A program made the translations under genes and the position numbers. Positions 1-64,000 of a stretch of 64,000 nucleotides of DNA are shown here, one piece after another; position 1 is the first letter of the stretch; every line of letters begins with the position of its first letter. Where the stretch lies: contig NC_014963.1 in assembly GCF_000179915.2 (NCBI RefSeq), forward strand, positions 2,108,001 through 2,172,000. The letters are read 5' to 3'. The notes beneath the pieces are model-generated. The model was not told where the DNA came from and did no database searches. It saw nothing but the letters and a program-made list of their open reading frames with translations. Origin of the DNA: Terriglobus saanensis SP1PR4 (GTDB taxonomy: Bacteria; Acidobacteriota; Terriglobia; Terriglobales; Acidobacteriaceae).

Positions 1-2
1 TC

Positions 3-869
3 CGCGAAGTTGCTGAGAGTACGCCCAATTACGCGAGGCCTTTTTGCGGAATTGCCCGGTGTCACGTCTGGATGGCGCTTCACGGTGCCTCGCGGTCGCA
101 CGAGCATATTGTGCAAGCGAGGTCGGCAGCGGAGACAGCGATCACTCTCGATCCGCAGATGGCGGACGCACATACGTCCATAGGAAGTGTTCAGGCCCTT
201 GAGTGGAAGTGGGAAGAGGCGGAGGGCAATTTGCGCAAGGCGGCTGAGCACAGGGCTCACGCCGCCGGAAGCCGGCAGCTTGCAATGTTTCTGACGCTAC
301 TTGGGCGCTTTGATGAAGCTTGTCTTTACCTGGACAGTGCGCAGAGAATCGATCCCTTCTCGTATCTGCAGAAAACAGCTCGAGCACGTTTTTTCTACCT
401 GAGCCGGCGCTATGATGAGGCGTTGGAGCACTTCACAGAGCCTCTGCGTCATGGGCCCATTCCACTCGACGCTCAGCTATATTTAGCCCAATCTTATGCT
501 GGGCTTGGGAAACATCAGACTGCGCGAGCGCTTGCGCAGCAGGCGCAACGTTGTATCGGAGTTCATCTACCGACATTGGGTTGGATTGCTGAGATTTATG
601 CCTACTCTCAGGACCGGGCTTCGGCGGAATCTCTTATCGAGAAATTCGGTCTTCTTTTAGCAGGCGCCGAATTGAGCAAGTATCGCCAGGCGCGCCTGGC
701 TGCGGCTTTGGGCGATCAGGAGATGGCCTTCGCGTTCTTGTCTAGCTCGTATGAGGGAAGGGAGGCCGAGCTACCCTCTCTAGCGGTAGAACCTCGTTTC
801 GATTCTCTTCGTCGCTTGCCAGAGTTCGCGGAGCTGATGCATAAGACTATTCCCACGCGTCTTGCTTGA
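3..869 (+). CDS. TPR-containing C-terminal part of a CadC/cyclase-like regulator (5' end outside window)
   Basis: The reading frame is open from the first complete codon, so the gene begins upstream of the window; the internal ATG at 72 is unlikely to be the true start. The residues before it (NYARPFCGIARCHVW) fit a TPR helix pair, as in the 'DPNYA-x-A-x-AGLA' units of these proteins. The visible 289 residues are helical TPR-like repeats, for example around AITLDPQMADAHTSIG and LDSAQRIDPFSYLQ. In the acidobacterial family such a TPR tail follows an N-terminal DNA-binding or cyclase-like domain and a TolB/FlgO-like domain; those parts are not visible here. A signalling role is inferred from the family. 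The next gene on the same strand belongs to the same family. Confidence 0.7.
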   Translation, partial: REVAESTPNYARPFCGIARCHVWMALHGASRSHEHIVQARSAAETAITLDPQMADAHTSIGSVQALEWKWEEAEGNLRKAAEHRAHAAGSRQLAMFLTLLGRFDEACLYLDSAQRIDPFSYLQKTARARFFYLSRRYDEALEHFTEPLRHGPIPLDAQLYLAQSYAGLGKHQTARALAQQAQRCIGVHLPTLGWIAEIYAYSQDRASAESLIEKFGLLLAGAELSKYRQARLAAALGDQEMAFAFLSSSYEGREAELPSLAVEPRFDSLRRLPEFAELMHKTIPTRLA

Positions 870-1230
870 GACTGTGACCCGCACTCGGGCCTAAAAAGAC
901 CTTTAGAGAACCATCCGTAGAGCGCTCGCGCGTCTTCGGAATGGACAACCCGAAAGGGTCGCGAAAAGACCACCGCAAAGTAGTTAGTGATTTCTGGAGA
1001 CCGCTCTAAACTCACTCAGTATAGAAGCCCTTATGTTGGCTCGATCATCCACGAGCAGATTTACGTTACGATTCTTATCTACTGATGAGTATGCATTAGC
1101 TATGTTTGGGCTTCTCTACCTCTCCATTGGGCGCATCGATAACGCCGTTACAACGAAACGGAACTCCCGATTAGGTAAGTGCAAGGGATGCTGGAGCGTC
1201 CGTAATACTTGAGAAATACGAGGTGCGACC
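870..1230. other. Intergenic region, 361 bp
   Basis: No convincing gene, RNA or terminator was found between the two regulator genes. The last bases, gaggtgcgacc, give a plausible ribosome binding site for the gene starting at 1231. A promoter is expected here but no clear -35/-10 pair could be assigned. Confidence 0.4.
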
Positions 1231-2184
1231 ATGCTGTCTTCGCTGGGAAATTACAAACCTTCGAACCAATTGGAAGAATTAGATCAAAAACCTCACGGCT
1301 TTCGCATATTTCGAGATGCTGGAGTCGAAGGGGCGGTAGTTGATGCATCTCTTTGCCTAGACAAGCTGGAAAGCGTCGAAACACCTGGACCCGTGATTCG
1401 GCAGCAGCTCAACCATATGTTGCAGAGCAGGGTATTCATTCAGTCTGAAAAGCTTAGCGGATTTCTGCGTTTCATCGTGGAGCACGTTCTCGATGGCAAC
1501 CAAAACTTCTTGAAAGAGTATGTTATTGGGGCCGAGGTCTATGACCGTAAGCCTCCCTATCACCCAAGTCAAGATTCGATTGTGCGGACCGAGGCCCGCC
1601 GGCTGAGAAGTAAGTTGAAAGAGTATTACGAGACCGAGGGCAAGGATGACCCCGTTTATGTCTACCTTCGTCCCGGAAACTATATCCCGGTCTTTCAGTA
1701 CAGAGAGGCTCTCGCGGGCGTAAAAGCTTCGACAGTAGCTGATGGTCGAGTCGTATTGGCGAAAGCCTCGGCAATTGCGATTGCCATCCTACCCTTCAGC
1801 GACCTATCGGGAAACTGCATGTCGTCGATGTATGCGCGAGGAATAGCAGATGAGCTTGCCTATACCCTCATCCATACCGAAGGCTGCAAAGTGGTGTCAT
1901 CTTTTTCTGTAGCCCATTTGAGTGCGCAGGAACAGGATGTGGCCGTCCTGATGCGCAAGGTAGGAGTCGATATTGCATTTGAAGGAAGTGTAAGGGCAGA
2001 GAGCAACCACATTCGCGTCACGGCCAGTGCCATCGATATGGCCGGATTTCAGTTGTGGGCAAAACGAGTTGACGCTGATATCAGCTTACATACGCATTTC
2101 AGAATGGAAGAACAAATAGCCTCTGTGCTGTCCAGCGGATTTAGCTCTGTGCTTAGCGGTTGTCAGCGCCGAAGCCTTCCCTGA
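1231..2184 (+). CDS. Cyclase-like regulator with N-terminal wHTH-like and TolB/FlgO-like domains, no TPRs
   Basis: Residues about 55-155 match the N-terminal domain common in acidobacterial 'adenylate cyclase-like' TPR proteins: QLNHMLQS, a LLRF-like FLRFIVEHVLDG stretch, then LKEYVIGAEVYDRKPPY, SIVRTEARRLRSKL and a final PGNYIPVF. Residues about 180-310 match the TolB-N/FlgO-like domain that follows it (AIAILPFSDLSG, GIADEL, FEGSVRAE, QLWAKRVD). The family usually continues into a TPR tail of several hundred residues. This 317-residue protein stops right after the second domain. The start has a GAGGTG site seven bases upstream. It could be a functional short regulator or a truncated paralogue of the gene at 3-869. 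DNA binding is inferred, not shown. Confidence 0.7.
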   Translation: MLSSLGNYKPSNQLEELDQKPHGFRIFRDAGVEGAVVDASLCLDKLESVETPGPVIRQQLNHMLQSRVFIQSEKLSGFLRFIVEHVLDGNQNFLKEYVIGAEVYDRKPPYHPSQDSIVRTEARRLRSKLKEYYETEGKDDPVYVYLRPGNYIPVFQYREALAGVKASTVADGRVVLAKASAIAIAILPFSDLSGNCMSSMYARGIADELAYTLIHTEGCKVVSSFSVAHLSAQEQDVAVLMRKVGVDIAFEGSVRAESNHIRVTASAIDMAGFQLWAKRVDADISLHTHFRMEEQIASVLSSGFSSVLSGCQRRSLP

Positions 2185-2363
2185 AGAGAGTTCCACATCG
2201 CATCTCGGTAGCGCAGCGTCACAGCGTGTGGGCTATAACCTGACCGGGCGCAGGGATGTAACCCGGGAGTCCAGGGGGCCATCGACCCGTTCGTGTGGTG
2301 AGAAAGACCACGTACTCCGTCCGGATGAGGACCCTGCACACGATGTCATCACAGTGAGCTAAC

Positions 2364-2374
2364 GGTTACTAACC
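2364..2374. promoter_or_regulatory. Palindrome GGTTACTAACC, possible operator
   Basis: Perfect inverted repeat of 5 bp around one central base, about 135 bp before the start of the respiratory operon. It shares the core GTTAC with the palindrome at 2404-2416. The centres lie 41 bp apart, close to four helical turns. Operator function is inference. Confidence 0.35.
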
Positions 2375-2403
2375 TACCCGGAGAGGGCGCGGACTGCCAT
2401 CAT

Positions 2404-2416
2404 CGTTACTGTAACG
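2404..2416. promoter_or_regulatory. Palindrome CGTTACTGTAACG, possible operator
   Basis: Perfect inverted repeat of 6 bp around one central base, about 93 bp before the oxidase subunit II start. It resembles the palindrome at 2364-2374 and may be a second binding site for the same dimeric regulator. No regulator family is assigned. Confidence 0.35.
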
Positions 2417-2508
2417 GCCTGCACGGGGAGACCATTCAATGACACCGCAGGTCGTGCAGATACCAGTCCTAACTCTTGGCGATAGTGCTCTGGTAGAAAG
2501 GTGCATCG

Positions 2509-3555
2509 ATGCTCTTTGAAACTCGGATGGTTCCGCGCGGCATTCCGGTTCCAGCGCTATCGCATGCTTCTCGTCTCCAACTGCTCTTCTCCGACTCTCA
2601 TAGCCCTACTAATATCTTTGCGCCAGCAGGAACCCCCGCCCACTCCATCTTCGGTTTGTCGATGCTGGTGCTTGGCATAACGACGGGACTCTTTATTGTC
2701 GTTGGTGGCATCCTGCTTTATGTTCTTTTACGCTTTCGTCATCGTGCCGCCGACCCGATGGCGGAGCAGGAACCAGCTCAGATCTACGGCAGCAAGCAGA
2801 TTGAACTGTCCTGGACGGTTATCCCGATTCTGATCGTGGTGATGTTGTTTCTCGCTACCACTCGCGTCATTCTTTCCACGGAACGCGCGACCAAACCTCC
2901 CGAAGCATTAGACGTCGTGGTCATAGGGCACCAGTTCTGGTGGGAGTATCGCTATCCAAAGTTCGGAATCGTGACAGCCAATGAACTTCATATTCCAGTG
3001 AGCGACCCGAAGCATCCGACGCCAACCTATCTCACGATGTCTTCTGCCGACACCGATCACAGCTTCTGGATTCCTCGTCTCGCTGGCAAGACGGATCTGA
3101 TCCCGAACAAGGTGAACACCATGTGGATCGATCCGCAGGAAGCCGGGCTCTACCTTGGTCAATGTGCGCAGTACTGCGGGACGCAGCACGCCAAGATGTT
3201 ACTGCGCGTTTACGCCGATACGCCCACAGAGTTTGCCGCGTGGACCGCTCAACAGAAGCAGGCGGCGGTCCAGGAACCGAGTGTTGCGGCAGGGCAGGCA
3301 GTCTTCCAGCGCAACGCCTGCATCAGTTGCCATACCGTCAAGGGCACCGTTGCGACGGGCAGGTTTGGTCCGGACCTGACGCACGTCGCGAGTCGGGACA
3401 CCATCGCCTCCGGAGCCGTGCCCAATACACCAGCGAACATTCGCGCCTTTGTTGGCGACCCCGCGCACTTCAAACCTGGGGCGCTGATGCCACCGATGCA
3501 CCTCAATGACCGCGACCTTGATGCCGTCACGGCATATCTCGCGACGTTGAAATAG
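2509..3555 (+). CDS. ctaC: Cytochrome c oxidase subunit II with C-terminal cytochrome c domain (caa3 type)
   Basis: The 348-residue protein passes electrons from cytochrome c to the CuA centre of the terminal oxidase. Two membrane helices lie at about residues 45-75 and 100-125. The cupredoxin domain follows, with CuA ligands in CAQYCGTQHAKM (Cys219, Cys223, His227, Met230) and an earlier His in DTDHSFW. The Glu usually between the two Cys is Gln. A cytochrome c domain begins near 255 with CISCH (Cys271, Cys274, His275) and a likely Met ligand in GALMPPM. Fusion to cytochrome c defines caa3-type oxidases. The start has a GAAAGG site; an ATG at 2527 is an alternative. It is the first gene of the operon and is followed 20 bp later by subunit I. 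Confidence 0.95.
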   Translation: MLFETRMVPRGIPVPALSHASRLQLLFSDSHSPTNIFAPAGTPAHSIFGLSMLVLGITTGLFIVVGGILLYVLLRFRHRAADPMAEQEPAQIYGSKQIELSWTVIPILIVVMLFLATTRVILSTERATKPPEALDVVVIGHQFWWEYRYPKFGIVTANELHIPVSDPKHPTPTYLTMSSADTDHSFWIPRLAGKTDLIPNKVNTMWIDPQEAGLYLGQCAQYCGTQHAKMLLRVYADTPTEFAAWTAQQKQAAVQEPSVAAGQAVFQRNACISCHTVKGTVATGRFGPDLTHVASRDTIASGAVPNTPANIRAFVGDPAHFKPGALMPPMHLNDRDLDAVTAYLATLK

Positions 3556-3575
3556 ACAGGGAAAGGGAAGAGCCA

Positions 3576-5255
3576 ATGGCAACGCGGACCGCTATCCTCG
3601 ATCAGACACCACGGCCCATCGCTCGCCCATCTCTGTTGGAGACGCTGCACGACTGGCTGGCCACGGTCGATCACAAGAGGATCGGTTTGCTGTACATCGG
3701 CTACGCTCTTTTCTTTCTGGTGGTCGCCGGATTTGAAGCCATTCTGATACGTATCCAACTCGCAATCCCGAACAATCACTTCTTATCTCCGCAGGCCTTC
3801 AATCGGCTCTTTACGATGCACGGCACGACGATGGTCTTCTTCGTCGGGATGCCGATTCTGTTTGGCTTCGGCAACTACCTTATCCCGCTCATGATTGGTG
3901 CGCGCGACATGGCGTTTCCGCGGCTGAACGCCTTCAGCTTCTGGGTCTCGGCCTTTGGTGGCACACTGCTTTATTTCAGCTACCTCGGCGGCGACGGACT
4001 CTACGGCGCGGGAAGCGCCCCGGATGTTGGTTGGTGGGCCTACGCACCGCTTACTGCCCATGCCTTTTCACCCGGTCACAGCACGGACTATTGGACGCTC
4101 GCCGTTTTGCTGAGTGGTATCGGAACCGTCGGCACGGCAGTGAACATTGTCGCGACCATCATCAGCATGCGCTGCCCTGGGATGAAGATGGGCCGGATGC
4201 CACTGCTCGTCTGGCTCTATCTAGTCACGTCCATGATGGTTTTCGTTACGGTCAGCCCATTGACCGCGGCCCAAATCATGCTGATGCTCGACCGCTATCT
4301 CGGATCGCACTTCTTCGATACACAGGCAGGCGGATCGGCCGTTCTTTGGATGCACTTCTTCTGGATCTTCGGACATCCCGAGGTCTACATTCTTGTTTTG
4401 CCAGCGTTTGCATTCGCCAATGAGATCATCCCTGTCTTCTCGCGCAAGGCGGTCTTCGGGTACGCAGCCATGGTGGCGGCGTCAGTCGGTATCGGTTTCG
4501 TCAGCCTGAGCGTGTGGGCTCACCACATGTTCACGGTAGGCATGGGGCCGGGAGCCAACACCTTCTTCACTTTTGCGACGATGGTCATCTCCGTTCCAAC
4601 CGGCATCAAGATCTTCAACTGGCTCGCGACGCTGTGGGGAGGAAAGATCCATTTCACCGCAGCGATGTTGTTTGCGATCGGATTTCTCTTCCAGTTTCTT
4701 CTAGCTGGACTAACCGGCATCATGCTGGCTGCCGCCCCCTTCGATTGGCAACTGGGAAACTCCTACTTCGTTGTAGCCCACTTCCACTACGTTCTGGTGG
4801 GAGCGATTCTCTTCATGCTCTTCTCGGCGTTCTATTACTGGTTTCCCAAGATGACCGGACGCATGTTGAACGAGAAATTGGGTAAGTGGCACTTCTGGAT
4901 CTTTTTCATCGGCTTTCACCTCACCTTCGACCTCATGCACATCCCAGGCATTCTCGGTATGCCGCGACGGATTTACACCTATGAGGCGGACCGGGGTTGG
5001 ACACTGCTGAATATGCTTGTCTCCTGCGGCGGCTTCATTCAGGCCATCGGCACACTGATCTTTGTTTACAACATGATCTTGTCTTACTTCAAAGGCGCAG
5101 TCGCCGGTGCTGATCCGTGGGACGCCTGGACACTTGAGTGGTCGACAACCTCTCCACCACCCTCCTATAACTTCGCGAAGATTCCAACCGTCGAGAGCCG
5201 CCGCCCGCTCTGGGACCTCAAACATCCCGAGGACTCGGATAGCAGATATGAGTAG
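3576..5255 (+). CDS. ctaD: Cytochrome c oxidase subunit I
   Basis: Catalytic subunit of the haem-copper oxidase, reducing O2 to water and pumping protons across the inner membrane. The 559 residues form about twelve helices. Low-spin haem ligands are His82 (TMHGTT) and His404 in AHFHYVLVG; His402 in the same motif binds the high-spin haem. CuB ligands are His267 in GHPEVY, cross-linked to Tyr271, and His316-His317 in WAHHMF. The Tyr in GHPEVY places the enzyme in the A-type oxidases. A strong site (gggaaagggaag) precedes the ATG. Neighbours are subunits II and III, each within about 20 bp, so the three are co-transcribed. Confidence 0.97.
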   Translation: MATRTAILDQTPRPIARPSLLETLHDWLATVDHKRIGLLYIGYALFFLVVAGFEAILIRIQLAIPNNHFLSPQAFNRLFTMHGTTMVFFVGMPILFGFGNYLIPLMIGARDMAFPRLNAFSFWVSAFGGTLLYFSYLGGDGLYGAGSAPDVGWWAYAPLTAHAFSPGHSTDYWTLAVLLSGIGTVGTAVNIVATIISMRCPGMKMGRMPLLVWLYLVTSMMVFVTVSPLTAAQIMLMLDRYLGSHFFDTQAGGSAVLWMHFFWIFGHPEVYILVLPAFAFANEIIPVFSRKAVFGYAAMVAASVGIGFVSLSVWAHHMFTVGMGPGANTFFTFATMVISVPTGIKIFNWLATLWGGKIHFTAAMLFAIGFLFQFLLAGLTGIMLAAAPFDWQLGNSYFVVAHFHYVLVGAILFMLFSAFYYWFPKMTGRMLNEKLGKWHFWIFFIGFHLTFDLMHIPGILGMPRRIYTYEADRGWTLLNMLVSCGGFIQAIGTLIFVYNMILSYFKGAVAGADPWDAWTLEWSTTSPPPSYNFAKIPTVESRRPLWDLKHPEDSDSRYE

Positions 5256-5270
5256 GGGAGGGAAAGCAGC

Positions 5271-5867
5271 ATGAACCAGGCAGCCATCATCCCGCAGAGT
5301 GAGATCGAAGACTGGCAGTTGCCCTCGCGCGGCATCGTCGGCATGGCGTGCCTCATTCTCGCGGAAGCGGCAATCTTCCTCATCTTCGTCGTCGCCTATC
5401 TCTTCTATATAGGCAAGAGTCTTAGCGGGCCGACGCCACACGATGTTCTCGAACTGCCTGTCTTCACCAGCATCTGCCTTCTGTCGAGCAGTCTCACCGT
5501 ACATCTCGCGGTCACTTCACTTCACAAGGGAGCACAGTCGCTCTGTTCCCTCTGGCTGGGGGCAACAGTGCTGCTCGGAGGCATCTTCCTGGTTGGCACG
5601 GGCATGGAGTGGCATCACCTGATTTATCGCGATGGCTTGACCATTCGCACCAATCTCTTCGGCACAACGTTCTATTCGCTCGTAGGACTTCATGCAACTC
5701 ACGTGATCGTTGGTCTCTTCATGCTCTCGCTAGCGCTGCTCTTTTCTTTGCGCGGCCAGATGAGCAGCAGAGATACCGGGCGGCTTGAAGTGCTCTCGCT
5801 CTACTGGCACTTCGTCGATGCCGTCTGGGTCGTAGTGTTTCTCGTGGTCTATGTACTTGGCAGATGA
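5271..5867 (+). CDS. ctaE: Cytochrome c oxidase subunit III
   Basis: A 198-residue membrane protein with five predicted helices, the usual size of short bacterial CoxC/CtaE. Family features include the N-terminal WQLPSRGIVGM stretch, GMEWHHL and the HATHVIVGLFML segment near residue 145. It stabilises the catalytic core and its proton supply and has no redox centre. The start follows gggagggaaagcagc. It lies directly after subunit I and just before the unknown membrane protein starting near 5893. Confidence 0.93.
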   Translation: MNQAAIIPQSEIEDWQLPSRGIVGMACLILAEAAIFLIFVVAYLFYIGKSLSGPTPHDVLELPVFTSICLLSSSLTVHLAVTSLHKGAQSLCSLWLGATVLLGGIFLVGTGMEWHHLIYRDGLTIRTNLFGTTFYSLVGLHATHVIVGLFMLSLALLFSLRGQMSSRDTGRLEVLSLYWHFVDAVWVVVFLVVYVLGR

Positions 5868-5892
5868 ATCCGAAGTCCTGAAAGGAGAGATC

Positions 5893-6765
5893 GTGCAACC
5901 AGGTCGCGAACATCTTGATGCGAACGTAGTTCATCTTCCATCGCCGACAGCGTGGCCGATGGTCCTTGCTCTTGGGATCTCGCTCATCCTGGCGGGCATG
6001 GTCACAAATATTGTTGTTGGCCTTCTTGGTCTCCTGCTTGTCATGATGAGCAGCTTCGGCTGGTTTATGCAGGTGCTTCCCAGAGAACAGCACGAAAGTA
6101 TTCCGGTAGACGTTCAGGAGGTAAAGGTCATCAGCAGCCGCACGCTGATGGAACGGTTTCCCACCAGCGCGGAGCACCGCAAAATCCTTCCCATTGAAAC
6201 CTTCCATATAGTGACTGGGATCAAAGGCGGTATCGCAGGCGGCGTTGCCATGACTGTTCCCGCTGCCCTCTTCAGCTTGCTCCGCTATCACAGCGTCTGG
6301 TATGCGGCCAATTTGCTCGCTGCTGGTGGATTTATTAGCTGGGCGGGCGCGAGTGATGCCTTTCTGAGTGAGTTCCATCTCAACGGTCTGCTCGCTGCGA
6401 TCGTGATCCACGGACTCACTTCACTGCTCGTAGGCCTTCTCTACGGAGCAATCTTGCCGATGTACCCAAGGCATCCCATCGTCACCGCCGGTTTGACGAT
6501 ACCGCTTCTGTTCACCGGCATCATGTATTCGGTTCTAGGTATCGTGAGTCCCATCCTGAATACACGCATTGATTGGTTATGGTTCGTCCTTTCACAGGTT
6601 GCCTTCGGTCTAGTGTGTGGTTATGTCGTCAACCGGCATGCCAGGATCCGCACACCGCAGTTCAGGGCGTTGCCATTCTCCATCCGCGCCGGTATTGAAT
6701 CCGACCGTGGGGACCGCCCGAACAATCCAGTGGAATCCGCAAACGAGAAGGATACCCAGCGATGA
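5893..6765 (+). CDS. Membrane protein of the respiratory operon; N-terminal part resembles oxidase subunit IV
   Basis: The GTG at 5893 is preferred because AAAGGAGAG sits seven bases upstream. An in-frame ATG at 5851 would overlap subunit III and lacks such a site. The 290-residue product has two parts. Residues about 15-65 form a two-helix segment ending in VLPREQHE, like the small subunit IV (CtaF-like) seen with caa3 oxidases. Residues about 95-260 form a larger multi-helix domain (IKGGIAGGVAMTVPAA, HGLTSLLVGLLYGAILPMYP) that I cannot place in a family. The charged tail may be cytoplasmic. Its stop overlaps the next start (ATGA), so it is translationally coupled to the dihaem cytochrome. 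A structural or assembly role is inferred from position only. Confidence 0.7.
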   Translation: MQPGREHLDANVVHLPSPTAWPMVLALGISLILAGMVTNIVVGLLGLLLVMMSSFGWFMQVLPREQHESIPVDVQEVKVISSRTLMERFPTSAEHRKILPIETFHIVTGIKGGIAGGVAMTVPAALFSLLRYHSVWYAANLLAAGGFISWAGASDAFLSEFHLNGLLAAIVIHGLTSLLVGLLYGAILPMYPRHPIVTAGLTIPLLFTGIMYSVLGIVSPILNTRIDWLWFVLSQVAFGLVCGYVVNRHARIRTPQFRALPFSIRAGIESDRGDRPNNPVESANEKDTQR

Positions 6766-7499
6766 CCTTGCGCTTCGTTACCCTTTCGTTGGTCTGTCTC
6801 GGTCTGGCTCTTCTCAGCACCGGCTGCAAAAACGTGCCCGGACGACCCGGATCCGAGCCGGAAGTTGGGAGACCGGAGCAGTTGGTCAGCTTTAGGCCGC
6901 TCTATGAACAGAACTGTGCCGGTTGTCACGGGAGTGAGGGGAAGAGTGGTGCCGCGATCTCTCTCGCCAATCCGCTGTATCTAGCGATAGCGGGGAAGGC
7001 CAACATCGAACGCATCACGCGGGACGGAGTTGCAGGCACCATGATGCCGGCCTTTGGCCATCTTGCCGGAGGCATGTTGACCGATCAGCAGATCGCCGTT
7101 TTGGCGCAAGGAATGGTTGAGGCATGGGGGCGCCCCAATGCGGTGGCCGGTGCGACTGCTCCACCGTATCAGAATGCTTCCGTCGGCGATCCGGTGCAGG
7201 GTCAGAAGGCCTTTACTGTCTTCTGCGCTCGTTGCCACGGCACCGATGCTGCCGGTATCGCAACAGGTAAGACAAGGTATACGGGTTCGCTCGTCGATCC
7301 GGCCTATCTCGCATTGGTCAGCGATCAAAGCTTGCGCAGCACGATCCTTGCCGGACAGCCGGAGACGGGTATGCCCGACTGGCGCTCCGACCTCGTCGGT
7401 ACCGAGGCGCGTCCCATGACGGATCAGGAGATGACAGACACGGTGGCATGGCTCGCGAGCCATCGCGTCGCGATGCCGGGCCAGCCATATCAGAAGTGA
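6762..7499 (+). CDS. Dihaem cytochrome c lipoprotein
   Basis: A 245-residue electron carrier, probably anchored to the outer face of the membrane. A signal sequence ends in a lipobox LSTGC, so Cys22 would be lipidated. Two class I cytochrome c domains follow, with CAGCH at residues 52-56 and CARCH at 155-159. Likely axial Met residues lie in TMMPAF and in ETGMPDW. Its place between the oxidase genes and the Rieske/cytochrome b genes suggests it carries electrons from the bc complex to CuA. It is coupled to the gene before it by the ATGA overlap. Maturation would need the ccm system, part of which is encoded at 31581-35372. Confidence 0.9.
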   Translation: MTLRFVTLSLVCLGLALLSTGCKNVPGRPGSEPEVGRPEQLVSFRPLYEQNCAGCHGSEGKSGAAISLANPLYLAIAGKANIERITRDGVAGTMMPAFGHLAGGMLTDQQIAVLAQGMVEAWGRPNAVAGATAPPYQNASVGDPVQGQKAFTVFCARCHGTDAAGIATGKTRYTGSLVDPAYLALVSDQSLRSTILAGQPETGMPDWRSDLVGTEARPMTDQEMTDTVAWLASHRVAMPGQPYQK

Positions 7500-7528
7500 G
7501 TAACCCAGAAGAGCAAGCGGAGACCAGT

Positions 7529-8164
7529 ATGAGCGAACTGTTGCAATCCCCCGAAGAGTCCAGCAGCAACGATCTATCCCCGGAAGAGAAGGCAGCGGCG
7601 CATTCACGCCGCACCTTCCTGTTCAAGCTCGCGGTCGCGTTGAATGCTGCCGTTGGGACGGTGCTCGCCGTGCCGCTCGTAGGTTATCTTTTGGGACCGG
7701 CAACGAAGAAGGCCTCAAGCAAAGGTTCCTGGGTAACACTCGGTTCGGCCAAGGATTTTGCGGTTGGAGAGACAAAGCTCGCGGACTTTCTTAGCCCCGT
7801 CAGAAGCCTCGGCGATGGTGAGACAGGCAAGGTGGCCTGCTGGGTCCGACGCATCTCTGCGCAGCAGTTTCAGGTCTTCGCGATCAACTGCGCTCACCTT
7901 GGCTGCCCGGTGCGCTGGTTCGCTCAATCGAAACTCTTCATGTGCCCATGCCATGGAGGGGCGTACTACGAAGACGGTTCCCGCGCCTCGGGTCCGCCCG
8001 AGCGAGGCCTGTTTGAGTACAGGTACAAGCTCGATGGTGACTCCCTGTCGATCCACGCTGGTGATATGCCAACACTCGCAACGCAAGCTGCATGCAAAGA
8101 GAAGCCTCTAGTCCAGATAGAACCAGCCGCCACCGAGACGAGGTCCAAGCCATGGCAAGCCTGA
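7529..8164 (+). CDS. Rieske iron-sulfur protein of a bc-type complex
   Basis: The ATG at 7529 is chosen because GGAG lies seven bases upstream; a longer frame from 7448 would overlap the previous gene. The 211-residue protein has a twin-arginine motif SRRTFL (residues 26-31) and one hydrophobic segment, as expected for a Tat-inserted Rieske protein. The [2Fe-2S] ligands are Cys121 and His123 in CAHLGC, and Cys139 and His142 in CPCHGG; Cys126 and Cys141 would form the disulfide. It oxidises quinol together with cytochrome b. Its 3' end overlaps the start of the cytochrome b gene by 13 bp. Confidence 0.94.
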   Translation: MSELLQSPEESSSNDLSPEEKAAAHSRRTFLFKLAVALNAAVGTVLAVPLVGYLLGPATKKASSKGSWVTLGSAKDFAVGETKLADFLSPVRSLGDGETGKVACWVRRISAQQFQVFAINCAHLGCPVRWFAQSKLFMCPCHGGAYYEDGSRASGPPERGLFEYRYKLDGDSLSIHAGDMPTLATQAACKEKPLVQIEPAATETRSKPWQA

Positions 8165-9678
8165 AGCAGCGCGGACTCACCGCCGCATTCAAGACCTATG
8201 AGTGGATCGAGCACCGTCTTGGTCTCATTCAGCCCATAAGCAAAGCAGCCGCTCATCCGACACCTGCGAACAACGCGAGCTGGTGGTATGTCTTCGGCAG
8301 TGCGGCCACAGTGCTTCTCATCATGCAGGTGATGACGGGCATCTTACTTGCGTTGATTTACAGCCCTTCCGCCAATGAGGCGTGGGGAAGTCTTCAGTTT
8401 CTGAATCACAACGTTGCCCTTGGCTGGTACGTTCGCGCGCTCCACGGCTGGGGTTCAGACTTCATGATCGCCATCGTGCTCATCCATATGGTGCAGGTCT
8501 TTCTTTTTGGAGCTTTTAAATTTCCGCGAGAGCTGACCTGGATCGTTGGGATCGGGCTTCTTCTGCTCACGCTTGGTATGGCCTTCACGGGGCAGGTCAT
8601 GCGCTTCGACCAGGATGCGTACTGGGGTCTCGGCATCGGGGCTTCCATCGTGAGTCGAGTCCCATGGATCGGTGCGCCCCTGGTCCACCTCATGCTGGGT
8701 GGACCAATCGTAGGGGCCGCTACGCTTTCGCGCTTCTTCACGCTTCATGTCTTCGTGATCCCAGGACTTCTGCTCGCCGGGGTGGGCGTGCACGTTTGGA
8801 TGGTGCTGCGCCACGGTGTTAGTGACTGGCCCATGCCCGGAAGAATCGTTCGCAAGTCGACCTACGAGCGCGAATATCATGAACTGGCTGAGAAGACAGG
8901 CATCCCCTTCGTGCCGGATGCAGCCTGGAAGGACGCAGTCTTCGCCGCCGCCATCATGTTCTCCGTCATGGCCTGCGCCTTCTTCTTCGGACCCTTCGGT
9001 CCAGGCGGCCCGCCCGATCCGACGATCATTCAGACTGCACCAAAGCCTGATTTTGCCTTTCTCTGGATCTATGCGGTGCTTGCCTTTCTGCCGCCTTCGA
9101 TCGAGACACCTGTCATCCTCATAGTCCCCGTGCTTGGCATAGCTGGGCTGCTTCTGCTGCCTCTCTTCGCAAGCGAAGGCGAACGCCACTGGGCGCGGAG
9201 ACCCGTCGCCGTCCTGACTGTCTCGGTTCTTGCAGTGTCCCTCGGCATCTTTACCCGGCTCGGGACATACACTCCATGGAGCCCGGTGATGGATGCCTGG
9301 ACGGCCGATCCAGTCCCTTCGAAGTATCTGCTTCATCGCACTCCCATAGAGCGTCAGGGAGCGCTCGTTCTACAGAACAAACAGTGCCGCAACTGCCACG
9401 CCCTGGACGGTCGGGGAGGGCAGCGTGGTCCTGCGCTCGACGAGATCGCGATACGGATGACGGAAGATCAGATCATTCGTCAGGTGCTGCAGGGCGGCGG
9501 CAATATGCCCGCCTACGGCAACGCGCTGAATCCATCGGAGACGAAGGCGCTGGTCGGTTTTCTGATGACGTTGCGCGGGAATAACCTCGAACCGGCCATA
9601 GACTCATCGCGTGAGTTGACCCACATCAGCGAGTTGCAGTTGCTGCAACCGCCGCAGCCCGTCAGAAAGGTCCGATAG
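8152..9678 (+). CDS. Cytochrome b with C-terminal cytochrome c domain
   Basis: The ATG at 8152 (MASLKQRG) gives a 508-residue product; an in-frame ATG at 8092 lies deep inside the Rieske gene. Haem b ligand pairs are seen in ALHGWGSDF...LIHMV (13 residues between the His) and TLHVFVIP...GVHVW (14 residues between, the cytochrome b6-like spacing). The Qo loop reads PKPDFAFLW, where most enzymes have PEWY. After about eight helices a cytochrome c domain begins near residue 395 with CRNCH (Cys412, Cys415, His416) and NMPAYG as the likely Met ligand. Quinol oxidation and electron exit thus lie on one polypeptide, with the c domain taking the place of cytochrome c1. Confidence 0.93.
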   Translation: MASLKQRGLTAAFKTYEWIEHRLGLIQPISKAAAHPTPANNASWWYVFGSAATVLLIMQVMTGILLALIYSPSANEAWGSLQFLNHNVALGWYVRALHGWGSDFMIAIVLIHMVQVFLFGAFKFPRELTWIVGIGLLLLTLGMAFTGQVMRFDQDAYWGLGIGASIVSRVPWIGAPLVHLMLGGPIVGAATLSRFFTLHVFVIPGLLLAGVGVHVWMVLRHGVSDWPMPGRIVRKSTYEREYHELAEKTGIPFVPDAAWKDAVFAAAIMFSVMACAFFFGPFGPGGPPDPTIIQTAPKPDFAFLWIYAVLAFLPPSIETPVILIVPVLGIAGLLLLPLFASEGERHWARRPVAVLTVSVLAVSLGIFTRLGTYTPWSPVMDAWTADPVPSKYLLHRTPIERQGALVLQNKQCRNCHALDGRGGQRGPALDEIAIRMTEDQIIRQVLQGGGNMPAYGNALNPSETKALVGFLMTLRGNNLEPAIDSSRELTHISELQLLQPPQPVRKVR

Positions 9679-9680
9679 CG

Positions 9681-10547
9681 ATGCCCAGTGCTGCGCAGGA
9701 GGTCCTTGCCGATTGGTCTTTGCCTCTCTGGTTGACCCTTTCGCTCCTGGCGATAGCGATCCTCTATGCGCGTGGCTGGTATGCGATCCGAAAGACGCGC
9801 CCAGAGTACTTCCATGTTCTGCGGCTCATCTCTTTCCTCGCTGGATTGGTGATTCTTTGGGTGGCCATCGGATCCCCGCTGGATGGTTTCGCCGACGCGA
9901 TGTTAAGCGCTCATATGTGCGAACACCTTCTCCTGATGTCCGTAGTGCCTCCGCTTTTACTCTACGGTTGGCCAGTTGTTCCGCTGCTGCGTGGAGTGCC
10001 GTCAGCACTGCGTCCGTTGATGATCCCGTTCATCCGCTCATCGTTCCTGCGTCGCCTGGGCCACTGGTTGGTGATTCCATTGGTCGCATGGCTGGCGATG
10101 AACCTGACCTATCTTGGCTGGCATGTTCCTGCTGCCTACGACTTCGCACTTGAGCATGAGGACTGGCATGCAATAGAACACATGTGCTTTCTCGGAACAT
10201 CGATCTTGTTTTGGTGGTGCATTTTGAAACCCTGGCCATCGGAGAGGCACAGCAGAAATTGGGGAATTCTGATCTACCTTATTTCAGCGGACGTGGTGAA
10301 TACGATGCTCTCCGCCTTCCTGGCATTCTGCGGACGTCCGGTTTACTCGTACTATCTCAATCGACCCAATCCATTTCAAATCTCGTCCGCGGATGACCAG
10401 GTTCTGGGAGCGGTCATCATGTGGGTCCTGGGTTCGCTGGCATTTCTTGTTCCAGCAGTGCTGATCGCCTATCGACTGATCGAAACAAAGGATCATGGGA
10501 GTTCTCGCCCATTGCCTGAGGCTCGCCGTGCAACAGTACATTCGTGA
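9681..10547 (+). CDS. ctaG: CtaG-family cytochrome oxidase assembly protein
   Basis: A 288-residue polytopic membrane protein of the caa3_CtaG family, as in Bacillus CtaG, needed for active caa3 oxidase. Family hallmarks are HMCEHLLLMSVVPPLLLYGWP near residue 75 (shown here only in part: HMCEHLLLM), a second His-rich segment EDWHAIEHMCF near 160, and seven predicted helices. The His clusters may handle copper, which is inference. The ATG follows the cytochrome b stop by two bases. This is the last gene of the operon; a minus-strand gene ends 16 bp downstream and no strong terminator hairpin was seen. Confidence 0.85.
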   Translation: MPSAAQEVLADWSLPLWLTLSLLAIAILYARGWYAIRKTRPEYFHVLRLISFLAGLVILWVAIGSPLDGFADAMLSAHMCEHLLLMSVVPPLLLYGWPVVPLLRGVPSALRPLMIPFIRSSFLRRLGHWLVIPLVAWLAMNLTYLGWHVPAAYDFALEHEDWHAIEHMCFLGTSILFWWCILKPWPSERHSRNWGILIYLISADVVNTMLSAFLAFCGRPVYSYYLNRPNPFQISSADDQVLGAVIMWVLGSLAFLVPAVLIAYRLIETKDHGSSRPLPEARRATVHS

Positions 10548-10563
10548 TGCGAACGTATCAGCC

Positions 10564-10920
10564 TCAGTGATTTGGCCAGACAACGCGCCGCTGCCCGAAG
10601 AGGCGAGCGTCGACAGAGTATGCTCCGGCACCCAGCAAGGCTAGCGCAACGCAGACCGAAACAGTTACCGTGCTTGCGGCCAGTGTCTCCTGATGAAGCA
10701 GGAAGGGGAGCGTCATGGAGATCACTGCTGCGAGGCTTGAAGCGGCTACTGTGAAAAGTCCCAGCGCGAGGAAGATTGCAAGGATCATGATCGATACAGA
10801 AAGCACGCTGGCGTCCCCACGAGAGAGGTTGTTGCAGGCGACGGCCACGAGCAGGCCAGAGGCCGTAATACGTAGAAGCATTAAGCCCAGACCGGAATGT
10901 CCCCTCGGAAAATTCAACAT
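10564..10920 (-). CDS. Small DoxX-like membrane protein
   Basis: A 118-residue protein with about four hydrophobic segments. The start, MLNFPRGHSGLGLMLLR, resembles acidobacterial DoxX-like proteins, which carry a short 'FPRG-x-x-GLGLLLLR' opening. Its function is unknown; family members are linked only loosely to redox or thiosulfate metabolism. It is transcribed away from the histidine kinase gene at 11087, and the shared upstream region suggests the kinase system may control it. The DoxX assignment is from sequence look alone. Confidence 0.6.
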   Translation of the reverse strand: MLNFPRGHSGLGLMLLRITASGLLVAVACNNLSRGDASVLSVSIMILAIFLALGLFTVAASSLAAVISMTLPFLLHQETLAASTVTVSVCVALALLGAGAYSVDARLFGQRRVVWPNH

Positions 10921-10977
10921 GTACCAAGGCTAGAGAGCCCCGTTGCAGCCTGTAAGCTCACGAAGGGTAATGGAGCA

Positions 10978-10995
10978 GCAACCCTTTCGGGTTGC
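10978..10995. repeat. Hairpin in the divergent intergenic region
   Basis: GCAACCC and GGGTTGC arms (7 bp, perfect) flank a TTTC loop. It lies between the divergent DoxX-like and histidine kinase genes. No T-tract follows on either strand, so it is more likely a regulatory or leader structure than a terminator. Confidence 0.35.
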
Positions 10996-11086
10996 CCTCG
11001 CAGCAGTAGTGCTACCTTGAGTGAAACCCCATGCAGTACGCCGCAGAAGCTATCGCAGCTCAGAACGATGAAAGACGGATGCGAAC

Positions 11087-14000
11087 GTGAGTCTTAGATC
11101 ACATCACGCCCTGGCGCTCTTGCTCGTCCTCTTGCGAGCTACTGTGTCGTATGGCCAGGGCCTTGGGCTTCAACCAGCATCGTTCTCTCCTGAGATGAAG
11201 CCTGTTGTGGCTCACATGAAATGGATGGGGCGCGACGGAGCGCCAGAAAATATCGCGGCGCTAGCTCAGACCATAGATGGATATCTGTGGCTTGGAACGC
11301 CACTTGGTCTCTACCGCTTCGATGGTCTCCAGTTCGCAAGCTATCCGATGACGACCATGGAAGCTAAACTGCCGGCCCTCGACATCGATGCGCTAACTTC
11401 GGATCTTGACGGTGGCCTATGGATTGGTTTCAGGCTCAGTGGTGGCATCAGCCACCTCACGAGGGATGGTGTTCTCACCAGCTACGACAAAACCAACGGG
11501 CGTGGACCGAAGTCCGCACTGAAGATTGTCGTGCGAAGCGATAAGTCGGTCTGGGCGATCGCAGATAACAAGCTTCTCGTTCTGCGGGACGATCATTGGG
11601 AGGATTTTGGAAAAGCGCATGGTTTGCCGGATGAGCCCCTCTGGAGCCTCTTCTTCGACAGCCACGGCAATCTCTGGACCTCCGCGCGCCAGAAGCTCTT
11701 CGTGCTTCATCCCGGCCATGGTGCATTCGATCTCTACCCAACCAAGACCTTCATCATCGTGGACCTGGCCGAGGCGCCGGACGGACAGATCTGGCTAAGC
11801 GATGGTTGGCGCGTCATCCGTCCTCTTGAGCCAAACTCCTCAGACACAGAGATCCACGTACCAAGCTACACACGCACCTTGATCGAACCTTCCGGAACCA
11901 TGTGGATGGCCCAGGATTATCGCGGGGTGTCTCACTTTAAAGTCGCGATCTTTCACAAACCTTCTAGCCCGCTCGTCGAAGAGACCGATCTGAGCTCGGA
12001 GCAGACGAACTCGATCCTGCGAGATCGCGATGGCAATATCTGGGTAGGCACCTCGCGTGGACTCGACCGCTTTCAGTCTTCTCCGCTGAAGTCTCTCAGA
12101 AATACTCGCGTCGAATACTATCCCGCCCTTGCGGCAGACGCGCAAAGTGGTGTCTGGATTGCCATGCTGGCGCATCCCCTAGTGCACGCGTCCGGAGATA
12201 CGCTCACAGCTATGGGACGAGAAATTGGCTCAAGCCCTATGGTCTGCGACGATCAGGGACGTGTATGGCTGGTGGACCCCCTCTTCAATATGCTCACCAA
12301 ATATGAGGGTGGCAGGATGTTCCGCTTTCCCGTCCCTGACGAGATTCACCGGGTACCAGCGCAAAGTATCGGTCTGGACTACGACGGGGCATTGCTCATC
12401 TCCTTCGACGAGTTTGGCCTGTGGCGTTTTGACGGTCACTGGCAGCAGATCCACAACGCGAGTCTGCCCACGGAACATCCGCTCACGATCTTCCGTGACA
12501 AGGAGCGGCATGTCTGGCTCGGCTATCCGGATAGCCGCATCGCGATGCGTGATGAACATGGTGTCCACACATTTACGACGCATCAAAGTGCCGACCTCGG
12601 GAATGTCCTTACTTTCGCGGTCTCGCACGACAGACTCTGGGCCGCGGGAGCCAATGGTCTCGCCTATTTGGATCATGGAGCCTTCCGGCGCGTCTCTCTC
12701 AATGGGGCAAGTGTCCTTCGAGGTACTTCGGGAATCGTGGAAGATCCGTCCGGAAGCCTTTGGCTGAACACAAGCGTGGGTATCGTCCGCATTCGCGCGT
12801 CAGAGTTGAACAAGCTATCGCACGGACCAATGTCCTTCGACTACGACATTCTCGACGACCGGCAGGGAGTCGAAGGCACAGCGACACAGATCAAGCCCAC
12901 TCCCTCAGCCGTAGCTGACAAGAACGGTCTGTTGTGGTTCTCTATGTCGGGTGCCATCTACTCGGTCGATTCTGAAGCTCTCTCTCTGCGCAAGTCCGTT
13001 CCGGTATTGTCCCTGCAGAACGTCTCTATGAATGGCATAACCATCATGGACCGGGAGCATGCGCCCACGCTGGTTACGACAAGTGCCGCCTCCCTGAAAG
13101 AGCTCGAGATCGACTACATCGGCATCGACCTCTCCGCGCCGGAGAAAGTCTCTTATCAGTACATGCTTGAAGGTGAAGATAAGGCATGGCGCGAAGTAGG
13201 CAACCGCCGCCAAGCCTTCTACACCTACCTTCGGCCTGGCAGCTATCGTTTTCGCGTGCGCGCATCGAACGGAGCTGCACCATGGCAGGAATTTTCCGCA
13301 CCGCCTGTCATCACCATCACGCCCGCCTTCTATCAAACGGTCTGGTTCTATCTTCTTTCTGCAATCGTTGCTCTGACGCTTCTCTATCTGCTCTATCTCC
13401 TCCGTGTGCAATATCTCACGAATCTTCTAAAAGATCGCCTGAAAGAGCGCTCGGATGAGCGTCTGCGTATCGCACGCGCATTGCACGACACACTTCTCCA
13501 ATCCGTACATGGTCTAATGCTCCGCTTCCACTTCGCTGCTCAGACACTGCCAGAACATACTCCCGCGCGGCAATCGTTGGAGGTAGCTCTCGTCCGTGCC
13601 GACGCGGTCTATCTCGAAACCCGTAGCCAGGTCGAATCTCTGAGGGATGAAGTTGCGGAAGGTGCAGACCTCGTGAGCCTCATTGCAAAGCGTGCACAGG
13701 AGATGGAGATCCAACAGAGAATGACGTTCCAGATCGTAGAGAACGGACAGCGCCAGGCTCTGAATGGAACGGCTCAAGCGGAGCTCTACCGCATCGCCAG
13801 CGAAGCGCTTACTAACACCGTCCTTCACGCCAGGGCTGCAGGCGCCGAGGTGATCCTGACCTACGGGGGCTCTGAACTCGTGATGAAGTGTTGCGACACG
13901 GGCGTCGGCCTTCCTCCTCTTGTACTCGCCACCGGCCAGCGCACCGGACATTGGGGACTCATCGGCATGCGGGAACGTGTCGCTACGATCGGAGGCAGGT

Positions 14001-14164
14001 TGCAGATATGGAGCTCTCCCGGCGGTGGAACCGAAATCGAGATCCGTGTGCCCGCCAGGAGAGCCTATCTCTACCCCAGCGCGCGCCTCGTGTGGTTGCA
14101 ACGACTCCTGCAATTTCGTCGCACCGCAACCGGGTTGGACTCCGAACCTGAAATGGAGTCCTGA
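11087..14164 (+). CDS. Two-component-propeller sensor histidine kinase
   Basis: The 1025-residue protein starts at GTG 11087, followed by a signal sequence (ALALLLVLLRATVSYG). Residues about 35-650 are reg_prop repeats, seen as 'DGxLWLGT'-like motifs such as IDGYLWLGTPLGLYRFDG, forming a large periplasmic propeller. A Y_Y_Y-type domain follows at about 665-750 (YQYMLEGEDKAW, RPGSYRFRVRASN), then one membrane helix near 755-780. The HisKA_3 domain has the phospho-acceptor His800 in ALHDTLLQS. The HATPase domain has DTGVGLP and GLIGMRERV. It probably senses an extracellular ligand, often a glycan in related hybrid sensors. Its likely partner regulator is the convergent gene at 14169-14795. Confidence 0.93.
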   Translation: MSLRSHHALALLLVLLRATVSYGQGLGLQPASFSPEMKPVVAHMKWMGRDGAPENIAALAQTIDGYLWLGTPLGLYRFDGLQFASYPMTTMEAKLPALDIDALTSDLDGGLWIGFRLSGGISHLTRDGVLTSYDKTNGRGPKSALKIVVRSDKSVWAIADNKLLVLRDDHWEDFGKAHGLPDEPLWSLFFDSHGNLWTSARQKLFVLHPGHGAFDLYPTKTFIIVDLAEAPDGQIWLSDGWRVIRPLEPNSSDTEIHVPSYTRTLIEPSGTMWMAQDYRGVSHFKVAIFHKPSSPLVEETDLSSEQTNSILRDRDGNIWVGTSRGLDRFQSSPLKSLRNTRVEYYPALAADAQSGVWIAMLAHPLVHASGDTLTAMGREIGSSPMVCDDQGRVWLVDPLFNMLTKYEGGRMFRFPVPDEIHRVPAQSIGLDYDGALLISFDEFGLWRFDGHWQQIHNASLPTEHPLTIFRDKERHVWLGYPDSRIAMRDEHGVHTFTTHQSADLGNVLTFAVSHDRLWAAGANGLAYLDHGAFRRVSLNGASVLRGTSGIVEDPSGSLWLNTSVGIVRIRASELNKLSHGPMSFDYDILDDRQGVEGTATQIKPTPSAVADKNGLLWFSMSGAIYSVDSEALSLRKSVPVLSLQNVSMNGITIMDREHAPTLVTTSAASLKELEIDYIGIDLSAPEKVSYQYMLEGEDKAWREVGNRRQAFYTYLRPGSYRFRVRASNGAAPWQEFSAPPVITITPAFYQTVWFYLLSAIVALTLLYLLYLLRVQYLTNLLKDRLKERSDERLRIARALHDTLLQSVHGLMLRFHFAAQTLPEHTPARQSLEVALVRADAVYLETRSQVESLRDEVAEGADLVSLIAKRAQEMEIQQRMTFQIVENGQRQALNGTAQAELYRIASEALTNTVLHARAAGAEVILTYGGSELVMKCCDTGVGLPPLVLATGQRTGHWGLIGMRERVATIGGRLQIWSSPGGGTEIEIRVPARRAYLYPSARLVWLQRLLQFRRTATGLDSEPEMES

Positions 14165-14168
14165 TACG

Positions 14169-14795
14169 TTAACCGTCGATAAAGCCGCGCTTCACTGCGA
14201 TCATGACAGCATGGGTTCTGTCGTTCGCCTGTAGCTTTGCGAGGATGCTCTTCATGTGCCCCTTGACCGTATCTTCCGAGATGAAGAGCTTGTCCGCAAC
14301 GGATTTATTTGAAGAGCCCGCAGAGACCTCGCGCAGAACCTGGATTTCGCGCTCAGAGAGGGCATCCGCGCTGTAGTGGTTTGCAATCTCCGATGCTATC
14401 TGCGGGGGAATATGCCGCTGTCCCGCATACACACGCCGGATCGTATCCACTAGCTCAGTGCGCAACATTCCCTTCAAGAGATATCCCACCGCGCCAAGCT
14501 TCAAGGCGCGTGAGGCCTGGATGTCGCCCGAGTAGGTTGTTAGGATTACGATCCGCGCCTGGGGAAACTCCTTCCGAATTTCGGCCGTGGCTTCGATGCC
14601 GCTCATCCCTGGCATCTGCAAATCCATGAGTGTCACGTCGGGCTTGTGTTTTCGAAACGCTTCAATGGCCTCGTGTCCATTGGTCGCCTCTGCCACCAGT
14701 TCCATATCGTTCTGCTGTTGGAGCGCATACGCAATGCCGTCCCGTACGATGGGATGATCGTCTACGCAGAGAATTCTGATCCGTGTTGAAGACAT
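14169..14795 (-). CDS. NarL/LuxR-family response regulator
   Basis: The ATG at 14795 has AGGAG about ten bases upstream and is preferred over a GTG at 14819. The 208-residue protein has a receiver domain (acidic pair Asp12-Asp13, phospho-acceptor Asp58 in TLMDLQMPG, conserved Lys in LLKG) and a C-terminal LuxR helix-turn-helix (LSEREIQVLREVSAG, KLFISEDTVKGHM). It is convergent with the HisKA_3 kinase gene, four bases away. HisKA_3 kinases pair with NarL-type regulators, so a working pair is likely despite the opposite orientation. Confidence 0.93.
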   Translation of the reverse strand: MSSTRIRILCVDDHPIVRDGIAYALQQQNDMELVAEATNGHEAIEAFRKHKPDVTLMDLQMPGMSGIEATAEIRKEFPQARIVILTTYSGDIQASRALKLGAVGYLLKGMLRTELVDTIRRVYAGQRHIPPQIASEIANHYSADALSEREIQVLREVSAGSSNKSVADKLFISEDTVKGHMKSILAKLQANDRTHAVMIAVKRGFIDG

Positions 14796-14971
14796 CGCGC
14801 CGTCACTCCTATCTGTCACAAAGCGGAGACGGATATCCCATCTACGACACCGACAATATCACCGGATACAGGCTTCTCTTCTACCCGAAAGTGTGGATTT
14901 CAGATGTCTTCTTGCCGCGCACGCAGATGGGATTGCATACATAATGAAAAGCACAGCGAGGGCGGAGAGTT

Positions 14972-15640
14972 ATGGACATACTTGTTATCGATATCGGCGG
15001 GACTCATGTGAAGTTCCGAACGCAGCGCCAGCGAAAGGCCATCAAGTTCGACTCGGGGCCGAAGATGACGCCGGAGGCGATGATGGCCCAGATGATGGAG
15101 CAGACGGAATCCTGGAAATTCGATCGCGTGACCATCGGTTACCCGGGATCTGTGGTCCACAACAAGATTTTGCTCGAACCGCACCATTTGGCGCCCGGAT
15201 GGCTGAAGTTCGATTTCGAAAAGGCCTTCAGCGGCAAGCGGGTCCGCATCATTAACGATGCGGCACTCCAGGCCCTGGGAAGCTATCGGAAGGGCCGCAT
15301 GCTCTATCTCGGCCTTGGAACGGGATTGGGTTCTGCCATGGTGGTGGATGGGGTGGTGCAGCCCATGGAACTGGCGCATCTGCCGCGCAAGAAGGGCAAA
15401 ACTTATGAGGACTACCTTGGCGCGGTGGCCCTCAAGCACGATGGAAAAAAGAAGTGGCTGAAGAACGTCCTGGAGGTGATAAGCACTCTTCAGCAGGCAT
15501 TGGAGACGGACTACGTGGTTCTGGGCGGTGGGAATGCTGCACTTCTCAATCCCGCACCACGCAATGTGCTGATCGGCTCCAACGAAAACGCGTTTAAGGG
15601 TGGATTTCTGCTCTGGCAGAAGCGCTACCAGCGCATCTAA
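14972..15640 (+). CDS. ROK-family sugar kinase, polyphosphate glucokinase-like
   Basis: A 222-residue cytoplasmic kinase, shorter than typical ROK glucokinases (about 300). The phosphate-binding motif DIGGTHVKF is at residues 7-15, the catalytic Asp is probably in RIINDAALQALG, and LGLGTGLGSAMVVDG is the second phosphate loop. ELAHLP follows, as in polyphosphate glucokinases; the zinc-binding Cys cluster of classic ROK repressors is absent. It probably phosphorylates glucose, using polyphosphate or ATP. Glucose-6-phosphate isomerase and dehydrogenase genes lie a few kilobases downstream on the same strand, but not in one operon. A GGAGAG site precedes the start. Confidence 0.8.
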   Translation: MDILVIDIGGTHVKFRTQRQRKAIKFDSGPKMTPEAMMAQMMEQTESWKFDRVTIGYPGSVVHNKILLEPHHLAPGWLKFDFEKAFSGKRVRIINDAALQALGSYRKGRMLYLGLGTGLGSAMVVDGVVQPMELAHLPRKKGKTYEDYLGAVALKHDGKKKWLKNVLEVISTLQQALETDYVVLGGGNAALLNPAPRNVLIGSNENAFKGGFLLWQKRYQRI

Positions 15641-15994
15641 AGTTTGTGCCACGCTGCGTGCGGCGTGGCACAAGAGATCCGAAGTTCTGGCCGTTGTTTC
15701 CTAAGGCAGCGGCGAACTTTTGTGAGCGCTCCTCGGAAAGTTCCCATTGCTCATGTCTCGCCGTCAATATCACAGTGAGTTGATAGCCGTGTGCGAGGTC
15801 TGCAACGCGCAAGGAACCTCAAGAGAAGCACACAGCCTCACAGTGAGATCACCGTTCCTCACGTTTCCGTTTCGCAGCAAGCTTGAGATCGTAAGACGGT
15901 AATTCGATCGCCACAAACTGAATAGCATCTTCCTGTGCACGTGTGAACGCTGCGAACCATTCACTGCGGCTTGCGCTTGATCGTGAGGTCGTCC
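15641..15994. other. Intergenic region, 354 bp
   Basis: It begins with a strong hairpin (listed separately). The rest shows no gene, RNA or clear promoter. GAGG at about 15985 serves as ribosome binding site for the next gene. Confidence 0.4.
15644..15673 (+). terminator. Strong hairpin after the ROK kinase gene
   Basis: Perfect 11-bp arms TTGTGCCACGC and GCGTGGCACAA enclose an 8-base loop, starting three bases after the stop codon. No T-tract follows, so termination may be weak, factor-dependent, or the hairpin may protect the mRNA end. Confidence 0.5.
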
Positions 15995-16726
15995 ATGAAA
16001 GCAAATCCTTTGCGCTTCCGTTATCTCAACTCGATGTTATCCGCATTCCTGATCTTAGGGGCAGTGCATGCGGTCGCAGAAACGGCGTTGCCGGATACTC
16101 CTTCGGTCAATCGGACCTCCGTGAGCTCTTCAGCGCAGCCGTTAGACGACAGACCGGGAACCAGTTTCTTTTCTACCTTTCGCTCCTATGATGCGGCCAT
16201 CCAACTTGGTCCGCAGACCCCGCGGGAAAAGCTTGCCGTTGGAATCTCAAGCAGCTTTGGCCCATCCGGCATTCTTTTTTCCGGTGCGAAAGCGGGTCTG
16301 GGGCAGGCGAGCAACACCTACCCAGCTTTTCGTCAAGGAGCGCAGGGCTATGGTCGTTACTACTGGCATGCCTTCGCCGATCAGGCGGTGGAGAACATCA
16401 CCGTTCAATCGTTGCTTCCCATCGCTCTGAAACAGGACAGCCGCTACTACGGGCTTGGCCACGGTGGGATTGCCAGGCGAACCGGCTATGCGCTTTCGCG
16501 TGTTTTGATTACGCGGACGGATGGTCAACGGCAAACATTCAACGCGTCGGAGGTCATCGGTGCAGGCGCAGCGGCGGGCATTTCGACGGCCTATTATCCC
16601 GACCAGTATCGAACTTGGACGAAGACGGGGCAGCGCTGGCTCAGCAATGTGCTGGTCGACGGCGGGTTTATGGTCGTTCGTGAATTCTGGCCCGACGTCT
16701 CACGCAAGCTGTTCCGACGTAACTAG
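15995..16726 (+). CDS. Exported protein of unknown function
   Basis: The ATG at 15995 is chosen over an upstream TTG (15971) because GAGG lies before it and a signal sequence follows (LNSMLSAFLILGAVHAVA). The mature part, about 215 residues, holds motifs such as DSRYYGLGHGG, RTGYALSRVLITRTD and YYPDQYRTW, and ends in EFWPDVSRK. I have the impression of a family common among acidobacterial exported proteins, but I cannot name a function. It is followed 17 bp later by the patatin-barrel gene, so the two may form an operon and act together at the outer membrane. Confidence 0.6.
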   Translation: MKANPLRFRYLNSMLSAFLILGAVHAVAETALPDTPSVNRTSVSSSAQPLDDRPGTSFFSTFRSYDAAIQLGPQTPREKLAVGISSSFGPSGILFSGAKAGLGQASNTYPAFRQGAQGYGRYYWHAFADQAVENITVQSLLPIALKQDSRYYGLGHGGIARRTGYALSRVLITRTDGQRQTFNASEVIGAGAAAGISTAYYPDQYRTWTKTGQRWLSNVLVDGGFMVVREFWPDVSRKLFRRN

Positions 16727-16743
16727 GGGCTCAAGGGTATTCC

Positions 16744-19092
16744 ATGAGAACAGGAGATTGGACGTCGCGTCGTCGGAGCAGGGGTGCTATGACCCTCCTG
16801 CTCTGCATCGTTGCGGCTCTCCCGCTACGCGCGCAGACATTGCCCACCCTGCCATCATCTCCAGCTTCCGAGCAGAGTGTCGATCGAACTCAGGCTGCCA
16901 GTGAAGCGGAGAGCAAGTCTTCTACGAGATTGCCAGCTATCGTTCCGGCAAACCGAAAATCCATTGGTCTTGTCCTGGAAGGTGGTGGTGCGTTGGGGCT
17001 TGCACATATCGGCGTGCTTCTATGGTTTGAACAAAATCATATTCCGGTCGACCGCCTCACCGGGACAAGCATGGGAGCACTCCTGGGCGGACTCTACGCT
17101 TCTGGGCAAACGGCGCAGGATCTGCAGAAACTAGCCACGGACAACCTCTTCGGAGATATCTTCACTCTGCAAACGCCCTATGACCAGATAGGCTATCGCC
17201 GCAGGCAGGACCGCCGCGATCTGCCTCAGGCTCTCACCCTTGGCCTGCGCCATGGCGTCAGTGTCAGAAACGCGGTCTTGTCCGATTCGCCGCTCAATGA
17301 TTTTTTGCGCTCTCGGTTTGCTTCGAACAATTCACTGGAGAATGACTTCGATCACCTCCCGATTCCGTTCCGATGCGTCGCAACGGATCTCAATACGCTT
17401 GAGCCATTGGTCTTCCGAGGAGGGCCTATGCCAGAGGCCATTCGCGCATCCATCTCCATTCCGGGAATCTTCTCACCTGTGAGCTATCGCGGTCATTACC
17501 TTGTGGATGGTGCGGTCACCGACAATCTCCCCACATCCGTCGCGCGAGACGTGCTCAACGCGGATGTAGTGATCGCCGTTCATCTGAAAAGTGCCGGTCT
17601 TGCCGAATCGGATGTGGGTTCGATTCTGGGTGTGTTTGCCCGTGCCTTTGAGGCAGGTACCGCTAAAACGGAACGTGCCGGTATCAGCCGAGCGGATCTT
17701 CTGATCACCGCAGCCACCGAGACCTTCAGCACGACGGACTACGGCAAGGCGAAGGAGTTGATCGCCGTCGGCTACGCTGCGGCCGAAAGTCAAGGTGATC
17801 GCTTGCTCGTATACCGTCTCTCCGAAGAAGATTGGACATCACACCTGCAAGACCGTCGCTCACGGATTGCACCTCCACCGGGCAAACTATTGCAGGTCAG
17901 TGTGCAAGGCGGTTCGGACGCTGCGCAGAAGGGTATCGCGCGCAGCCTGGAACCGCTCAAGGAAAAGCCCATCGACGCCGCAGCGATCACAAAGTCCCTC
18001 CGCCAGGTGGAGGGCGCGGGAAATCGCGAAGCATCTTTCGAAACATTTCAAACCACCCCAATACCACCTCTGAGTGGAACGCAGGCACAGGCTCCTGATA
18101 CAGGCGTGATCGTCCACCTCGGAGATGTGCGGAACGGCCCACCGTTCCTTCTTGTCGGTGCGGACCTTACGGCCGTTACCTCGAATGTCACCCGCAACAA
18201 CATTGATCTGCGACTCGTCGATCAGGACTTCGGTGGCTATGGATCTGAGCTTCGGGCAGATGCTCGTTTCGGATTTCTAACACAGGGAGCACTCGAATAT
18301 TACAAGCCCATATGGTCAACGGGATTCTTCGTGCAGCCGCATCTTGGGATCATTCGACAGCCCGTCTACCTTTGGCAAAATCAGCAGAGAGTCTCCGAAC
18401 GTTTCGAGCAGAATGCAGGCGGAGGACTCGACCTGGGAAAGAATTTCAGTCGACAGATGCAGATCACGGCACAGTGGAAGATCGAGGCCACGCGCTGGCG
18501 GCTTGTGACAGGCGAGGATGACACGCAAAACCTGTCGGGGGCAGCGCAGACGGGGATGCTTCACTTCTCCTATGACACTGCTGTGACCGGCGCAGTCTCA
18601 CCGCATGGTCTGCGCCTGGATGTTTCCGCAGGAGCACTGTTCCACACCGCGATGAGTGAGAACGCTCCCTTGGCGCAAGCGAGCGTTTCCAGAACATTTC
18701 TTTTTCAACAAAAGAATATCTTTGGCTTTCGTGCCCAGGGCGACACTTATTTTCGTCGAAACGTTGCTGCACCCTTCCGCTTCACACTCGGAGGCCCGTT
18801 GCGACTTTCCGCTTCTTCCGTCGATGAATATCGCGGTACCGACGACTTCTTCGTTCGTGGGGGATATCTTCGCAAGATCGCTTCGCTACCCTCTGGTCTT
18901 GGCCAGGGCGTATATCTGGCGGGAGCCTATGAAGCTGGGGAGATGTGGTCCCCGGAGCATCGCGCATTCTTACGTCAGGACGTCCTCGGCGCCGTGGTCG
19001 CATCTACGCCGTTCGGTGTCATCACAGTTGCGGGTTCGGCAGGAGATGCCGGCCGGCGCAAAATCTTCTTTACACTAGGGCGACTATTCTGA
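16744..19092 (+). CDS. Patatin-like phospholipase with outer-membrane beta-barrel (PlpD-like, type Vd)
   Basis: The 782-residue protein has a signal sequence (LLLCIVAALPLRAQ). The patatin domain lies at about 75-300: GGGALGLAHIG (oxyanion loop), nucleophile Ser in GTSMG and catalytic Asp in VDGAVTDNLP. A POTRA-like segment occupies about 375-450, and a beta-strand-rich region of about 310 residues ends in a terminal Phe (TLGRLF), the usual signature of outer-membrane barrels. This order matches type Vd secretion proteins such as Pseudomonas PlpD, in which the barrel exports the lipase. The product probably acts on phospholipids outside the cell. The gene may be co-transcribed with the unknown exported protein before it. 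Confidence 0.88.
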   Translation: MRTGDWTSRRRSRGAMTLLLCIVAALPLRAQTLPTLPSSPASEQSVDRTQAASEAESKSSTRLPAIVPANRKSIGLVLEGGGALGLAHIGVLLWFEQNHIPVDRLTGTSMGALLGGLYASGQTAQDLQKLATDNLFGDIFTLQTPYDQIGYRRRQDRRDLPQALTLGLRHGVSVRNAVLSDSPLNDFLRSRFASNNSLENDFDHLPIPFRCVATDLNTLEPLVFRGGPMPEAIRASISIPGIFSPVSYRGHYLVDGAVTDNLPTSVARDVLNADVVIAVHLKSAGLAESDVGSILGVFARAFEAGTAKTERAGISRADLLITAATETFSTTDYGKAKELIAVGYAAAESQGDRLLVYRLSEEDWTSHLQDRRSRIAPPPGKLLQVSVQGGSDAAQKGIARSLEPLKEKPIDAAAITKSLRQVEGAGNREASFETFQTTPIPPLSGTQAQAPDTGVIVHLGDVRNGPPFLLVGADLTAVTSNVTRNNIDLRLVDQDFGGYGSELRADARFGFLTQGALEYYKPIWSTGFFVQPHLGIIRQPVYLWQNQQRVSERFEQNAGGGLDLGKNFSRQMQITAQWKIEATRWRLVTGEDDTQNLSGAAQTGMLHFSYDTAVTGAVSPHGLRLDVSAGALFHTAMSENAPLAQASVSRTFLFQQKNIFGFRAQGDTYFRRNVAAPFRFTLGGPLRLSASSVDEYRGTDDFFVRGGYLRKIASLPSGLGQGVYLAGAYEAGEMWSPEHRAFLRQDVLGAVVASTPFGVITVAGSAGDAGRRKIFFTLGRLF

Positions 19093-19184
19093 AGCAAGGT
19101 CCGGTCCGAGCGGCAAAAAGTAGCGTCCTATCGGATACTGGTTGAGAGCAACATCAAGAAACTATCAGAAGGGCAGAGCACACC

Positions 19185-20834
19185 ATGGAAACAGATCGTC
19201 AGCCAATCCCAAAGACCACGCCCGATGCCACTGCGGTATGGGCAGAACTCGCCGTTCACGCTGAGGCCATCAAGAAGACTCACTTGCGCGAGCTTTTTGC
19301 GAACGATGCTACGCGTGGGGAGAAGATGGCGCTTGAGGCGGAAGGCCTGTATCTCGATTACTCCAAGAATCGGATTACCGATGAAACTCTCCAGCTCCTT
19401 TTCAAACTCGCGGAATCATCGGGACTGAAGGAAAGAATCGATGCCATGTTCCGTGGGGAGAAGATCAATGTCACAGAGCAGCGTGCCGTGCTCCATGTAG
19501 CGTTGAGGGCTCCAATCGATTCGTCCATCTTCGTCGATGGAGCAGATGTTGTTCCAGGCGTGCATGCCGTCCTGACTTCAATGGCTGCGTTTTGCGACAA
19601 AGTCCGCAGCGGTGCGTGGAAGGGCCACACCGGCAAGCCGATCCGCCACATAGTGAACATCGGGATCGGCGGCTCCGACCTCGGTCCCGTCATGGCGTAT
19701 GAAGCACTCCGGCACTACAGCACGCGCGATCTCACTTTTACGTTTGTCTCAAACGTGGACGGCACGGACTTTGCTGAAGCTGTGCACAGCCTGCCTCCGG
19801 AAGAGACACTGTTCATCATCTCTTCCAAGACCTTCACAACCCTTGAGACGATGACCAATGCAGGCAGTGCGCGAGCCTGGTCCGTCGCGGGCATGGCAGG
19901 AGATGAAACATCCGTCGCAAAGCACTTTGTCGCCGTCTCGACGAACGCCGAGGAAGTGACCAAGTTTGGCATCGACACGGCCAACATGTTCGGATTCTGG
20001 GACTGGGTTGGAGGTCGTTACTCCATGGATTCGGCGATCGGGCTTTCCACGATGCTGGCGATTGGACCCGAAAAGTTCCGCGAGTTACTCGGCGGATTTC
20101 ACGCGATGGACGAGCACTTCCGCTCGGCTCCGTTTGAAGCCAATCTACCGGTCTTGATGGGGCTTCTTTCAGTCTGGTATACCAACTTCCTCGACGCGGA
20201 GACTGCGGCCATTCTTCCGTACGAACAATATCTCAAGCGCTTTCCCGCCTATCTGCAACAGTTGACGATGGAGAGCAACGGCAAGCACGTCACGTTGGAT
20301 GGAGAGACCGTCTCGTACAAGACCGGTGCCATCTACTGGGGCGAGCCCGGAACCAACGGACAACACTCCTTCTACCAGTTGATCCATCAGGGCACGCATC
20401 TAATCCCATGTGACTTTATCGCATTCGCCAAGCCGCTCAACCCCCTCGGGCGGCATCACGATATTCTTCTGGCGAATGTGATCGCGCAGGCAGAAGCTCT
20501 TGCTTTCGGGAAGACTGCGGCGGAAGTGGAAGCAGAGGGAACCACCTCCCGCCTGGTTCCCCACAAGGTCTTCGAAGGAAATCGTCCGTCCAACACCATT
20601 GTGGGTGAGCAGTTGACTCCCGCAACGCTGGGTAAGCTCGTGGCCCTCTATGAACATTCTGTGTTCACGCAGGGCGCTATCTGGAAGATCGATTCGTTCG
20701 ACCAATGGGGAGTTGAGTTGGGCAAAGTCCTCGCCCAGCGGATTATCCCGGAACTCGAAGGTGTTACCGAACCGGCTTTGAAGCATGATAGTTCCACCAA
20801 TGCGCTGATCCGTCGTTTCCGCAAGGCGAAGTAA
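19185..20834 (+). CDS. pgi: Glucose-6-phosphate isomerase
   Basis: Interconverts glucose-6-phosphate and fructose-6-phosphate in the cytoplasm. The 549 residues match the long bacterial form. Recognisable segments are [11 protein letters not shown] near 160, [11 protein letters not shown] near 208, the family signature [13 protein letters not shown] near 275, and NGKHV followed by a [11 protein letters not shown] stretch near 385-395. The catalytic Glu and His lie in these regions. The zwf gene follows after a hairpin, so the pair feeds glycolysis and the pentose phosphate route. Confidence 0.97.
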
Positions 20835-20842
20835 CGCCAGGG

Positions 20843-20874
20843 CCCACTCGTTGCTGGATGCTGCAGCGAGTGGG
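20843..20874 (+). repeat. Intercistronic hairpin between pgi and zwf
   Basis: Arms CCCACTCGTTGC and GCAGCGAGTGGG pair over 12 bp with one G-T wobble, around an 8-base loop. No T-tract follows. It may act as an attenuating, processing or mRNA-stabilising element between two metabolic genes. Confidence 0.5.
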
Positions 20875-20934
20875 TCGATCTGGATTTTGAAAACGATTAA
20901 GACGCCCGCGACAACGGCGAACAAGGGGATTGCA

Positions 20935-22320
20935 ATGACAAATACGCACTCGGACGCCCTCGTATTCTTTGGCGCCACGGGAGATCTGGCCTATAAAAAG
21001 ATCTTTCCTTCCCTCCAGGCAATGATCCGGCGAGGACATCTGGATGTGCCCGTGATCGGTGTCGCCAAAGCCGGATGGAATCTCGACCAGTTCCGGGCTC
21101 GGGCAAAAGACAGCGTCGAGAAGCACGGTGGTCTGGATGCAGATGCCTTCGCAAAGCTCTTAAGCCTGCTCCGCTATGTGGATGGCGACTACCAAGCCCC
21201 GGAGACCTTTCAGGCGATACGGAAAGAGCTTGGGGATGCGAAGCAGCCGGCACACTACCTGGCCATCCCGCCTGTTCTCTTTGAGACGGTGGTGAAGCAA
21301 CTGGCTCAATCGAACTGCGGAACGGGCGCGCGTGTCATCGTCGAAAAACCCTTCGGTCACGATCTCGCATCGGCTCAAGCGCTGAACAAGGTCTTGCTCA
21401 GTGCGTTCGAGGAAAAAGATATTTTCCGCATCGATCATTACCTCGGAAAACGTCCCGTAAACAACCTGCTGGCATTCCGCTTCGCGAACTCCTTTGTTGA
21501 GTCCTTTTGGAATCGCAATTACATCGAAAGCGTGCAGATCACTATGGCCGAGGATTTTGGGATTCAGGGCCGCGGCAGCTTTTACGACCTGACAGGAACG
21601 ATCCGCGACGTGGTTCAGAACCACCTATTTCAGGTGCTGTCGAACCTGGCGATGGAGCCTCCCGTTCGGTTGGACAGCGATAGCATCCGCAATGAGAAGG
21701 TCAAAGTATTGCAGGCTATTGCTCCCATCTCCTCGCAGGATTTGGTTCGTGGCCAGTTCCGTGGATACCTTGAAGAACAGGGTGTTGCGAAGGGCTCGCA
21801 AACCGAAACCTTCGCTGCGCTCCGGCTTGAAATCAACTCATGGCGCTGGAAGGGGGTTCCGTTTTATATCCGAGCGGGCAAGTGCCTGCCCGTAACCTCC
21901 ACTGAAGTTGTCGTCAGATTTAATAAACCACCGTCGGTCATTGCCGATGGCTCTTCGATTGAAAACCACCTTCGCTTCCGGCTCAGTCCCGAAGTCACCA
22001 TTGCGATGGGAATGATGTCGTTGGCACCAGGCGCCGAGGGTCTTGTCTTGCAACCGGCCGAGATGATCGCCAGCCGTTCGCCACATGCCGATGAAATGGA
22101 CGCATACGAACGCGTGCTTGGAGCCGCCATGGCTGGAGACAGTTCGTTCTTCGCTCGTCAGGACTACGTGGAAGAGGCGTGGCGCATTGTGGAACCCGTC
22201 CTGAAGGAAGGCACCCCGGTGCACACCTATGAATGCGGAACCTGGGGTCCCAGTGAAGTGAACCAAGTCACTCCACCGGGAGGCTGGAGCGATCCGGCAG
22301 CCCGTGAAAAACTGGTTTAA
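20935..22320 (+). CDS. zwf: Glucose-6-phosphate 1-dehydrogenase
   Basis: Oxidises glucose-6-phosphate to 6-phosphogluconolactone with NAD(P)+. The ATG at 20935 is chosen because AAGGGGA lies just upstream and the product then starts directly before the nucleotide-binding fold (VFFGATGDLAYKK); a longer frame from 20851 would run across the hairpin. The 461 residues include the active-site signature RIDHYLGK. Further family segments are VEKPFGHD and the acid-rich C-terminal part. It follows pgi by 100 bp on the same strand. Confidence 0.96.
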   Translation: MTNTHSDALVFFGATGDLAYKKIFPSLQAMIRRGHLDVPVIGVAKAGWNLDQFRARAKDSVEKHGGLDADAFAKLLSLLRYVDGDYQAPETFQAIRKELGDAKQPAHYLAIPPVLFETVVKQLAQSNCGTGARVIVEKPFGHDLASAQALNKVLLSAFEEKDIFRIDHYLGKRPVNNLLAFRFANSFVESFWNRNYIESVQITMAEDFGIQGRGSFYDLTGTIRDVVQNHLFQVLSNLAMEPPVRLDSDSIRNEKVKVLQAIAPISSQDLVRGQFRGYLEEQGVAKGSQTETFAALRLEINSWRWKGVPFYIRAGKCLPVTSTEVVVRFNKPPSVIADGSSIENHLRFRLSPEVTIAMGMMSLAPGAEGLVLQPAEMIASRSPHADEMDAYERVLGAAMAGDSSFFARQDYVEEAWRIVEPVLKEGTPVHTYECGTWGPSEVNQVTPPGGWSDPAAREKLV

Positions 22321-22335
22321 AACCGAGTCCATCGC

Positions 22336-22929
22336 TTATGGGACAGCTGCTGTCTCCGTGTTGGCTGCGCGCTTTTGCGCCAAGGGGCGAATCGCGGTGA
22401 GGAACTCTTCGGCCGTGTAGGATCTGTTCGCCTCCAGCATAGGCGGGGCGGGGGCGAGCGGATAGATGATGTCCGTTCCCCCCGGGTCGGACTTGAGCCA
22501 GATCGCCATGAGGCCGATCGCGGAGAAGCGCAGAGCCCTTGCCTCGTACGATCCTTTACTCACGGAGGGGAGGGTCGCAACCTGCGTGAAGCCTTTGGAA
22601 GTGGCTTCTACGAAGGGCCCGTAGTTCAAGTTAGCAAGCAGCGATGCCTTTCCTGAGGCGTCGGTGTGTACTTCGGCTGCTGCCACCGAAGCGCCGGTGG
22701 CGGCTACGTAATAGCGGAACCCAGTGGCATGGGCGGTTTCCAATCCTCCTCCTTTTGCGATCTCGTCAGCGTGGAGGTCGTAGATAGCGTGCGGCGGCGT
22801 AACGGTCAGTGCGCTGAAATTTAAGGCGCGAAGGGCCGGAGGCTTGTTCTCCCGGACAGCGAGACGGTCCAGGCCAGCGCGGACCGTCTCGGAGCCGTTC
22901 TGAGGTTCGGTTGCGAATCGAATTGCCAT
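22336..22929 (-). CDS. Protein of unknown function encoded with the propeller-protease
   Basis: A 197-residue protein with no signal sequence, membrane helix or Cys residue that I can see. Segments such as GFRYYVAATGAS, SYEARALRFSAIGLM and IIYPLAPAPPMLEA look well structured but match no family I recognise. It starts 19 bp after the stop of the protease gene, on the same strand, with a ribosome site ggaggaca before ATG 22929. The two are therefore probably one operon. A role as inhibitor, chaperone or export partner of the protease is a natural hypothesis but is inference from position alone. Confidence 0.65.
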   Translation of the reverse strand: MAIRFATEPQNGSETVRAGLDRLAVRENKPPALRALNFSALTVTPPHAIYDLHADEIAKGGGLETAHATGFRYYVAATGASVAAAEVHTDASGKASLLANLNYGPFVEATSKGFTQVATLPSVSKGSYEARALRFSAIGLMAIWLKSDPGGTDIIYPLAPAPPMLEANRSYTAEEFLTAIRPLAQKRAANTETAAVP

Positions 22930-22947
22930 GATGTCCTCCCTGAAAGT

Positions 22948-24489
22948 CTAGTGGGTTAGATAGCTGTTTCCCCAGTTGGCCCCGCCGTTGTAGGAGTGGG
23001 GGAAGGTTCCAAAGTCCTGCGTCGAGTGTCCGTAGATGGGGTCCTGGAGATCGATCGTAGGATAGTCTGGGCTGGTGACGTCATATCCGTCGATCGCCGG
23101 GTTATGACCACCACCGCCGTACCAGTAGACGGCGATGGAGATGGGATGGGACGCGTTGATCTCCCGCATCACTGCAGCAAGTGACAGGGACCCTCCAGTC
23201 GTCGTGTTGAGATGTCCTGTGATGGTGAGCGCCTTATCCGGATACCAGGGTTGGTTGCAGGACGTGCTGCTGCCGTTGGTGCAGCATGTGGTTTGGTTAT
23301 AGGCCTTGTTGACGAGGGTGCACTGCGTCCACGTCGATGCCGCGTTGTAGTACTTGGTGATACTGCAAGTCGTCGCGGACCAGCACCACTCGGACTCCAC
23401 CTGATGCTGCTCGACGAGAGCGAGCGTCCGGGAGTCACCGACAGCGGCCAGATTGAAGACGCCGCCGAGCGGCTCCCAACCTGTCGCCGATGGCCCCCAC
23501 GCGCTGCCGTTCCAATACTTGTGATACATCTGGTTGTCGGTGCCAAGGCCAAAGATATCCAAGCGATTGGCAGCCCACGCAGTGACTGCGGGGGCGCTGT
23601 TGAAGACACCACCGAGTGCTTCCCAGCCGGTTATGGAAGGATGCCATGCGGTTCCGTCCCAGGCCTTGTGGAACATTTGGTTGTCGGTGCCGAGGCCGAA
23701 GAGGTCGAGACGGTTATGCGCCCAGGCGACTACGGCAGGAGGACTGTCGAAGACCCCACCGAATGCCGTCCACCCCGTTACGGAAGGCGACCAGGCATTG
23801 ACGTTCCATGCCTTGTGGTACATCTGGTTGTCTGTGCCCAGACCGAAGAGGTCGATGCGATTGGGTCCCCAGCAGACGGCGGCAGGAGGACTATCGAAGA
23901 CGCCGCCCAGCGCCTCCCAACCGGTGACCGACGGACCCCATGAGCTTCCGTTCCAGTACTTGTGATACATCTGATTGTCCGTACCGAGGCCGAAGAGGTC
24001 GAGACGGTTGGGACCCCAGGACACTACGGCAGGGGGAGTGTTGAAGATGCCGCCAAGCGCCTCCCAGCCTGTGACCGAAGGCCCCCAAGCAGTACCATTC
24101 CAATACTTGTGGTACATCTGGTTGTCCGTGCCGAGTCCAAAGAGATCGATGCGGTTGGCACCCCAGCAGACCGCTACAGGCCGGCTATTGAAGACGCCAC
24201 CGAACGGCGTCCATCCTGTCGGCGAAGGCGACCAGGCGTTGACGTTCCAGGCCTTGTGGTACATCTGATTATCGGTACCGAGGCCGAAAAGATCGAGACG
24301 ATTCGGCCCCCAACTAACGGCCTCTGGAGCACTGTTGAAGATGCCGCCGAGTGCCTCCCAGCCGGTAGGCGACGGACCCCAGGCGCTGCCGTTCCAATAC
24401 TTGTGAAACATCTCGTTATTGGTGCCAAGGCCAAAAATATCGAGGCGATTGGCACTCCAGGATACCGCTGAGATTGCGATGGGCTTCAT
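22948..24489 (-). CDS. Seven-bladed PLL/DUF346-type beta-propeller fused to a papain-like cysteine protease
   Basis: The 513-residue protein has two parts. Residues 10-351 are seven tandem repeats of 49 residues (the last 48), each with 'W-x-x-NRLDLFGLGTDNQMYHK' and a later TGWEALGG, as in DUF346 and the PLL-type bacterial lectins; seven blades would close a propeller. Residues 352-513 resemble C70/AvrRpt2-like papain-fold proteases: Gln363, Cys369 (SEWCWSAT), His462 (GGGHNPAIDGYD) and Asp483 (LQDPIYG), with Gln six residues before Cys as in papain. Several extra Cys (CC at 402-403) could form disulfides. There is no signal peptide, so export would need another route. A sugar-targeted protease is a reasonable inference. 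Confidence 0.85.
   Translation of the reverse strand: MKPIAISAVSWSANRLDIFGLGTNNEMFHKYWNGSAWGPSPTGWEALGGIFNSAPEAVSWGPNRLDLFGLGTDNQMYHKAWNVNAWSPSPTGWTPFGGVFNSRPVAVCWGANRIDLFGLGTDNQMYHKYWNGTAWGPSVTGWEALGGIFNTPPAVVSWGPNRLDLFGLGTDNQMYHKYWNGSSWGPSVTGWEALGGVFDSPPAAVCWGPNRIDLFGLGTDNQMYHKAWNVNAWSPSVTGWTAFGGVFDSPPAVVAWAHNRLDLFGLGTDNQMFHKAWDGTAWHPSITGWEALGGVFNSAPAVTAWAANRLDIFGLGTDNQMYHKYWNGSAWGPSATGWEPLGGVFNLAAVGDSRTLALVEQHQVESEWCWSATTCSITKYYNAASTWTQCTLVNKAYNQTTCCTNGSSTSCNQPWYPDKALTITGHLNTTTGGSLSLAAVMREINASHPISIAVYWYGGGGHNPAIDGYDVTSPDYPTIDLQDPIYGHSTQDFGTFPHSYNGGANWGNSYLTH
23437..24462 (-). repeat. Seven tandem 147-bp coding repeats
   Basis: The propeller half of the protease gene is built of seven direct repeats of 147 bp (last one 144 bp), each one blade. 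Alternate copies are most alike: blades 2 and 5 share the sequence KAWNVNAWSPS, while blades 1, 3, 4 and 7 share KYWNG. This pattern points to duplication of multi-blade blocks. Confidence 0.9.
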
Positions 24490-24818
24490 GTTTCTCTCCT
24501 CTGCGCGCCGCGCGTAACTCAGTTGCCGCTGGCGTCTTCTAGCTCTGAATCGGGGCCGTTGTTCGGGGAAGGACCGTCTATCTGGGCCGGTTTGCGCAAC
24601 CGCGGGCGAGGCGGTTCACGAACGCAGCAACAATACACCCGCATCTTGCGATTTTGTTGCTGAAAGCTGAATTTCCAAGAGGACAATAGGCGACGGTGCT
24701 CCAGACGCAGTCCTTTCCCGGCATGCACCGTGTTCTTCCTGAGGACACTGGTATTCGACTATGGTTAGGACAACCGTCCGCCTCTGTCCGTTCGGGTGGC
24801 AGGGGATGAAAATTAGAA
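24490..24818. other. Divergent intergenic region, 329 bp
   Basis: It separates the minus-strand protease gene from the plus-strand YoaK-like gene and should hold promoters for both. A short minus-strand frame (about 24519-24644, product MRVYCCCVREPP...) has no ribosome binding site and is not called as a gene. A gaggagagaaac stretch serves the protease start. Confidence 0.4.
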
Positions 24819-25535
24819 ATGAGTCAATTCCTGACAGAAGGCACCCGAGACCTAACCAGGGGAGTGCTCCTGGCACTCGGGGGCGGATATCTGGATGGTT
24901 ATACCTATCTCGATCACGGTCGGGTCTTCGCCAACTCGATGACGGGGAACGTCGTCCTGCTCGGCATCAACTGCCTCGAGCCATCCTGGAGGCAAGGGCT
25001 ACGCCACCTTCCGCCGATTGTCATGTTCATGCTTGGCATATCCGCCGCACGCATCTTGATGGTGCCGCGAATTTCAGCCGTCGTTCGGAAGCCCGCCTTG
25101 CTCGTACTGACAATTGAGATGGCAACGCTCGCTGTTCTTAGCTTTCTCCGAAACACAACGCCAGATATCTGGTTCACCATGAGCATTGCTTTCGTGGCGT
25201 CCATGCAGGTTGAAATCTTCAACAAAATTCACGGCAACACCTACAACTCAACCTTCACGACCGGGAATTTGCGAACCCTGAGCGAGGGAGTTACCGATTG
25301 GCTCTTTCGTGGGGAAAGAAAAGACGCAGGACTTCGCATCATCGACTTTTCGCTGATCTGTGTCACTTTTGCTTTCGGAGCTATTCTTGCCGGTCTGCTG
25401 GCAAAACGGATGGGAAACCGTGCGCTCTGGGTAGAGATCTTGCTTTTAACTTGCGTCGTCATTCTGACTGAAATTTCCCCACACAGCGCAGGAAGCGTGC
25501 AGAGAAGTCGAAACAGGGTCGAGGAGAAGATGTGA
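24819..25535 (+). CDS. YoaK-family (DUF1275) membrane protein
   Basis: A 238-residue inner-membrane protein with about six helices. The DUF1275/YoaK family is recognised from GGGYLDGYTYLDHGRVFANSMTGN (partly: YLDGYTYL, FANSMTGNVVL) and the mirrored second half with TTGNLRTLSEG, typical of its internal repeat. No function is established for the family. It stands alone, with the divergent protease gene upstream and the tRNA gene downstream on the other strand. Confidence 0.85.
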   Translation: MSQFLTEGTRDLTRGVLLALGGGYLDGYTYLDHGRVFANSMTGNVVLLGINCLEPSWRQGLRHLPPIVMFMLGISAARILMVPRISAVVRKPALLVLTIEMATLAVLSFLRNTTPDIWFTMSIAFVASMQVEIFNKIHGNTYNSTFTTGNLRTLSEGVTDWLFRGERKDAGLRIIDFSLICVTFAFGAILAGLLAKRMGNRALWVEILLLTCVVILTEISPHSAGSVQRSRNRVEEKM

Positions 25536-25745
25536 TTCATCGGTGAGCCGGACTTTGATTGCAAGCGGATAGCTGGAAAGTGCATGGGAATCTTCTGTAG
25601 ACAAATGCCCGGAAACGACGACGCTTTACGCTTGTGTTCTTCAGTCGCGGTAAGGTAGCAATCCCTTGGTAAGACACTTTCCCGTAGTAAGACAAAAGCC
25701 GCTCAAGCATCGTTGTCATTCAAATCAAGAAGATTTAGGCAAACA

Positions 25746-25770
25746 AAATCCCGCTTTTTAAGCGGGATTT
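25746..25770 (-). terminator. Rho-independent terminator of the tRNA-Ser gene
   Basis: Perfect 11-bp arms AAATCCCGCTT and AAGCGGGATTT with a three-base loop. On the minus strand TTTTGTTTG follows, fitting termination about 30 bases after the tRNA 3' end. The plus strand could also use it for the YoaK-like gene. Confidence 0.85.
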
Positions 25771-25798
25771 ACCGTTTTCATTTGAAATTTTAAGATTC

Positions 25799-25890
25799 TG
25801 GCGGAGAGGGAGGGATTCGAACCCCCGGTACCCGCGAAGGTACGTCTGATTTCGAGTCAGGTGCATTCAACCGGGCTCTGCCACCTCTCC
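25799..25890 (-). tRNA. tRNA-Ser (anticodon CGA)
   Basis: A 92-nt class II tRNA read on the minus strand. The acceptor arms GGAGAGG and CCTCTCC pair fully, followed by discriminator G and an encoded CCA. The anticodon loop is CTCGAAA, with CGA at 25852-25854, reading UCG. A long variable arm (ACGTACC...GGTACC region) and the T-loop GGTTCGAATCC are present. A terminator lies just downstream. Confidence 0.97.
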
Positions 25891-25960
25891 GTCTCACCAG
25901 TCTATCGTGAATGAGCCTTAGCGAAAAGCGTGCGTCACATGGTGCCGTTAGTCTTGAAGA

Positions 25961-27121
25961 GTGGCGGAACTCGTTCAACCCGTGATTGAACCCAGCGTCT
26001 CCTTACTGGATGAGTCGATGCGTGCAAGGATTGTGGCGCGGTCTCTTGAAGCAGGCTTTCATGCCGCTGCGATTGCTCCCGCCCCTGAATCTGGCTCAGA
26101 GGGAGAGCGACTGCTGCGCGAGCGGTTTCTCGCGTTCATCGCCCAGGGGCGCGGCGCGGAGATGCATTACCTCCAGCGTGCGGACGAGCAGGGGAACATG
26201 CTGCGAACATCGATTCATACGGCCTTTCCATGGGCTCGATCGGTGGTCTTATGCGCCTTCAACTACAACGCCGCGGCTTCACGCTCGATCGATCCGGCAG
26301 GGAAATCAGAAGGATGGATTGCCCGCTACGCGTGGAGCGGGGACGGAGAAAAGGCTACGGACTATCACAACGTTTTATTGGCCAAGCTGCGGGCTGTGGA
26401 GCAGACGATACAGGATGCCGCGCCCGGTGTGCAGACGAGAAGTTATGTCGACACAGGGCCCTTGGTAGAGCGACATTTTGCGCAACTCGCCGGGCTAGGA
26501 TGGATCGGAAAAAATACCTGTGTGATGTCTCAGGAACTGGGGTCGTGGCTTCTGCTTGGAGTAATTGTGACTTCACTGGAGGTGCAGTCCGGGGCAGTGC
26601 TGGGGCCAGCGGCGGATCGTTGCGGAAGCTGTACGCGCTGTATCGATGCTTGTCCTACGGACGCCCTGATTGCCCCGCGACAGATGGATGCCGGGCGTTG
26701 CATCGCCTATCTCACGATTGAAAAGAAGGGAAGCATTCCAGAGGAGATGCGTGCGCCCATGGGACGGCAGATCTTCGGCTGCGATATCTGCCAGGACGTC
26801 TGTCCGTGGAATAGAAAATCTCCCGTGGGCGGCGATGAAGGAATGCATGCCCGGGATGAATTGATCAATCCTTCTCTTCATTGGATTGCGGAGATGGGAA
26901 ATGCCGAGTTCCGGGCGCATTTCCGCGGTTCGCCCCTGGAGCGGACGGGACGGAAACGTCTTCACCGCAACACGGCCATCGCGATGGGAAATAGTGGAGA
27001 CGTCACTTTTCTTCCAAAGTTGAAGGAATGGGCTGCGGGGGATGACGTTGTATTGGCAGAAACGGCAACCTGGGCAATCGCCGAGATTCAGCGAAAGTCC
27101 AGCGAGGGGTTGCTCTGCTAG
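25961..27121 (+). CDS. queG: Epoxyqueuosine reductase
   Basis: Catalyses the last step of queuosine synthesis on tRNA, reducing epoxyqueuosine with cobalamin and two [4Fe-4S] clusters. The 386 residues carry the cluster motifs CGSCTRCIDACPTDAL and CDICQDVCPWN, plus segments of the cobalamin-binding half such as SYVDTGPLVERHFAQLAGLGWIGKNT (partly: YVDTGP, LGWIGKN). The GTG at 25961 is taken as start; an ATG at 26018 is an alternative. A HEAT-like C-terminal tail is present. It is the first of a run of plus-strand genes after the tRNA. Confidence 0.95.
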   Translation: MAELVQPVIEPSVSLLDESMRARIVARSLEAGFHAAAIAPAPESGSEGERLLRERFLAFIAQGRGAEMHYLQRADEQGNMLRTSIHTAFPWARSVVLCAFNYNAAASRSIDPAGKSEGWIARYAWSGDGEKATDYHNVLLAKLRAVEQTIQDAAPGVQTRSYVDTGPLVERHFAQLAGLGWIGKNTCVMSQELGSWLLLGVIVTSLEVQSGAVLGPAADRCGSCTRCIDACPTDALIAPRQMDAGRCIAYLTIEKKGSIPEEMRAPMGRQIFGCDICQDVCPWNRKSPVGGDEGMHARDELINPSLHWIAEMGNAEFRAHFRGSPLERTGRKRLHRNTAIAMGNSGDVTFLPKLKEWAAGDDVVLAETATWAIAEIQRKSSEGLLC

Positions 27122-27220
27122 CATCGACACACGTCTCGTACTCGTTTCGCAGCAAGTCTCAACCTTAAGATCAATACCAGCGTCAGCACGGGATGAACGC
27201 GTATCCGCGGTAACTACCTT

Positions 27221-28216
27221 ATGCCCTCGATCTTGCCACCTCCCGACGATTCGAAAGATGTACCGCGTGTCGATCCTGTTCCGGATTCCACAGCGCCCAC
27301 AGTTGCTGCTATTGTGGCCGCCAAGGCTTCTGTAGCAGAGGCACCGGGAGAGCGCGAGCCGTTTCCTGTTCCACTGGAAGGTGGTTCAGGTGGGCAGCTT
27401 CTAGCGTTGCTGCATTATCTGGGGCAGACGGACGTCCATACCTATGCGTTTTCGGTAGCAGCGAATGTGATCCTGTCCTTGTTTCCCTTTATTGTGCTGC
27501 TGCTGACGCTTTCGCGAAGGGTCTTTCACTCTGCGGCGATGGAAGGCGTAGCCGGGGAGATGATGCACTACTTCCTGCCGACCGGACAGGATTTCGTCAT
27601 GCGAAATATGCAGCTGCTGGCCCATCCGCAGAAGGGTGTGCAGATCTTTTCGGTCTTTATGCTTCTCTTTAGCTCGACCGGCGTGTTTCTTCCGCTGGAG
27701 GTTGCGTTGAATAACGTGTGGCACGTAAAAAAGAACCGCAACTACCTGCAGAACCAGATCGTTTCGCTCGGTCTGGCGTTCGCCGTCGGAGCTTTGGCGA
27801 TGGCTTCCATCGCGTTTACGGCGGGCCAGCAGACGCTTCTGGCGTATCTCTTTTTCGGCCATACGCAGAACGCGACTTACCGTGTGGTCTCGCAGAACTT
27901 CATGCATCTGCTTGCAGTTTTGGCTGGAATTTTGCTGTTCTTCCTGATCTATTGGATTCTGCCGAATCGCAAGGTCCCTGCGATGGCGGTCTTACCGACA
28001 GCCATCGTGATTGGGCTGCTCTGGGAGGCATGCAAGGAGCTTTATATCCACGTGCTCCCGTGGCTTGATTTTCAACGAGTCTATGGTCCCTTTTATATTT
28101 CCGTAGGCTTGATGATGTGGGCATTCTTGTCGGGGCTTCTTTTGTTGGCAGGAGCGCATTTTTCCGCGACACGACATGGTTTGAAGATGGCTAAAGAACA
28201 AGAGACAAAGGCCTGA
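27221..28216 (+). CDS. YihY/BrkB-family inner-membrane protein
   Basis: A 331-residue protein with a hydrophilic N-terminus and six helices from about residue 80 on. The family is recognised from AFSVAANVILSLFPFIVLLL, from SSTGVFLPLEVALNNVWHVK and from a C-terminal VYGPFYISVGLMMWAFLSG region (each shown in part). Members were once called ribonuclease BN or virulence factor BrkB; transport is suspected but no substrate is settled. The stop codon overlaps the next start (TGATG), so it is coupled to the SpoIIE-type phosphatase gene. Confidence 0.88.
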   Translation: MPSILPPPDDSKDVPRVDPVPDSTAPTVAAIVAAKASVAEAPGEREPFPVPLEGGSGGQLLALLHYLGQTDVHTYAFSVAANVILSLFPFIVLLLTLSRRVFHSAAMEGVAGEMMHYFLPTGQDFVMRNMQLLAHPQKGVQIFSVFMLLFSSTGVFLPLEVALNNVWHVKKNRNYLQNQIVSLGLAFAVGALAMASIAFTAGQQTLLAYLFFGHTQNATYRVVSQNFMHLLAVLAGILLFFLIYWILPNRKVPAMAVLPTAIVIGLLWEACKELYIHVLPWLDFQRVYGPFYISVGLMMWAFLSGLLLLAGAHFSATRHGLKMAKEQETKA

Positions 28217-30360
28217 TGGGTTTGAGGAACCAAGGAAGCGGTCCGATAACCAGCGCGACGGCGTGGAGTCCGCGTGTCCAGGCTGTGGGCTGGATGACGG
28301 CCGGATTTCTTACCTGCCTGGCTTTGGGCCAGGTGCCCGGGGTGGGCGGCGGGTGGGTGAGCTGGCTGGAGTGGTTGCTGCTCATTGCCATCGTGGTTGT
28401 GGGAACACCGGTACTGTACCGCCACGCTCGGGGAGAGATGCTTTGGCGTCTCAGAAACAAGCTCACTCTGACGTATCTGCTGATCGGTCTTTCTCCAGTG
28501 GTGCTCTTTTGCGCCTTATTCGGTCTGGCAGCGTATGTCGCTGCCGGGCAGTTTGCGATTCACCTCGTTACGGCGCGGATGGAAGGGAAACTCGACCGCG
28601 TTGCGATGGAGAATACTTCCACTGCTGCCCACATCGCGAACCTGATCACCGGAAACAAGGCGCCACCCACCGAAGGCGAAATCCCCGCAACAACACCAGA
28701 GGAAGAGGCGTCTGCGCTCCCAGTTCAGACCGCAGTGTTTCTAGATGGGCATGCCGTGGGAATGCACGGCGCGATGGGGCACGACCGAACACCGCTCTGG
28801 TTGCCACAGTGGTTTTTGCAGGGCAAGAAAGACGAGGCGCACGCGCTGGTTCTAGATGGCGAACACCTTTCGCTGGCAGCCATCGACCGTCGACGGCTGC
28901 TCGGAGGCCGAACGCTTATCGTGATTGGGAGCGTGCCCGTAGATTGCGAGCTGATGGGTTCGGTTGCAGAGGAGCTTGGATCGGCCAGCGTCGTCCCTGG
29001 CCTCTCCAATCGTGAGGCCGACGATAGCGACAACGCACCCGGAGACAAGATCGTCAGACGAGCCGAAGTAAAAGGCTCCATCATTGCGGGCGGAGAAATG
29101 CCTCCGAAAGTGAATATAGGAGACCTGACCGTCCGCTTTTTCTCCACCGTACCTACAATGCAGTGGGACGATGGAACACCGACCGTCGTCCCGCTGAACG
29201 TGCAATCACGACCTTCGGTGCTCTACCGGCAGCTCTTTGGAGCCGCGCTGACTGGCCGCAGCACCAGCCTTCTTCGCTTTGTCTTTCTTGCCGTCTGCGT
29301 CTTCTTCGCGTTTTTGGAGATCTTCGCGCTTTGGATGGCTCGGCGACTCAGCCGAACGGTCACGGAGTCCGTCGAAGCTCTCTACGATGCTACAGTGCGG
29401 ATCGACCAGGGGGATTTCCAGCACCGGATTGACGTGCAGCGCACGGACCAGGTCGCGGACCTGTGCAGCTCGTTCAATCGGATGTCCGCGTCGTTGGGTC
29501 GCCTGCTGGACGAGCAGAAAGAGAAAGAACGTCTGCAAAGCGAGCTTTCCATTGCGCAGGAAGTACAGGCCAATCTCTTTCCCGTGGCAGAACTATGGGT
29601 GCCGGGACTGGATCTCTATGGAGTCTGCCGGCCTGCGCGCTCCGTTTCGGGTGACTACTACGACTTCCTGGTTTTTCATAGAGATACGGAGCATACGAAT
29701 GTTCCAACGGGCGTCGGAATTGCTCTGGGCGATATCAGTGGAAAGGGAATCTCCGCCGCCCTGCTGATGGCGAATCTGCACTCCGCCGTGCGCGCGTACC
29801 GCTTTGCGACGGAGGAGCTGGTCTACAGCAGCAGCACGCTATCCGGTCTCAACGCACCCCGAGGTGAAGAGGCCATCACCGATGGCGGTGAGGTCTTTGA
29901 ATCTCCGGGGCGGATCCTGGCGTTGCTGAATCGACATCTCTATCGCAGTACGCAGCCGGAAAAATACGCGACCCTCTTTCTCGCGCACTACAATGTGGAG
30001 ACCTCCAAATTGACCTGCTCCAATGCGGGCCACCTGCCGCCCATCGTGCTCTGCGCGGATGGCAGTGTTCGCCGCTTGACCAAGGGCGGAACAGTCGTGG
30101 GCCTGATGGACGGTATGCACTACGACGAGGAGACCGTCACGCTGAGCCCCGGTGATCTCCTCATTGCCTTCTCCGACGGCGTGACTGAGCCGGAGAACGA
30201 TTTTGGCGAGTTTGGAGAAGAGCGCCTGATCGAAGTCGTGCAACAGATGCGCGACCAACCGCTCGCTGCCATCGCAGCGCAGGTGCTGGACGCACTGGAC
30301 GCCTGGATCGGTGCCGATGAGCAGCCCGACGACATCACCCTTGTTCTGGCGCGGGCGTAA
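28216..30360 (+). CDS. Membrane-bound SpoIIE-type serine phosphatase with HAMP domain
   Basis: The 714-residue protein has two or three N-terminal helices (about 15-110), an extracytoplasmic region of about 240 residues, a helix near 355-375 and a HAMP domain after it (MARRLSRTVTESVEALYDATVRI, seen in part). A short coiled coil (EQKEKERLQSELSIAQEVQ, in part) leads into the PP2C/SpoIIE domain: PARSVSGDYYDF, GDISGKGISAALLM, CSNAGHLPP and AFSDGVTEPEN carry the metal-binding Asp residues. Such proteins act on phosphorylated anti-sigma antagonists in partner-switching systems; no such partner gene is visible nearby. It is translationally coupled to the BrkB-like gene. Confidence 0.93.
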   Translation: MGLRNQGSGPITSATAWSPRVQAVGWMTAGFLTCLALGQVPGVGGGWVSWLEWLLLIAIVVVGTPVLYRHARGEMLWRLRNKLTLTYLLIGLSPVVLFCALFGLAAYVAAGQFAIHLVTARMEGKLDRVAMENTSTAAHIANLITGNKAPPTEGEIPATTPEEEASALPVQTAVFLDGHAVGMHGAMGHDRTPLWLPQWFLQGKKDEAHALVLDGEHLSLAAIDRRRLLGGRTLIVIGSVPVDCELMGSVAEELGSASVVPGLSNREADDSDNAPGDKIVRRAEVKGSIIAGGEMPPKVNIGDLTVRFFSTVPTMQWDDGTPTVVPLNVQSRPSVLYRQLFGAALTGRSTSLLRFVFLAVCVFFAFLEIFALWMARRLSRTVTESVEALYDATVRIDQGDFQHRIDVQRTDQVADLCSSFNRMSASLGRLLDEQKEKERLQSELSIAQEVQANLFPVAELWVPGLDLYGVCRPARSVSGDYYDFLVFHRDTEHTNVPTGVGIALGDISGKGISAALLMANLHSAVRAYRFATEELVYSSSTLSGLNAPRGEEAITDGGEVFESPGRILALLNRHLYRSTQPEKYATLFLAHYNVETSKLTCSNAGHLPPIVLCADGSVRRLTKGGTVVGLMDGMHYDEETVTLSPGDLLIAFSDGVTEPENDFGEFGEERLIEVVQQMRDQPLAAIAAQVLDALDAWIGADEQPDDITLVLARA

Positions 30361-31578
30361 CTATTTCTGTTTGAACGCCTTCACGGCAATCGCGTTCGGC
30401 TGATTTCCAGTAGGAAGCATCGTGAAGAGGCCCGGGTTGCCGTCACGATCCTGCGTGCGAAGGACTGCTGCGTCTCCCGTACCTGTATTGGCCGCCAGAA
30501 GAAGATGTTCGTCGGCAGAGAAGGCGAGGGCGTCCGGAGCTGGACCGGTATGGACGCTGCCGGTGCGCTTTCCATCGTCGATGGAGTAAAGACTGACTGA
30601 ATCCGCGCCGAAGTTGGAGACCCACAGTGTGGTGTTGTCCGCGCTCACGACTCCAAAGACCGGCTTGGGACCGATCATGTAAGTTCCACCGACTTCGTTC
30701 GTAGTCGTAGAGATCTCCGTAATGGAGTCGGAGTCGAAGTTAGAGACGAAAATTTCGCCGCCATCGGGTTTAAGAGCGATGTTGATAGGCGTTTTGCCTA
30801 CATCCAGCCGCGCAAGGAGCCGATCAGTGAGCGTACCTGCATCCTGCTTCGCAGCCCACGAGCCCGGGGCCGAAGCCAGACCGATGGACAGAACCTGATG
30901 GCCTCCAGAGCAGGCGGCAAAGAGCTTGGAGGAGTCAGGCAGAATCACGGCATCGGTCACGCCGGGGCAGCCGTTGAAGCTGGCGCGGAGATGCGGGGCT
31001 TTGATCGGCTCCTCATCCTTGTGGTCGGGACGCGCCGCTTCTGCGGACTTTGGATCGAGATCGTAAAGGGAAACACTTCCGCTACTGCGGTTCGTGACGG
31101 CGAGGGTACGCATATCAGGCGCAACGCGAGCCAGGCCAGGTTGTTCCCCTGTGCCGACGACGGCGATCTCGCGACGTTTGGCCAGGTCGATGACGCTGAC
31201 GTTATTCGCTCCCGAGTTGGCAACATAGCCGAAGCGGCCATTGGTATCCACGGCAATAGAGAAAGGCTTGGAATGCACGCCAATCGTGGAGACGATTTCG
31301 TTCTTCTCAGCATTGAGGACGGAGACCGTGCCATCGCCCGTGTTGACGATGTAGACCTCGTTGGTTTGCGGGTTGACCGAAATGCCGGTTGGCTGGTGAC
31401 CCACCCGAAGAATTCGATCCTGCCGAAGATACACAAGATCGAGCACGCTGACGGTATTGCTGGCTCCGTTGGAGACATAGGCGAACTCGCGATAGCCGGA
31501 AGGAACGTCAGGAAAGCTGCGGTGCTTGCAACCGGTAAGGACAACTGTGGCCGCGAGGAGGATGGGACCGCATTTCAT
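30361..31578 (-). CDS. YVTN beta-propeller lipoprotein
   Basis: The ATG at 31578 is chosen: AAAGG lies upstream and the product starts with a lipoprotein signal ending in LTGC (residues 14-17). The mature part consists of about seven YVTN-type blades, for example FAYVSNGASNTVSVLDL, VYIVNTGDGTVSVLN and FGYVANSGANNVSVIDL. Such propellers bind proteins or act as surface layers; some carry redox cofactors, but no haem motif is seen here. It begins three bases after the ccmD stop and is thus probably the last gene of the ccm operon. Whether it helps haem handling is unknown. Confidence 0.85.
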   Translation of the reverse strand: MKCGPILLAATVVLTGCKHRSFPDVPSGYREFAYVSNGASNTVSVLDLVYLRQDRILRVGHQPTGISVNPQTNEVYIVNTGDGTVSVLNAEKNEIVSTIGVHSKPFSIAVDTNGRFGYVANSGANNVSVIDLAKRREIAVVGTGEQPGLARVAPDMRTLAVTNRSSGSVSLYDLDPKSAEAARPDHKDEEPIKAPHLRASFNGCPGVTDAVILPDSSKLFAACSGGHQVLSIGLASAPGSWAAKQDAGTLTDRLLARLDVGKTPINIALKPDGGEIFVSNFDSDSITEISTTTNEVGGTYMIGPKPVFGVVSADNTTLWVSNFGADSVSLYSIDDGKRTGSVHTGPAPDALAFSADEHLLLAANTGTGDAAVLRTQDRDGNPGLFTMLPTGNQPNAIAVKAFKQK

Positions 31579-31580
31579 TT

Positions 31581-31709
31581 TTAACGGCCTTTCGTCGTTC
31601 GCGACCAGCGATAGGCGAGCCAACCGACGTACGCAATCTGCGCGACGATGATGGCCGCGTAGGTGATGTGCAGGAACTGTGTTCCCATGGTGCCGTAGTT
31701 GCTGTCCAT
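31581..31709 (-). CDS. ccmD: CcmD-like small haem exporter subunit
   Basis: A 42-residue protein with one membrane helix (FLHITYAAIIVAQIAYVGWL) followed by a basic tail (YRWSRTTKGR). Size, topology and place directly after ccmC match CcmD, which helps release holo-CcmE from CcmABCD. The start lies one base after the ccmC stop. Sequence identity of CcmD is low in general, so position carries much of the evidence. Confidence 0.8.
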   Translation of the reverse strand: MDSNYGTMGTQFLHITYAAIIVAQIAYVGWLAYRWSRTTKGR

Positions 31710-31710
31710 G

Positions 31711-32403
31711 CTAGGCCTCCATCGCTTCCAGAGCCGCGCTCTCGCGGATCTTCTGTTCCCGTCGAATGATGGCGTACCGGGCCCAAACAAGAGAGGTGCC
31801 CCACATAATCCAGGCGAGCGCGTTCCATGCAAAAGCGCGCTTCATATCCGGGTCGAGATAGCCATCCCCGGTGAGTACAGGAGCAGGGTGCTGTGTGCGC
31901 CACCAGCTAATCGATTTGTAGACAATCGGAACGTCAATGCCAGCAAAGACGCTGAGGACTGCGGCAAGCGTGTACGCCTGTACTCCGCTGGTATACCGGC
32001 GAACGAGGAGATAGCTCACATAAAGCAGCCAAAGAAGGAGATACGTCGTGGTTCTTGCATCCCACGCCCACCAGATCCCCCATGCCGGACGGCCCCAGAG
32101 GATGCCGCTCATGAGGCCGAGACTTACGAAGAGGACTGTGACTTCCGCGGATGCAAGTGCAAGCGCATCCGCGATCATCGCCTTGTGCATGTCCTTGCCG
32201 CGATAGAGCAGGTAAGCAATCGAGGCGAACATGTTCACATACGGGCTGATCTCGGCAAAGATATTGATGGGAACGTGCCAGTAGAAGATGCGTTGGATGG
32301 GGCCCATTGTGGCCTCGGTGGGAGCGACATACATCCCTTGCCAGAAGCCGTAAGCCAGGAGCGCGACGGCGACTGCGGACCATATCCAGAAAAACCTTTT
32401 CAT
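31711..32403 (-). CDS. ccmC: CcmC haem-handling protein
   Basis: The 230-residue membrane protein has six helices and the tryptophan-rich haem-binding motif WGIWWAWDARTT. Conserved His residues flank it (FYWHVP near residue 43 and the later segments). CcmC loads haem onto the chaperone CcmE in the periplasm. It lies between ccmB and ccmD; the gap to ccmB is 44 bp. Confidence 0.93.
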   Translation of the reverse strand: MKRFFWIWSAVAVALLAYGFWQGMYVAPTEATMGPIQRIFYWHVPINIFAEISPYVNMFASIAYLLYRGKDMHKAMIADALALASAEVTVLFVSLGLMSGILWGRPAWGIWWAWDARTTTYLLLWLLYVSYLLVRRYTSGVQAYTLAAVLSVFAGIDVPIVYKSISWWRTQHPAPVLTGDGYLDPDMKRAFAWNALAWIMWGTSLVWARYAIIRREQKIRESAALEAMEA

Positions 32404-32447
32404 CGTGCTTCCAGTTTACCTCTCTGAGGGCGAATCGAAGTTGGGGG

Positions 32448-33128
32448 CTACTCTGCATCCAGAACCGCGCCGAAGAGCAGGAGGCATGCGGTCGTAAAAG
32501 AGACGTCGAAGCCGGCAAGGAGCTTCAGCCAAAGATCGGGTTCGAACTCACCTGTGACAACGCCGGTGGTGGCCTGCACCATCGCCAGCAGGGCGGGGAT
32601 GGTGATTGGAAAGAGAACAAGGGGAAGCAGCATCTGTCGATTACGTGTGCGAAGGCTTAGTGCAGCAAAGAAAGTCCCATTCACCACGAGCGCCCACGTC
32701 CCGAGCGGCAGAATCGCAGCGAGCCACCAGACCTGCCCCAAGACATGAAGGTTGAAGAAGAGGACGAAGACGGGCGCGAGGATGAGTTCCACCAGCGTGA
32801 CGAAGACGAAGTTAGCGAGGGCCTTGCCGAGAAAGAGAGCGCTGGGTGGGGCTGGCGCCATCCGGTGAGCATCGAGGACGTGATTGCGTCGCTCGCGGTC
32901 CCAGCTTCCATTGAGCGCGGTAATCGACGCAAAAAGCAGCCCGACCCAGAGAAGGCCGCCCGCAATCTCGCGCGCGAGCGTGGGGTTGCCGGTGGGGTCG
33001 AAGGCCATGGAGAAGACCACAGCAACAAGCAAGGTAAAAAAGAGGATACCAACGACAGCGTCGCGGCTGCGCCACTCCAGGCGAAGATCTTTTAAAAGAT
33101 GATGCAGCATGGTGCGGAGATATCTCAT
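32448..33128 (-). CDS. ccmB: CcmB haem exporter membrane subunit
   Basis: A 226-residue protein with six predicted helices. Recognisable CcmB segments include LRLEWRSRDAVVGILFFTLL at the N-terminus, GLLWVGLLFASITALNGSW and LELILAPVFV-like VELILAPVFVLFF. It forms the membrane part of the CcmAB ATPase that drives release of haem-loaded CcmE. Its start overlaps the ybaK stop by four bases, so translation is coupled. Confidence 0.92.
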   Translation of the reverse strand: MRYLRTMLHHLLKDLRLEWRSRDAVVGILFFTLLVAVVFSMAFDPTGNPTLAREIAGGLLWVGLLFASITALNGSWDRERRNHVLDAHRMAPAPPSALFLGKALANFVFVTLVELILAPVFVLFFNLHVLGQVWWLAAILPLGTWALVVNGTFFAALSLRTRNRQMLLPLVLFPITIPALLAMVQATTGVVTGEFEPDLWLKLLAGFDVSFTTACLLLFGAVLDAE

Positions 33129-33604
33129 CCGTGCACGGCCTTGGTCAGGTCGGCGACCGTCGCAGAGGTGGCTCGCAGATAATCGGCGGGAGCAAGGACG
33201 ATCTGCAAACCCCGCATTCCAGCGGAGAGACTAACCTCTTCGAAGAGCTCGATGGTCTCATCGGCGAAAGCGCGAAACGGCTTCTTTGCACCGATGACCG
33301 TAACTCCACCACGCACGTAACCTGTGAGTGGTTCCACCTCTGCCAGAGGCGCGAGATCGGCCTTCTTGGCTCCGGCTGCGCCCGCCAATTTTTTCAGGTC
33401 CACCTCATCGCCGCCAGGAACCACCGCGAAGACGTGTTCTCCATCCTGCAGACGGCAGACAAGGGTTTTGAATACCTGTTCCAGCGGCATACCGATCTTG
33501 GCGGCAACGTTGGGCGCGGAGAGATCGTTGAGGTCTACCTCATATTCAATGGTTCGATAAGAAATCTTCAGGCCGTCCAGTATGCGCGCGGCGTTGGTTT
33601 TCAT
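33125..33604 (-). CDS. ybaK: YbaK-type Cys-tRNA(Pro) deacylase
   Basis: A 159-residue protein of the YbaK/EbsC editing family, which hydrolyses Cys-tRNA(Pro) formed by ProRS. Family features are the N-terminal NAARILDGLKISY, the VFKTLVC segment, the conserved Lys in VDLKKL and GYVRGGVTVIGAKK near residue 95. It is placed between ccmA and ccmB, overlapping each by four bases, so it is co-translated with the haem exporter. This is an unusual neighbour; no mechanistic link is known to me. Confidence 0.93.
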   Translation of the reverse strand: MKTNAARILDGLKISYRTIEYEVDLNDLSAPNVAAKIGMPLEQVFKTLVCRLQDGEHVFAVVPGGDEVDLKKLAGAAGAKKADLAPLAEVEPLTGYVRGGVTVIGAKKPFRAFADETIELFEEVSLSAGMRGLQIVLAPADYLRATSATVADLTKAVHG

Positions 33605-34272
33605 GCGGCATCCACCACTACGGCCCCGCGGTGGATACGTGTGACGGTGTCCGCTACCGGCAGAACGAGGTCAGCCTGGTGGGTTGTGAGAAGGATGGTG
33701 CGGGTTCCAAGAGGGCTGGGCCAGGTCTTGAAGTCGAGCAGAAGATCGAGCATCTGACGCGCACCTTCAACGTCCATGTTGCTGAAAGGCTCGTCGAGGA
33801 GAAGTAGGACAGGGTCGGCCATGAGCGCACGAGCCACGGAGGCGCGCTGGCGCATGCCCTGCGAAAGGTTGCCGACGGGACGTGTGAGGTGTGGATCCAG
33901 ACCAACGGAGCGCAGCGCCATCTCTGGAGAGATAGAACATCCGCAGGAGTTCGGTTCTGCATAGAGCGTCGCAAAGTAGCTGAGGTTTTCCATCGCCGTC
34001 ATCTCGTCATAGAGCATCGGGGCGTGGCTCATATAAGCGACGCCTTTGGCTGCGCCTGGGCTCTGGTTCAATACTCGGACAGTGCCAGCGTTGGGAGTAG
34101 AAAGCCCCGCGATGATGCGCAGCAGGGTGCTTTTACCCGCTCCGTTTTCACCGAGGATGAGGTGCAGGCCGCCGGTAGCGAAGTTGCAGGTGGCGTGGCG
34201 CAGAGCAGCGAAGGTGTCGTAGAGCTTGGAGACCCGTACTGCTTCGACGGCGAACTGTGTTTCTGCGTCCAA
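33601..34272 (-). CDS. ccmA: CcmA haem exporter ATPase
   Basis: A 223-residue ABC ATPase with Walker A GENGAGKST, signature LSQGMRQR and Walker B VLLLLDEP. Its length and the ccmB/ccmC neighbours identify it as CcmA, which powers release of holo-CcmE. A short Cys-containing insert (NSCGCS) near residue 107 is unusual. The stop overlaps the ybaK start. The next upstream ccm gene, ccmE, is separated by the M20 pseudogene on the other strand. Confidence 0.9.
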   Translation of the reverse strand: MDAETQFAVEAVRVSKLYDTFAALRHATCNFATGGLHLILGENGAGKSTLLRIIAGLSTPNAGTVRVLNQSPGAAKGVAYMSHAPMLYDEMTAMENLSYFATLYAEPNSCGCSISPEMALRSVGLDPHLTRPVGNLSQGMRQRASVARALMADPVLLLLDEPFSNMDVEGARQMLDLLLDFKTWPSPLGTRTILLTTHQADLVLPVADTVTRIHRGAVVVDAA

Positions 34273-34335
34273 TAATAGCCTCCATGCGAGTATAAGTGCA
34301 TCCCCTGTGCGGTCTTACATGAGGTCTGAAATCCT

Positions 34336-34912
34336 ATGCGAGCTTTTTACGCGTTTGTCCCGTTGATTGTCGTTTCTACGTATCTCTCCGCGCAGATCTT
34401 GAGGCCTGCTCCCGAGGATCAGACGCTTGCGCGGGAGGTTTTTCGGCAGCTGGAGAATGCGCTGCCCCAGACGGCGGAGGCCAATGTAAACTGCCGAATC
34501 CTGCCTGGACATTCCGCGCGTGAGGTACGCGAGGAACTGGTAAAGATCGTCGGAGATCCCGGGGTCAATGTCGAGTTCGGATATATGAAGGGGAAGACGC
34601 CTTCGCATGACCCAGACGACAAGGCCCTGCCTCCACCTCCGCTTGATCCGGTCGTCTTCGGCGCATTGCACCGGACGACGGAGCAGTTCTGGAAGGGGAT
34701 TGAGATTTTGCCCCGGATGGGAACCGGGTGCGACGGACTCTATCTACACCATGATCTACACCATGGCTGCGGGCATTCCCAGCTACGGCATCTCAGGCTT
34801 TCAGATTGACGAGGGACGCGCGCACGGGCGGGATGAGCGCCTGGCCGTAGACTCGTTCGATACGGGAGCGGAGTTCATGTATCGCTTCATGGTGGAACTG
34901 ACGAAGAAGTAA
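34336..34912 (+). pseudogene. Decayed M20-family peptidase
   Basis: The frame opens with a signal sequence and RPAPEDQTLAREVFRQL, the start of acidobacterial M20 peptidases. It jumps near 34454 straight to ENALPQTAEANVNCRILPG, which in intact enzymes lies several hundred residues later, so the metal-binding core is deleted. Near 34730 a one-base shift moves the end into another frame: ILPRMGTG is in the first, ATDSIYT...AAGIPSYG and GRAHGRDER in the second. A 12-bp tandem duplication (atctacaccatg twice) follows the shift. The product cannot be an active peptidase. The remnant is about 575 bp long, against roughly 1.4 kb for an intact gene. Confidence 0.88.
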
Positions 34913-34913
34913 G

Positions 34914-35372
34914 TTAGCGAGTCGGAGTAACGATTACAGCCGCAGTGGTTGCCGGCTTGTCTGCCTGCTTCTTTGGGTCGACCGGAGCGTACTTGCTCGC
35001 GCACTTCGCCTGTAGCTGGTTCGCATGAAAGACACCGTCGCGGCCGAGATGGCCCATGGCGAGGGCCTGGGCATCGTCCTTGAATGTGTCGGGTGGCGGT
35101 TCTGAGCCCATGTAATTTACGGGAAGCTCTTTGCCCTGCTCCAGAAGGATGAAGTCGGCGCGCGGACCGAAGCGGTGAATCGAGCCCGGTTTGACGTTGC
35201 CCGCGACGCGCAGGCTGCGAGAGTAGGCCTTGTCGCCCATCCCGTGCATCTCCGCAATGGTGCAGTAGTAGCTTTTGCCCGCATTCGCGCCGGTTATGGC
35301 GAGGTACGTGACCGTTCCTACTATGATGACGGCTGCAATCACGAACCGGATGATCTGGCGTTGATTCTTCAT
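34914..35372 (-). CDS. ccmE: CcmE haem chaperone, Cys variant
   Basis: A 152-residue periplasmic haem chaperone anchored by one N-terminal helix (FVIAAVIIVGTVTYLAI). The beta-barrel core is recognised from SLRVAGNVKPGS near residue 53 and VNYMGSEPPPDTFKD near 85. The haem-binding motif is CASKY (Cys124, Tyr128), where classical CcmE has His in an HxxxY motif; CxxxY versions are known from some archaea and Desulfovibrio. A Lys- and Thr-rich tail follows. It is upstream of ccmA on the same strand but separated by the pseudogene, so it may have its own promoter. Confidence 0.9.
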   Translation of the reverse strand: MKNQRQIIRFVIAAVIIVGTVTYLAITGANAGKSYYCTIAEMHGMGDKAYSRSLRVAGNVKPGSIHRFGPRADFILLEQGKELPVNYMGSEPPPDTFKDDAQALAMGHLGRDGVFHANQLQAKCASKYAPVDPKKQADKPATTAAVIVTPTR

Positions 35373-35441
35373 GTCTTTTCCAGTCTACAGCGAAGGTGGG
35401 TCAAAGGACGAGGGGCTTTAGCGGCGTATACTTGGCGATGA

Positions 35442-36947
<1,506 letters not shown>

Positions 36948-36974
36948 TCCCACGCGCTTCCGCGTTAAATGAAG

Positions 36975-37007
36975 AAGGGCCGCACTCTTTGTGAGTGCGG
37001 CCCTTTT
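36975..37007 (+). terminator. Rho-independent terminator of thiC
   Basis: Arms AAGGGCCGCACTC and GAGTGCGGCCCTT (13 bp, perfect) around TTTGT, followed by TTTT on the plus strand. It lies 28 bases after the thiC stop. Confidence 0.9.
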
Positions 37008-37357
37008 CCGTCTCGGACCACTAAGCGAATTTCGTTGTCAGATCCGAGATCCGCAGGATCTGTCTTCCGGTTTCGCTAATGCGGAATCCTGGCGGAGGAG
37101 ATAGATCTGGCTGTGGGAGGAAGTTCTGGGTCACCTGGGAGGCACTGAAGTTGAATGCCATGCCAGCCACCCGTCGAAGGGTGATATGGGGGCAAGGAGC
37201 GGAGCACATCTGGTGCGTCCGAAGTTGGTTCACATGAATCAAGTGACGTCCTGGGCTGGGCGGAGAGTTATAAGCGGCTCAGACATTCCCATGATGCGAT
37301 GTCTACCAAACCATCAACATCCCACATCGGTTTAGAGAACCGGTCACCAAAGTTGTA
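37008..37357. other. Intergenic region between thiC terminator and M28 peptidase gene, 350 bp
   Basis: It holds a minus-strand frame at 37021-37242 (73 codons) without a ribosome binding site or known similarity, left uncalled. No RNA or terminator was recognised for the minus-strand peptidase gene that ends at 37358. Confidence 0.35.
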
Positions 37358-39559
37358 CTACCGGGTAATGGCCTCCAGTACCAAAGCGGACCGATTGAGT
37401 GCATCCGTCAGGATTTGCGCCTGATCCTGTGCGAGCGTGGCGTTCGGTTTGCCGAGCCCCCCATCCAAAGCCTCGGTAATTCCGGGAATTACGACGGCGG
37501 CGTAGCCGGTAAACTCGCCCGGCGCATAGATCGTGTGCTTGAACCAGGCACGCTCCGGAAGGCCGACGGGATTGAGGAGCATCTCCTCCGCCTTGCGCAG
37601 GCTAGCGTTAAAGGCGCCGGTAGAACCTGTGGGAAGATCGTTCTGCCGGGCATAGACCGCCTCGCCCGCATTGCGAAAGCGCTCCGCAGCCTTCAGAAGC
37701 GCCGTGGTGTCCAGGATAATACCTGCCGCCGTCGCGTCCTTTGCCACGCCATTAATGTAGGAGACGACCTCCTGCCCGTAGAGGCGGTAATCATAGGGCA
37801 GCACATCAGCATCGGCCATGTGCAGAATCTCCAGACCAAGAACACGCGCCTGCTGCTGTTCGTAAACGAAAGTGGGATCCGCGAACTTGATGAACCAGTT
37901 GTAGTTATCGAAGACTGAGTGGTAGACGCCGTAGTTTCCGCCTGAACCGAAGTCCGTCGCCGGTACGCCGACGTGCTGGAAGAAAGGAGTGTAGTCCGAC
38001 CCGCTGCCGAGGTTGCCAATGCGTACTTCGCCGCCTGCGACACCCTGAGCCGTAGCGCGCGTGCGTGCGCGGTTGTCCTCATTGGTTTGCTGGTCGTGCT
38101 TCCAGGCGTCGTATACGGTGCCGCCCGAGGGACTGGGAACCTGCTGCGTCACTTCCCGAACGAACTGTTTAAGGCTGGGCACCGCCTCTGCGTTGAAGTG
38201 CGGCCCGCTGACGCCGACATCCGTATTGAAGTAGGCGACGGCGTGGGATAGCTCTTCGGCGTGTTCTTCGGTCCATTCGGTGGATCCGACCAAGCCCTCT
38301 TCCTCAGCGTCCCAGCTGCCAATGACGATCGTGCGCTTGGGCTTCCAACCCTGTTTGATCAACTCGCCCAGGCCGTGGACGGTCTCCAGCATGGCAGCGG
38401 TGCCGCTGTTGGGATCGACCGCCCCATAAACCCATGCATCACGATGATTCCCGGCGACGACCCATGCGTCTGGATCCTCCGTACCGCGAATCTTCCCAAT
38501 GACGTCCCAGATCGTGCGGATGGCATAGTCCTGCTCCAGATGCATGTGGACCTTCACCGCAGGAGACGTCCCAGCGGTAGCCGTCGATCCAAGGTGGTAC
38601 GTGAAGGGAAGCCCGCCCTGCCAGTTGCGGGGTGACGCTGGGCCTCCGAGGCGCTGAAGAATGGGGAGGGCGTCGTGATAACTGATTGGATTCGACGGGA
38701 TCGAGGGATTGTCCTCCGTGAGTTTGTCGGGAGCGAGGCGCTTGCTCTCCGGCAGAGACATCGTGGATGCTACACCGGGAGTCATCGGGTCGCCCGTGTA
38801 CTTCGCGATGAACTGCACGCTCCCGCGCTGCACGCCACTCTCGGGCCGGTAGGGTCCTTTTGGGTACATATCGCCCCGAACGTACCCGTCGTCCGCCGGA
38901 TCGGAGTAGATCAAAACGCCCGCCATGCCGAGCTTCTGCGCGATGTACACCTTGACGCCCCGGAAGTTCTGGCCGTAGCGAACGAGGGCGATCTTCCCTT
39001 TGAGGTCGACGCCCATATCGCGCAGCGTCTTGAAGTCAGCCAGAGTGCCGTAGTTGGCATAGACGACCTCTCCGGTGATGTCTCCGGATGGAGAGCTGCC
39101 GTTGAAGGCGGGGAGGACGCGCAGGTCGTCCTGAAATAGGTCACCACCGTCCTTCGATGGGTCAACATGCTCCTTCGTCGGCCCGGTCATCACGACCTTG
39201 CCGTCTGCGTCACGCGCCTCAAGGACGATCTTCTTTGGCTTGTTCAAATAGACCCGGTAGGGAACGATCTCTGTCTCCAGGCCCGCAGCTTTGAACTTTG
39301 CCGCGACGTACTCGGCTGTGGCGTAATCCTCTGGCGAACTGGCCCAGTGGGGAGCCTTGGTCAACTCCTTAAGGTGCGTCCCAGCCAGCTTCGCGTCCGG
39401 TACGGCCATGAAGGCGGTGTCCAGCTTTGCCTGCTCCGTAAAGTCCCGATAGCCGAAGACCTTTTGCGGGGCGCTTTGCGCGGTTGCGGTGGAGTAGAGA
39501 ATCGAGACGACACACAATGCGGAGATTACGCGAGCTGGCACACGAAAAAGTCGAGACAC
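37358..39559 (-). CDS. M28 peptidase, glutamate carboxypeptidase II-like, secreted
   Basis: The GTG at 39559 is chosen because CAGGAG lies eleven bases upstream and a signal sequence follows (VISALCVVSILYSTATAQS). The 733-residue enzyme has the three-domain layout of GCPII: a PA insert (GKIALVRYGQNF, GVLIYSDPADDG), the M28 domain and a C-terminal dimerisation domain. Zinc ligands are His and Asp in NHRDAWVYGAVDPNSG, the Glu pair in WDAEEEGLVGS, Asp in NTDVGVSG and His in YHSVFDNY. It probably cleaves C-terminal residues from peptides outside the cytoplasm. The gene stands alone on the minus strand. Confidence 0.92.
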   Translation of the reverse strand: MSRLFRVPARVISALCVVSILYSTATAQSAPQKVFGYRDFTEQAKLDTAFMAVPDAKLAGTHLKELTKAPHWASSPEDYATAEYVAAKFKAAGLETEIVPYRVYLNKPKKIVLEARDADGKVVMTGPTKEHVDPSKDGGDLFQDDLRVLPAFNGSSPSGDITGEVVYANYGTLADFKTLRDMGVDLKGKIALVRYGQNFRGVKVYIAQKLGMAGVLIYSDPADDGYVRGDMYPKGPYRPESGVQRGSVQFIAKYTGDPMTPGVASTMSLPESKRLAPDKLTEDNPSIPSNPISYHDALPILQRLGGPASPRNWQGGLPFTYHLGSTATAGTSPAVKVHMHLEQDYAIRTIWDVIGKIRGTEDPDAWVVAGNHRDAWVYGAVDPNSGTAAMLETVHGLGELIKQGWKPKRTIVIGSWDAEEEGLVGSTEWTEEHAEELSHAVAYFNTDVGVSGPHFNAEAVPSLKQFVREVTQQVPSPSGGTVYDAWKHDQQTNEDNRARTRATAQGVAGGEVRIGNLGSGSDYTPFFQHVGVPATDFGSGGNYGVYHSVFDNYNWFIKFADPTFVYEQQQARVLGLEILHMADADVLPYDYRLYGQEVVSYINGVAKDATAAGIILDTTALLKAAERFRNAGEAVYARQNDLPTGSTGAFNASLRKAEEMLLNPVGLPERAWFKHTIYAPGEFTGYAAVVIPGITEALDGGLGKPNATLAQDQAQILTDALNRSALVLEAITR

Positions 39560-39608
39560 GTTGAAGTGATCTCCTGAAGGGCTGAATGGGATGAGTAGAG
39601 AGTACAAG

Positions 39609-39638
39609 GAAAAAGGCCGAGCTATAGGCCCGACCTTC
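39609..39638 (-). terminator. Terminator of the mscL transcript
   Basis: On the minus strand arms AGGTCGGGC and GCTCGGCCT pair with two wobbles around a five-base loop and are followed by TTTTT. It lies about 25 bases after the mscL stop codon and before the peptidase start. Confidence 0.75.
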
Positions 39639-39659
39639 AAAGAAAAAAAAGAAAACCTT

Positions 39660-40058
39660 TTAGACAGCGACCGGCTGCGCGCAGAACTTGCAACGTTTCG
39701 CATCGAGTGGGATGTCGCTCTTGCACTCAGGGCAGGTCTTGGTGGAGGGTGGCGCAGGCGGATTGAACTTCTTCAAGAGATATTGGGTAGGGAGAACAAG
39801 GAGGAAGTAGACGACGCTCGCCATCAGGATGAAATTGATGATGGCCGTAAGGAAATCGCCATAACGGACTTCGCCTCCGTGTACATGGGCGATGAGGAAG
39901 CCAAAGTTGGGCTTGCCGATAAACGCGCCGAGAAGCGGGTTAATAATCTTTTCCACAAGCGAGTTCACAATGGCGGTAAACGCCGCACCGATGATGACTG
40001 CAACTGCGAGGTCCATCACATTGCCGCGCAGGATGAAATCTCTAAAACCTTTCAGCAT
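39660..40058 (-). CDS. mscL: Large-conductance mechanosensitive channel with C-terminal zinc ribbon
   Basis: A 132-residue channel that opens under membrane tension to release solutes. The MscL core is clear: MLKGFRDFILRGNVMDLAVAV-like start, VIIGAAFTAIV in the first helix, and the second helix near residue 70-90. After the usual end comes a zinc-ribbon-like tail with Cys109, Cys112, Cys123 and Cys126 (CPEC...CKFC) in place of the charged helix bundle seen in E. coli MscL. Such tails occur in some phyla. Upstream is a small membrane protein gene, 33 bp away. Confidence 0.95.
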   Translation of the reverse strand: MLKGFRDFILRGNVMDLAVAVIIGAAFTAIVNSLVEKIINPLLGAFIGKPNFGFLIAHVHGGEVRYGDFLTAIINFILMASVVYFLLVLPTQYLLKKFNPPAPPSTKTCPECKSDIPLDAKRCKFCAQPVAV

Positions 40059-40091
40059 GGTGAAGCTCCTTGGATCTAGTGTTCGGCAAGC

Positions 40092-40391
40092 TTATCGCGA
40101 ACCGAGATATGGGTAGACCAGAAAAAAGAGAATCAGTGTCACTACCATCAAATCCATATACACACACAGCAGAACGCCGCCGTGATACCAACTCCATCGC
40201 GGCTGCATGCAGCGGAGTGTATCGACCGTTCCAAGCGCGGCAACGCATGTGGGAAGGATGAGCCAGAGCGAGGGCTGGTTGTACGGGAAGTGCGAGAGGG
40301 CGAAGGCTGCAATGAGAGACACAATGACGAGTGCGTTGCCGCGGACCAGCGATTTTTCCCGCCAGTCCGCCCAGCGAATGGAGCGGCGCAC
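40092..40391 (-). CDS. Small membrane protein of unknown function
   Basis: A 99-residue protein with three predicted helices (VIVSLIAAFALSHF, LWLILPTCVAALGTV, YMDLMVVTLILFFLVY) and a basic N-terminus. I recognise no family. It starts three bases after the mtnA stop and precedes mscL, so it is probably co-transcribed with mtnA. Its hydrophobic pattern and operon position make it a likely real gene. Confidence 0.65.
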   Translation of the reverse strand: MRRSIRWADWREKSLVRGNALVIVSLIAAFALSHFPYNQPSLWLILPTCVAALGTVDTLRCMQPRWSWYHGGVLLCVYMDLMVVTLILFFLVYPYLGSR

Positions 40392-40394
40392 CTC

Positions 40395-41459
40395 TTAGGC
40401 CTTTGCCGTTTCTGCTTCTTCCATCATCGCGCGCATGCTGTCAGCGTAAGGGGAGCGGAGCACGCCCTTTTCGGTGATGATGGCCGTGACGTATTTTGCG
40501 GGAGTTACGTCGAAGGCGGGGTTTTCGATACCGCAGCCGTCCGGGGTCATCTGCTTGCCGTTGGAGTGGGTGACCTCGCGAGCATCGCGCTGTTCGATGG
40601 GAATGCCATCGCCGGTCGCTGTGGCTAGATCGATGGTGGACCAGGGAGCAGCAACGAAGAACGGAATGCCGTGTTCTTTTGCGAGTACCGCGACCGAGTA
40701 GGTGCCAATTTTATTGGCGACGTCGCCGTTGGCAGCGATGCGATCTGCGCCAACAATCACAGCCTGGATACGGCCAGCGCGCATGAGAGAACCGCTCATG
40801 TTGTCGCACAGAACGGTGGTGGGAATGCCGTCATGCAGGAGCTCCCATGCCGTAAGGCGCGCACCCTGAAGATAGGGACGTGTCTCATCGGCGAAGACGT
40901 CGATCTTGGCTCCGCGTTCTACCGCGGCGCGAATCACGCCGAGGGCCGTGCCGTAGCCGCAGGTCGCCAGTGCTCCAGCGTTGCAGTGGGTCAGGACCGT
41001 GCCGGACTTCGGAAGAAGCTCCGCGCCGAAGGCCCCCATTCTCTTACAGGCAGCGATGTCTTCGTTGTACATGGTCTTCGCTTCGTCAATGAGGGAGGCC
41101 TGAATCTTCGCGATGGTCGCGTCCGGCTGCGAGGCCAGGGCGTAGTACTTCGCACGCATGCGCTCGATCGCCCAGAAGAGATTGACCGCGGTGGGACGCG
41201 TCTTCGCGAGCACGTCACACATCACTTCGACTTCCTTGGTGAGGCTGTCGATGTCGGTTGCTTTGGAGCGCTCCACACCGAGAGCGACGCCCATGGCGGC
41301 GCTGACACCGATGGCGGGAGCACCACGAACGATCATGTCGCGAATGATCGTAGCGATATCGTCATAGCTGGTCGCGGTTACGTAGATTTCTTCGAGCGGG
41401 AGCTTCGTCTGATCGAGGAAGCGCACGCCATCTTTGGTCCACTCAAGTGTAGGAATCAT
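40395..41459 (-). CDS. mtnA: S-methyl-5-thioribose-1-phosphate isomerase
   Basis: Methionine salvage enzyme converting methylthioribose-1-phosphate to methylthioribulose-1-phosphate. The 354 residues show the aIF2B-like fold: [13 protein letters not shown] near residue 45, [18 protein letters not shown] near 155 (catalytic Cys), [33 protein letters not shown] near 240 (catalytic Asp); all shown in part. No other methionine salvage gene is in the window. Its start overlaps the end of the nuclease-like gene by 17 bp. Confidence 0.95.
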
Positions 41460-42282
41460 CGCTCTCTATTTTATCGCCTTCGCCGATCCCATACTTGGTC
41501 GCGAGGAAGCTTTGCAGTGGATGTGGCAGGCACAGCGCTATTTCCTGCCACGTGACCAGTTGAAGGCGGCAACGGACACTGCTGGAGCGCACGGCGGAGA
41601 GTACGTTGAACCATCTGGAGATGAGGTCAGGCCTGCGCCCGTCGCACATCAGGCAGAAGCGAGCGTCATGCTCCACCGCCGCCATCACCCCGCGGAGAAG
41701 TTGGTAGGAGAGGAAGTTCTTCTGCTTTCGCGGTAGAACTTCGGTGTCGAAGGTTTCTTCGAAGAGCGGATAACGGGCCATGAGGTCGGCACGACCGGTC
41801 TGAAAGTCGCCTTCGCAGAGCTTGGCTTCGATCAGCAGATCACCCAACCGCATGTCGATCTCGGTGCGGTCGTCGTAGTCGTCCTGTAGAGGAGTTCGGC
41901 TGCGCCAGCCGAAGTCTGGTTGGTCGTTGGTGCTCAGGTTCAGAAGAGCGCGGAGTTTTATTGATCCCAGAGTGGCAGGCGTGCAGAAGATGTTCATCAG
42001 GAGCGCGTCGCTGCTGGTCGCACATTCCAGCTCGCCACGCCAGCGCTCGCTGCCACGCGCGATGCGGTTTGAGCCGGTATAGGTCTTTTCAAGACGGCTG
42101 CGCCACGCCGGATTCTTCTGGATTGCGCGCCACGCCGCAGGGAAGAAGTTGCCGTGGGAGCCTTCGCTTTCGCGATAGAGGATCGATGGAACGGAGCCAT
42201 AGGTCTGGTCGTGATCATGCGACGCCGCGCGTGCGTGATTGCGTGCGTTGATCTCGTTTGCCAGAGTGCGGGCGGAGGCCAT
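41443..42282 (-). CDS. PD-(D/E)XK nuclease-like protein
   Basis: A 279-residue protein with a likely nuclease core: Glu141 and Asp143 in [10 protein letters not shown], then Glu152-x-Lys154 in LLIEAKL, spaced as in PD-(D/E)XK enzymes. The preceding segments and the [20 protein letters not shown] stretch (seen in part) resemble PGN_0703-type putative restriction endonucleases, though this is from memory. No methyltransferase or specificity subunit lies nearby. Its 3' end overlaps mtnA by 17 bp on the same strand, so the two are co-transcribed. A DNA-repair or defence role is possible; neither is shown. Confidence 0.6.
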
Positions 42283-42312
42283 GCATCGATTTTAGGCGAT
42301 GAAAGGGCGAAC

Positions 42313-42543
42313 ATGCCAGAACCCATCTACTATCGGGAGATGCGCCTGTTAGACAAGAACAACCTCGGACAAGACGAGGACTGGTACGGAAATACGGCAG
42401 CGATACGCTGCTTCGCGTGTGGCAAGGTGTTTGTGACTTCGCAGGTGTTGCACCGGAAGGGACGCGTCTGTCCGGTTTGCGGGAAATGTAAGGTCGCATT
42501 TACTAAAGAAGGCGTCAGTGTGAGCGAAGCGACGGATCTTTAG
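42313..42543 (+). CDS. Small zinc-ribbon protein
   Basis: A 76-residue protein with a four-Cys ribbon, CFACGK and CPVCGKC, in its second half. The ATG at 42313 is chosen because AAAGGG lies upstream; a longer frame would run into the divergent nuclease gene. It resembles small stand-alone zinc ribbons of unknown role. Its stop overlaps the pyrE stop on the other strand. Confidence 0.7.
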   Translation: MPEPIYYREMRLLDKNNLGQDEDWYGNTAAIRCFACGKVFVTSQVLHRKGRVCPVCGKCKVAFTKEGVSVSEATDL

Positions 42544-43145
42544 GCTGATTTCGCCTGGCTCAGCTTGATCGCGCGAACATCCTCTGCGGTGAAGACGTTC
42601 ACAAACTTTGCGCCCGGCGCTGCGGCTTCGATGGTCTCGCGGCCACCCTGCTGGCGGTCGACAAGGCACATCACCGCGACCACGTTCATGCCCGCAGCCT
42701 TTGCCGCTTCGATGGCCGTAACTGTGGAACCCCCGGTGGTACAGACGTCATCCACAATGACCACAGGTGCATTCTCTTTGACGAAGCCTTCGACGCGGCG
42801 TCCGGTGCCGTGGGTCTTCTCCTGTTTACGTACAAGGAAGCCATGGACGAGTGGCGACTGGGGATGCGAGAGGTGCCACCACGCGGTAGCGCTGGCGGTG
42901 TTGGAGACGAGCGGATCGGCACCCATAGTCAGGCCGCCGACGCCTTCTGCTTCCGGCGCGTAGGTGCGGATTAGGTCCGCGAGGATCAGTCCTGAGAGGC
43001 GTCCACCCTCGGCATCGAGCGTGGTGATGCGGCAGTCGATGTAATAGTCGCTCTTCTTGCCCGAGGCAAGCGTGAAGTCGCCAAGACGAAAGCTTTTGGC
43101 TGCGATGAGTTCGAGGAGAGCTTTGCGTTCATCATGCATGAGCAT
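42540..43145 (-). CDS. pyrE: Orotate phosphoribosyltransferase
   Basis: Joins orotate and PRPP to give OMP in pyrimidine synthesis. The 201 residues contain the PRPP-binding motif VVIVDDVCTTGGST near 125-138, the Lys-rich ASGKKSDYYIDCR near 27 and GGLTMGADPL near 70. ATG 43139 (MHDERK) is an alternative start. The gene follows the CPBP protease gene on the minus strand, five bases after it. Confidence 0.94.
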   Translation of the reverse strand: MLMHDERKALLELIAAKSFRLGDFTLASGKKSDYYIDCRITTLDAEGGRLSGLILADLIRTYAPEAEGVGGLTMGADPLVSNTASATAWWHLSHPQSPLVHGFLVRKQEKTHGTGRRVEGFVKENAPVVIVDDVCTTGGSTVTAIEAAKAAGMNVVAVMCLVDRQQGGRETIEAAAPGAKFVNVFTAEDVRAIKLSQAKSA

Positions 43146-43149
43146 GATT

Positions 43150-44069
43150 TTACTTTGTCAGATTATCCAGATGGCGATATCCACCCGTGGCGATAAACAT
43201 GCCCAGGAAGAGGCTGCCGTTATACGCGGCGTGGACGAGGATGGAAGCGGCAAGCGAGTCGTACTTCAAGCGAACCCAGGCCAGCCCAAGACCGACACAG
43301 ACCAGAACTGCGACGGCGTTCCACGCGTTGCCGAGCTGGTTCGCATGAAGGCTGGCGAATCCGATACTAGTCAGCACCGCACTGAGCGCGACAGCGCGGC
43401 GGGAGAGGCCGTGCTTCCACAGGTCCTCCGGTTCGATCGGTGTACGACGAAACCAGTCGAAGGCCATGGCGAGCGCCGGAAGAAGCATCCCGCGAAAGAG
43501 CGTCTCTTCAAAGAGTGGAGCGATGATGACGCCATAGAAGGTCAACATCCAGAGAACGCCACGGGCGTGAAAGAAGGTTTCTATGGGCATCTCTTTTGGA
43601 AGCGTGAGGAGATGCTCGATGGCGGATGCGGAAAGACTCATCGCCAGGCCGGTGAGCATGAGTTTGCCTGCACGTCCTTCCAGCGCAGCGGGATTCAGCT
43701 GAACGACAGACCAGAAGGGCCGCTTCCACATCGCTTGAAAGATCGCCCATCCGGCCAGAAGTGTGACGGCTGTTCCGGCAAGGTTCGCGAAGACGGTGAT
43801 GCGAGGAAAATCGAGGAGGTGACGCATTGCGTCTTTGGGAAGAGCGCCCGTAGCGATGCCGCAGCCGAGGATTATGCCCAGGACCAGGGGCGTGAAGACG
43901 ACGGCCATGAGCGCAAGCGAGAGTGCATAGCCAAGATGCGGCTGACGGCGATCTTCGGGCAAAGGCTCCGGCTCAGCAGCCAGTGCCTCGTGGACGAGAT
44001 CGCCTCCGATCACCTCGCCGGTTCTGGCGATCTCGGTACGGTCGTGGAAGCTGTCCTTCCAGTCGTCGC

Positions 44070-44073
<4 letters not shown>
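43150..44073 (-). CDS. CPBP-family intramembrane protease
   Basis: A 307-residue protein with about eight helices and the Abi/CPBP active-site motifs: Glu-Glu in [14 protein letters not shown] near residue 190, an Arg in the same motif, and a later GFASLHANQ (His) and [10 protein letters not shown]. These are Rce1-like glutamic proteases that cleave within membranes. The substrate is unknown. Its start overlaps the uvrA stop by four bases (ATGA). Confidence 0.9.
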
Positions 44074-47108
<3,035 letters not shown>

Positions 47109-47309
47109 TCGATTGGAAGACCCTACACGCCGCCGGCTTTGGTTCCCAGCACCATCCCTATAGAATAACCGTACGGACGGAGAGGAATCTTTGTGGGTAC
47201 TTCCTTTGTGAGCAAAGGAACGGCAAACTTGATTTCGACAGGCAGCGCAATTTGCAGTCGGACCATCCATGTATTTGCGGACTGCAATCGATTCAAGGAG
47301 TTTTAAACC

Positions 47310-47492
47310 GTGTCTTCCACACTTCTCGTAAGTGCCGTCTTCGCCTCACTCGTCGCTGGAGTTCTGATCGCGTACGGCATTTGTCTGGGTATGTTTCGTG
47401 TTTTCCGCGTGCATTCGATGCAGGCAGCGCAGCAGCGAATCGCTTCCCGCGAGGCGCAGAGCCTCTCTGCCGCCCAAATGGCCGGAAACTAA
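47310..47492 (+). CDS. Small membrane protein of unknown function
   Basis: A 60-residue protein starting at GTG, with AAGGAG ten bases upstream. One membrane helix ([22 protein letters not shown]) is followed by a basic, Gln- and Ala-rich tail. I recognise no family. The good ribosome site and clear topology support a real gene. Confidence 0.6.
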
Positions 47493-47497
47493 TAAAA

Positions 47498-48187
47498 TTA
47501 TTGAGTTTGTTGCTGCGACCGTAGTTTTTGCAGCTGTTCCATAATCTGCTGGGGAGTCCGCGCGCCGTTTGTGGTCTGGTCGTCGGTGGCTGCTGCGCCC
47601 GTGGGGGACTGGTCTGGTGGTGCTGCTCCTGCTGGCGGGGCTCCCAAAGGTACAAAATCACGAGCCCGTGTGTCAGGAGCATCGTTCGGAGAGAAGACCC
47701 TGTTGTCCTCGTCCTGATGATCATCCCTGGCCGTCATGGGGCTCGGAGGCGAGGCGTGACCAGTTTGCGGTGTGAGCGTCAGCACAATCGGAAGCATGGC
47801 CGCATCGCTTTGCAGAAGCATATTGGTCTTGGTGCCATCCAGGAGCTGTTGCAGCACCGTCGCGGCGGGCGCTGGGCCATAGGTGCCAAAGACACGGTCT
47901 TCCTGAACGCCGCCTACAATTTTTAAACCAGTCCGCAAAGAAATATCGCGAAGGATCGCGTTCAGGCTGCTGTTCCGTGCGTCCACACGGAGTAGACCCT
48001 TCTCCCATATGATCGTGGCATTGCCGACGCGGGGCGGGGCAGGCGCTGCGGGGGGAGCAGAGATCTGCGTGGCGTTCGTCGGCGGGATGCTGGGCAAGGT
48101 GCGGGGGGCGGGCTGCGCATAAAGGGGCAACACCCCTCCAAAGAGGGCTACCAACAGGACGTTCCGTCTATGTTCTGCTCGGCGCAT
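47498..48187 (-). CDS. Exported protein with an STN-like domain
   Basis: The ATG at 48187 begins a signal sequence (RRNVLLVALFGGVLPLYAQ). The 230-residue product then has a Pro-rich linker, an STN-like (secretin/TonB short N-terminal) domain at about 55-120 (LLRVDARNSSLNAILRDIS, TVLQQLLDGTKTNMLL) and a Pro-, Ala- and Asp-rich low-complexity tail ending in Gln. No secretin or TonB receptor follows. It may signal or bind in the periplasm; no function is known. It diverges from the gene at 48255. Confidence 0.65.
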   Translation of the reverse strand: MRRAEHRRNVLLVALFGGVLPLYAQPAPRTLPSIPPTNATQISAPPAAPAPPRVGNATIIWEKGLLRVDARNSSLNAILRDISLRTGLKIVGGVQEDRVFGTYGPAPAATVLQQLLDGTKTNMLLQSDAAMLPIVLTLTPQTGHASPPSPMTARDDHQDEDNRVFSPNDAPDTRARDFVPLGAPPAGAAPPDQSPTGAAATDDQTTNGARTPQQIMEQLQKLRSQQQTQ

Positions 48188-48254
48188 ATTCTTTGGACGC
48201 TCTCTCTGCGAATCCGGGGCCGATGCGGCATCGTATGGCTGTACTAGACTAGCA

Positions 48255-49301
48255 ATGTTCTGGCTCGAGGTCTCTTTCATGCGCCGCACCCCGTTTTTTC
48301 TTCTTTTGATTTTAATTGCTTCGACCACGCGCAACCTGCGCGCTGACGGATGTACGACACAGTCCACCATGCCCGTAACGGTGCGAGACGGGATCGCTTC
48401 TGCCGCCCTGGGCCTGACGCAGAAGGTCGAAAGCGGAGCCATCGCGCAGATCCGCGCCCAGACCATTCCTCAGTACGCTACCGACTTCGGTGGGATCGAA
48501 GCTGCCGTCCATACGGCGTCTCCCCATCTGGCCGGAGCGAAGTTCTCGGTGGAGAGTGTCTGGCTGCTGGATGCGACGAATCTCAAACCTTCTGCGGACG
48601 GCGCTTTGCCGGACGGCCAGTTCTTCTGCACCCTCAACCGTTCGGCCGCGCAGGTCAGCTTTCTCATTCCGGCACTGCCGGCCGGACGATACGCCTTCGC
48701 CCTGGTGAACTCCGCTGCCGCGTCGCCCTGGCAGATGGCATTCATTCTGCAGGAGATCGCCGGGGCATGGAGACTGGCAGGCTTCTTTCCACGTGCGACC
48801 ACGGCCGGTGGTCACGACGGTCTCTGGTATTGGACCGCCGCCCGGCAGTTTGCCGCCAAAAAACAGTCGATGAATGCCTGGATCTATTTTCAGCAGGCGT
48901 CCGCTCTGCTACGGCCCGTAAGCTTCTTCTCTTCGAACCATTTAGACCAGCTCAATGAGGAGATGGCCAAGGCGGCACCCAGCGCCTTGTCACAGGGAAT
49001 CTCCAATGATGTTCCCCTTGCGCTCAAGGGAGCCAGTGGAACGGATCTTCGCATCACCTCCATCGGAACGGACGATTCGCTGGGAACGCAGCCCGTCGAT
49101 CTGGCGCTGCATTTCAAAGTGGATGCGGCATTGGACGCCACCGCAGGTCGTGCGCGAAACCGCGAGGCGGCCATGGCCTTTGTCCACGCCTATCCCGAGG
49201 TGCGCGATACCTTTCATGGGGTGTGGGTTCTGGACGATACCATGAACCAGGCAGGAAACACTCCTTTTGCGAGCGAAGAGCCGATGTCGAATCTTCCTTA
49301 G
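48255..49301 (+). CDS. Exported protein of unknown function
   Basis: A 348-residue protein with a signal sequence (RRTPFFLLLILIASTTRNLRA); ATG 48279 is an equally likely start. The mature part has a Cys-containing start (GCTTQST), an Ala-rich domain with a predicted beta core (AQVSFLIPALPAGRYAFALVN) and a C-terminal domain resembling neither enzyme nor transporter that I know. It diverges from the STN-domain gene, 67 bp apart. I cannot name a family. Confidence 0.55.
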   Translation: MFWLEVSFMRRTPFFLLLILIASTTRNLRADGCTTQSTMPVTVRDGIASAALGLTQKVESGAIAQIRAQTIPQYATDFGGIEAAVHTASPHLAGAKFSVESVWLLDATNLKPSADGALPDGQFFCTLNRSAAQVSFLIPALPAGRYAFALVNSAAASPWQMAFILQEIAGAWRLAGFFPRATTAGGHDGLWYWTAARQFAAKKQSMNAWIYFQQASALLRPVSFFSSNHLDQLNEEMAKAAPSALSQGISNDVPLALKGASGTDLRITSIGTDDSLGTQPVDLALHFKVDAALDATAGRARNREAAMAFVHAYPEVRDTFHGVWVLDDTMNQAGNTPFASEEPMSNLP

Positions 49302-49442
49302 CCCTACTTGGGCCACTCATTTAGGGATTTTCAGGGTGTCTTCTGTAAAAAAGGGTGGCTTTCAGGCTATTTACCCTGTAAATTCGGCTTGAAAAGGCTG
49401 TCGCATTAGACGGCGTGCCAAGCTTATAGTTATTTCTGCCCG

Positions 49443-50090
49443 ATGGAAAAAATGATCAAGTCCCTCCCAGATGTTCTGCGCGACCGACGCGCCACACCCA
49501 GTTTTACAGGGGAACCGATTCCGCAAGCAGATCTCGAAGAGATTCTGCGCGCGGGATTGAGCGCGCCCTCTGGCTATAACGTACAGCCGTGGCGATTCGT
49601 CGTCGTCAAGACGCCGGAACAGAAGCGCCGCCTGCGAGGCGCGAGCTTCAACCAGGCTAAGGTGGAGGAAGCTTCGGTCGTGATCGTCTGCTGCGGCGAC
49701 GCCGATTCCTGGCGTAGAGATGCGGATGAGATCATCCGCATGGGGCTGGAAGGGGGCATGTCCGAGAGCTACGCCGCCCAGCTGAAAGGCTCTGTCGCCA
49801 GTTTCTTGTCTTCGCTCTCGGCGGACCAGATGCATGGATGGCTGAATAAGCAGGTCGCCATTGCCGAGACGCACATGATGTTGATGGCTGAGGTGCTGGG
49901 ATATGACACTGCCCCGATGGAAGGCTTTGAGCCGGACAAGGTCTGCGAAATTCTACGGCTTCCTATGAGCTACTGGGTGGTCTCGATCCTCGCGATCGGA
50001 CGTTTGAAGGGGCAGGACAAATACCACGGAGGACGCTTCGACATTAGCCATACGGTGTACGGCGAAGAGTTCGGCCGTCCGCTGAAGTAG
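49443..50090 (+). CDS. Nitroreductase-family protein
   Basis: A 215-residue FMN-dependent oxidoreductase. The N-terminus shows the family motif RDRRATPSFTGEPIP, then LSAPSGYNVQPWRFVVV (partly: SAPSGYNVQPW) with the FMN-binding Ser and Asn; a later EVLGYDTAPMEGFEP is the common nitroreductase loop. It reduces nitro or quinone compounds with NAD(P)H; the real substrate is unknown. It is followed two bases later by an alpha/beta hydrolase gene, so the two are co-transcribed. Confidence 0.93.
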   Translation: MEKMIKSLPDVLRDRRATPSFTGEPIPQADLEEILRAGLSAPSGYNVQPWRFVVVKTPEQKRRLRGASFNQAKVEEASVVIVCCGDADSWRRDADEIIRMGLEGGMSESYAAQLKGSVASFLSSLSADQMHGWLNKQVAIAETHMMLMAEVLGYDTAPMEGFEPDKVCEILRLPMSYWVVSILAIGRLKGQDKYHGGRFDISHTVYGEEFGRPLK

Positions 50091-50092
50091 AG

Positions 50093-51079
50093 ATGAAAGC
50101 TCCCAGGCGGGCCACCATCGCCTACATCCTTGTCGGACTGGTTCTGCTGGGCCTCCTCCTCGTTGGTGTGGTCGTCTATAACCCCTTCTACTTCATACAA
50201 AAGGGAAGTGCGCTGTACCTTCGCCGCAACGGCGTCCAGAGCCATTACGTCACTGTGGATGGTTACCGCATTCACTACTACGAAGCCCTTCCTCCCGTAG
50301 GCTCCCCGGAACGACCGCCGCTGCTGCTTGTCCACGGTCTTGGAGCAAGTGCTGGAGACTGGACCACGATGTTGCCGGGGTTGGCGCGCGCCGGATACCA
50401 CGTCTATGCCCCGGATCTGCTGGGTTACGGATCGTCTGAGAGGCCGCGGGACGCGAGTTACAGCATCGAACAGGAGACCCAGATCACCACGGATTTTGCC
50501 CAGGCTGAAGGTCTGCGGTTCTACGATCTGGGTGGCTGGAGCATGGGAGGATGGATTGCGCTCAAGATGACGCTGAATCATCCGAATGCCGTGCATCGTC
50601 TGGTATTGTTCGATGCCGCAGGGATTTACTTTCCCGTCGATTTTCCCTTCGATCTCTTCACCCCGAAGGATGCAGCCGGAGTCGACCGGCTGGTAAATTA
50701 CATTGAGCCGAATGTGCACTTTATTCACATTCCCGCTTGGGCAACCAAGGGGCTGCTTCGCCGCTACCGGGAATTGGGTTGGATCAGCTCGCGTTCGTTT
50801 GCATCGATGCTCTCCGGAAGAGAGCTGCTGGACTTCCGTATCAGCGCCATCCAACAGCCGACCCTGATTGTCTGGGGAACGGAAGACAAACTGATTCCTT
50901 ACAACATCGGGCAGCGAATGTTCTCGCTGGTGCCTAATTCCACGTTGGTGGGTGTGGAGGGATGCGGACATCTCGCGCCTGCAGAGTGTTCTTCCGAAGT
51001 GGTACCGGAGACGATCCGTTTCCTCGATGAGCGCGTTCCTCCGAGTCACTCGGAACGCATCCTTACAAAGCCTCGCTAG
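50093..51079 (+). CDS. Alpha/beta hydrolase
   Basis: A 328-residue hydrolase with an N-terminal membrane helix (AYILVGLVLLGLLLVGVVVY). Catalytic features are the oxyanion motif LVHGLGASAGDW, nucleophile Ser in GGWSMGGW, Asp in WGTEDKLIP and His in GCGHLAPAE. The helix suggests it acts at the outer side of the membrane. The substrate is unknown; lipid or ester hydrolysis is usual. It is tightly linked to the nitroreductase gene and its 3' end overlaps the convergent ubiX gene by 17 bp. Confidence 0.92.
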   Translation: MKAPRRATIAYILVGLVLLGLLLVGVVVYNPFYFIQKGSALYLRRNGVQSHYVTVDGYRIHYYEALPPVGSPERPPLLLVHGLGASAGDWTTMLPGLARAGYHVYAPDLLGYGSSERPRDASYSIEQETQITTDFAQAEGLRFYDLGGWSMGGWIALKMTLNHPNAVHRLVLFDAAGIYFPVDFPFDLFTPKDAAGVDRLVNYIEPNVHFIHIPAWATKGLLRRYRELGWISSRSFASMLSGRELLDFRISAIQQPTLIVWGTEDKLIPYNIGQRMFSLVPNSTLVGVEGCGHLAPAECSSEVVPETIRFLDERVPPSHSERILTKPR

Positions 51080-51680
51080 AACCGTCGCCCTTCCAAACGA
51101 AGGCTCCGGTCTGTCTTAGACCGAGATGAGACAGAACGCGTTGGCAAAACTCCGTGGCCATCTCTTCGGTGCTTTGTGGCTTGGTATAAAGCACCGGCAT
51201 GGCAGGATAGATGACCGCTCCGGCCTCCGTGGCGAGGGTCATGTTCCGCAAATGGATCAGATTGAACGGCGTCTCGCGAACGCAGAGGATGAGCGGTCTT
51301 CGCTCTTTCAGGCAGACGTCCGCCGCACGCTCGATCAGTTTCTGCGCGAGCCCATGTGCAATGCCTGCAAGCGTGCCCATAGAGCAGGGAAGAACGATCA
51401 TGCCATCGCTGGGATAGCTGCCGCTTGCAATGCCCGCGCCGATGTCTTCGTTGGGAACCAGGTGCACCTTATCCGATGGCGTTCCCATGAGGGAAATCAA
51501 AACGCTGGAGCGGCCCGCGCAACTGAGCTCCTCAGCAAGGACACGCAGGGCGCTGTCTGAAAAGACCAAGTTTACGCGGGACACTCGTTCGTCCGCGGCC
51601 AGCAAGCGCAGCATGGCGCGGGCATAGACCGCACCGCTCGCCCCTGTGATTGCCAATGTCAAATTCCGACTCGCTGTCAT
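51063..51680 (-). CDS. ubiX: UbiX-type flavin prenyltransferase
   Basis: A 205-residue enzyme making prenylated FMN, the cofactor of UbiD-type decarboxylases. Recognisable are the nucleotide fold ITGASGAVYA at residues 11-20, SGSYPSDGMIVLPCSMGTLAGIA near 85-110 (partly: PSDGMIVLPCSMGT), VCLKERRPLILCVRETPFN-like RRPLILCVRETP near 127, and the terminal helix. No ubiD gene lies in the window. The gene is convergent with the hydrolase gene. Confidence 0.94.
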   Translation of the reverse strand: MTASRNLTLAITGASGAVYARAMLRLLAADERVSRVNLVFSDSALRVLAEELSCAGRSSVLISLMGTPSDKVHLVPNEDIGAGIASGSYPSDGMIVLPCSMGTLAGIAHGLAQKLIERAADVCLKERRPLILCVRETPFNLIHLRNMTLATEAGAVIYPAMPVLYTKPQSTEEMATEFCQRVLSHLGLRQTGAFVWKGDGSSEAL

Positions 51681-51742
51681 AAAGGTATTATCCTCTTCCT
51701 ATTGCGAGACTCTTGCCGCGAAATCGTGTCTAGTCTTAGAGA

Positions 51743-52837
51743 GTGAGAAACGGGATCAGCAAGCATCGGGCTCTGAAGAAGGTGACGGCATTTTTGCTGA
51801 TGCTTGGTTGCAGTTTTTTCGCGCACGCTTCCACGGCCCTTCTGCTTGAAGAACCCTTCGGACTCTTTGGACACCTGAATCCGACGGGGCATGCCGCGAT
51901 CTACCTGGATCACATCTGCGCCCAGACGCCCACCAGTCTGCGGCCCTGCCGCGACGGCGAGTTTGGCGCTGTGATCAGCCGTTACCACAAGGTGGATGGC
52001 TACGACTGGGTTGCGATTCCGTTGATTCCTTATCTCTACGCCGTGGAGACGCTGGATCAGGTGCCGACGACGGCAACCGCAGCACTACAACGGGAACTCC
52101 GCGACCAATATCGGCGAACGCATCTGCTTCGTATCGCTCCGGATAAAAAAGACGGTTCCACGCCCGGCGGAGAGTGGATCCAACTCGTCGGGTCTGCCTA
52201 CGACCGCAAGCTCTATGGCTTTCAACTCGAATCCACGCCAGAGCAGGATGCCGATATCATTGCCGAATTTAATGACAGCAGGAATGTAGCGCACTTCAAC
52301 ATCATCTTCAGAAACTGCGCGGATTTTTCGCGCAAATTCATCAACCGCGAGTATCCCGGCGCGATTCATCGGAACTTCATCGCGGACATCGGCATCACGA
52401 CTCCAAAGCAGGTAGCGCGATCCCTCGTACGTTTTTCGAATGAACATCCCGAGGTGCCCTTCAGCACGTTTGTGATTCCGCAGGTGCCTGGCACGATCCA
52501 GAGATCGCGCCGCGTGGATGGGGTGACGGAGTCCATCGTTCGATCCAAGAAGTATGTTGTACCCCTTGCGGTGATTGCTCCCATCCCAACAGCGGTCATC
52601 GCTGCGGCTTGGCTGGCTGGCGGAAGACTGCAACTTCCGGATGATGAAGAGACGCTGGCTGTTCTCAGGCAGCCTGCGAGTCGGTCAGTACATCTGATGC
52701 GCCGCCAGGTCGCGCCCGATTCCACCCCCGCTGATCCATCTTCTGCTGCTGCGTCGGCCACACCTCCGCCCACGGTCATCGCCATGCCGACGCCGGATGC
52801 GTCTTCTATTCCTATAACGCTTGGGCCTGCGGAGTGA
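51743..52837 (+). CDS. Exported protein with possible permuted papain-like fold
   Basis: The 364-residue protein has a signal sequence (AFLLMLGCSFFAHAS). Two motifs suggest a permuted NlpC/P60-like fold: an early His in NPTGHAAIYLDHIC and a later Cys in IIFRNCADFSRKFIN, the reverse order of classical papain. A hydrophobic segment near 290-310 (VVPLAVIAPIPTAVIAAAWLA) may anchor it, and the last 60 residues are Pro/Ala/Ser-rich. Enzyme function is inference. It is followed two bases later by the convergent YkgJ gene. Confidence 0.55.
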   Translation: MRNGISKHRALKKVTAFLLMLGCSFFAHASTALLLEEPFGLFGHLNPTGHAAIYLDHICAQTPTSLRPCRDGEFGAVISRYHKVDGYDWVAIPLIPYLYAVETLDQVPTTATAALQRELRDQYRRTHLLRIAPDKKDGSTPGGEWIQLVGSAYDRKLYGFQLESTPEQDADIIAEFNDSRNVAHFNIIFRNCADFSRKFINREYPGAIHRNFIADIGITTPKQVARSLVRFSNEHPEVPFSTFVIPQVPGTIQRSRRVDGVTESIVRSKKYVVPLAVIAPIPTAVIAAAWLAGGRLQLPDDEETLAVLRQPASRSVHLMRRQVAPDSTPADPSSAAASATPPPTVIAMPTPDASSIPITLGPAE

Positions 52838-52838
52838 T

Positions 52839-53426
52839 TCAGTAGTTGCGCAGCGCGAGAGCAATGCAGGTGGCTTCCTTGCCCAAGGTGTCGCTCAGCT
52901 TCTGCTCCTGTTCCAGGAACGCGACATCCATCTCTGCCGCTGCGATCGCTTCAGTCGGAGCAGAGATGAAGCAGAGCTCACAGACTCCCAGGCCATCTTC
53001 CGCCGTCCTGACCGGAGGACCAAAAGTGCGGCAGGTCATCGGGCGTGAGGCATACAGGTCGCAGGTTCCGGAGAGAGGATCCAGCACGGGGCAGACGGCT
53101 GCGTTGCCGAAGTCGTCAAAGCCTTCCGCCTCTTCGTCGAGCGTGCCGGAGACGAAGTCCCCTGGCCAATCCTGCTGTAGTTCCGCCACAGAGGCCTTCA
53201 CGCGTTCCCGGATCTCAGCGGCGGTCTGCGGATCTGCGTTTTGCAGACCATTCTGCAAGCGGGTGGCATCGAGCGGAGAGATAGGAAAGATGCCGACGCA
53301 ACAGTGAAAGCACCCGGGGCGGCACGCCAACCAATCTCCGCTACGCTGGACGGAGTCCGCCAGCGCAGCATCGACGATTTGGATTAGCTGTGTATCGCCC
53401 TCCGGAAGCTGTCGCGGAAGGCCCAT
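52839..53426 (-). CDS. YkgJ-family Cys-cluster protein
   Basis: A 195-residue protein with the conserved Cys pattern of YkgJ/Fe-S zinc-like proteins: CRPGCFHCC near residue 37-46, CPVLDPLSGTCDLYASRPMTCRTFG (partly: TCDLYASRPMTCRTFGPPV) near 125-145 and a last Cys pair near 160. Members are thought to bind iron-sulfur clusters; no function is settled. It starts one base before the purB stop, on the same strand, so it may be co-transcribed with purB. Confidence 0.85.
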   Translation of the reverse strand: MGLPRQLPEGDTQLIQIVDAALADSVQRSGDWLACRPGCFHCCVGIFPISPLDATRLQNGLQNADPQTAAEIRERVKASVAELQQDWPGDFVSGTLDEEAEGFDDFGNAAVCPVLDPLSGTCDLYASRPMTCRTFGPPVRTAEDGLGVCELCFISAPTEAIAAAEMDVAFLEQEQKLSDTLGKEATCIALALRNY

Positions 53427-53427
53427 G

Positions 53428-54723
53428 TTACTCGCCCAGAACGCGTGCGAAGATCTTGCTCACGTTGCTCAACTGCCGGTCAGTGGAGAAGGCCTGCTCG
53501 ATCTTCTCGGGCGAAAGTATTGTGCTGATCTGAGGATCTGCTGCAACGAGTTCCTTGAAGACCAGATCTGCCTTCCATGCCTTCATCGCGAGTCCCTGAA
53601 CCAGCTTGTAGGCGTCTTCACGCAACATCCCTGCGCCGCTCAGGTCAAGCAGGAGCTGGCCTGAGAAGACGAGGCCACCGGTGCTGTCCAGGTTCTTTTT
53701 CATGCGCGCGGGGTAGACCAGGAGCTTATCGATCAGGGTCGTTGCCTTGGAGAGCATGTAGTCCGCGAGCGTTGTGGTATCCGGAAGGATGATGCGTTCG
53801 GCGGAGGAATGTGAGATATCGCGCTCGTGCCAGAGGGCTACGTTCTCAAGGGCTACCTGGACATTGCCGCGCATCACGCGGGCAAGGCCGCAGATGTTTT
53901 CGCAGGTAATGGGATTGCGTTTGTGCGGCATGGCGCTGGAGCCCTTCTGTTTTTCAGAGAAGAACTCCTCTGCCTCGCGGACCTCTGTACGCTGCAGGTG
54001 GCGGATTTCAGTGCCTATCTTATCCAGGGTGCTGGCCATGACACCGAGCGTTCCGATGTAGGCGGCGTGACGGTCTCGCTGCAGCACCTGCGTACTGACG
54101 GCAGCGGCTTTCAGGCCCAGGCGCAGGCAGATCTCTTCCTCGTGTTCGGGCTTCAGATGTCCAAAGCTGCCGACGGCTCCTGAGAGCTTGCCGACGCGCA
54201 TGTCCTCCGCAGCCGCGTCGAAACGGGCGATGTTGCGCTCCATCTCGGAGTACCAGAGCAGAAGCTTGAGACCAAAGGTGGTTGGTTCGGCGTGGACGCC
54301 GTGGGTGCGACCGATGCAGGGCGTGGTTTCGAATTCGCGGGCGCGACGCTTCAGGACGTCGCGGAGCGCGACCATTCCGGCGCGGATGCGCTCCGAAGCT
54401 TCCTTGATCTGGAGCGCCTGCGCGGTGTCCACCACATCGGTCGAGGTGAGGCCATAGTGGAGCCAGCGGCTCTCGGGGCCGACGTTTTCGGCGACGGCGG
54501 TGGTGAAGGCGATCACGTCGTGGCGCGTATCGAGTTCAATCTCACGGATGCGGGCGATGTCAAAACGGCCCTTGGAACGGATGGCTTCAGCCGCAGAAGT
54601 AGGCACAATACCGGCTTCCGCCAAAACTTCGCTGGCCGTGGTTTCGACTTCGAGCCAGCATTGAAATTTCCGTTCATCACTCCAAAGCGTGCGCATCTCT
54701 GGCCGCGTATACCTGTCAATCAC
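53428..54723 (-). CDS. purB: Adenylosuccinate lyase
   Basis: Cleaves fumarate from SAICAR and adenylosuccinate in purine synthesis. The GTG at 54723 (MIDRYTRPEM) is preferred over a GTG at 54729: GAGGTGA then sits at normal distance, and this start matches the family. The 431 residues include the fumarate lyase signature GSSAMPHKRNP (catalytic Ser loop), the HGVHAEPT segment and SSTD-like LTSTDVVDTAQ. It is divergent from the ClC channel gene, 46 bp apart, with a palindrome between. Confidence 0.96.
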   Translation of the reverse strand: MIDRYTRPEMRTLWSDERKFQCWLEVETTASEVLAEAGIVPTSAAEAIRSKGRFDIARIREIELDTRHDVIAFTTAVAENVGPESRWLHYGLTSTDVVDTAQALQIKEASERIRAGMVALRDVLKRRAREFETTPCIGRTHGVHAEPTTFGLKLLLWYSEMERNIARFDAAAEDMRVGKLSGAVGSFGHLKPEHEEEICLRLGLKAAAVSTQVLQRDRHAAYIGTLGVMASTLDKIGTEIRHLQRTEVREAEEFFSEKQKGSSAMPHKRNPITCENICGLARVMRGNVQVALENVALWHERDISHSSAERIILPDTTTLADYMLSKATTLIDKLLVYPARMKKNLDSTGGLVFSGQLLLDLSGAGMLREDAYKLVQGLAMKAWKADLVFKELVAADPQISTILSPEKIEQAFSTDRQLSNVSKIFARVLGE

Positions 54724-54755
54724 CGACACTCACCTCGTTCGTCTCTTCGTTCCAC

Positions 54756-54769
54756 TAGACTTAAGTCTA
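54756..54769. promoter_or_regulatory. 14-bp palindrome TAGACTTAAGTCTA next to the clc start
   Basis: A perfect 14-bp palindrome ends one base before the ATG of the chloride channel gene, inside the 46-bp gap that separates it from purB. It may be a repressor site covering the ribosome binding site, or a transcription start region of either gene. No regulator is assigned. Confidence 0.4.
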
Positions 54770-56617
54770 ATGGAACAGAACGCGAACGAAGCCGGATCGA
54801 AATCGCCACCGCTTGCAGCAGCTTCTACGCTTCTGCGTGACTACTCCGCAGACAGTCGCATGCTGTTGATTTCACTGGTGGCATTTTTTGTAGGAGCGTT
54901 GGCTTCCGTCATCTCCTGGCTGCTCCAACGGATGATCGGTCTGTCGACGAATCTGTTTTATTTTCACCGCTGGAACTTTCAGGAAGTCGAGCCTGCAGGG
55001 CATCACTTGGGCTATTGGGCAGTTCTGGTGCCCGTGGTCGGCGGTTTTCTGGTTGGGCTGGTTGCTCGGTTTGGATCACCCGGAGTTCGCGGACATGGGA
55101 TGCCGGAGGCCGTGGAGGCCATTGTCTTCCGTGGGGCGCGGGTGAAGCCTCGCGTCGCGTTTCTAAAGCCGATTGCGACGGCACTCTCGATCGGTTCCGG
55201 CGGGCCGTTTGGCGCCGAGGGCCCAGTCATCATGACGGGCGGGTCGATGGGATCGCTTCTGGGGCAGATGCTTCCTGTCACGGACGCGGAACGCTCAACA
55301 TTGATGGTGGCGGGCGCGGCGGCGGGTATGGCGGCTACCTTTGCATGCCCCCTTTCTGCGGTGCTGCTTGCGGTGGAGTTGCTGCTCTTCGAGTGGAGAC
55401 CGAGATCGCTGGTGCCCGTTGCCGTGGCCTGCGCAACCGCAGGAGCGATGCGTCGGCTCCTGCTGGCTCCCGGGCCAATCTTTCCCATGCCTGCTTCGCC
55501 CTACGGAATGCATCATCAGGCCATGCTGGCTGCGGTTTTGGTCGGCGTGGTCGTAGCGTTATTGGCGATTGTGCTGGGGAAAGCGATCCATTCGACGGAA
55601 GAGCTCTTTGAGAAACTGCCGATCCACTGGATGTGGTTTCCGGCGATTGGCGGCCTCTTCGTCGGTCTGGGTGGGCTGATCTTTCCGCCCGCGCTGGGCA
55701 TCGGGTACGACGTGATCCGGCAGCTGCTGGCGAGTGACTTTACCTGGAAGCTGCTGGTCGGCGTGCTGGTGGTGAAGACGGCGATCTGGATCATCTCGCT
55801 GTCATCGAACACAGCGGGCGGCATTTTGGCGCCATTGCTAATGATCGGTGCCGCCGTCGGAGCGGGGATGTCGCACTGGCTGCCGGTGATTGCACCCGGT
55901 GGATGGGCCGTAGTGGGCATGACGGCGCTGCTGGCGGCGTCGATCGGGGCTCCGCTGACCTGTGCGATGTTATCCGTGGAACTGACGCACAACGGGGCGC
56001 TGGTTTTGCCGGTACTGCTGGCTTGTACGACGTCGTACGCGCTCTCCGTTCTGCTGCAGCGGCGGAGTCTGCTCACCGCCGGATTGTCCCGGCAAGGAAG
56101 ACATCTGAGCCGGGAGTACGGCGTGGACCCGCTGGAACTGGTGGTCGTGCGCGACGCGCAGCATCCGGACGTGGAGAGTTTTGCGGCGACAGCTACTGTC
56201 GGAGAGGCGCGCGTTTGGTTGGAGAAGATGCAGGCCAATGCGCCTGCTTCCTGGTCTCACTGGCAGAGGATTTTTCCGATTCTTGGAGAGGACGGGAAAC
56301 TTTTAGGGCTTCTGACCCGGACCCAATTGATGGCGGCGGCAGAATCTCAGCAGCCTTCGGAGATTCCTTTGGCGACCTTTGGGATTGAGCAGCCTTCCAC
56401 GTTGAGTGAGGAGGAAACCCTTCGTTCCGCAGCGGAGCAGATGGGAGCGACCCAACTCACGTCCTTGCCTGTCGTGGACGCCAACGGGACTCTGACGGGC
56501 ATTTTGAATGTGGCCGACTTACTCTCCGCTCGCGTGACAGCGAACTCACGCGATACCGAGCGGAATACACTCTTGCGGCCCCGCTGGCCCTTGCGCCGGG
56601 CGGAAACCGGAAAGTAA
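54770..56617 (+). CDS. ClC-family chloride channel/antiporter with CBS domains
   Basis: The 615-residue protein has about eleven helices and the ClC fingerprints: GSGGPFGAEGPVI (gating Glu in the second part), GxxxxP-type loops and an extended hydrophobic C-half up to residue 445. Two CBS domains follow at about 470-600 (VVVRDAQHPDVESF, LPVVDANGTLTGILNVADLL), which usually bind adenosine nucleotides. The first selectivity motif reads GSGGP where many have GSGIP. The ATG at 54770 is preferred because an upstream in-frame ATG lies inside purB. No Shine-Dalgarno is seen; the palindrome covers that place, so the start may be leaderless. Confidence 0.92.
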   Translation: MEQNANEAGSKSPPLAAASTLLRDYSADSRMLLISLVAFFVGALASVISWLLQRMIGLSTNLFYFHRWNFQEVEPAGHHLGYWAVLVPVVGGFLVGLVARFGSPGVRGHGMPEAVEAIVFRGARVKPRVAFLKPIATALSIGSGGPFGAEGPVIMTGGSMGSLLGQMLPVTDAERSTLMVAGAAAGMAATFACPLSAVLLAVELLLFEWRPRSLVPVAVACATAGAMRRLLLAPGPIFPMPASPYGMHHQAMLAAVLVGVVVALLAIVLGKAIHSTEELFEKLPIHWMWFPAIGGLFVGLGGLIFPPALGIGYDVIRQLLASDFTWKLLVGVLVVKTAIWIISLSSNTAGGILAPLLMIGAAVGAGMSHWLPVIAPGGWAVVGMTALLAASIGAPLTCAMLSVELTHNGALVLPVLLACTTSYALSVLLQRRSLLTAGLSRQGRHLSREYGVDPLELVVVRDAQHPDVESFAATATVGEARVWLEKMQANAPASWSHWQRIFPILGEDGKLLGLLTRTQLMAAAESQQPSEIPLATFGIEQPSTLSEEETLRSAAEQMGATQLTSLPVVDANGTLTGILNVADLLSARVTANSRDTERNTLLRPRWPLRRAETGK

Positions 56618-56621
56618 GGTT

Positions 56622-56891
56622 TCAGCCGGCTTCGCTGACACCGAAGAGGACTGCCATTTCATCGTGAAGAAAGCCTTGGCCGGGACGGTAGGGCTGGACC
56701 CATTTGCCGTCGATGACGAACTGGGGAATCGCTTTTTTCCCAACGTGGGCCAGAAGTTCATCCGCCGCTCCGGGAACGCGCTCGATGTCGATCTCGGTGT
56801 AGGCGATCGAGTGTTTCTGGAGGAAGCGCTTTGCCTCGCGGCAGTCACGGCACCAGACTGCGGAATAAACCTTGAGATCCATAGCGATCAT
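56622..56891 (-). CDS. Glutaredoxin-like protein with CRDC motif
   Basis: An 89-residue protein of the glutaredoxin fold. The active-site motif WCRDC (residues 13-17 region) replaces the common CPYC/CGPC. The cis-Pro loop is AIPQFVIDGKWV. An ATG at 56882 would give MDLKVYSAVWC, the more usual family start. Its role is probably thiol-disulfide exchange in the cytoplasm. It is convergent with the channel gene and is followed by the SDR gene upstream on the same strand (8 bp). Confidence 0.85.
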   Translation of the reverse strand: MIAMDLKVYSAVWCRDCREAKRFLQKHSIAYTEIDIERVPGAADELLAHVGKKAIPQFVIDGKWVQPYRPGQGFLHDEMAVLFGVSEAG

Positions 56892-56899
56892 TTTACCTT

Positions 56900-57676
56900 T
56901 TACTGCTCTTTATAGTTCCGCATCAGACCGCCATCGACCACGTACGTTGATCCTGTCACATAACTTGCCTCGTCGCTGGCGAGAAAAGCCGCTACCGCAG
57001 AGACATCATCCACGGTGCCCATCCGTCCGAGAGGGATGTTGCGCAGAAGGGGATCGAGCTTGCTTCGGTCGTTGAGAAGCGATTTGTTGATCGGTGTGGC
57101 GATCGCCCCTGGAGCGATATTATTGACCGTGATGCCGAAGGGGCCGAGTTCGACAGCGAGATCGCGCATCAGCATCATCAAGCCACCTTTGCTGGCGCAA
57201 TAGCTGGCGAAGTGCGGAAAGACCATCTCTTCGTGCACTGAGGAGATGTTGATTACCCGGCCTGGCATCTTCGTCTCAATCAGCTTCTTCACAAAGGCCT
57301 GCGTAGTGAAGTAGGGGCCTTTGAGGTTGACCTGGAGCACGAGATCGTAGTCAGCTTCGTTCGCTTCCCAGAAGTTTGCACCCTTTTCAACCCCGGCATT
57401 GTTTACAAGAATGTCGGCTCGACCGAAGTTGGACCAGGCAGCGTCGATGAGCGGCTGGATCTCTGGCAGCTTGGAGACATCTGCACCGATGACGACTGCC
57501 TTGCGGCCGAGGGCCTCGATCTGCGCTTTGGTGGCCTCGCCACCGGCTTGATCGGAGTGGTAGTTCACGACGATATCCGCTCCGTCTTTTGCCAGACGAA
57601 CTGCAATTCCCTGGCCGATTCCGGAGGAACAACCGGTAACGATGGCTACTTTTCCTGCAAGACGCTGATCGGACAT
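56900..57676 (-). CDS. SDR-family dehydrogenase, glucose 1-dehydrogenase-like
   Basis: A 258-residue short-chain dehydrogenase. The NAD(P) motif is TGCSSGIGQG (residues 14-23), the NNAG motif follows near 92, and the catalytic Ser/Tyr/Lys are in NISSVHEEM and YCASK. The C-terminal PGAIATPIN matches classical SDRs. Glucose 1-dehydrogenase is the closest look-alike, but the substrate is not settled. It precedes the glutaredoxin-like gene on the minus strand. Confidence 0.93.
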   Translation of the reverse strand: MSDQRLAGKVAIVTGCSSGIGQGIAVRLAKDGADIVVNYHSDQAGGEATKAQIEALGRKAVVIGADVSKLPEIQPLIDAAWSNFGRADILVNNAGVEKGANFWEANEADYDLVLQVNLKGPYFTTQAFVKKLIETKMPGRVINISSVHEEMVFPHFASYCASKGGLMMLMRDLAVELGPFGITVNNIAPGAIATPINKSLLNDRSKLDPLLRNIPLGRMGTVDDVSAVAAFLASDEASYVTGSTYVVDGGLMRNYKEQ

Positions 57677-57750
57677 GATGGCCTCAGGTAGATGAGATGC
57701 AGAAATTGTTTCAGCTCATGAGACAGAAGCGGGAAAGGGATCGAATTTGA

Positions 57751-59030
<1,280 letters not shown>

Positions 59031-59053
59031 TTACCAAGTTTAGTTGGTCTTCG

Positions 59054-59689
59054 TTACTTAGTTTTGTAGAGAGGCGTCTTTCCGCTGTCCGTAGGTGGAG
59101 GCGTTGCGCTTTCCTGCAGATACTTTGCGCTGAGCGTCTTCTTCTCACGCGCTATGGGGAGAAGCATGGGGTAGAACTGCACGAAGGTGGTGTCTACCGC
59201 AGCGTGGGCCTCGTGACAGGTGGTACAGCTTGCGGTTTTGGGAAAAGGCTTGGCGGTGCCGTCGGCTTGAGCGACGTAAAAAGCCCATTGTCCTTTGTCT
59301 TTGACGTGCATCTCCAGGCCCATGACGCTCTCGCCCTGCGTTTGTCCGCCCTTGTTGATCGAGACGTTCGTCACTGCACCACGGTTTTCCAGGGCGAAGA
59401 CAGTTCCATCGGGCCAAGCGCCGGTGGCAACAAAGGTGCGGTAGGACTCTGGATTGACGAAGACGTTGTCGAACATGGAGTGGTCTGGCGGGGGAGCATT
59501 CGCGGCACGCGCGGCATAGTTCATATCCATGCCAGAGGTGAGATAGACCCACTCACGATATCGCGTAGGGGTTTTGAGCGCACCCGATTCGGTGTACGTG
59601 GGTTTATACGGAGCTTCGGGCGCAGGAGTAACTGCGCCAAGGAGAGGGAGAGCAAGAAGTGTTGACGCGAGAAGCTGAAGCCTGGGCAT
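59054..59689 (-). CDS. Cytochrome P460-like exported haem protein
   Basis: A 211-residue protein with a signal sequence (LLASTLLALPLLGAVT) and one c-type haem motif, CTTCH, near residue 163-167. The region before it (REWVYLTSGMDMNY, FDNVFVNPESYRTFVATGAWPDGT) fits the P460 domain family. P460 proteins oxidise hydroxylamine or take part in detoxification; which applies here is unknown. It stands alone on the minus strand. Confidence 0.85.
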   Translation of the reverse strand: MPRLQLLASTLLALPLLGAVTPAPEAPYKPTYTESGALKTPTRYREWVYLTSGMDMNYAARAANAPPPDHSMFDNVFVNPESYRTFVATGAWPDGTVFALENRGAVTNVSINKGGQTQGESVMGLEMHVKDKGQWAFYVAQADGTAKPFPKTASCTTCHEAHAAVDTTFVQFYPMLLPIAREKKTLSAKYLQESATPPPTDSGKTPLYKTK

Positions 59690-59779
59690 GCGTTCGCCTC
59701 GGAGAGATTTGAAGGAAGGTGAGCCAACAGCTTATACGCCTGGCTCTCTCATTTGTTCCCTTCCTTCCAAAAACGTGCG

Positions 59780-60115
59780 TTATGCTCCCCGGACCTGTGG
59801 CTGCGCCTCGGGGCCGAAGAACCGGGCGATCTGATCGGCGAGGCCCTGGAGCGCAGGGCTGCGCGTCGCAATTTCGTCTTCTTTGAGTTCAAAGCTTTTT
59901 GCCCAAATGGATTCAAGAACGGGCAGGATGTGCCGTGGGATGAGGTCGTCTATCGGAAAGTTCTCCACAGCGTTAAAGATGAGCTCGGCTTCTGTTTCGT
60001 ACTCGTCTGTGGGAGAGCCATCTGCGATAAAGCCTTCTATGTCGGCGGTCGCGACGAGTTCCTGGATGGAGTTAATGTCGGGTGGCGGAGGCCAAGGCGT
60101 GGCGGAGGTGGACAT
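59780..60115 (-). CDS. Unknown 111-residue protein beside agmatine deiminase
   Basis: A soluble, acidic 111-residue protein without signal sequence or membrane helix. It shows no motif I recognise; the segments SIQELVATADIEGFIADG and DDLIPRHILPVLESIWAKSF look helical. The stop of aguA overlaps its start by one base, on the same strand, so the two are co-transcribed. Its role is unknown, and a partner of agmatine deiminase is only a guess from position. Confidence 0.5.
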   Translation of the reverse strand: MSTSATPWPPPPDINSIQELVATADIEGFIADGSPTDEYETEAELIFNAVENFPIDDLIPRHILPVLESIWAKSFELKEDEIATRSPALQGLADQIARFFGPEAQPQVRGA

Positions 60116-61161
60116 CAGGCGGGCTCCTGTTGGGTCATGCAGTGAAGTGCGCCGAGGCCCCAGATGAAGTCGCCGCAGTGGATGCCGACGGTCTTCCGTG
60201 TAGGGAACTGATCGGCGATGAGATTGAGAGCGGCACGATCATTTGCGTCGTTAAATGTGGGGACGAGGACGAGATCGTTCGCGATATAGAAGTTCGCATA
60301 GGAAGCGGGCAGGCGTTCGCCGTCAAAGATTACAGGCGACGGCATAGGCAGTTCGACGATGTTGAACTGTTTGAGGGCCCGGAGCCGATCCAGGTTTTCC
60401 GCAAGTGGAAGATGATTCTCATCAGCTGTGTTGTGTTCGACGGCGGCCATGATCGTGCTCTCGTTGACGAAGCGGGCGATATCGTCGACGTGGCCGTGCG
60501 TGTCGTCACCGGCACAACCGCGGTTGAGCCAGATGGTCTGTGTAATGCCAAGGTATTCCGCGAAGCACGTCTCGAGTTGCTGACGGCTAATGCCGGGATT
60601 ACGCTGCTGCACATCGGAGAGGAGACATTCTTCGGTAGTGAGCAGAGTTCCCGCGCCATTCACATCGATGGAACCGCCTTCGAGGACAACACGATGGTTA
60701 CCGATCATCGGTTGAAGCGCCTGTACGGCCTGCGTCTTGGAGACGTGTTGCGGGATGCGGTCGTCATTGAGGTGATTGGGGTACTTCGCCCAGGCGTTGA
60801 ACTTCCAGTCGGTGATGATGTTCTCGTTCGCGGCGTTCTTCACGAAGATGGGGCCAGAGTCGCGCAGCCAGATGCGGTCTGTCCGCCAGAGGTGGAAGTG
60901 CAGGCGCGCCATGTTGGCTCCCGCACGGAGAAGGATGCGCGTGACGCGTTTTTCCGCGGCTTCATCGTTGACGAGGATGTTTACGTCTTCAACGAGGGCC
61001 AGGTTACGGACGATTTCTGCGTAGACCCAGGGGATGGGCTGGAAGCGGCCGGGCCAATCTTCTGCGTTGTGTGGCCAGGCGATCCAGGTGGCTGCGTGGG
61101 GGGCCCATTCAGCGGGCATGCGATAGGGCGTGGGGTCTGTCGTCTTCATCTCTTGATTCAT
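60115..61161 (-). CDS. aguA: Agmatine deiminase
   Basis: Converts agmatine to N-carbamoylputrescine. The 348-residue enzyme belongs to the PAD-type guanidino-modifying fold, with Asp/His residues in GDDTHGHVDDIARF and nucleophile Cys341 in GLGALHCMTQQ. The N-terminal MPAEWAPHAATWIAWP matches the family. It is the second step of the arginine-to-putrescine route, with aguB at 62010-62927 and the arginine decarboxylase at 63001-63564 nearby on the same strand. Confidence 0.96.
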   Translation of the reverse strand: MNQEMKTTDPTPYRMPAEWAPHAATWIAWPHNAEDWPGRFQPIPWVYAEIVRNLALVEDVNILVNDEAAEKRVTRILLRAGANMARLHFHLWRTDRIWLRDSGPIFVKNAANENIITDWKFNAWAKYPNHLNDDRIPQHVSKTQAVQALQPMIGNHRVVLEGGSIDVNGAGTLLTTEECLLSDVQQRNPGISRQQLETCFAEYLGITQTIWLNRGCAGDDTHGHVDDIARFVNESTIMAAVEHNTADENHLPLAENLDRLRALKQFNIVELPMPSPVIFDGERLPASYANFYIANDLVLVPTFNDANDRAALNLIADQFPTRKTVGIHCGDFIWGLGALHCMTQQEPA

Positions 61162-61234
61162 TTTAGTGGACTTGAGTCGAGGGGAACGAGGCTAGCGAAG
61201 TGAAGAGGTCGCAGCGGTCTTTTTGTTGTTAAAC

Positions 61235-61267
61235 AAAAACTCCCAGCCCTTTTCAAGGCGTGGGAGT
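61235..61267 (-). terminator. Terminator of the TonB-C-like gene
   Basis: On the minus strand arms ACTCCCACGCC and GGCTGGGAGT pair with a small bulge around a short loop, followed by TTTTTG. It lies about 35 bases past the stop codon at 61301. Confidence 0.8.
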
Positions 61268-61300
61268 AATCAGAGGGCAGAGCTAATTCTTGACCGAGAT

Positions 61301-61801
61301 TTACTGCTTGACGATGCGCACCTGGAGCGTGAGCTCTGATTCAACGGAGACGCGATTCACGGTGGCGGGCTTGAAGCGATACTGGCTGAGTGTGGCGAGG
61401 GCCTTGCCATCCAGCTCTGAACCTGCGGATTTTGCCACAACGAGTGCGCGAGGAACGCCGGCGCGATCGACAGTCATGCGGACTGCAACGGAGCTCTCCT
61501 TGGCCGTGATCTGTTGGGAAGAAACGGGAACCGCGATGGAGTGAATGATCTGCGGATTCGTCTGGAAGACGTCTGCGTTGTAGAAGGAGTAGGAGAGGCC
61601 GCTTGCGGGGCGTGGAGTAAGTTCCACATCATGGATGGCGACATACTCACGAATGGCTGGCGTGGTCTGCGTGCGCGAAACCGAAGCGACCGACGGAGCA
61701 TCGAGACGGGCCTGGAGATTGGAGGATGGAGTGGAGACGCTGGACTGAGCGTATCCCATAAGCGGAAGGAGGATGAGTGTCGGAAGAATGGCTCGGCGCA
61801 T
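61301..61801 (-). CDS. Exported TonB C-terminal-like protein
   Basis: A 166-residue protein with a signal sequence (LPTLILLPLMGYAQS). Residues about 95-165 resemble the TonB C-terminal domain: SSVAVRMTVDRAGVPRALVV, a helix (GKALATLSQYRFKPA) and a last strand (LTLQVRIV). There is no N-terminal membrane anchor of the TonB kind. It is inserted between the agmatine pathway genes but has its own promoter-like sequence and terminator, so it is probably an independent unit. AAAGGAG precedes the ATG. Confidence 0.75.
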   Translation of the reverse strand: MRRAILPTLILLPLMGYAQSSVSTPSSNLQARLDAPSVASVSRTQTTPAIREYVAIHDVELTPRPASGLSYSFYNADVFQTNPQIIHSIAVPVSSQQITAKESSVAVRMTVDRAGVPRALVVAKSAGSELDGKALATLSQYRFKPATVNRVSVESELTLQVRIVKQ

Positions 61802-61837
61802 ACAGTGTCTCCTTTATGATAAGTGTATCCTTCATCA

Positions 61838-61866
61838 AGCTATTCCCAACGCGATACGACTGTCAA
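61838..61866 (-). promoter_or_regulatory. Promoter-like sequence upstream of the TonB-C-like gene
   Basis: On the minus strand TTGACA (61861-61866) and ATAGCT (61838-61843) are 17 bp apart, a good -35 box and a weak -10 box, followed by the gene start at 61801. Confidence 0.4.
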
Positions 61867-61935
61867 CGAAAATATTTATAATTAAGATTTCCTAAGAAAA
61901 TTGCGGAATCGAGATCCGTGTAAGGAGCAATTTTT

Positions 61936-61980
61936 ATGGAGCTGCTTTCATTTTTAAGCGGAGAAAAGCCCGCTTCTTAG
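61936..61980 (+). CDS. Possible 14-residue peptide gene
   Basis: ATG 61936 to TAG 61980 encodes MELLSFLSGEKPAS and is preceded by AAGGAG with a nine-base spacer. Its end runs into the stem of the hairpin at 61964-61991. AT-rich DNA lies upstream. The layout is like a leader peptide or a small transcript ended by the hairpin, but chance is quite possible. Confidence 0.25.
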   Translation: MELLSFLSGEKPAS

Positions 61981-61991
61981 AGCGGGCTTTT
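61964..61991. terminator. Hairpin terminator downstream of aguB
   Basis: Perfect 11-bp arms AAAAGCCCGCT and AGCGGGCTTTT around a six-base loop, about 20 bases past the aguB stop on the minus strand. T residues flank both sides, so it can act in both directions. Confidence 0.8.
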
Positions 61992-62009
61992 CGTTCGAAG
62001 TGTCTGGGG

Positions 62010-62927
62010 CTAATCGAGGAACCGCTTGGTGATCCCTTCGTAAGCATCGATGCGACGATCGCGGAGGAAGGGCCAGTGCTGCCGTGTGATCTCGACGAGC
62101 TTGCTGTCGAGGTCGGCGAGGAGAATCTCTTCCTTGTCATGTGAGGCCCGGGCGATGATGCGACCGAAGGGGTCTGCGATGAAGCTGCCCCCCCAAAACT
62201 CGATCCCTGCGCCTTCGGGGCCTTTCATCATGACGCCGTTGTGGAGGACGTCGCCATGCTCGTGGCCCACTCGGTTAACGGCGCAGACCCAAACTCCGTT
62301 GCTGATGGCGTGAGCACGCTGCGTGGTCTGCCAAGCGTCGTACTGCGCGGTTCCGAACTCCTCTTTCTCGCTGGGGTGCCAACCGATTGCGGTGGGAAAA
62401 AAGAGGGTCTCCGCACCTTTGAGGGCGGTGACGCGCGCGCCTTCGGGGTACCACTGGTCCCAGCAGACAAGCGTGCCGATTTTTCCGGCTGAGGTCTGTG
62501 TGGCTTTGAAGCCGAGATCCCCGGGGGTGAAGTAGAACTTCTCGTAATAGAGCGGGTCGTCGGGGATGTGCATCTTGCGATACATGTCCGTGATGGAGCC
62601 GTCTTTTTCGATGGTCACTGCAGTGTTGTGATAAAGGCCTGGGGCGCGGCGTTCGAAGAGGGAAGCGACGATGACGGTGCCGGTCTCCTGTGCGACTTTG
62701 GTCAGGACGTCGGTGGAGGGGCCGGGAATGGACTCCGTGATGTCGAAGAGGGAGTGGTCTTCGCGCTGGCAGAAGTATTGAGCGCGGAAGAGCTCCGGCA
62801 GACAGACGATCTGTGCGCCCTGGGCGGCGGCTCCATAGATGCGTTCTGCGGCCTTCTCAAGGTTCAGCTTGGTGTCGGCGTCGCAGGACATCTGGATGAG
62901 CGCGACACGGGTCTTGTTTTCATTCAT
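62010..62927 (-). CDS. aguB: N-carbamoylputrescine amidohydrolase
   Basis: Nitrilase-superfamily enzyme that hydrolyses N-carbamoylputrescine to putrescine, CO2 and NH3. The 305 residues have the catalytic triad Glu45 (CLPELF), Lys118 (YRKMHIPDD) and Cys155 (LVCWDQWYPE). The HIPDDPLYYEKFYFTPGD stretch (partly: DPLYYEKFYF) is typical of the AguB branch. It lies between the decarboxylase gene and the TonB-like gene, all on the minus strand. Confidence 0.96.
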   Translation of the reverse strand: MNENKTRVALIQMSCDADTKLNLEKAAERIYGAAAQGAQIVCLPELFRAQYFCQREDHSLFDITESIPGPSTDVLTKVAQETGTVIVASLFERRAPGLYHNTAVTIEKDGSITDMYRKMHIPDDPLYYEKFYFTPGDLGFKATQTSAGKIGTLVCWDQWYPEGARVTALKGAETLFFPTAIGWHPSEKEEFGTAQYDAWQTTQRAHAISNGVWVCAVNRVGHEHGDVLHNGVMMKGPEGAGIEFWGGSFIADPFGRIIARASHDKEEILLADLDSKLVEITRQHWPFLRDRRIDAYEGITKRFLD

Positions 62928-63000
62928 TTGGATCTACCTCCATGCAAGGAAAAGAGGCGCTGACTAAGCCAGCGCCTCCCGATGATTGCTGGTGTTCGGT

Positions 63001-63564
63001 CTACTTTTCGTCGTCGTCGAAGATGAGGATGGCAGCGGCGATGGTGGTGGTCCACTTGCCATTCTTATCGCCGATGGCGGACTGAGTGACGTTGGCTGTG
63101 CGGACAATCTTGTTGGAGATGCGGTAGATCTCCTTCTTTTCGTCCCAGCTTTTGTCAGGGTCGAAGTCCACGTCAAGAGTGGTCGCGAGCATCTCCGCAG
63201 CGAGCTCTTCGGCGTAATCACCGGCCTGTTCTTCGGTTTCACCAAAGCTGTGATGCTCCGATAGGTAGCCATAGGTGTTGCGATCCGTGGGGATGGCAAC
63301 GCCAATCGAGGAGACGACGAGGCGATGCGCTTCGCGGGTGGAGTTCTCTGCGACAACTGCGAAAACGACTTCGCCGGGGTTCAGGAACTTGAGACCCTCT
63401 TTGCGCGTGATCATCTTGCATTGCGGCGGAAAGATGGAGGAGACGCGTACAAGATTCTGTGCGGCGATACCGGCGTCGCGAAGTGCCATCTCAAACGACG
63501 TCAAACGTTCTTTGTGCTTGCCCACGCCCTTGGTGAAAAAAAGGCGTTTGGGAACCATGTTCAT
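63001..63564 (-). CDS. Pyruvoyl-dependent arginine decarboxylase
   Basis: Converts arginine to agmatine with a self-made pyruvoyl group. The ATG at 63564 ([10 protein letters not shown]) gives 187 residues, the usual size; a longer frame from 63807 has no family support. The self-cleavage site is Ser42-Ser43 in VRVSSIFPP, which yields the pyruvoyl at Ser43. [12 protein letters not shown] is the typical start. It is the first enzyme of the putrescine route completed by aguA and aguB. Confidence 0.94.
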
Positions 63565-63868
63565 ACCCAACTCGAAGACCCTCCAGAGTCTATAAAGCGC
63601 GACGCAGCGCGCGATCAGTAGCCTGCAAACCGCACAAAGCCCCGATAGAAGTATCACACGTTTTAGGGGTGAGGTGAGCGGGCGGTGCGTCGTCTTAGAA
63701 AACGAGCTGGACAGCGTGAATTTTCTGCTATTTTTGAGAAGTGGAAAAGTCCGTGCTCTTGAGTTCTCCACACCTCTCAGGTTTTTCCGATTCACCTCTA
63801 AACCCACTTTGATTCATCCGCATTCCCCGGAATTCTGCTCTGGGGATGCGCCTCAACAAAGGAGAAGT
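63565..63868. other. Divergent intergenic region, 304 bp
   Basis: It should contain promoters for the decarboxylase gene (minus) and the gene at 63869 (plus). The last bases, AAAGGAGAAGT, form a strong ribosome site for the plus gene. No RNA element was recognised. Confidence 0.4.
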
Positions 63869-64000
63869 ATGTCAGGCCAATATCGTGATTTCCTCGAACT
63901 GCCCTATGAAGAGCTGGAAGAGCTCAACCTTGCGGCGAAAGAACAGCGCAAGAACCGTGTTGCACCCGACAAGATTCAGGAAGAACGCCTGAAATACCTG
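63869..64000 (+). CDS. N-terminal fragment of a gene cut by the window edge, perhaps glutamine synthetase
   Basis: ATG 63869 follows a strong AAAGGAG site. The visible 44 residues read MSGQYRDFLELPYEELEEL and continue to EERLKYL at the edge, a soluble helical start. From memory it resembles the beginning of acidobacterial glutamine synthetase-family proteins, but no catalytic motif is visible. The gene is divergent from the arginine decarboxylase gene. Confidence 0.5.
   Translation, partial: MSGQYRDFLELPYEELEELNLAAKEQRKNRVAPDKIQEERLKYL

What the first reader, a model, noticed from the sequence alone, without database searches (positions are those of the whole stretch)
22336..24489. Lectin-like seven-bladed propeller fused to a papain-like protease, with an unknown partner
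The gene at 22948-24489 joins seven 49-residue PLL/DUF346-type blades to a domain with papain catalytic residues (Gln363, Cys369, His462, Asp483). A glycan-binding propeller carrying a protease is a natural targeting device. No signal peptide is seen although propeller and Cys-rich protease look extracellular. The next gene, 19 bp away, encodes a 197-residue protein of no recognised family, which could be its inhibitor or export partner.
Basis: partly seen in the sequence, partly recalled or inferred. Interest (0 to 1): 0.75.

Follow-up and report, generated by a model that had tools for sequence, protein, structure and literature searches.

The report
Lectin-armed protease with dedicated partner
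A soil bacterium carries a gene for a sugar-binding wheel joined to a papain-like protein cutter, next to a gene for an unknown partner protein; related pairs recur in other bacteria and in archaea, so the partner probably controls the cutter, and the pair may be a stored defence weapon.

Summary
In detail: 22948-24489(-) encodes seven DUF346 blades fused to a C70 papain-like protease with intact Gln/Cys/His/Asp; 18 bp on, 22336-22929(-) encodes an unclassified 197-aa protein. The pair is real and widespread. A protease-first scan kept the best 80 of 191 loci; a partner profile hit 80 of 80, 52 in the next gene and 28 fused to the protease's C-terminus; the fusion arose once. Partner-first searches in three other phyla gave 16 credible new homologues: 8 paired or fused, 8 orphans that look like one clade. 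In the exported pairs found, both members look exported. The N-terminal domain is swapped among relatives: DUF346, tectonin, fungal-lectin, B-lectin, BTRD1. A fused relative's nearest solved folds are staphopains; the partner's confident model has no significant PDB match. Best reading: a leaderless bacterial lectin-protease held in check by its own partner (inhibitor or pro-domain), active outside the cell. Inhibition, sugar binding and target are inferred, not shown.

The parts
22948..24489 (-). gene of the 513-aa lectin-type propeller / C70 protease (P0001)
23461..24489 (-). seven 49-residue DUF346 blades (residues 1-343)
22951..23454 (-). papain-like C70 protease part (residues 346-513)
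   Evidence: PF12385 27.2 bits, residues 357-491
23401..23403 (-). Gln363, oxyanion-hole residue (role by analogy with papain)
23383..23385 (-). Cys369, catalytic cysteine (by analogy)
23104..23106 (-). His462, catalytic histidine (by analogy)
23041..23043 (-). Asp483, third catalytic residue (by analogy)
23257..23322 (-). stretch with four further conserved cysteines (390, 402, 403, 411)
   Evidence: 83-84 of 84 aligned rows
22930..22947 (-). 18-bp gap between the genes with a GGAGGA ribosome-binding-site-like sequence
22336..22929 (-). gene of the 197-aa partner (P0002); inhibitor or pro-domain-like role inferred
22339..22362 (-). C-terminal tail of the partner (last 8 residues); position of the acidic, Gly-ended tail of relatives, which this partner does not keep

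Best explanation
A two-gene protease-control module. Shown by sequence: a leaderless protein made of an N-terminal lectin-type propeller and a C-terminal papain-like protease, plus a partner encoded directly downstream, whose family mostly travels with this protease subfamily, as the next gene or fused to it. Inferred: the partner binds the protease domain and holds it inactive (or in a pro-form) in the producing cell. On lysis, predation or delivery the lectin ring anchors the protein to sugars on another cell or predator, the partner is lost or cleaved, and the protease cuts target proteins. In outline: a bacterial lectin-protease like the mushroom toxin MOA, with a dedicated control gene like staphopain-staphostatin or SpeB-Spi. 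My odds: functional partnership 0.9; partner is an inhibitor or trans-acting pro-domain 0.55; the protein acts outside the producing cell 0.65; against predators or other eukaryotes rather than bacteria 0.45.
For: 80 of the 80 loci kept by a protease-first scan (best 80 of 191) hold the partner next to or fused with the protease; 80 partner hits among 4,397 mechanical ORFs, and the first profile of 11 seeds already hit all 80 loci. Partner-first finds: the one other hit genome of the family, G082, 5 of 5 other hit genomes of the phylum, 3 of 3 plasmid records, 8 of 16 credible hits in three other phyla. Same compartment: 4 proteases with a lipobox (by eye) have a downstream protein with a lipobox that is homologous to the partner (profile-profile E 8.8e-10 for this one comparison; single-profile E 1.7e-6, 3.1e-5, 5.1e-5 and 0.2); two further pairs carry leader-like N-termini on both proteins (L153, L158). 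In the 80 loci 0 protease ORFs and 1 of 52 separate partners reach 2.0 on my hydrophobicity measure; 8 of 9 exported controls do. One fusion clade runs through six phyla. Orphan partners occur in 8 genomes, 7 of them without a detected protease of this type, while none of the 80 close relatives is a protease without a partner, an asymmetry expected of an inhibitor. Distances of the two chains correlate, r 0.64, n 45, 0 of 2000 permutations as high, as expected for any co-inherited pair. Swapped lectin-type domains; the N-terminal extension changed at least 3 times on well-supported branches. Nearest solved folds of a fused relative are staphopains; of the 50 listed fold hits of the partner, prostaphopain B has the highest query TM-score, 0.36, but is not significant. 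Four conserved cysteines occur in leaderless and, by eye, in lipoprotein forms.
Against: No experiment shows inhibition. The pro-domain-like fold match is not significant (E 0.68). A fused partner could equally be a folding or substrate-binding domain, and the 28 fusions are one event. The 80 loci were found with an alignment of proteases that all had partners, so 80 of 80 holds for their close relatives only, and many are near-copies (46 left after my redundancy filter). Wider C70-like relatives without a visible partner exist: 5 of 10 other hit genomes of the window's family (G129, G034, G078, G142, G096), and on plasmids only 4 of 8 opened records of 15 hit show it. Eight genomes keep the partner alone. 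The window's own partner lacks the Gly-ended tail. The NCBIfam lectin cut-off is not met by the window's propeller (79 of 200 bits), and 11 of 19 extended relatives scanned match no lectin or BTRD1 family over its cut-off.
Confidence: 0.5

Rival explanations
1. The partner is a dedicated chaperone or activating subunit: the protease folds, is stable or cuts only with the partner, as a separate chain or as a fused domain.
For: Near-constant co-occurrence and a fused clade fit a stable subunit as well as an inhibitor; the exported pairs share their compartment.
Against: Orphan partners without a detected protease in 7 of 8 genomes are odd for a dedicated chaperone; papain-fold relatives without a visible partner exist, so the fold does not need one in general.
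Confidence: 0.25
2. Antibacterial effector with immunity protein: the protease is delivered into or onto rival bacteria, the lectin aims at bacterial glycans, and the partner protects the producer and kin.
For: Orphan partners resemble orphan immunity genes; a Burkholderia plasmid pair lies 2-4 kb from T6SS-type toxin genes as annotated; lectin-aimed antibacterial toxins exist (umbrella toxins, PMC13274773, passages).
Against: No recurring secretion or defence family among 113 neighbours; no delivery tag noticed; some relatives look exported by an ordinary leader on both proteins.
Confidence: 0.12
3. The partner is a substrate or carrier: the protease trims its Gly-ended tail, as C39-type peptidases cut after Gly-Gly/Ala (specificity recalled), and the processed partner is the effector.
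For: 34 of 46 non-redundant partners have Gly in the last two residues, against 19% of 759 background ORFs (many of those ORFs are not genes); the tail DDxMGA is near-invariant in the fused clade.
Against: The tail is already the C-terminus, so little would be removed; the window's partner and the lipoprotein partners lack it.
Confidence: 0.08
4. A scavenging digestive protease: released on lysis, it sticks to glycoproteins and degrades them for food, and the partner only keeps the cytosol safe.
For: Single copy and accessory in a free-living genome; exported homologous pairs exist in the same family.
Against: A leaderless protein is a poor digestive enzyme; repeated swapping of the lectin-type domain suggests changing targets.
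Confidence: 0.1

Closest known systems
Marasmius oreades agglutinin (MOA), fungal chimerolectin (PMC8244254: abstract and outline; PMC10318531: passages)
   Same: A lectin and a papain-like cysteine protease in one chain. That the lectin is N-terminal and that MOA is cytosolic and toxic to feeding nematodes is recalled.
   Different: MOA: beta-trefoil lectin, Ca/Mn-dependent protease of other Pfam families, no partner gene that I recall. Here: seven-bladed propeller, C70-type protease, partner gene, prokaryotes.
Staphopain-staphostatin and SpeB-Spi protease-inhibitor pairs; Bacteroides Bfp-Bfi (PMC2873492, passages)
   Same: Papain-fold protease gene next to the gene of its specific inhibitor; Spi is a propeptide analogue; in Bacteroides both proteases and putative inhibitors are predicted exported or lipoproteins, as in our exported pairs.
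   Different: Bfi are 116-138 aa and staphostatin is lipocalin-like; the partner here is 197 aa, alpha/beta, with no Pfam match and no significant PDB fold match. No lectin on those proteases that I recall.
Photorhabdus PLL/PHL lectins (PMC12203525: passages and part 1 of section 10)
   Same: Seven-bladed DUF346-type propeller, alignment over residues 6-345, E 1.5e-44; PLLs are not recognised as having signal peptides, yet PLL2 and PLL3 were found extracellular (paper).
   Different: PLLs are lectin only; here about 168 residues of protease follow.
Peptidase family C70 (AvrRpt2; EvpQ, PMC7991086, passages)
   Same: PF12385 over its cut-off and the catalytic residue set.
   Different: Here fused to a lectin-type propeller, leaderless and paired with a partner gene.
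Streptomyces umbrella toxin lectin subunits (PMC13274773, passages)
   Same: Swappable propeller and bulb lectins that aim a toxic activity.
   Different: Those are multi-subunit particles; here a single leaderless chain with its own protease.

Membership tests
Peptidase_C70 (PF12385) | match over the curated cut-off | tested here: met
   27.2 bits, cut-off 19
Peptidase_C70 (PF12385) | papain-type Gln/Cys/His/Asp set | tested here: met
   83/83, 83/83, 84/84, 84/84 rows with a letter
Peptidase_C70 (PF12385) | papain fold | tested here: inconclusive
   window protein not folded; a fused relative (L080) has staphopains on top, E 8e-4 to 2.2e-3, but its model is moderate (mean pLDDT 77, residues 40-67 below 50)
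Peptidase_C70 (PF12385) | proteolytic activity and cleavage motif | not testable with these tools
   needs an assay
DUF346/PLL propeller (PF03984) | seven repeats over the cut-off | tested here: met
   172.7 bits, cut-off 22, 7 stretches
NCBIfam beta_propeller_lectin (NF052348) and CV39L lectin (NF052350) | curated cut-off | tested here: not met
   79.3 of 200 bits and 90.2 of 350 bits; the Nocardia homologue P0005 passes the first, 286.5 bits
DUF346/PLL lectins | sugar binding | not testable with these tools
   binding-site residues were not mapped; needs a glycan array
MOA-type chimerolectin | lectin plus papain-like protease in one chain | tested here: inconclusive
   both domains by family match; lectin activity untested
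MOA-type chimerolectin | beta-trefoil lectin with protease families PF18021/PF18022 (their link to MOA is recalled) | tested here: not met
   neither among the six Pfam families listed up to E 10
Staphostatin inhibitors | sequence family and lipocalin-like fold | tested here: not met
   no Pfam hit; none of the 50 listed fold hits of 475 is described as staphostatin; length 197
Spi / C10-C47 pro-domain analogues | fold of the protease pro-domain | tested here: inconclusive
   prostaphopain B: query TM 0.36, E 0.68, rank 24
T6SS effector-immunity pairs | linkage to secretion genes | tested here: not met
   no family in more than 4 of 113 neighbours of relatives; one Burkholderia plasmid locus is near T6SS-type toxin genes

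The most novel reading that the evidence does not exclude
Bacteria and some archaea own a horizontally spread armoury of leaderless chimerolectins: one C70-type protease chassis onto which different sugar-binding domains (PLL propeller, tectonin, fungal-lectin type, bulb lectin, trefoil-like, perhaps BTRD1) are swapped, with a new class of cysteine-protease control protein. That protein works as a detachable C-terminal pro-domain, whose acidic, Gly-ended tail may lie in the active-site cleft like a reaction product. The weapon is inert in the reducing cytosol and becomes active after the cell is eaten or lysed, when disulphides form and the partner is lost: a prokaryotic counterpart of the defence lectins of mushrooms.
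Probability: 0.25. Interest if true: 0.88.

Novelty: new variant of a known kind. Interest (0 to 1): 0.7.

Why it matters
If right, it adds a family without a Pfam, NCBIfam or PDB match to the few known classes of bacterial cysteine-protease control proteins. It also shows that the 'lectin plus papain-like protease' design known from mushrooms has a widespread prokaryotic parallel with exchangeable lectin-type domains. It makes a question directly testable: what do leaderless bacterial propeller lectins aim at? It also gives a label for many proteins now called hypothetical beside 'papain-like cysteine protease family protein'.

Tried and rejected
Defence-system reading: pairs near a Pycsar-annotated gene (Nocardia plasmid) and near AAA/HNH genes (Rhizobium) suggested it, but 113 neighbours of relatives show no recurring defence or secretion family. 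The PADLOC tally peaks at 4 members, kinase-type models; the four Pfam kinases fit loci whose neighbours I had added by hand. Those 113 are 101 of the 185 neighbours listed by script plus 12 hand-picked from L016 and L034-L037.

Phage origin: no match in phages or viral contigs. Export by a co-encoded system: nothing seen.

28 fusions as independent evidence: rejected, one clade. L081 is the same locus as G380/L038, and L099 matches the Azospirillum plasmid locus, so the sets overlap.

Secreted pairs on three Streptomyces plasmids (L042-L044): the downstream protein aligns in register with the partner only at E 0.073, probability 0.8%; not claimed as homologous.

L152 and L159: weak partner hits (E 1.6e-4, 6.3e-4) in long frames that look like a galactokinase gene and an antisense frame; dropped from the 18 partner-first hits as false.

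Partner as a member of a known fold: no hit at E<=0.001 among 475 Foldseek matches; a profile search of PDB sequences gave only a chance-level hit. Promoter scan of the locus: nothing. Literature: ten searches of the held open-access library listed no paper that I recognised as describing this pair; of the 388 papers only 10 were listed.

Full report
What is there. On the minus strand, 22948-24489 encodes 513 residues: seven 49-residue DUF346 blades (PF03984, E 1.1e-51) followed by a Peptidase_C70 domain (27.2 bits, cut-off 19). The ring aligns with the solved Photorhabdus lectin PHL over residues 6-345 (E 1.5e-44). Gln363, Cys369, His462 and Asp483 are present and conserved in all rows of an 84-row alignment that have a letter there. 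After 18 bp, with GGAGGA before its start, 22336-22929 encodes 197 residues without any Pfam or NCBIfam match. The window lies in a 5.1-Mb single-contig genome with one PF12385 protein. Single-query searches found neither gene in the 7 same-genus genomes they covered. In the nearest relative by zwf (82% DNA identity) similarity stops at the end of zwf, just before the pair's place, so the pair is accessory.

Partner-first tests. With P0002 as query, 2 of 200 genomes of the family matched: the own genome and G082, where the hit lies just downstream of a leaderless C70 protease without a propeller. A four-sequence profile hit 6 of 396 genomes of the phylum; in all 5 besides the own genome the partner follows a C70-like protease, and in one (G380) both are one ORF. 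On plasmids three records hold the partner: Nocardia, with a full-length homologue of the window's propeller-protease (33% over 100%); Rhizobium, with the protease first and other repeats behind it; and Azospirillum; all three are paired. A 48-row profile in three other phyla hit 21 of 842 genomes, 3 of them the chosen centres. Of the other 18 I judge 2 false; 8 are paired or fused, and 8 are orphans in unnamed actinomycete genomes that look like one Streptomyces-type clade (inference; at least three show the same neighbour gene by eye). These show no protease in the 14.5 kb fetched; 7 of the 8 genomes have no match to the protease profile at E<=0.001, and the eighth has one on another contig that I did not examine.

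Protease-first test. A scan of one genome per species with an alignment of six paired proteases gave 191 relatives, of which the best 80 were kept. All 80 loci hold the partner: 52 as the next gene (gap -4 to 46 bp) and 28 fused C-terminally. A profile from 11 independently found seeds already hit all 80, and only 80 of 4,397 ORFs. The taxa include Actinomycetota, Pseudomonadota, Bacteroidota, Acidobacteriota, Verrucomicrobiota and archaea. Limits: the query proteases all had partners, many loci are near-copies, and wider relatives behave differently. Among 10 other hit genomes of the window's family, one has the partner, four have a lipoprotein form of it, and five have none that I can see. 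Of 15 plasmid records with a related protease I opened 8; 4 have the partner, and a Tistrella and three Streptomyces records do not by this profile.

Same compartment. Four proteases of the window's family have a lipobox by eye (L017, L018, L020, L022). The gene after each encodes a protein that also has a lipobox and matches the partner: profile-profile E 8.8e-10 over 163 columns for the four together; single-profile E 1.7e-6, 3.1e-5, 5.1e-5 and, for L018, only 0.2. Two partner-first hits (L153, L158) are pairs with leader-like N-termini on both proteins, in L158 with the order reversed. In the 80 loci no protease ORF reaches 2.0 on a crude hydrophobicity measure and 1 of 52 separate partners does; window values are 1.25 and 1.14; nine exported controls give 1.88-2.97, 8 of them at least 2.0. 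One leaderless row (L078, 1.95) falls inside the control range.

History. A tree of 60 proteases (54 of the 80 after dropping 26 near-copies or fragments, plus the window, Nocardia, Rhizobium, G082 and two lipoprotein forms) puts the 19 fused rows in one clade (support 99/100, 99% of bootstrap trees) that spans six phyla, so fusion happened once and then spread. My 'extended' label (17 rows with an N-terminal and one, Rhizobium, with a C-terminal extension) needs 9 changes, at least 3 on well-supported branches. The window row is on a long branch and its place is unsure.

The swapped domain. 26 of the 80 protease ORFs have more than 75 residues before the protease, some only from mechanical starts. 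I scanned 19 of the 26 against Pfam and 10 of those also against NCBIfam. Five pass the cut-off of a lectin-named family: L047 and L114 Fungal_lectin, L048 Tectonin, L082 B_lectin, L051 beta_propeller_lectin. Three pass BTRD1 (L049, L100, L104), which is not a known lectin. Eleven pass none; L046 (173.8 of 200 bits, lectin) and L067 (21.7 of 22.8, AbfB) fall just short. Outside the 80, the Nocardia plasmid protein passes beta_propeller_lectin, L142 carries DUF346 and L157 BTRD1. Chance matches of repeats to unrelated models (e.g. PapC_C, Kazal, DUF2857) also appear in these lists and were ignored.

Structure. The window's partner, folded with 47 relatives, gives a confident model (mean pLDDT 94.1, pTM 0.88). 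None of 475 Foldseek matches reaches E 0.001; among the 50 listed the highest query TM-score, 0.36, is prostaphopain B, at E 0.68. That is a hint of a pro-domain-like shape, no more. A natural fusion (L080) gives a moderate model (77.3, 0.72) whose top five solved hits are staphopains, E 8e-4 to 2.2e-3. No inter-domain error was reported, so the interface cannot be read.

Two smaller signs. Four cysteines besides the catalytic one are conserved in 83-84 of 84 rows and by eye in the lipoprotein forms, which would suit disulphides outside the cytosol; zinc is not excluded. Partner C-termini are often acidic and end in small residues: 34 of 46 non-redundant ones have Gly in the last two positions, against 19% of 759 background ORFs, and DDxMGA is near-invariant in the fused clade. 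The window's partner (ends TETAAVP) and the lipoprotein partners do not keep this.

Mechanism. The best single reading is a leaderless lectin-protease with a dedicated control protein that acts as inhibitor or trans pro-domain, released rather than secreted, and aimed by its propeller. Precedents: staphopain-staphostatin and SpeB-Spi, where Spi is a propeptide analogue, and Bacteroides pairs with exported members (PMC2873492, passages); MOA (PMC8244254, abstract); PLL lectins that lack signal peptides yet are found outside cells (PMC12203525, passages and part of section 10). Steps shown: domain make-up, catalytic residues, pairing, same compartment in the exported pairs found, exchange of the N-terminal domain. 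Steps inferred: binding, inhibition, release, sugar recognition, target.

Novelty. It is a member of DUF346 and of Peptidase_C70 by the tests made. It fails the NCBIfam lectin cut-offs, the MOA families and the staphostatin family. The combination, its partner family and its spread were not recognised in any paper listed by ten searches of the held library. I rate it a new variant of a known kind.

Noticed in passing
L034, L035, L036, L037: In four acidobacterial relatives the pair lies within a few kb of what look like Ser/Thr kinase genes, in at least two with an ECF sigma factor (Pfam tallies: Pkinase 4, Sigma70_ECF 2; members inferred).
   Followed up: partly
L021:4901-6628 (-): Another propeller-like array (AWKG repeats, no Pfam match) is fused to a C70 protease without a visible partner in a genome of the window's family.
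   Followed up: partly
L160-L167: Orphan partner genes in eight Streptomyces-like genomes; at least three show a similar neighbour gene (protein starting MGEKV, looks like a glutamate-cysteine ligase type) by eye.
   Followed up: partly
L027:1744-6288: The Rhizobium pair follows an AAA ATPase gene and a gene with a weak HNH match, reminiscent of Septu-type defence genes (resemblance recalled).
   Followed up: no
L026:2363-8591: The Nocardia pair sits on a plasmid near mobilisation genes and a gene annotated as Pycsar system effector; the annotated partner ORF starts 225 bp late.
   Followed up: no
L042, L043, L044: Secreted papain-like proteases of Streptomyces plasmids are followed by a secreted protein of about 290-300 aa that aligns with the partner in register but not significantly.
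   Followed up: partly
L019:3522-6902: A C70-like protease is flanked by genes of unknown family that resemble each other in their starts.
   Followed up: no
window 23212-23943 (+): A 243-aa open frame antisense to the propeller is a by-product of the repeats, not a gene, in my reading.
   Followed up: no
window 25799-25890 (-): tRNA-Ser (CGA) about 1.3 kb from the pair; no sign of an integrated element was looked for.
   Followed up: no
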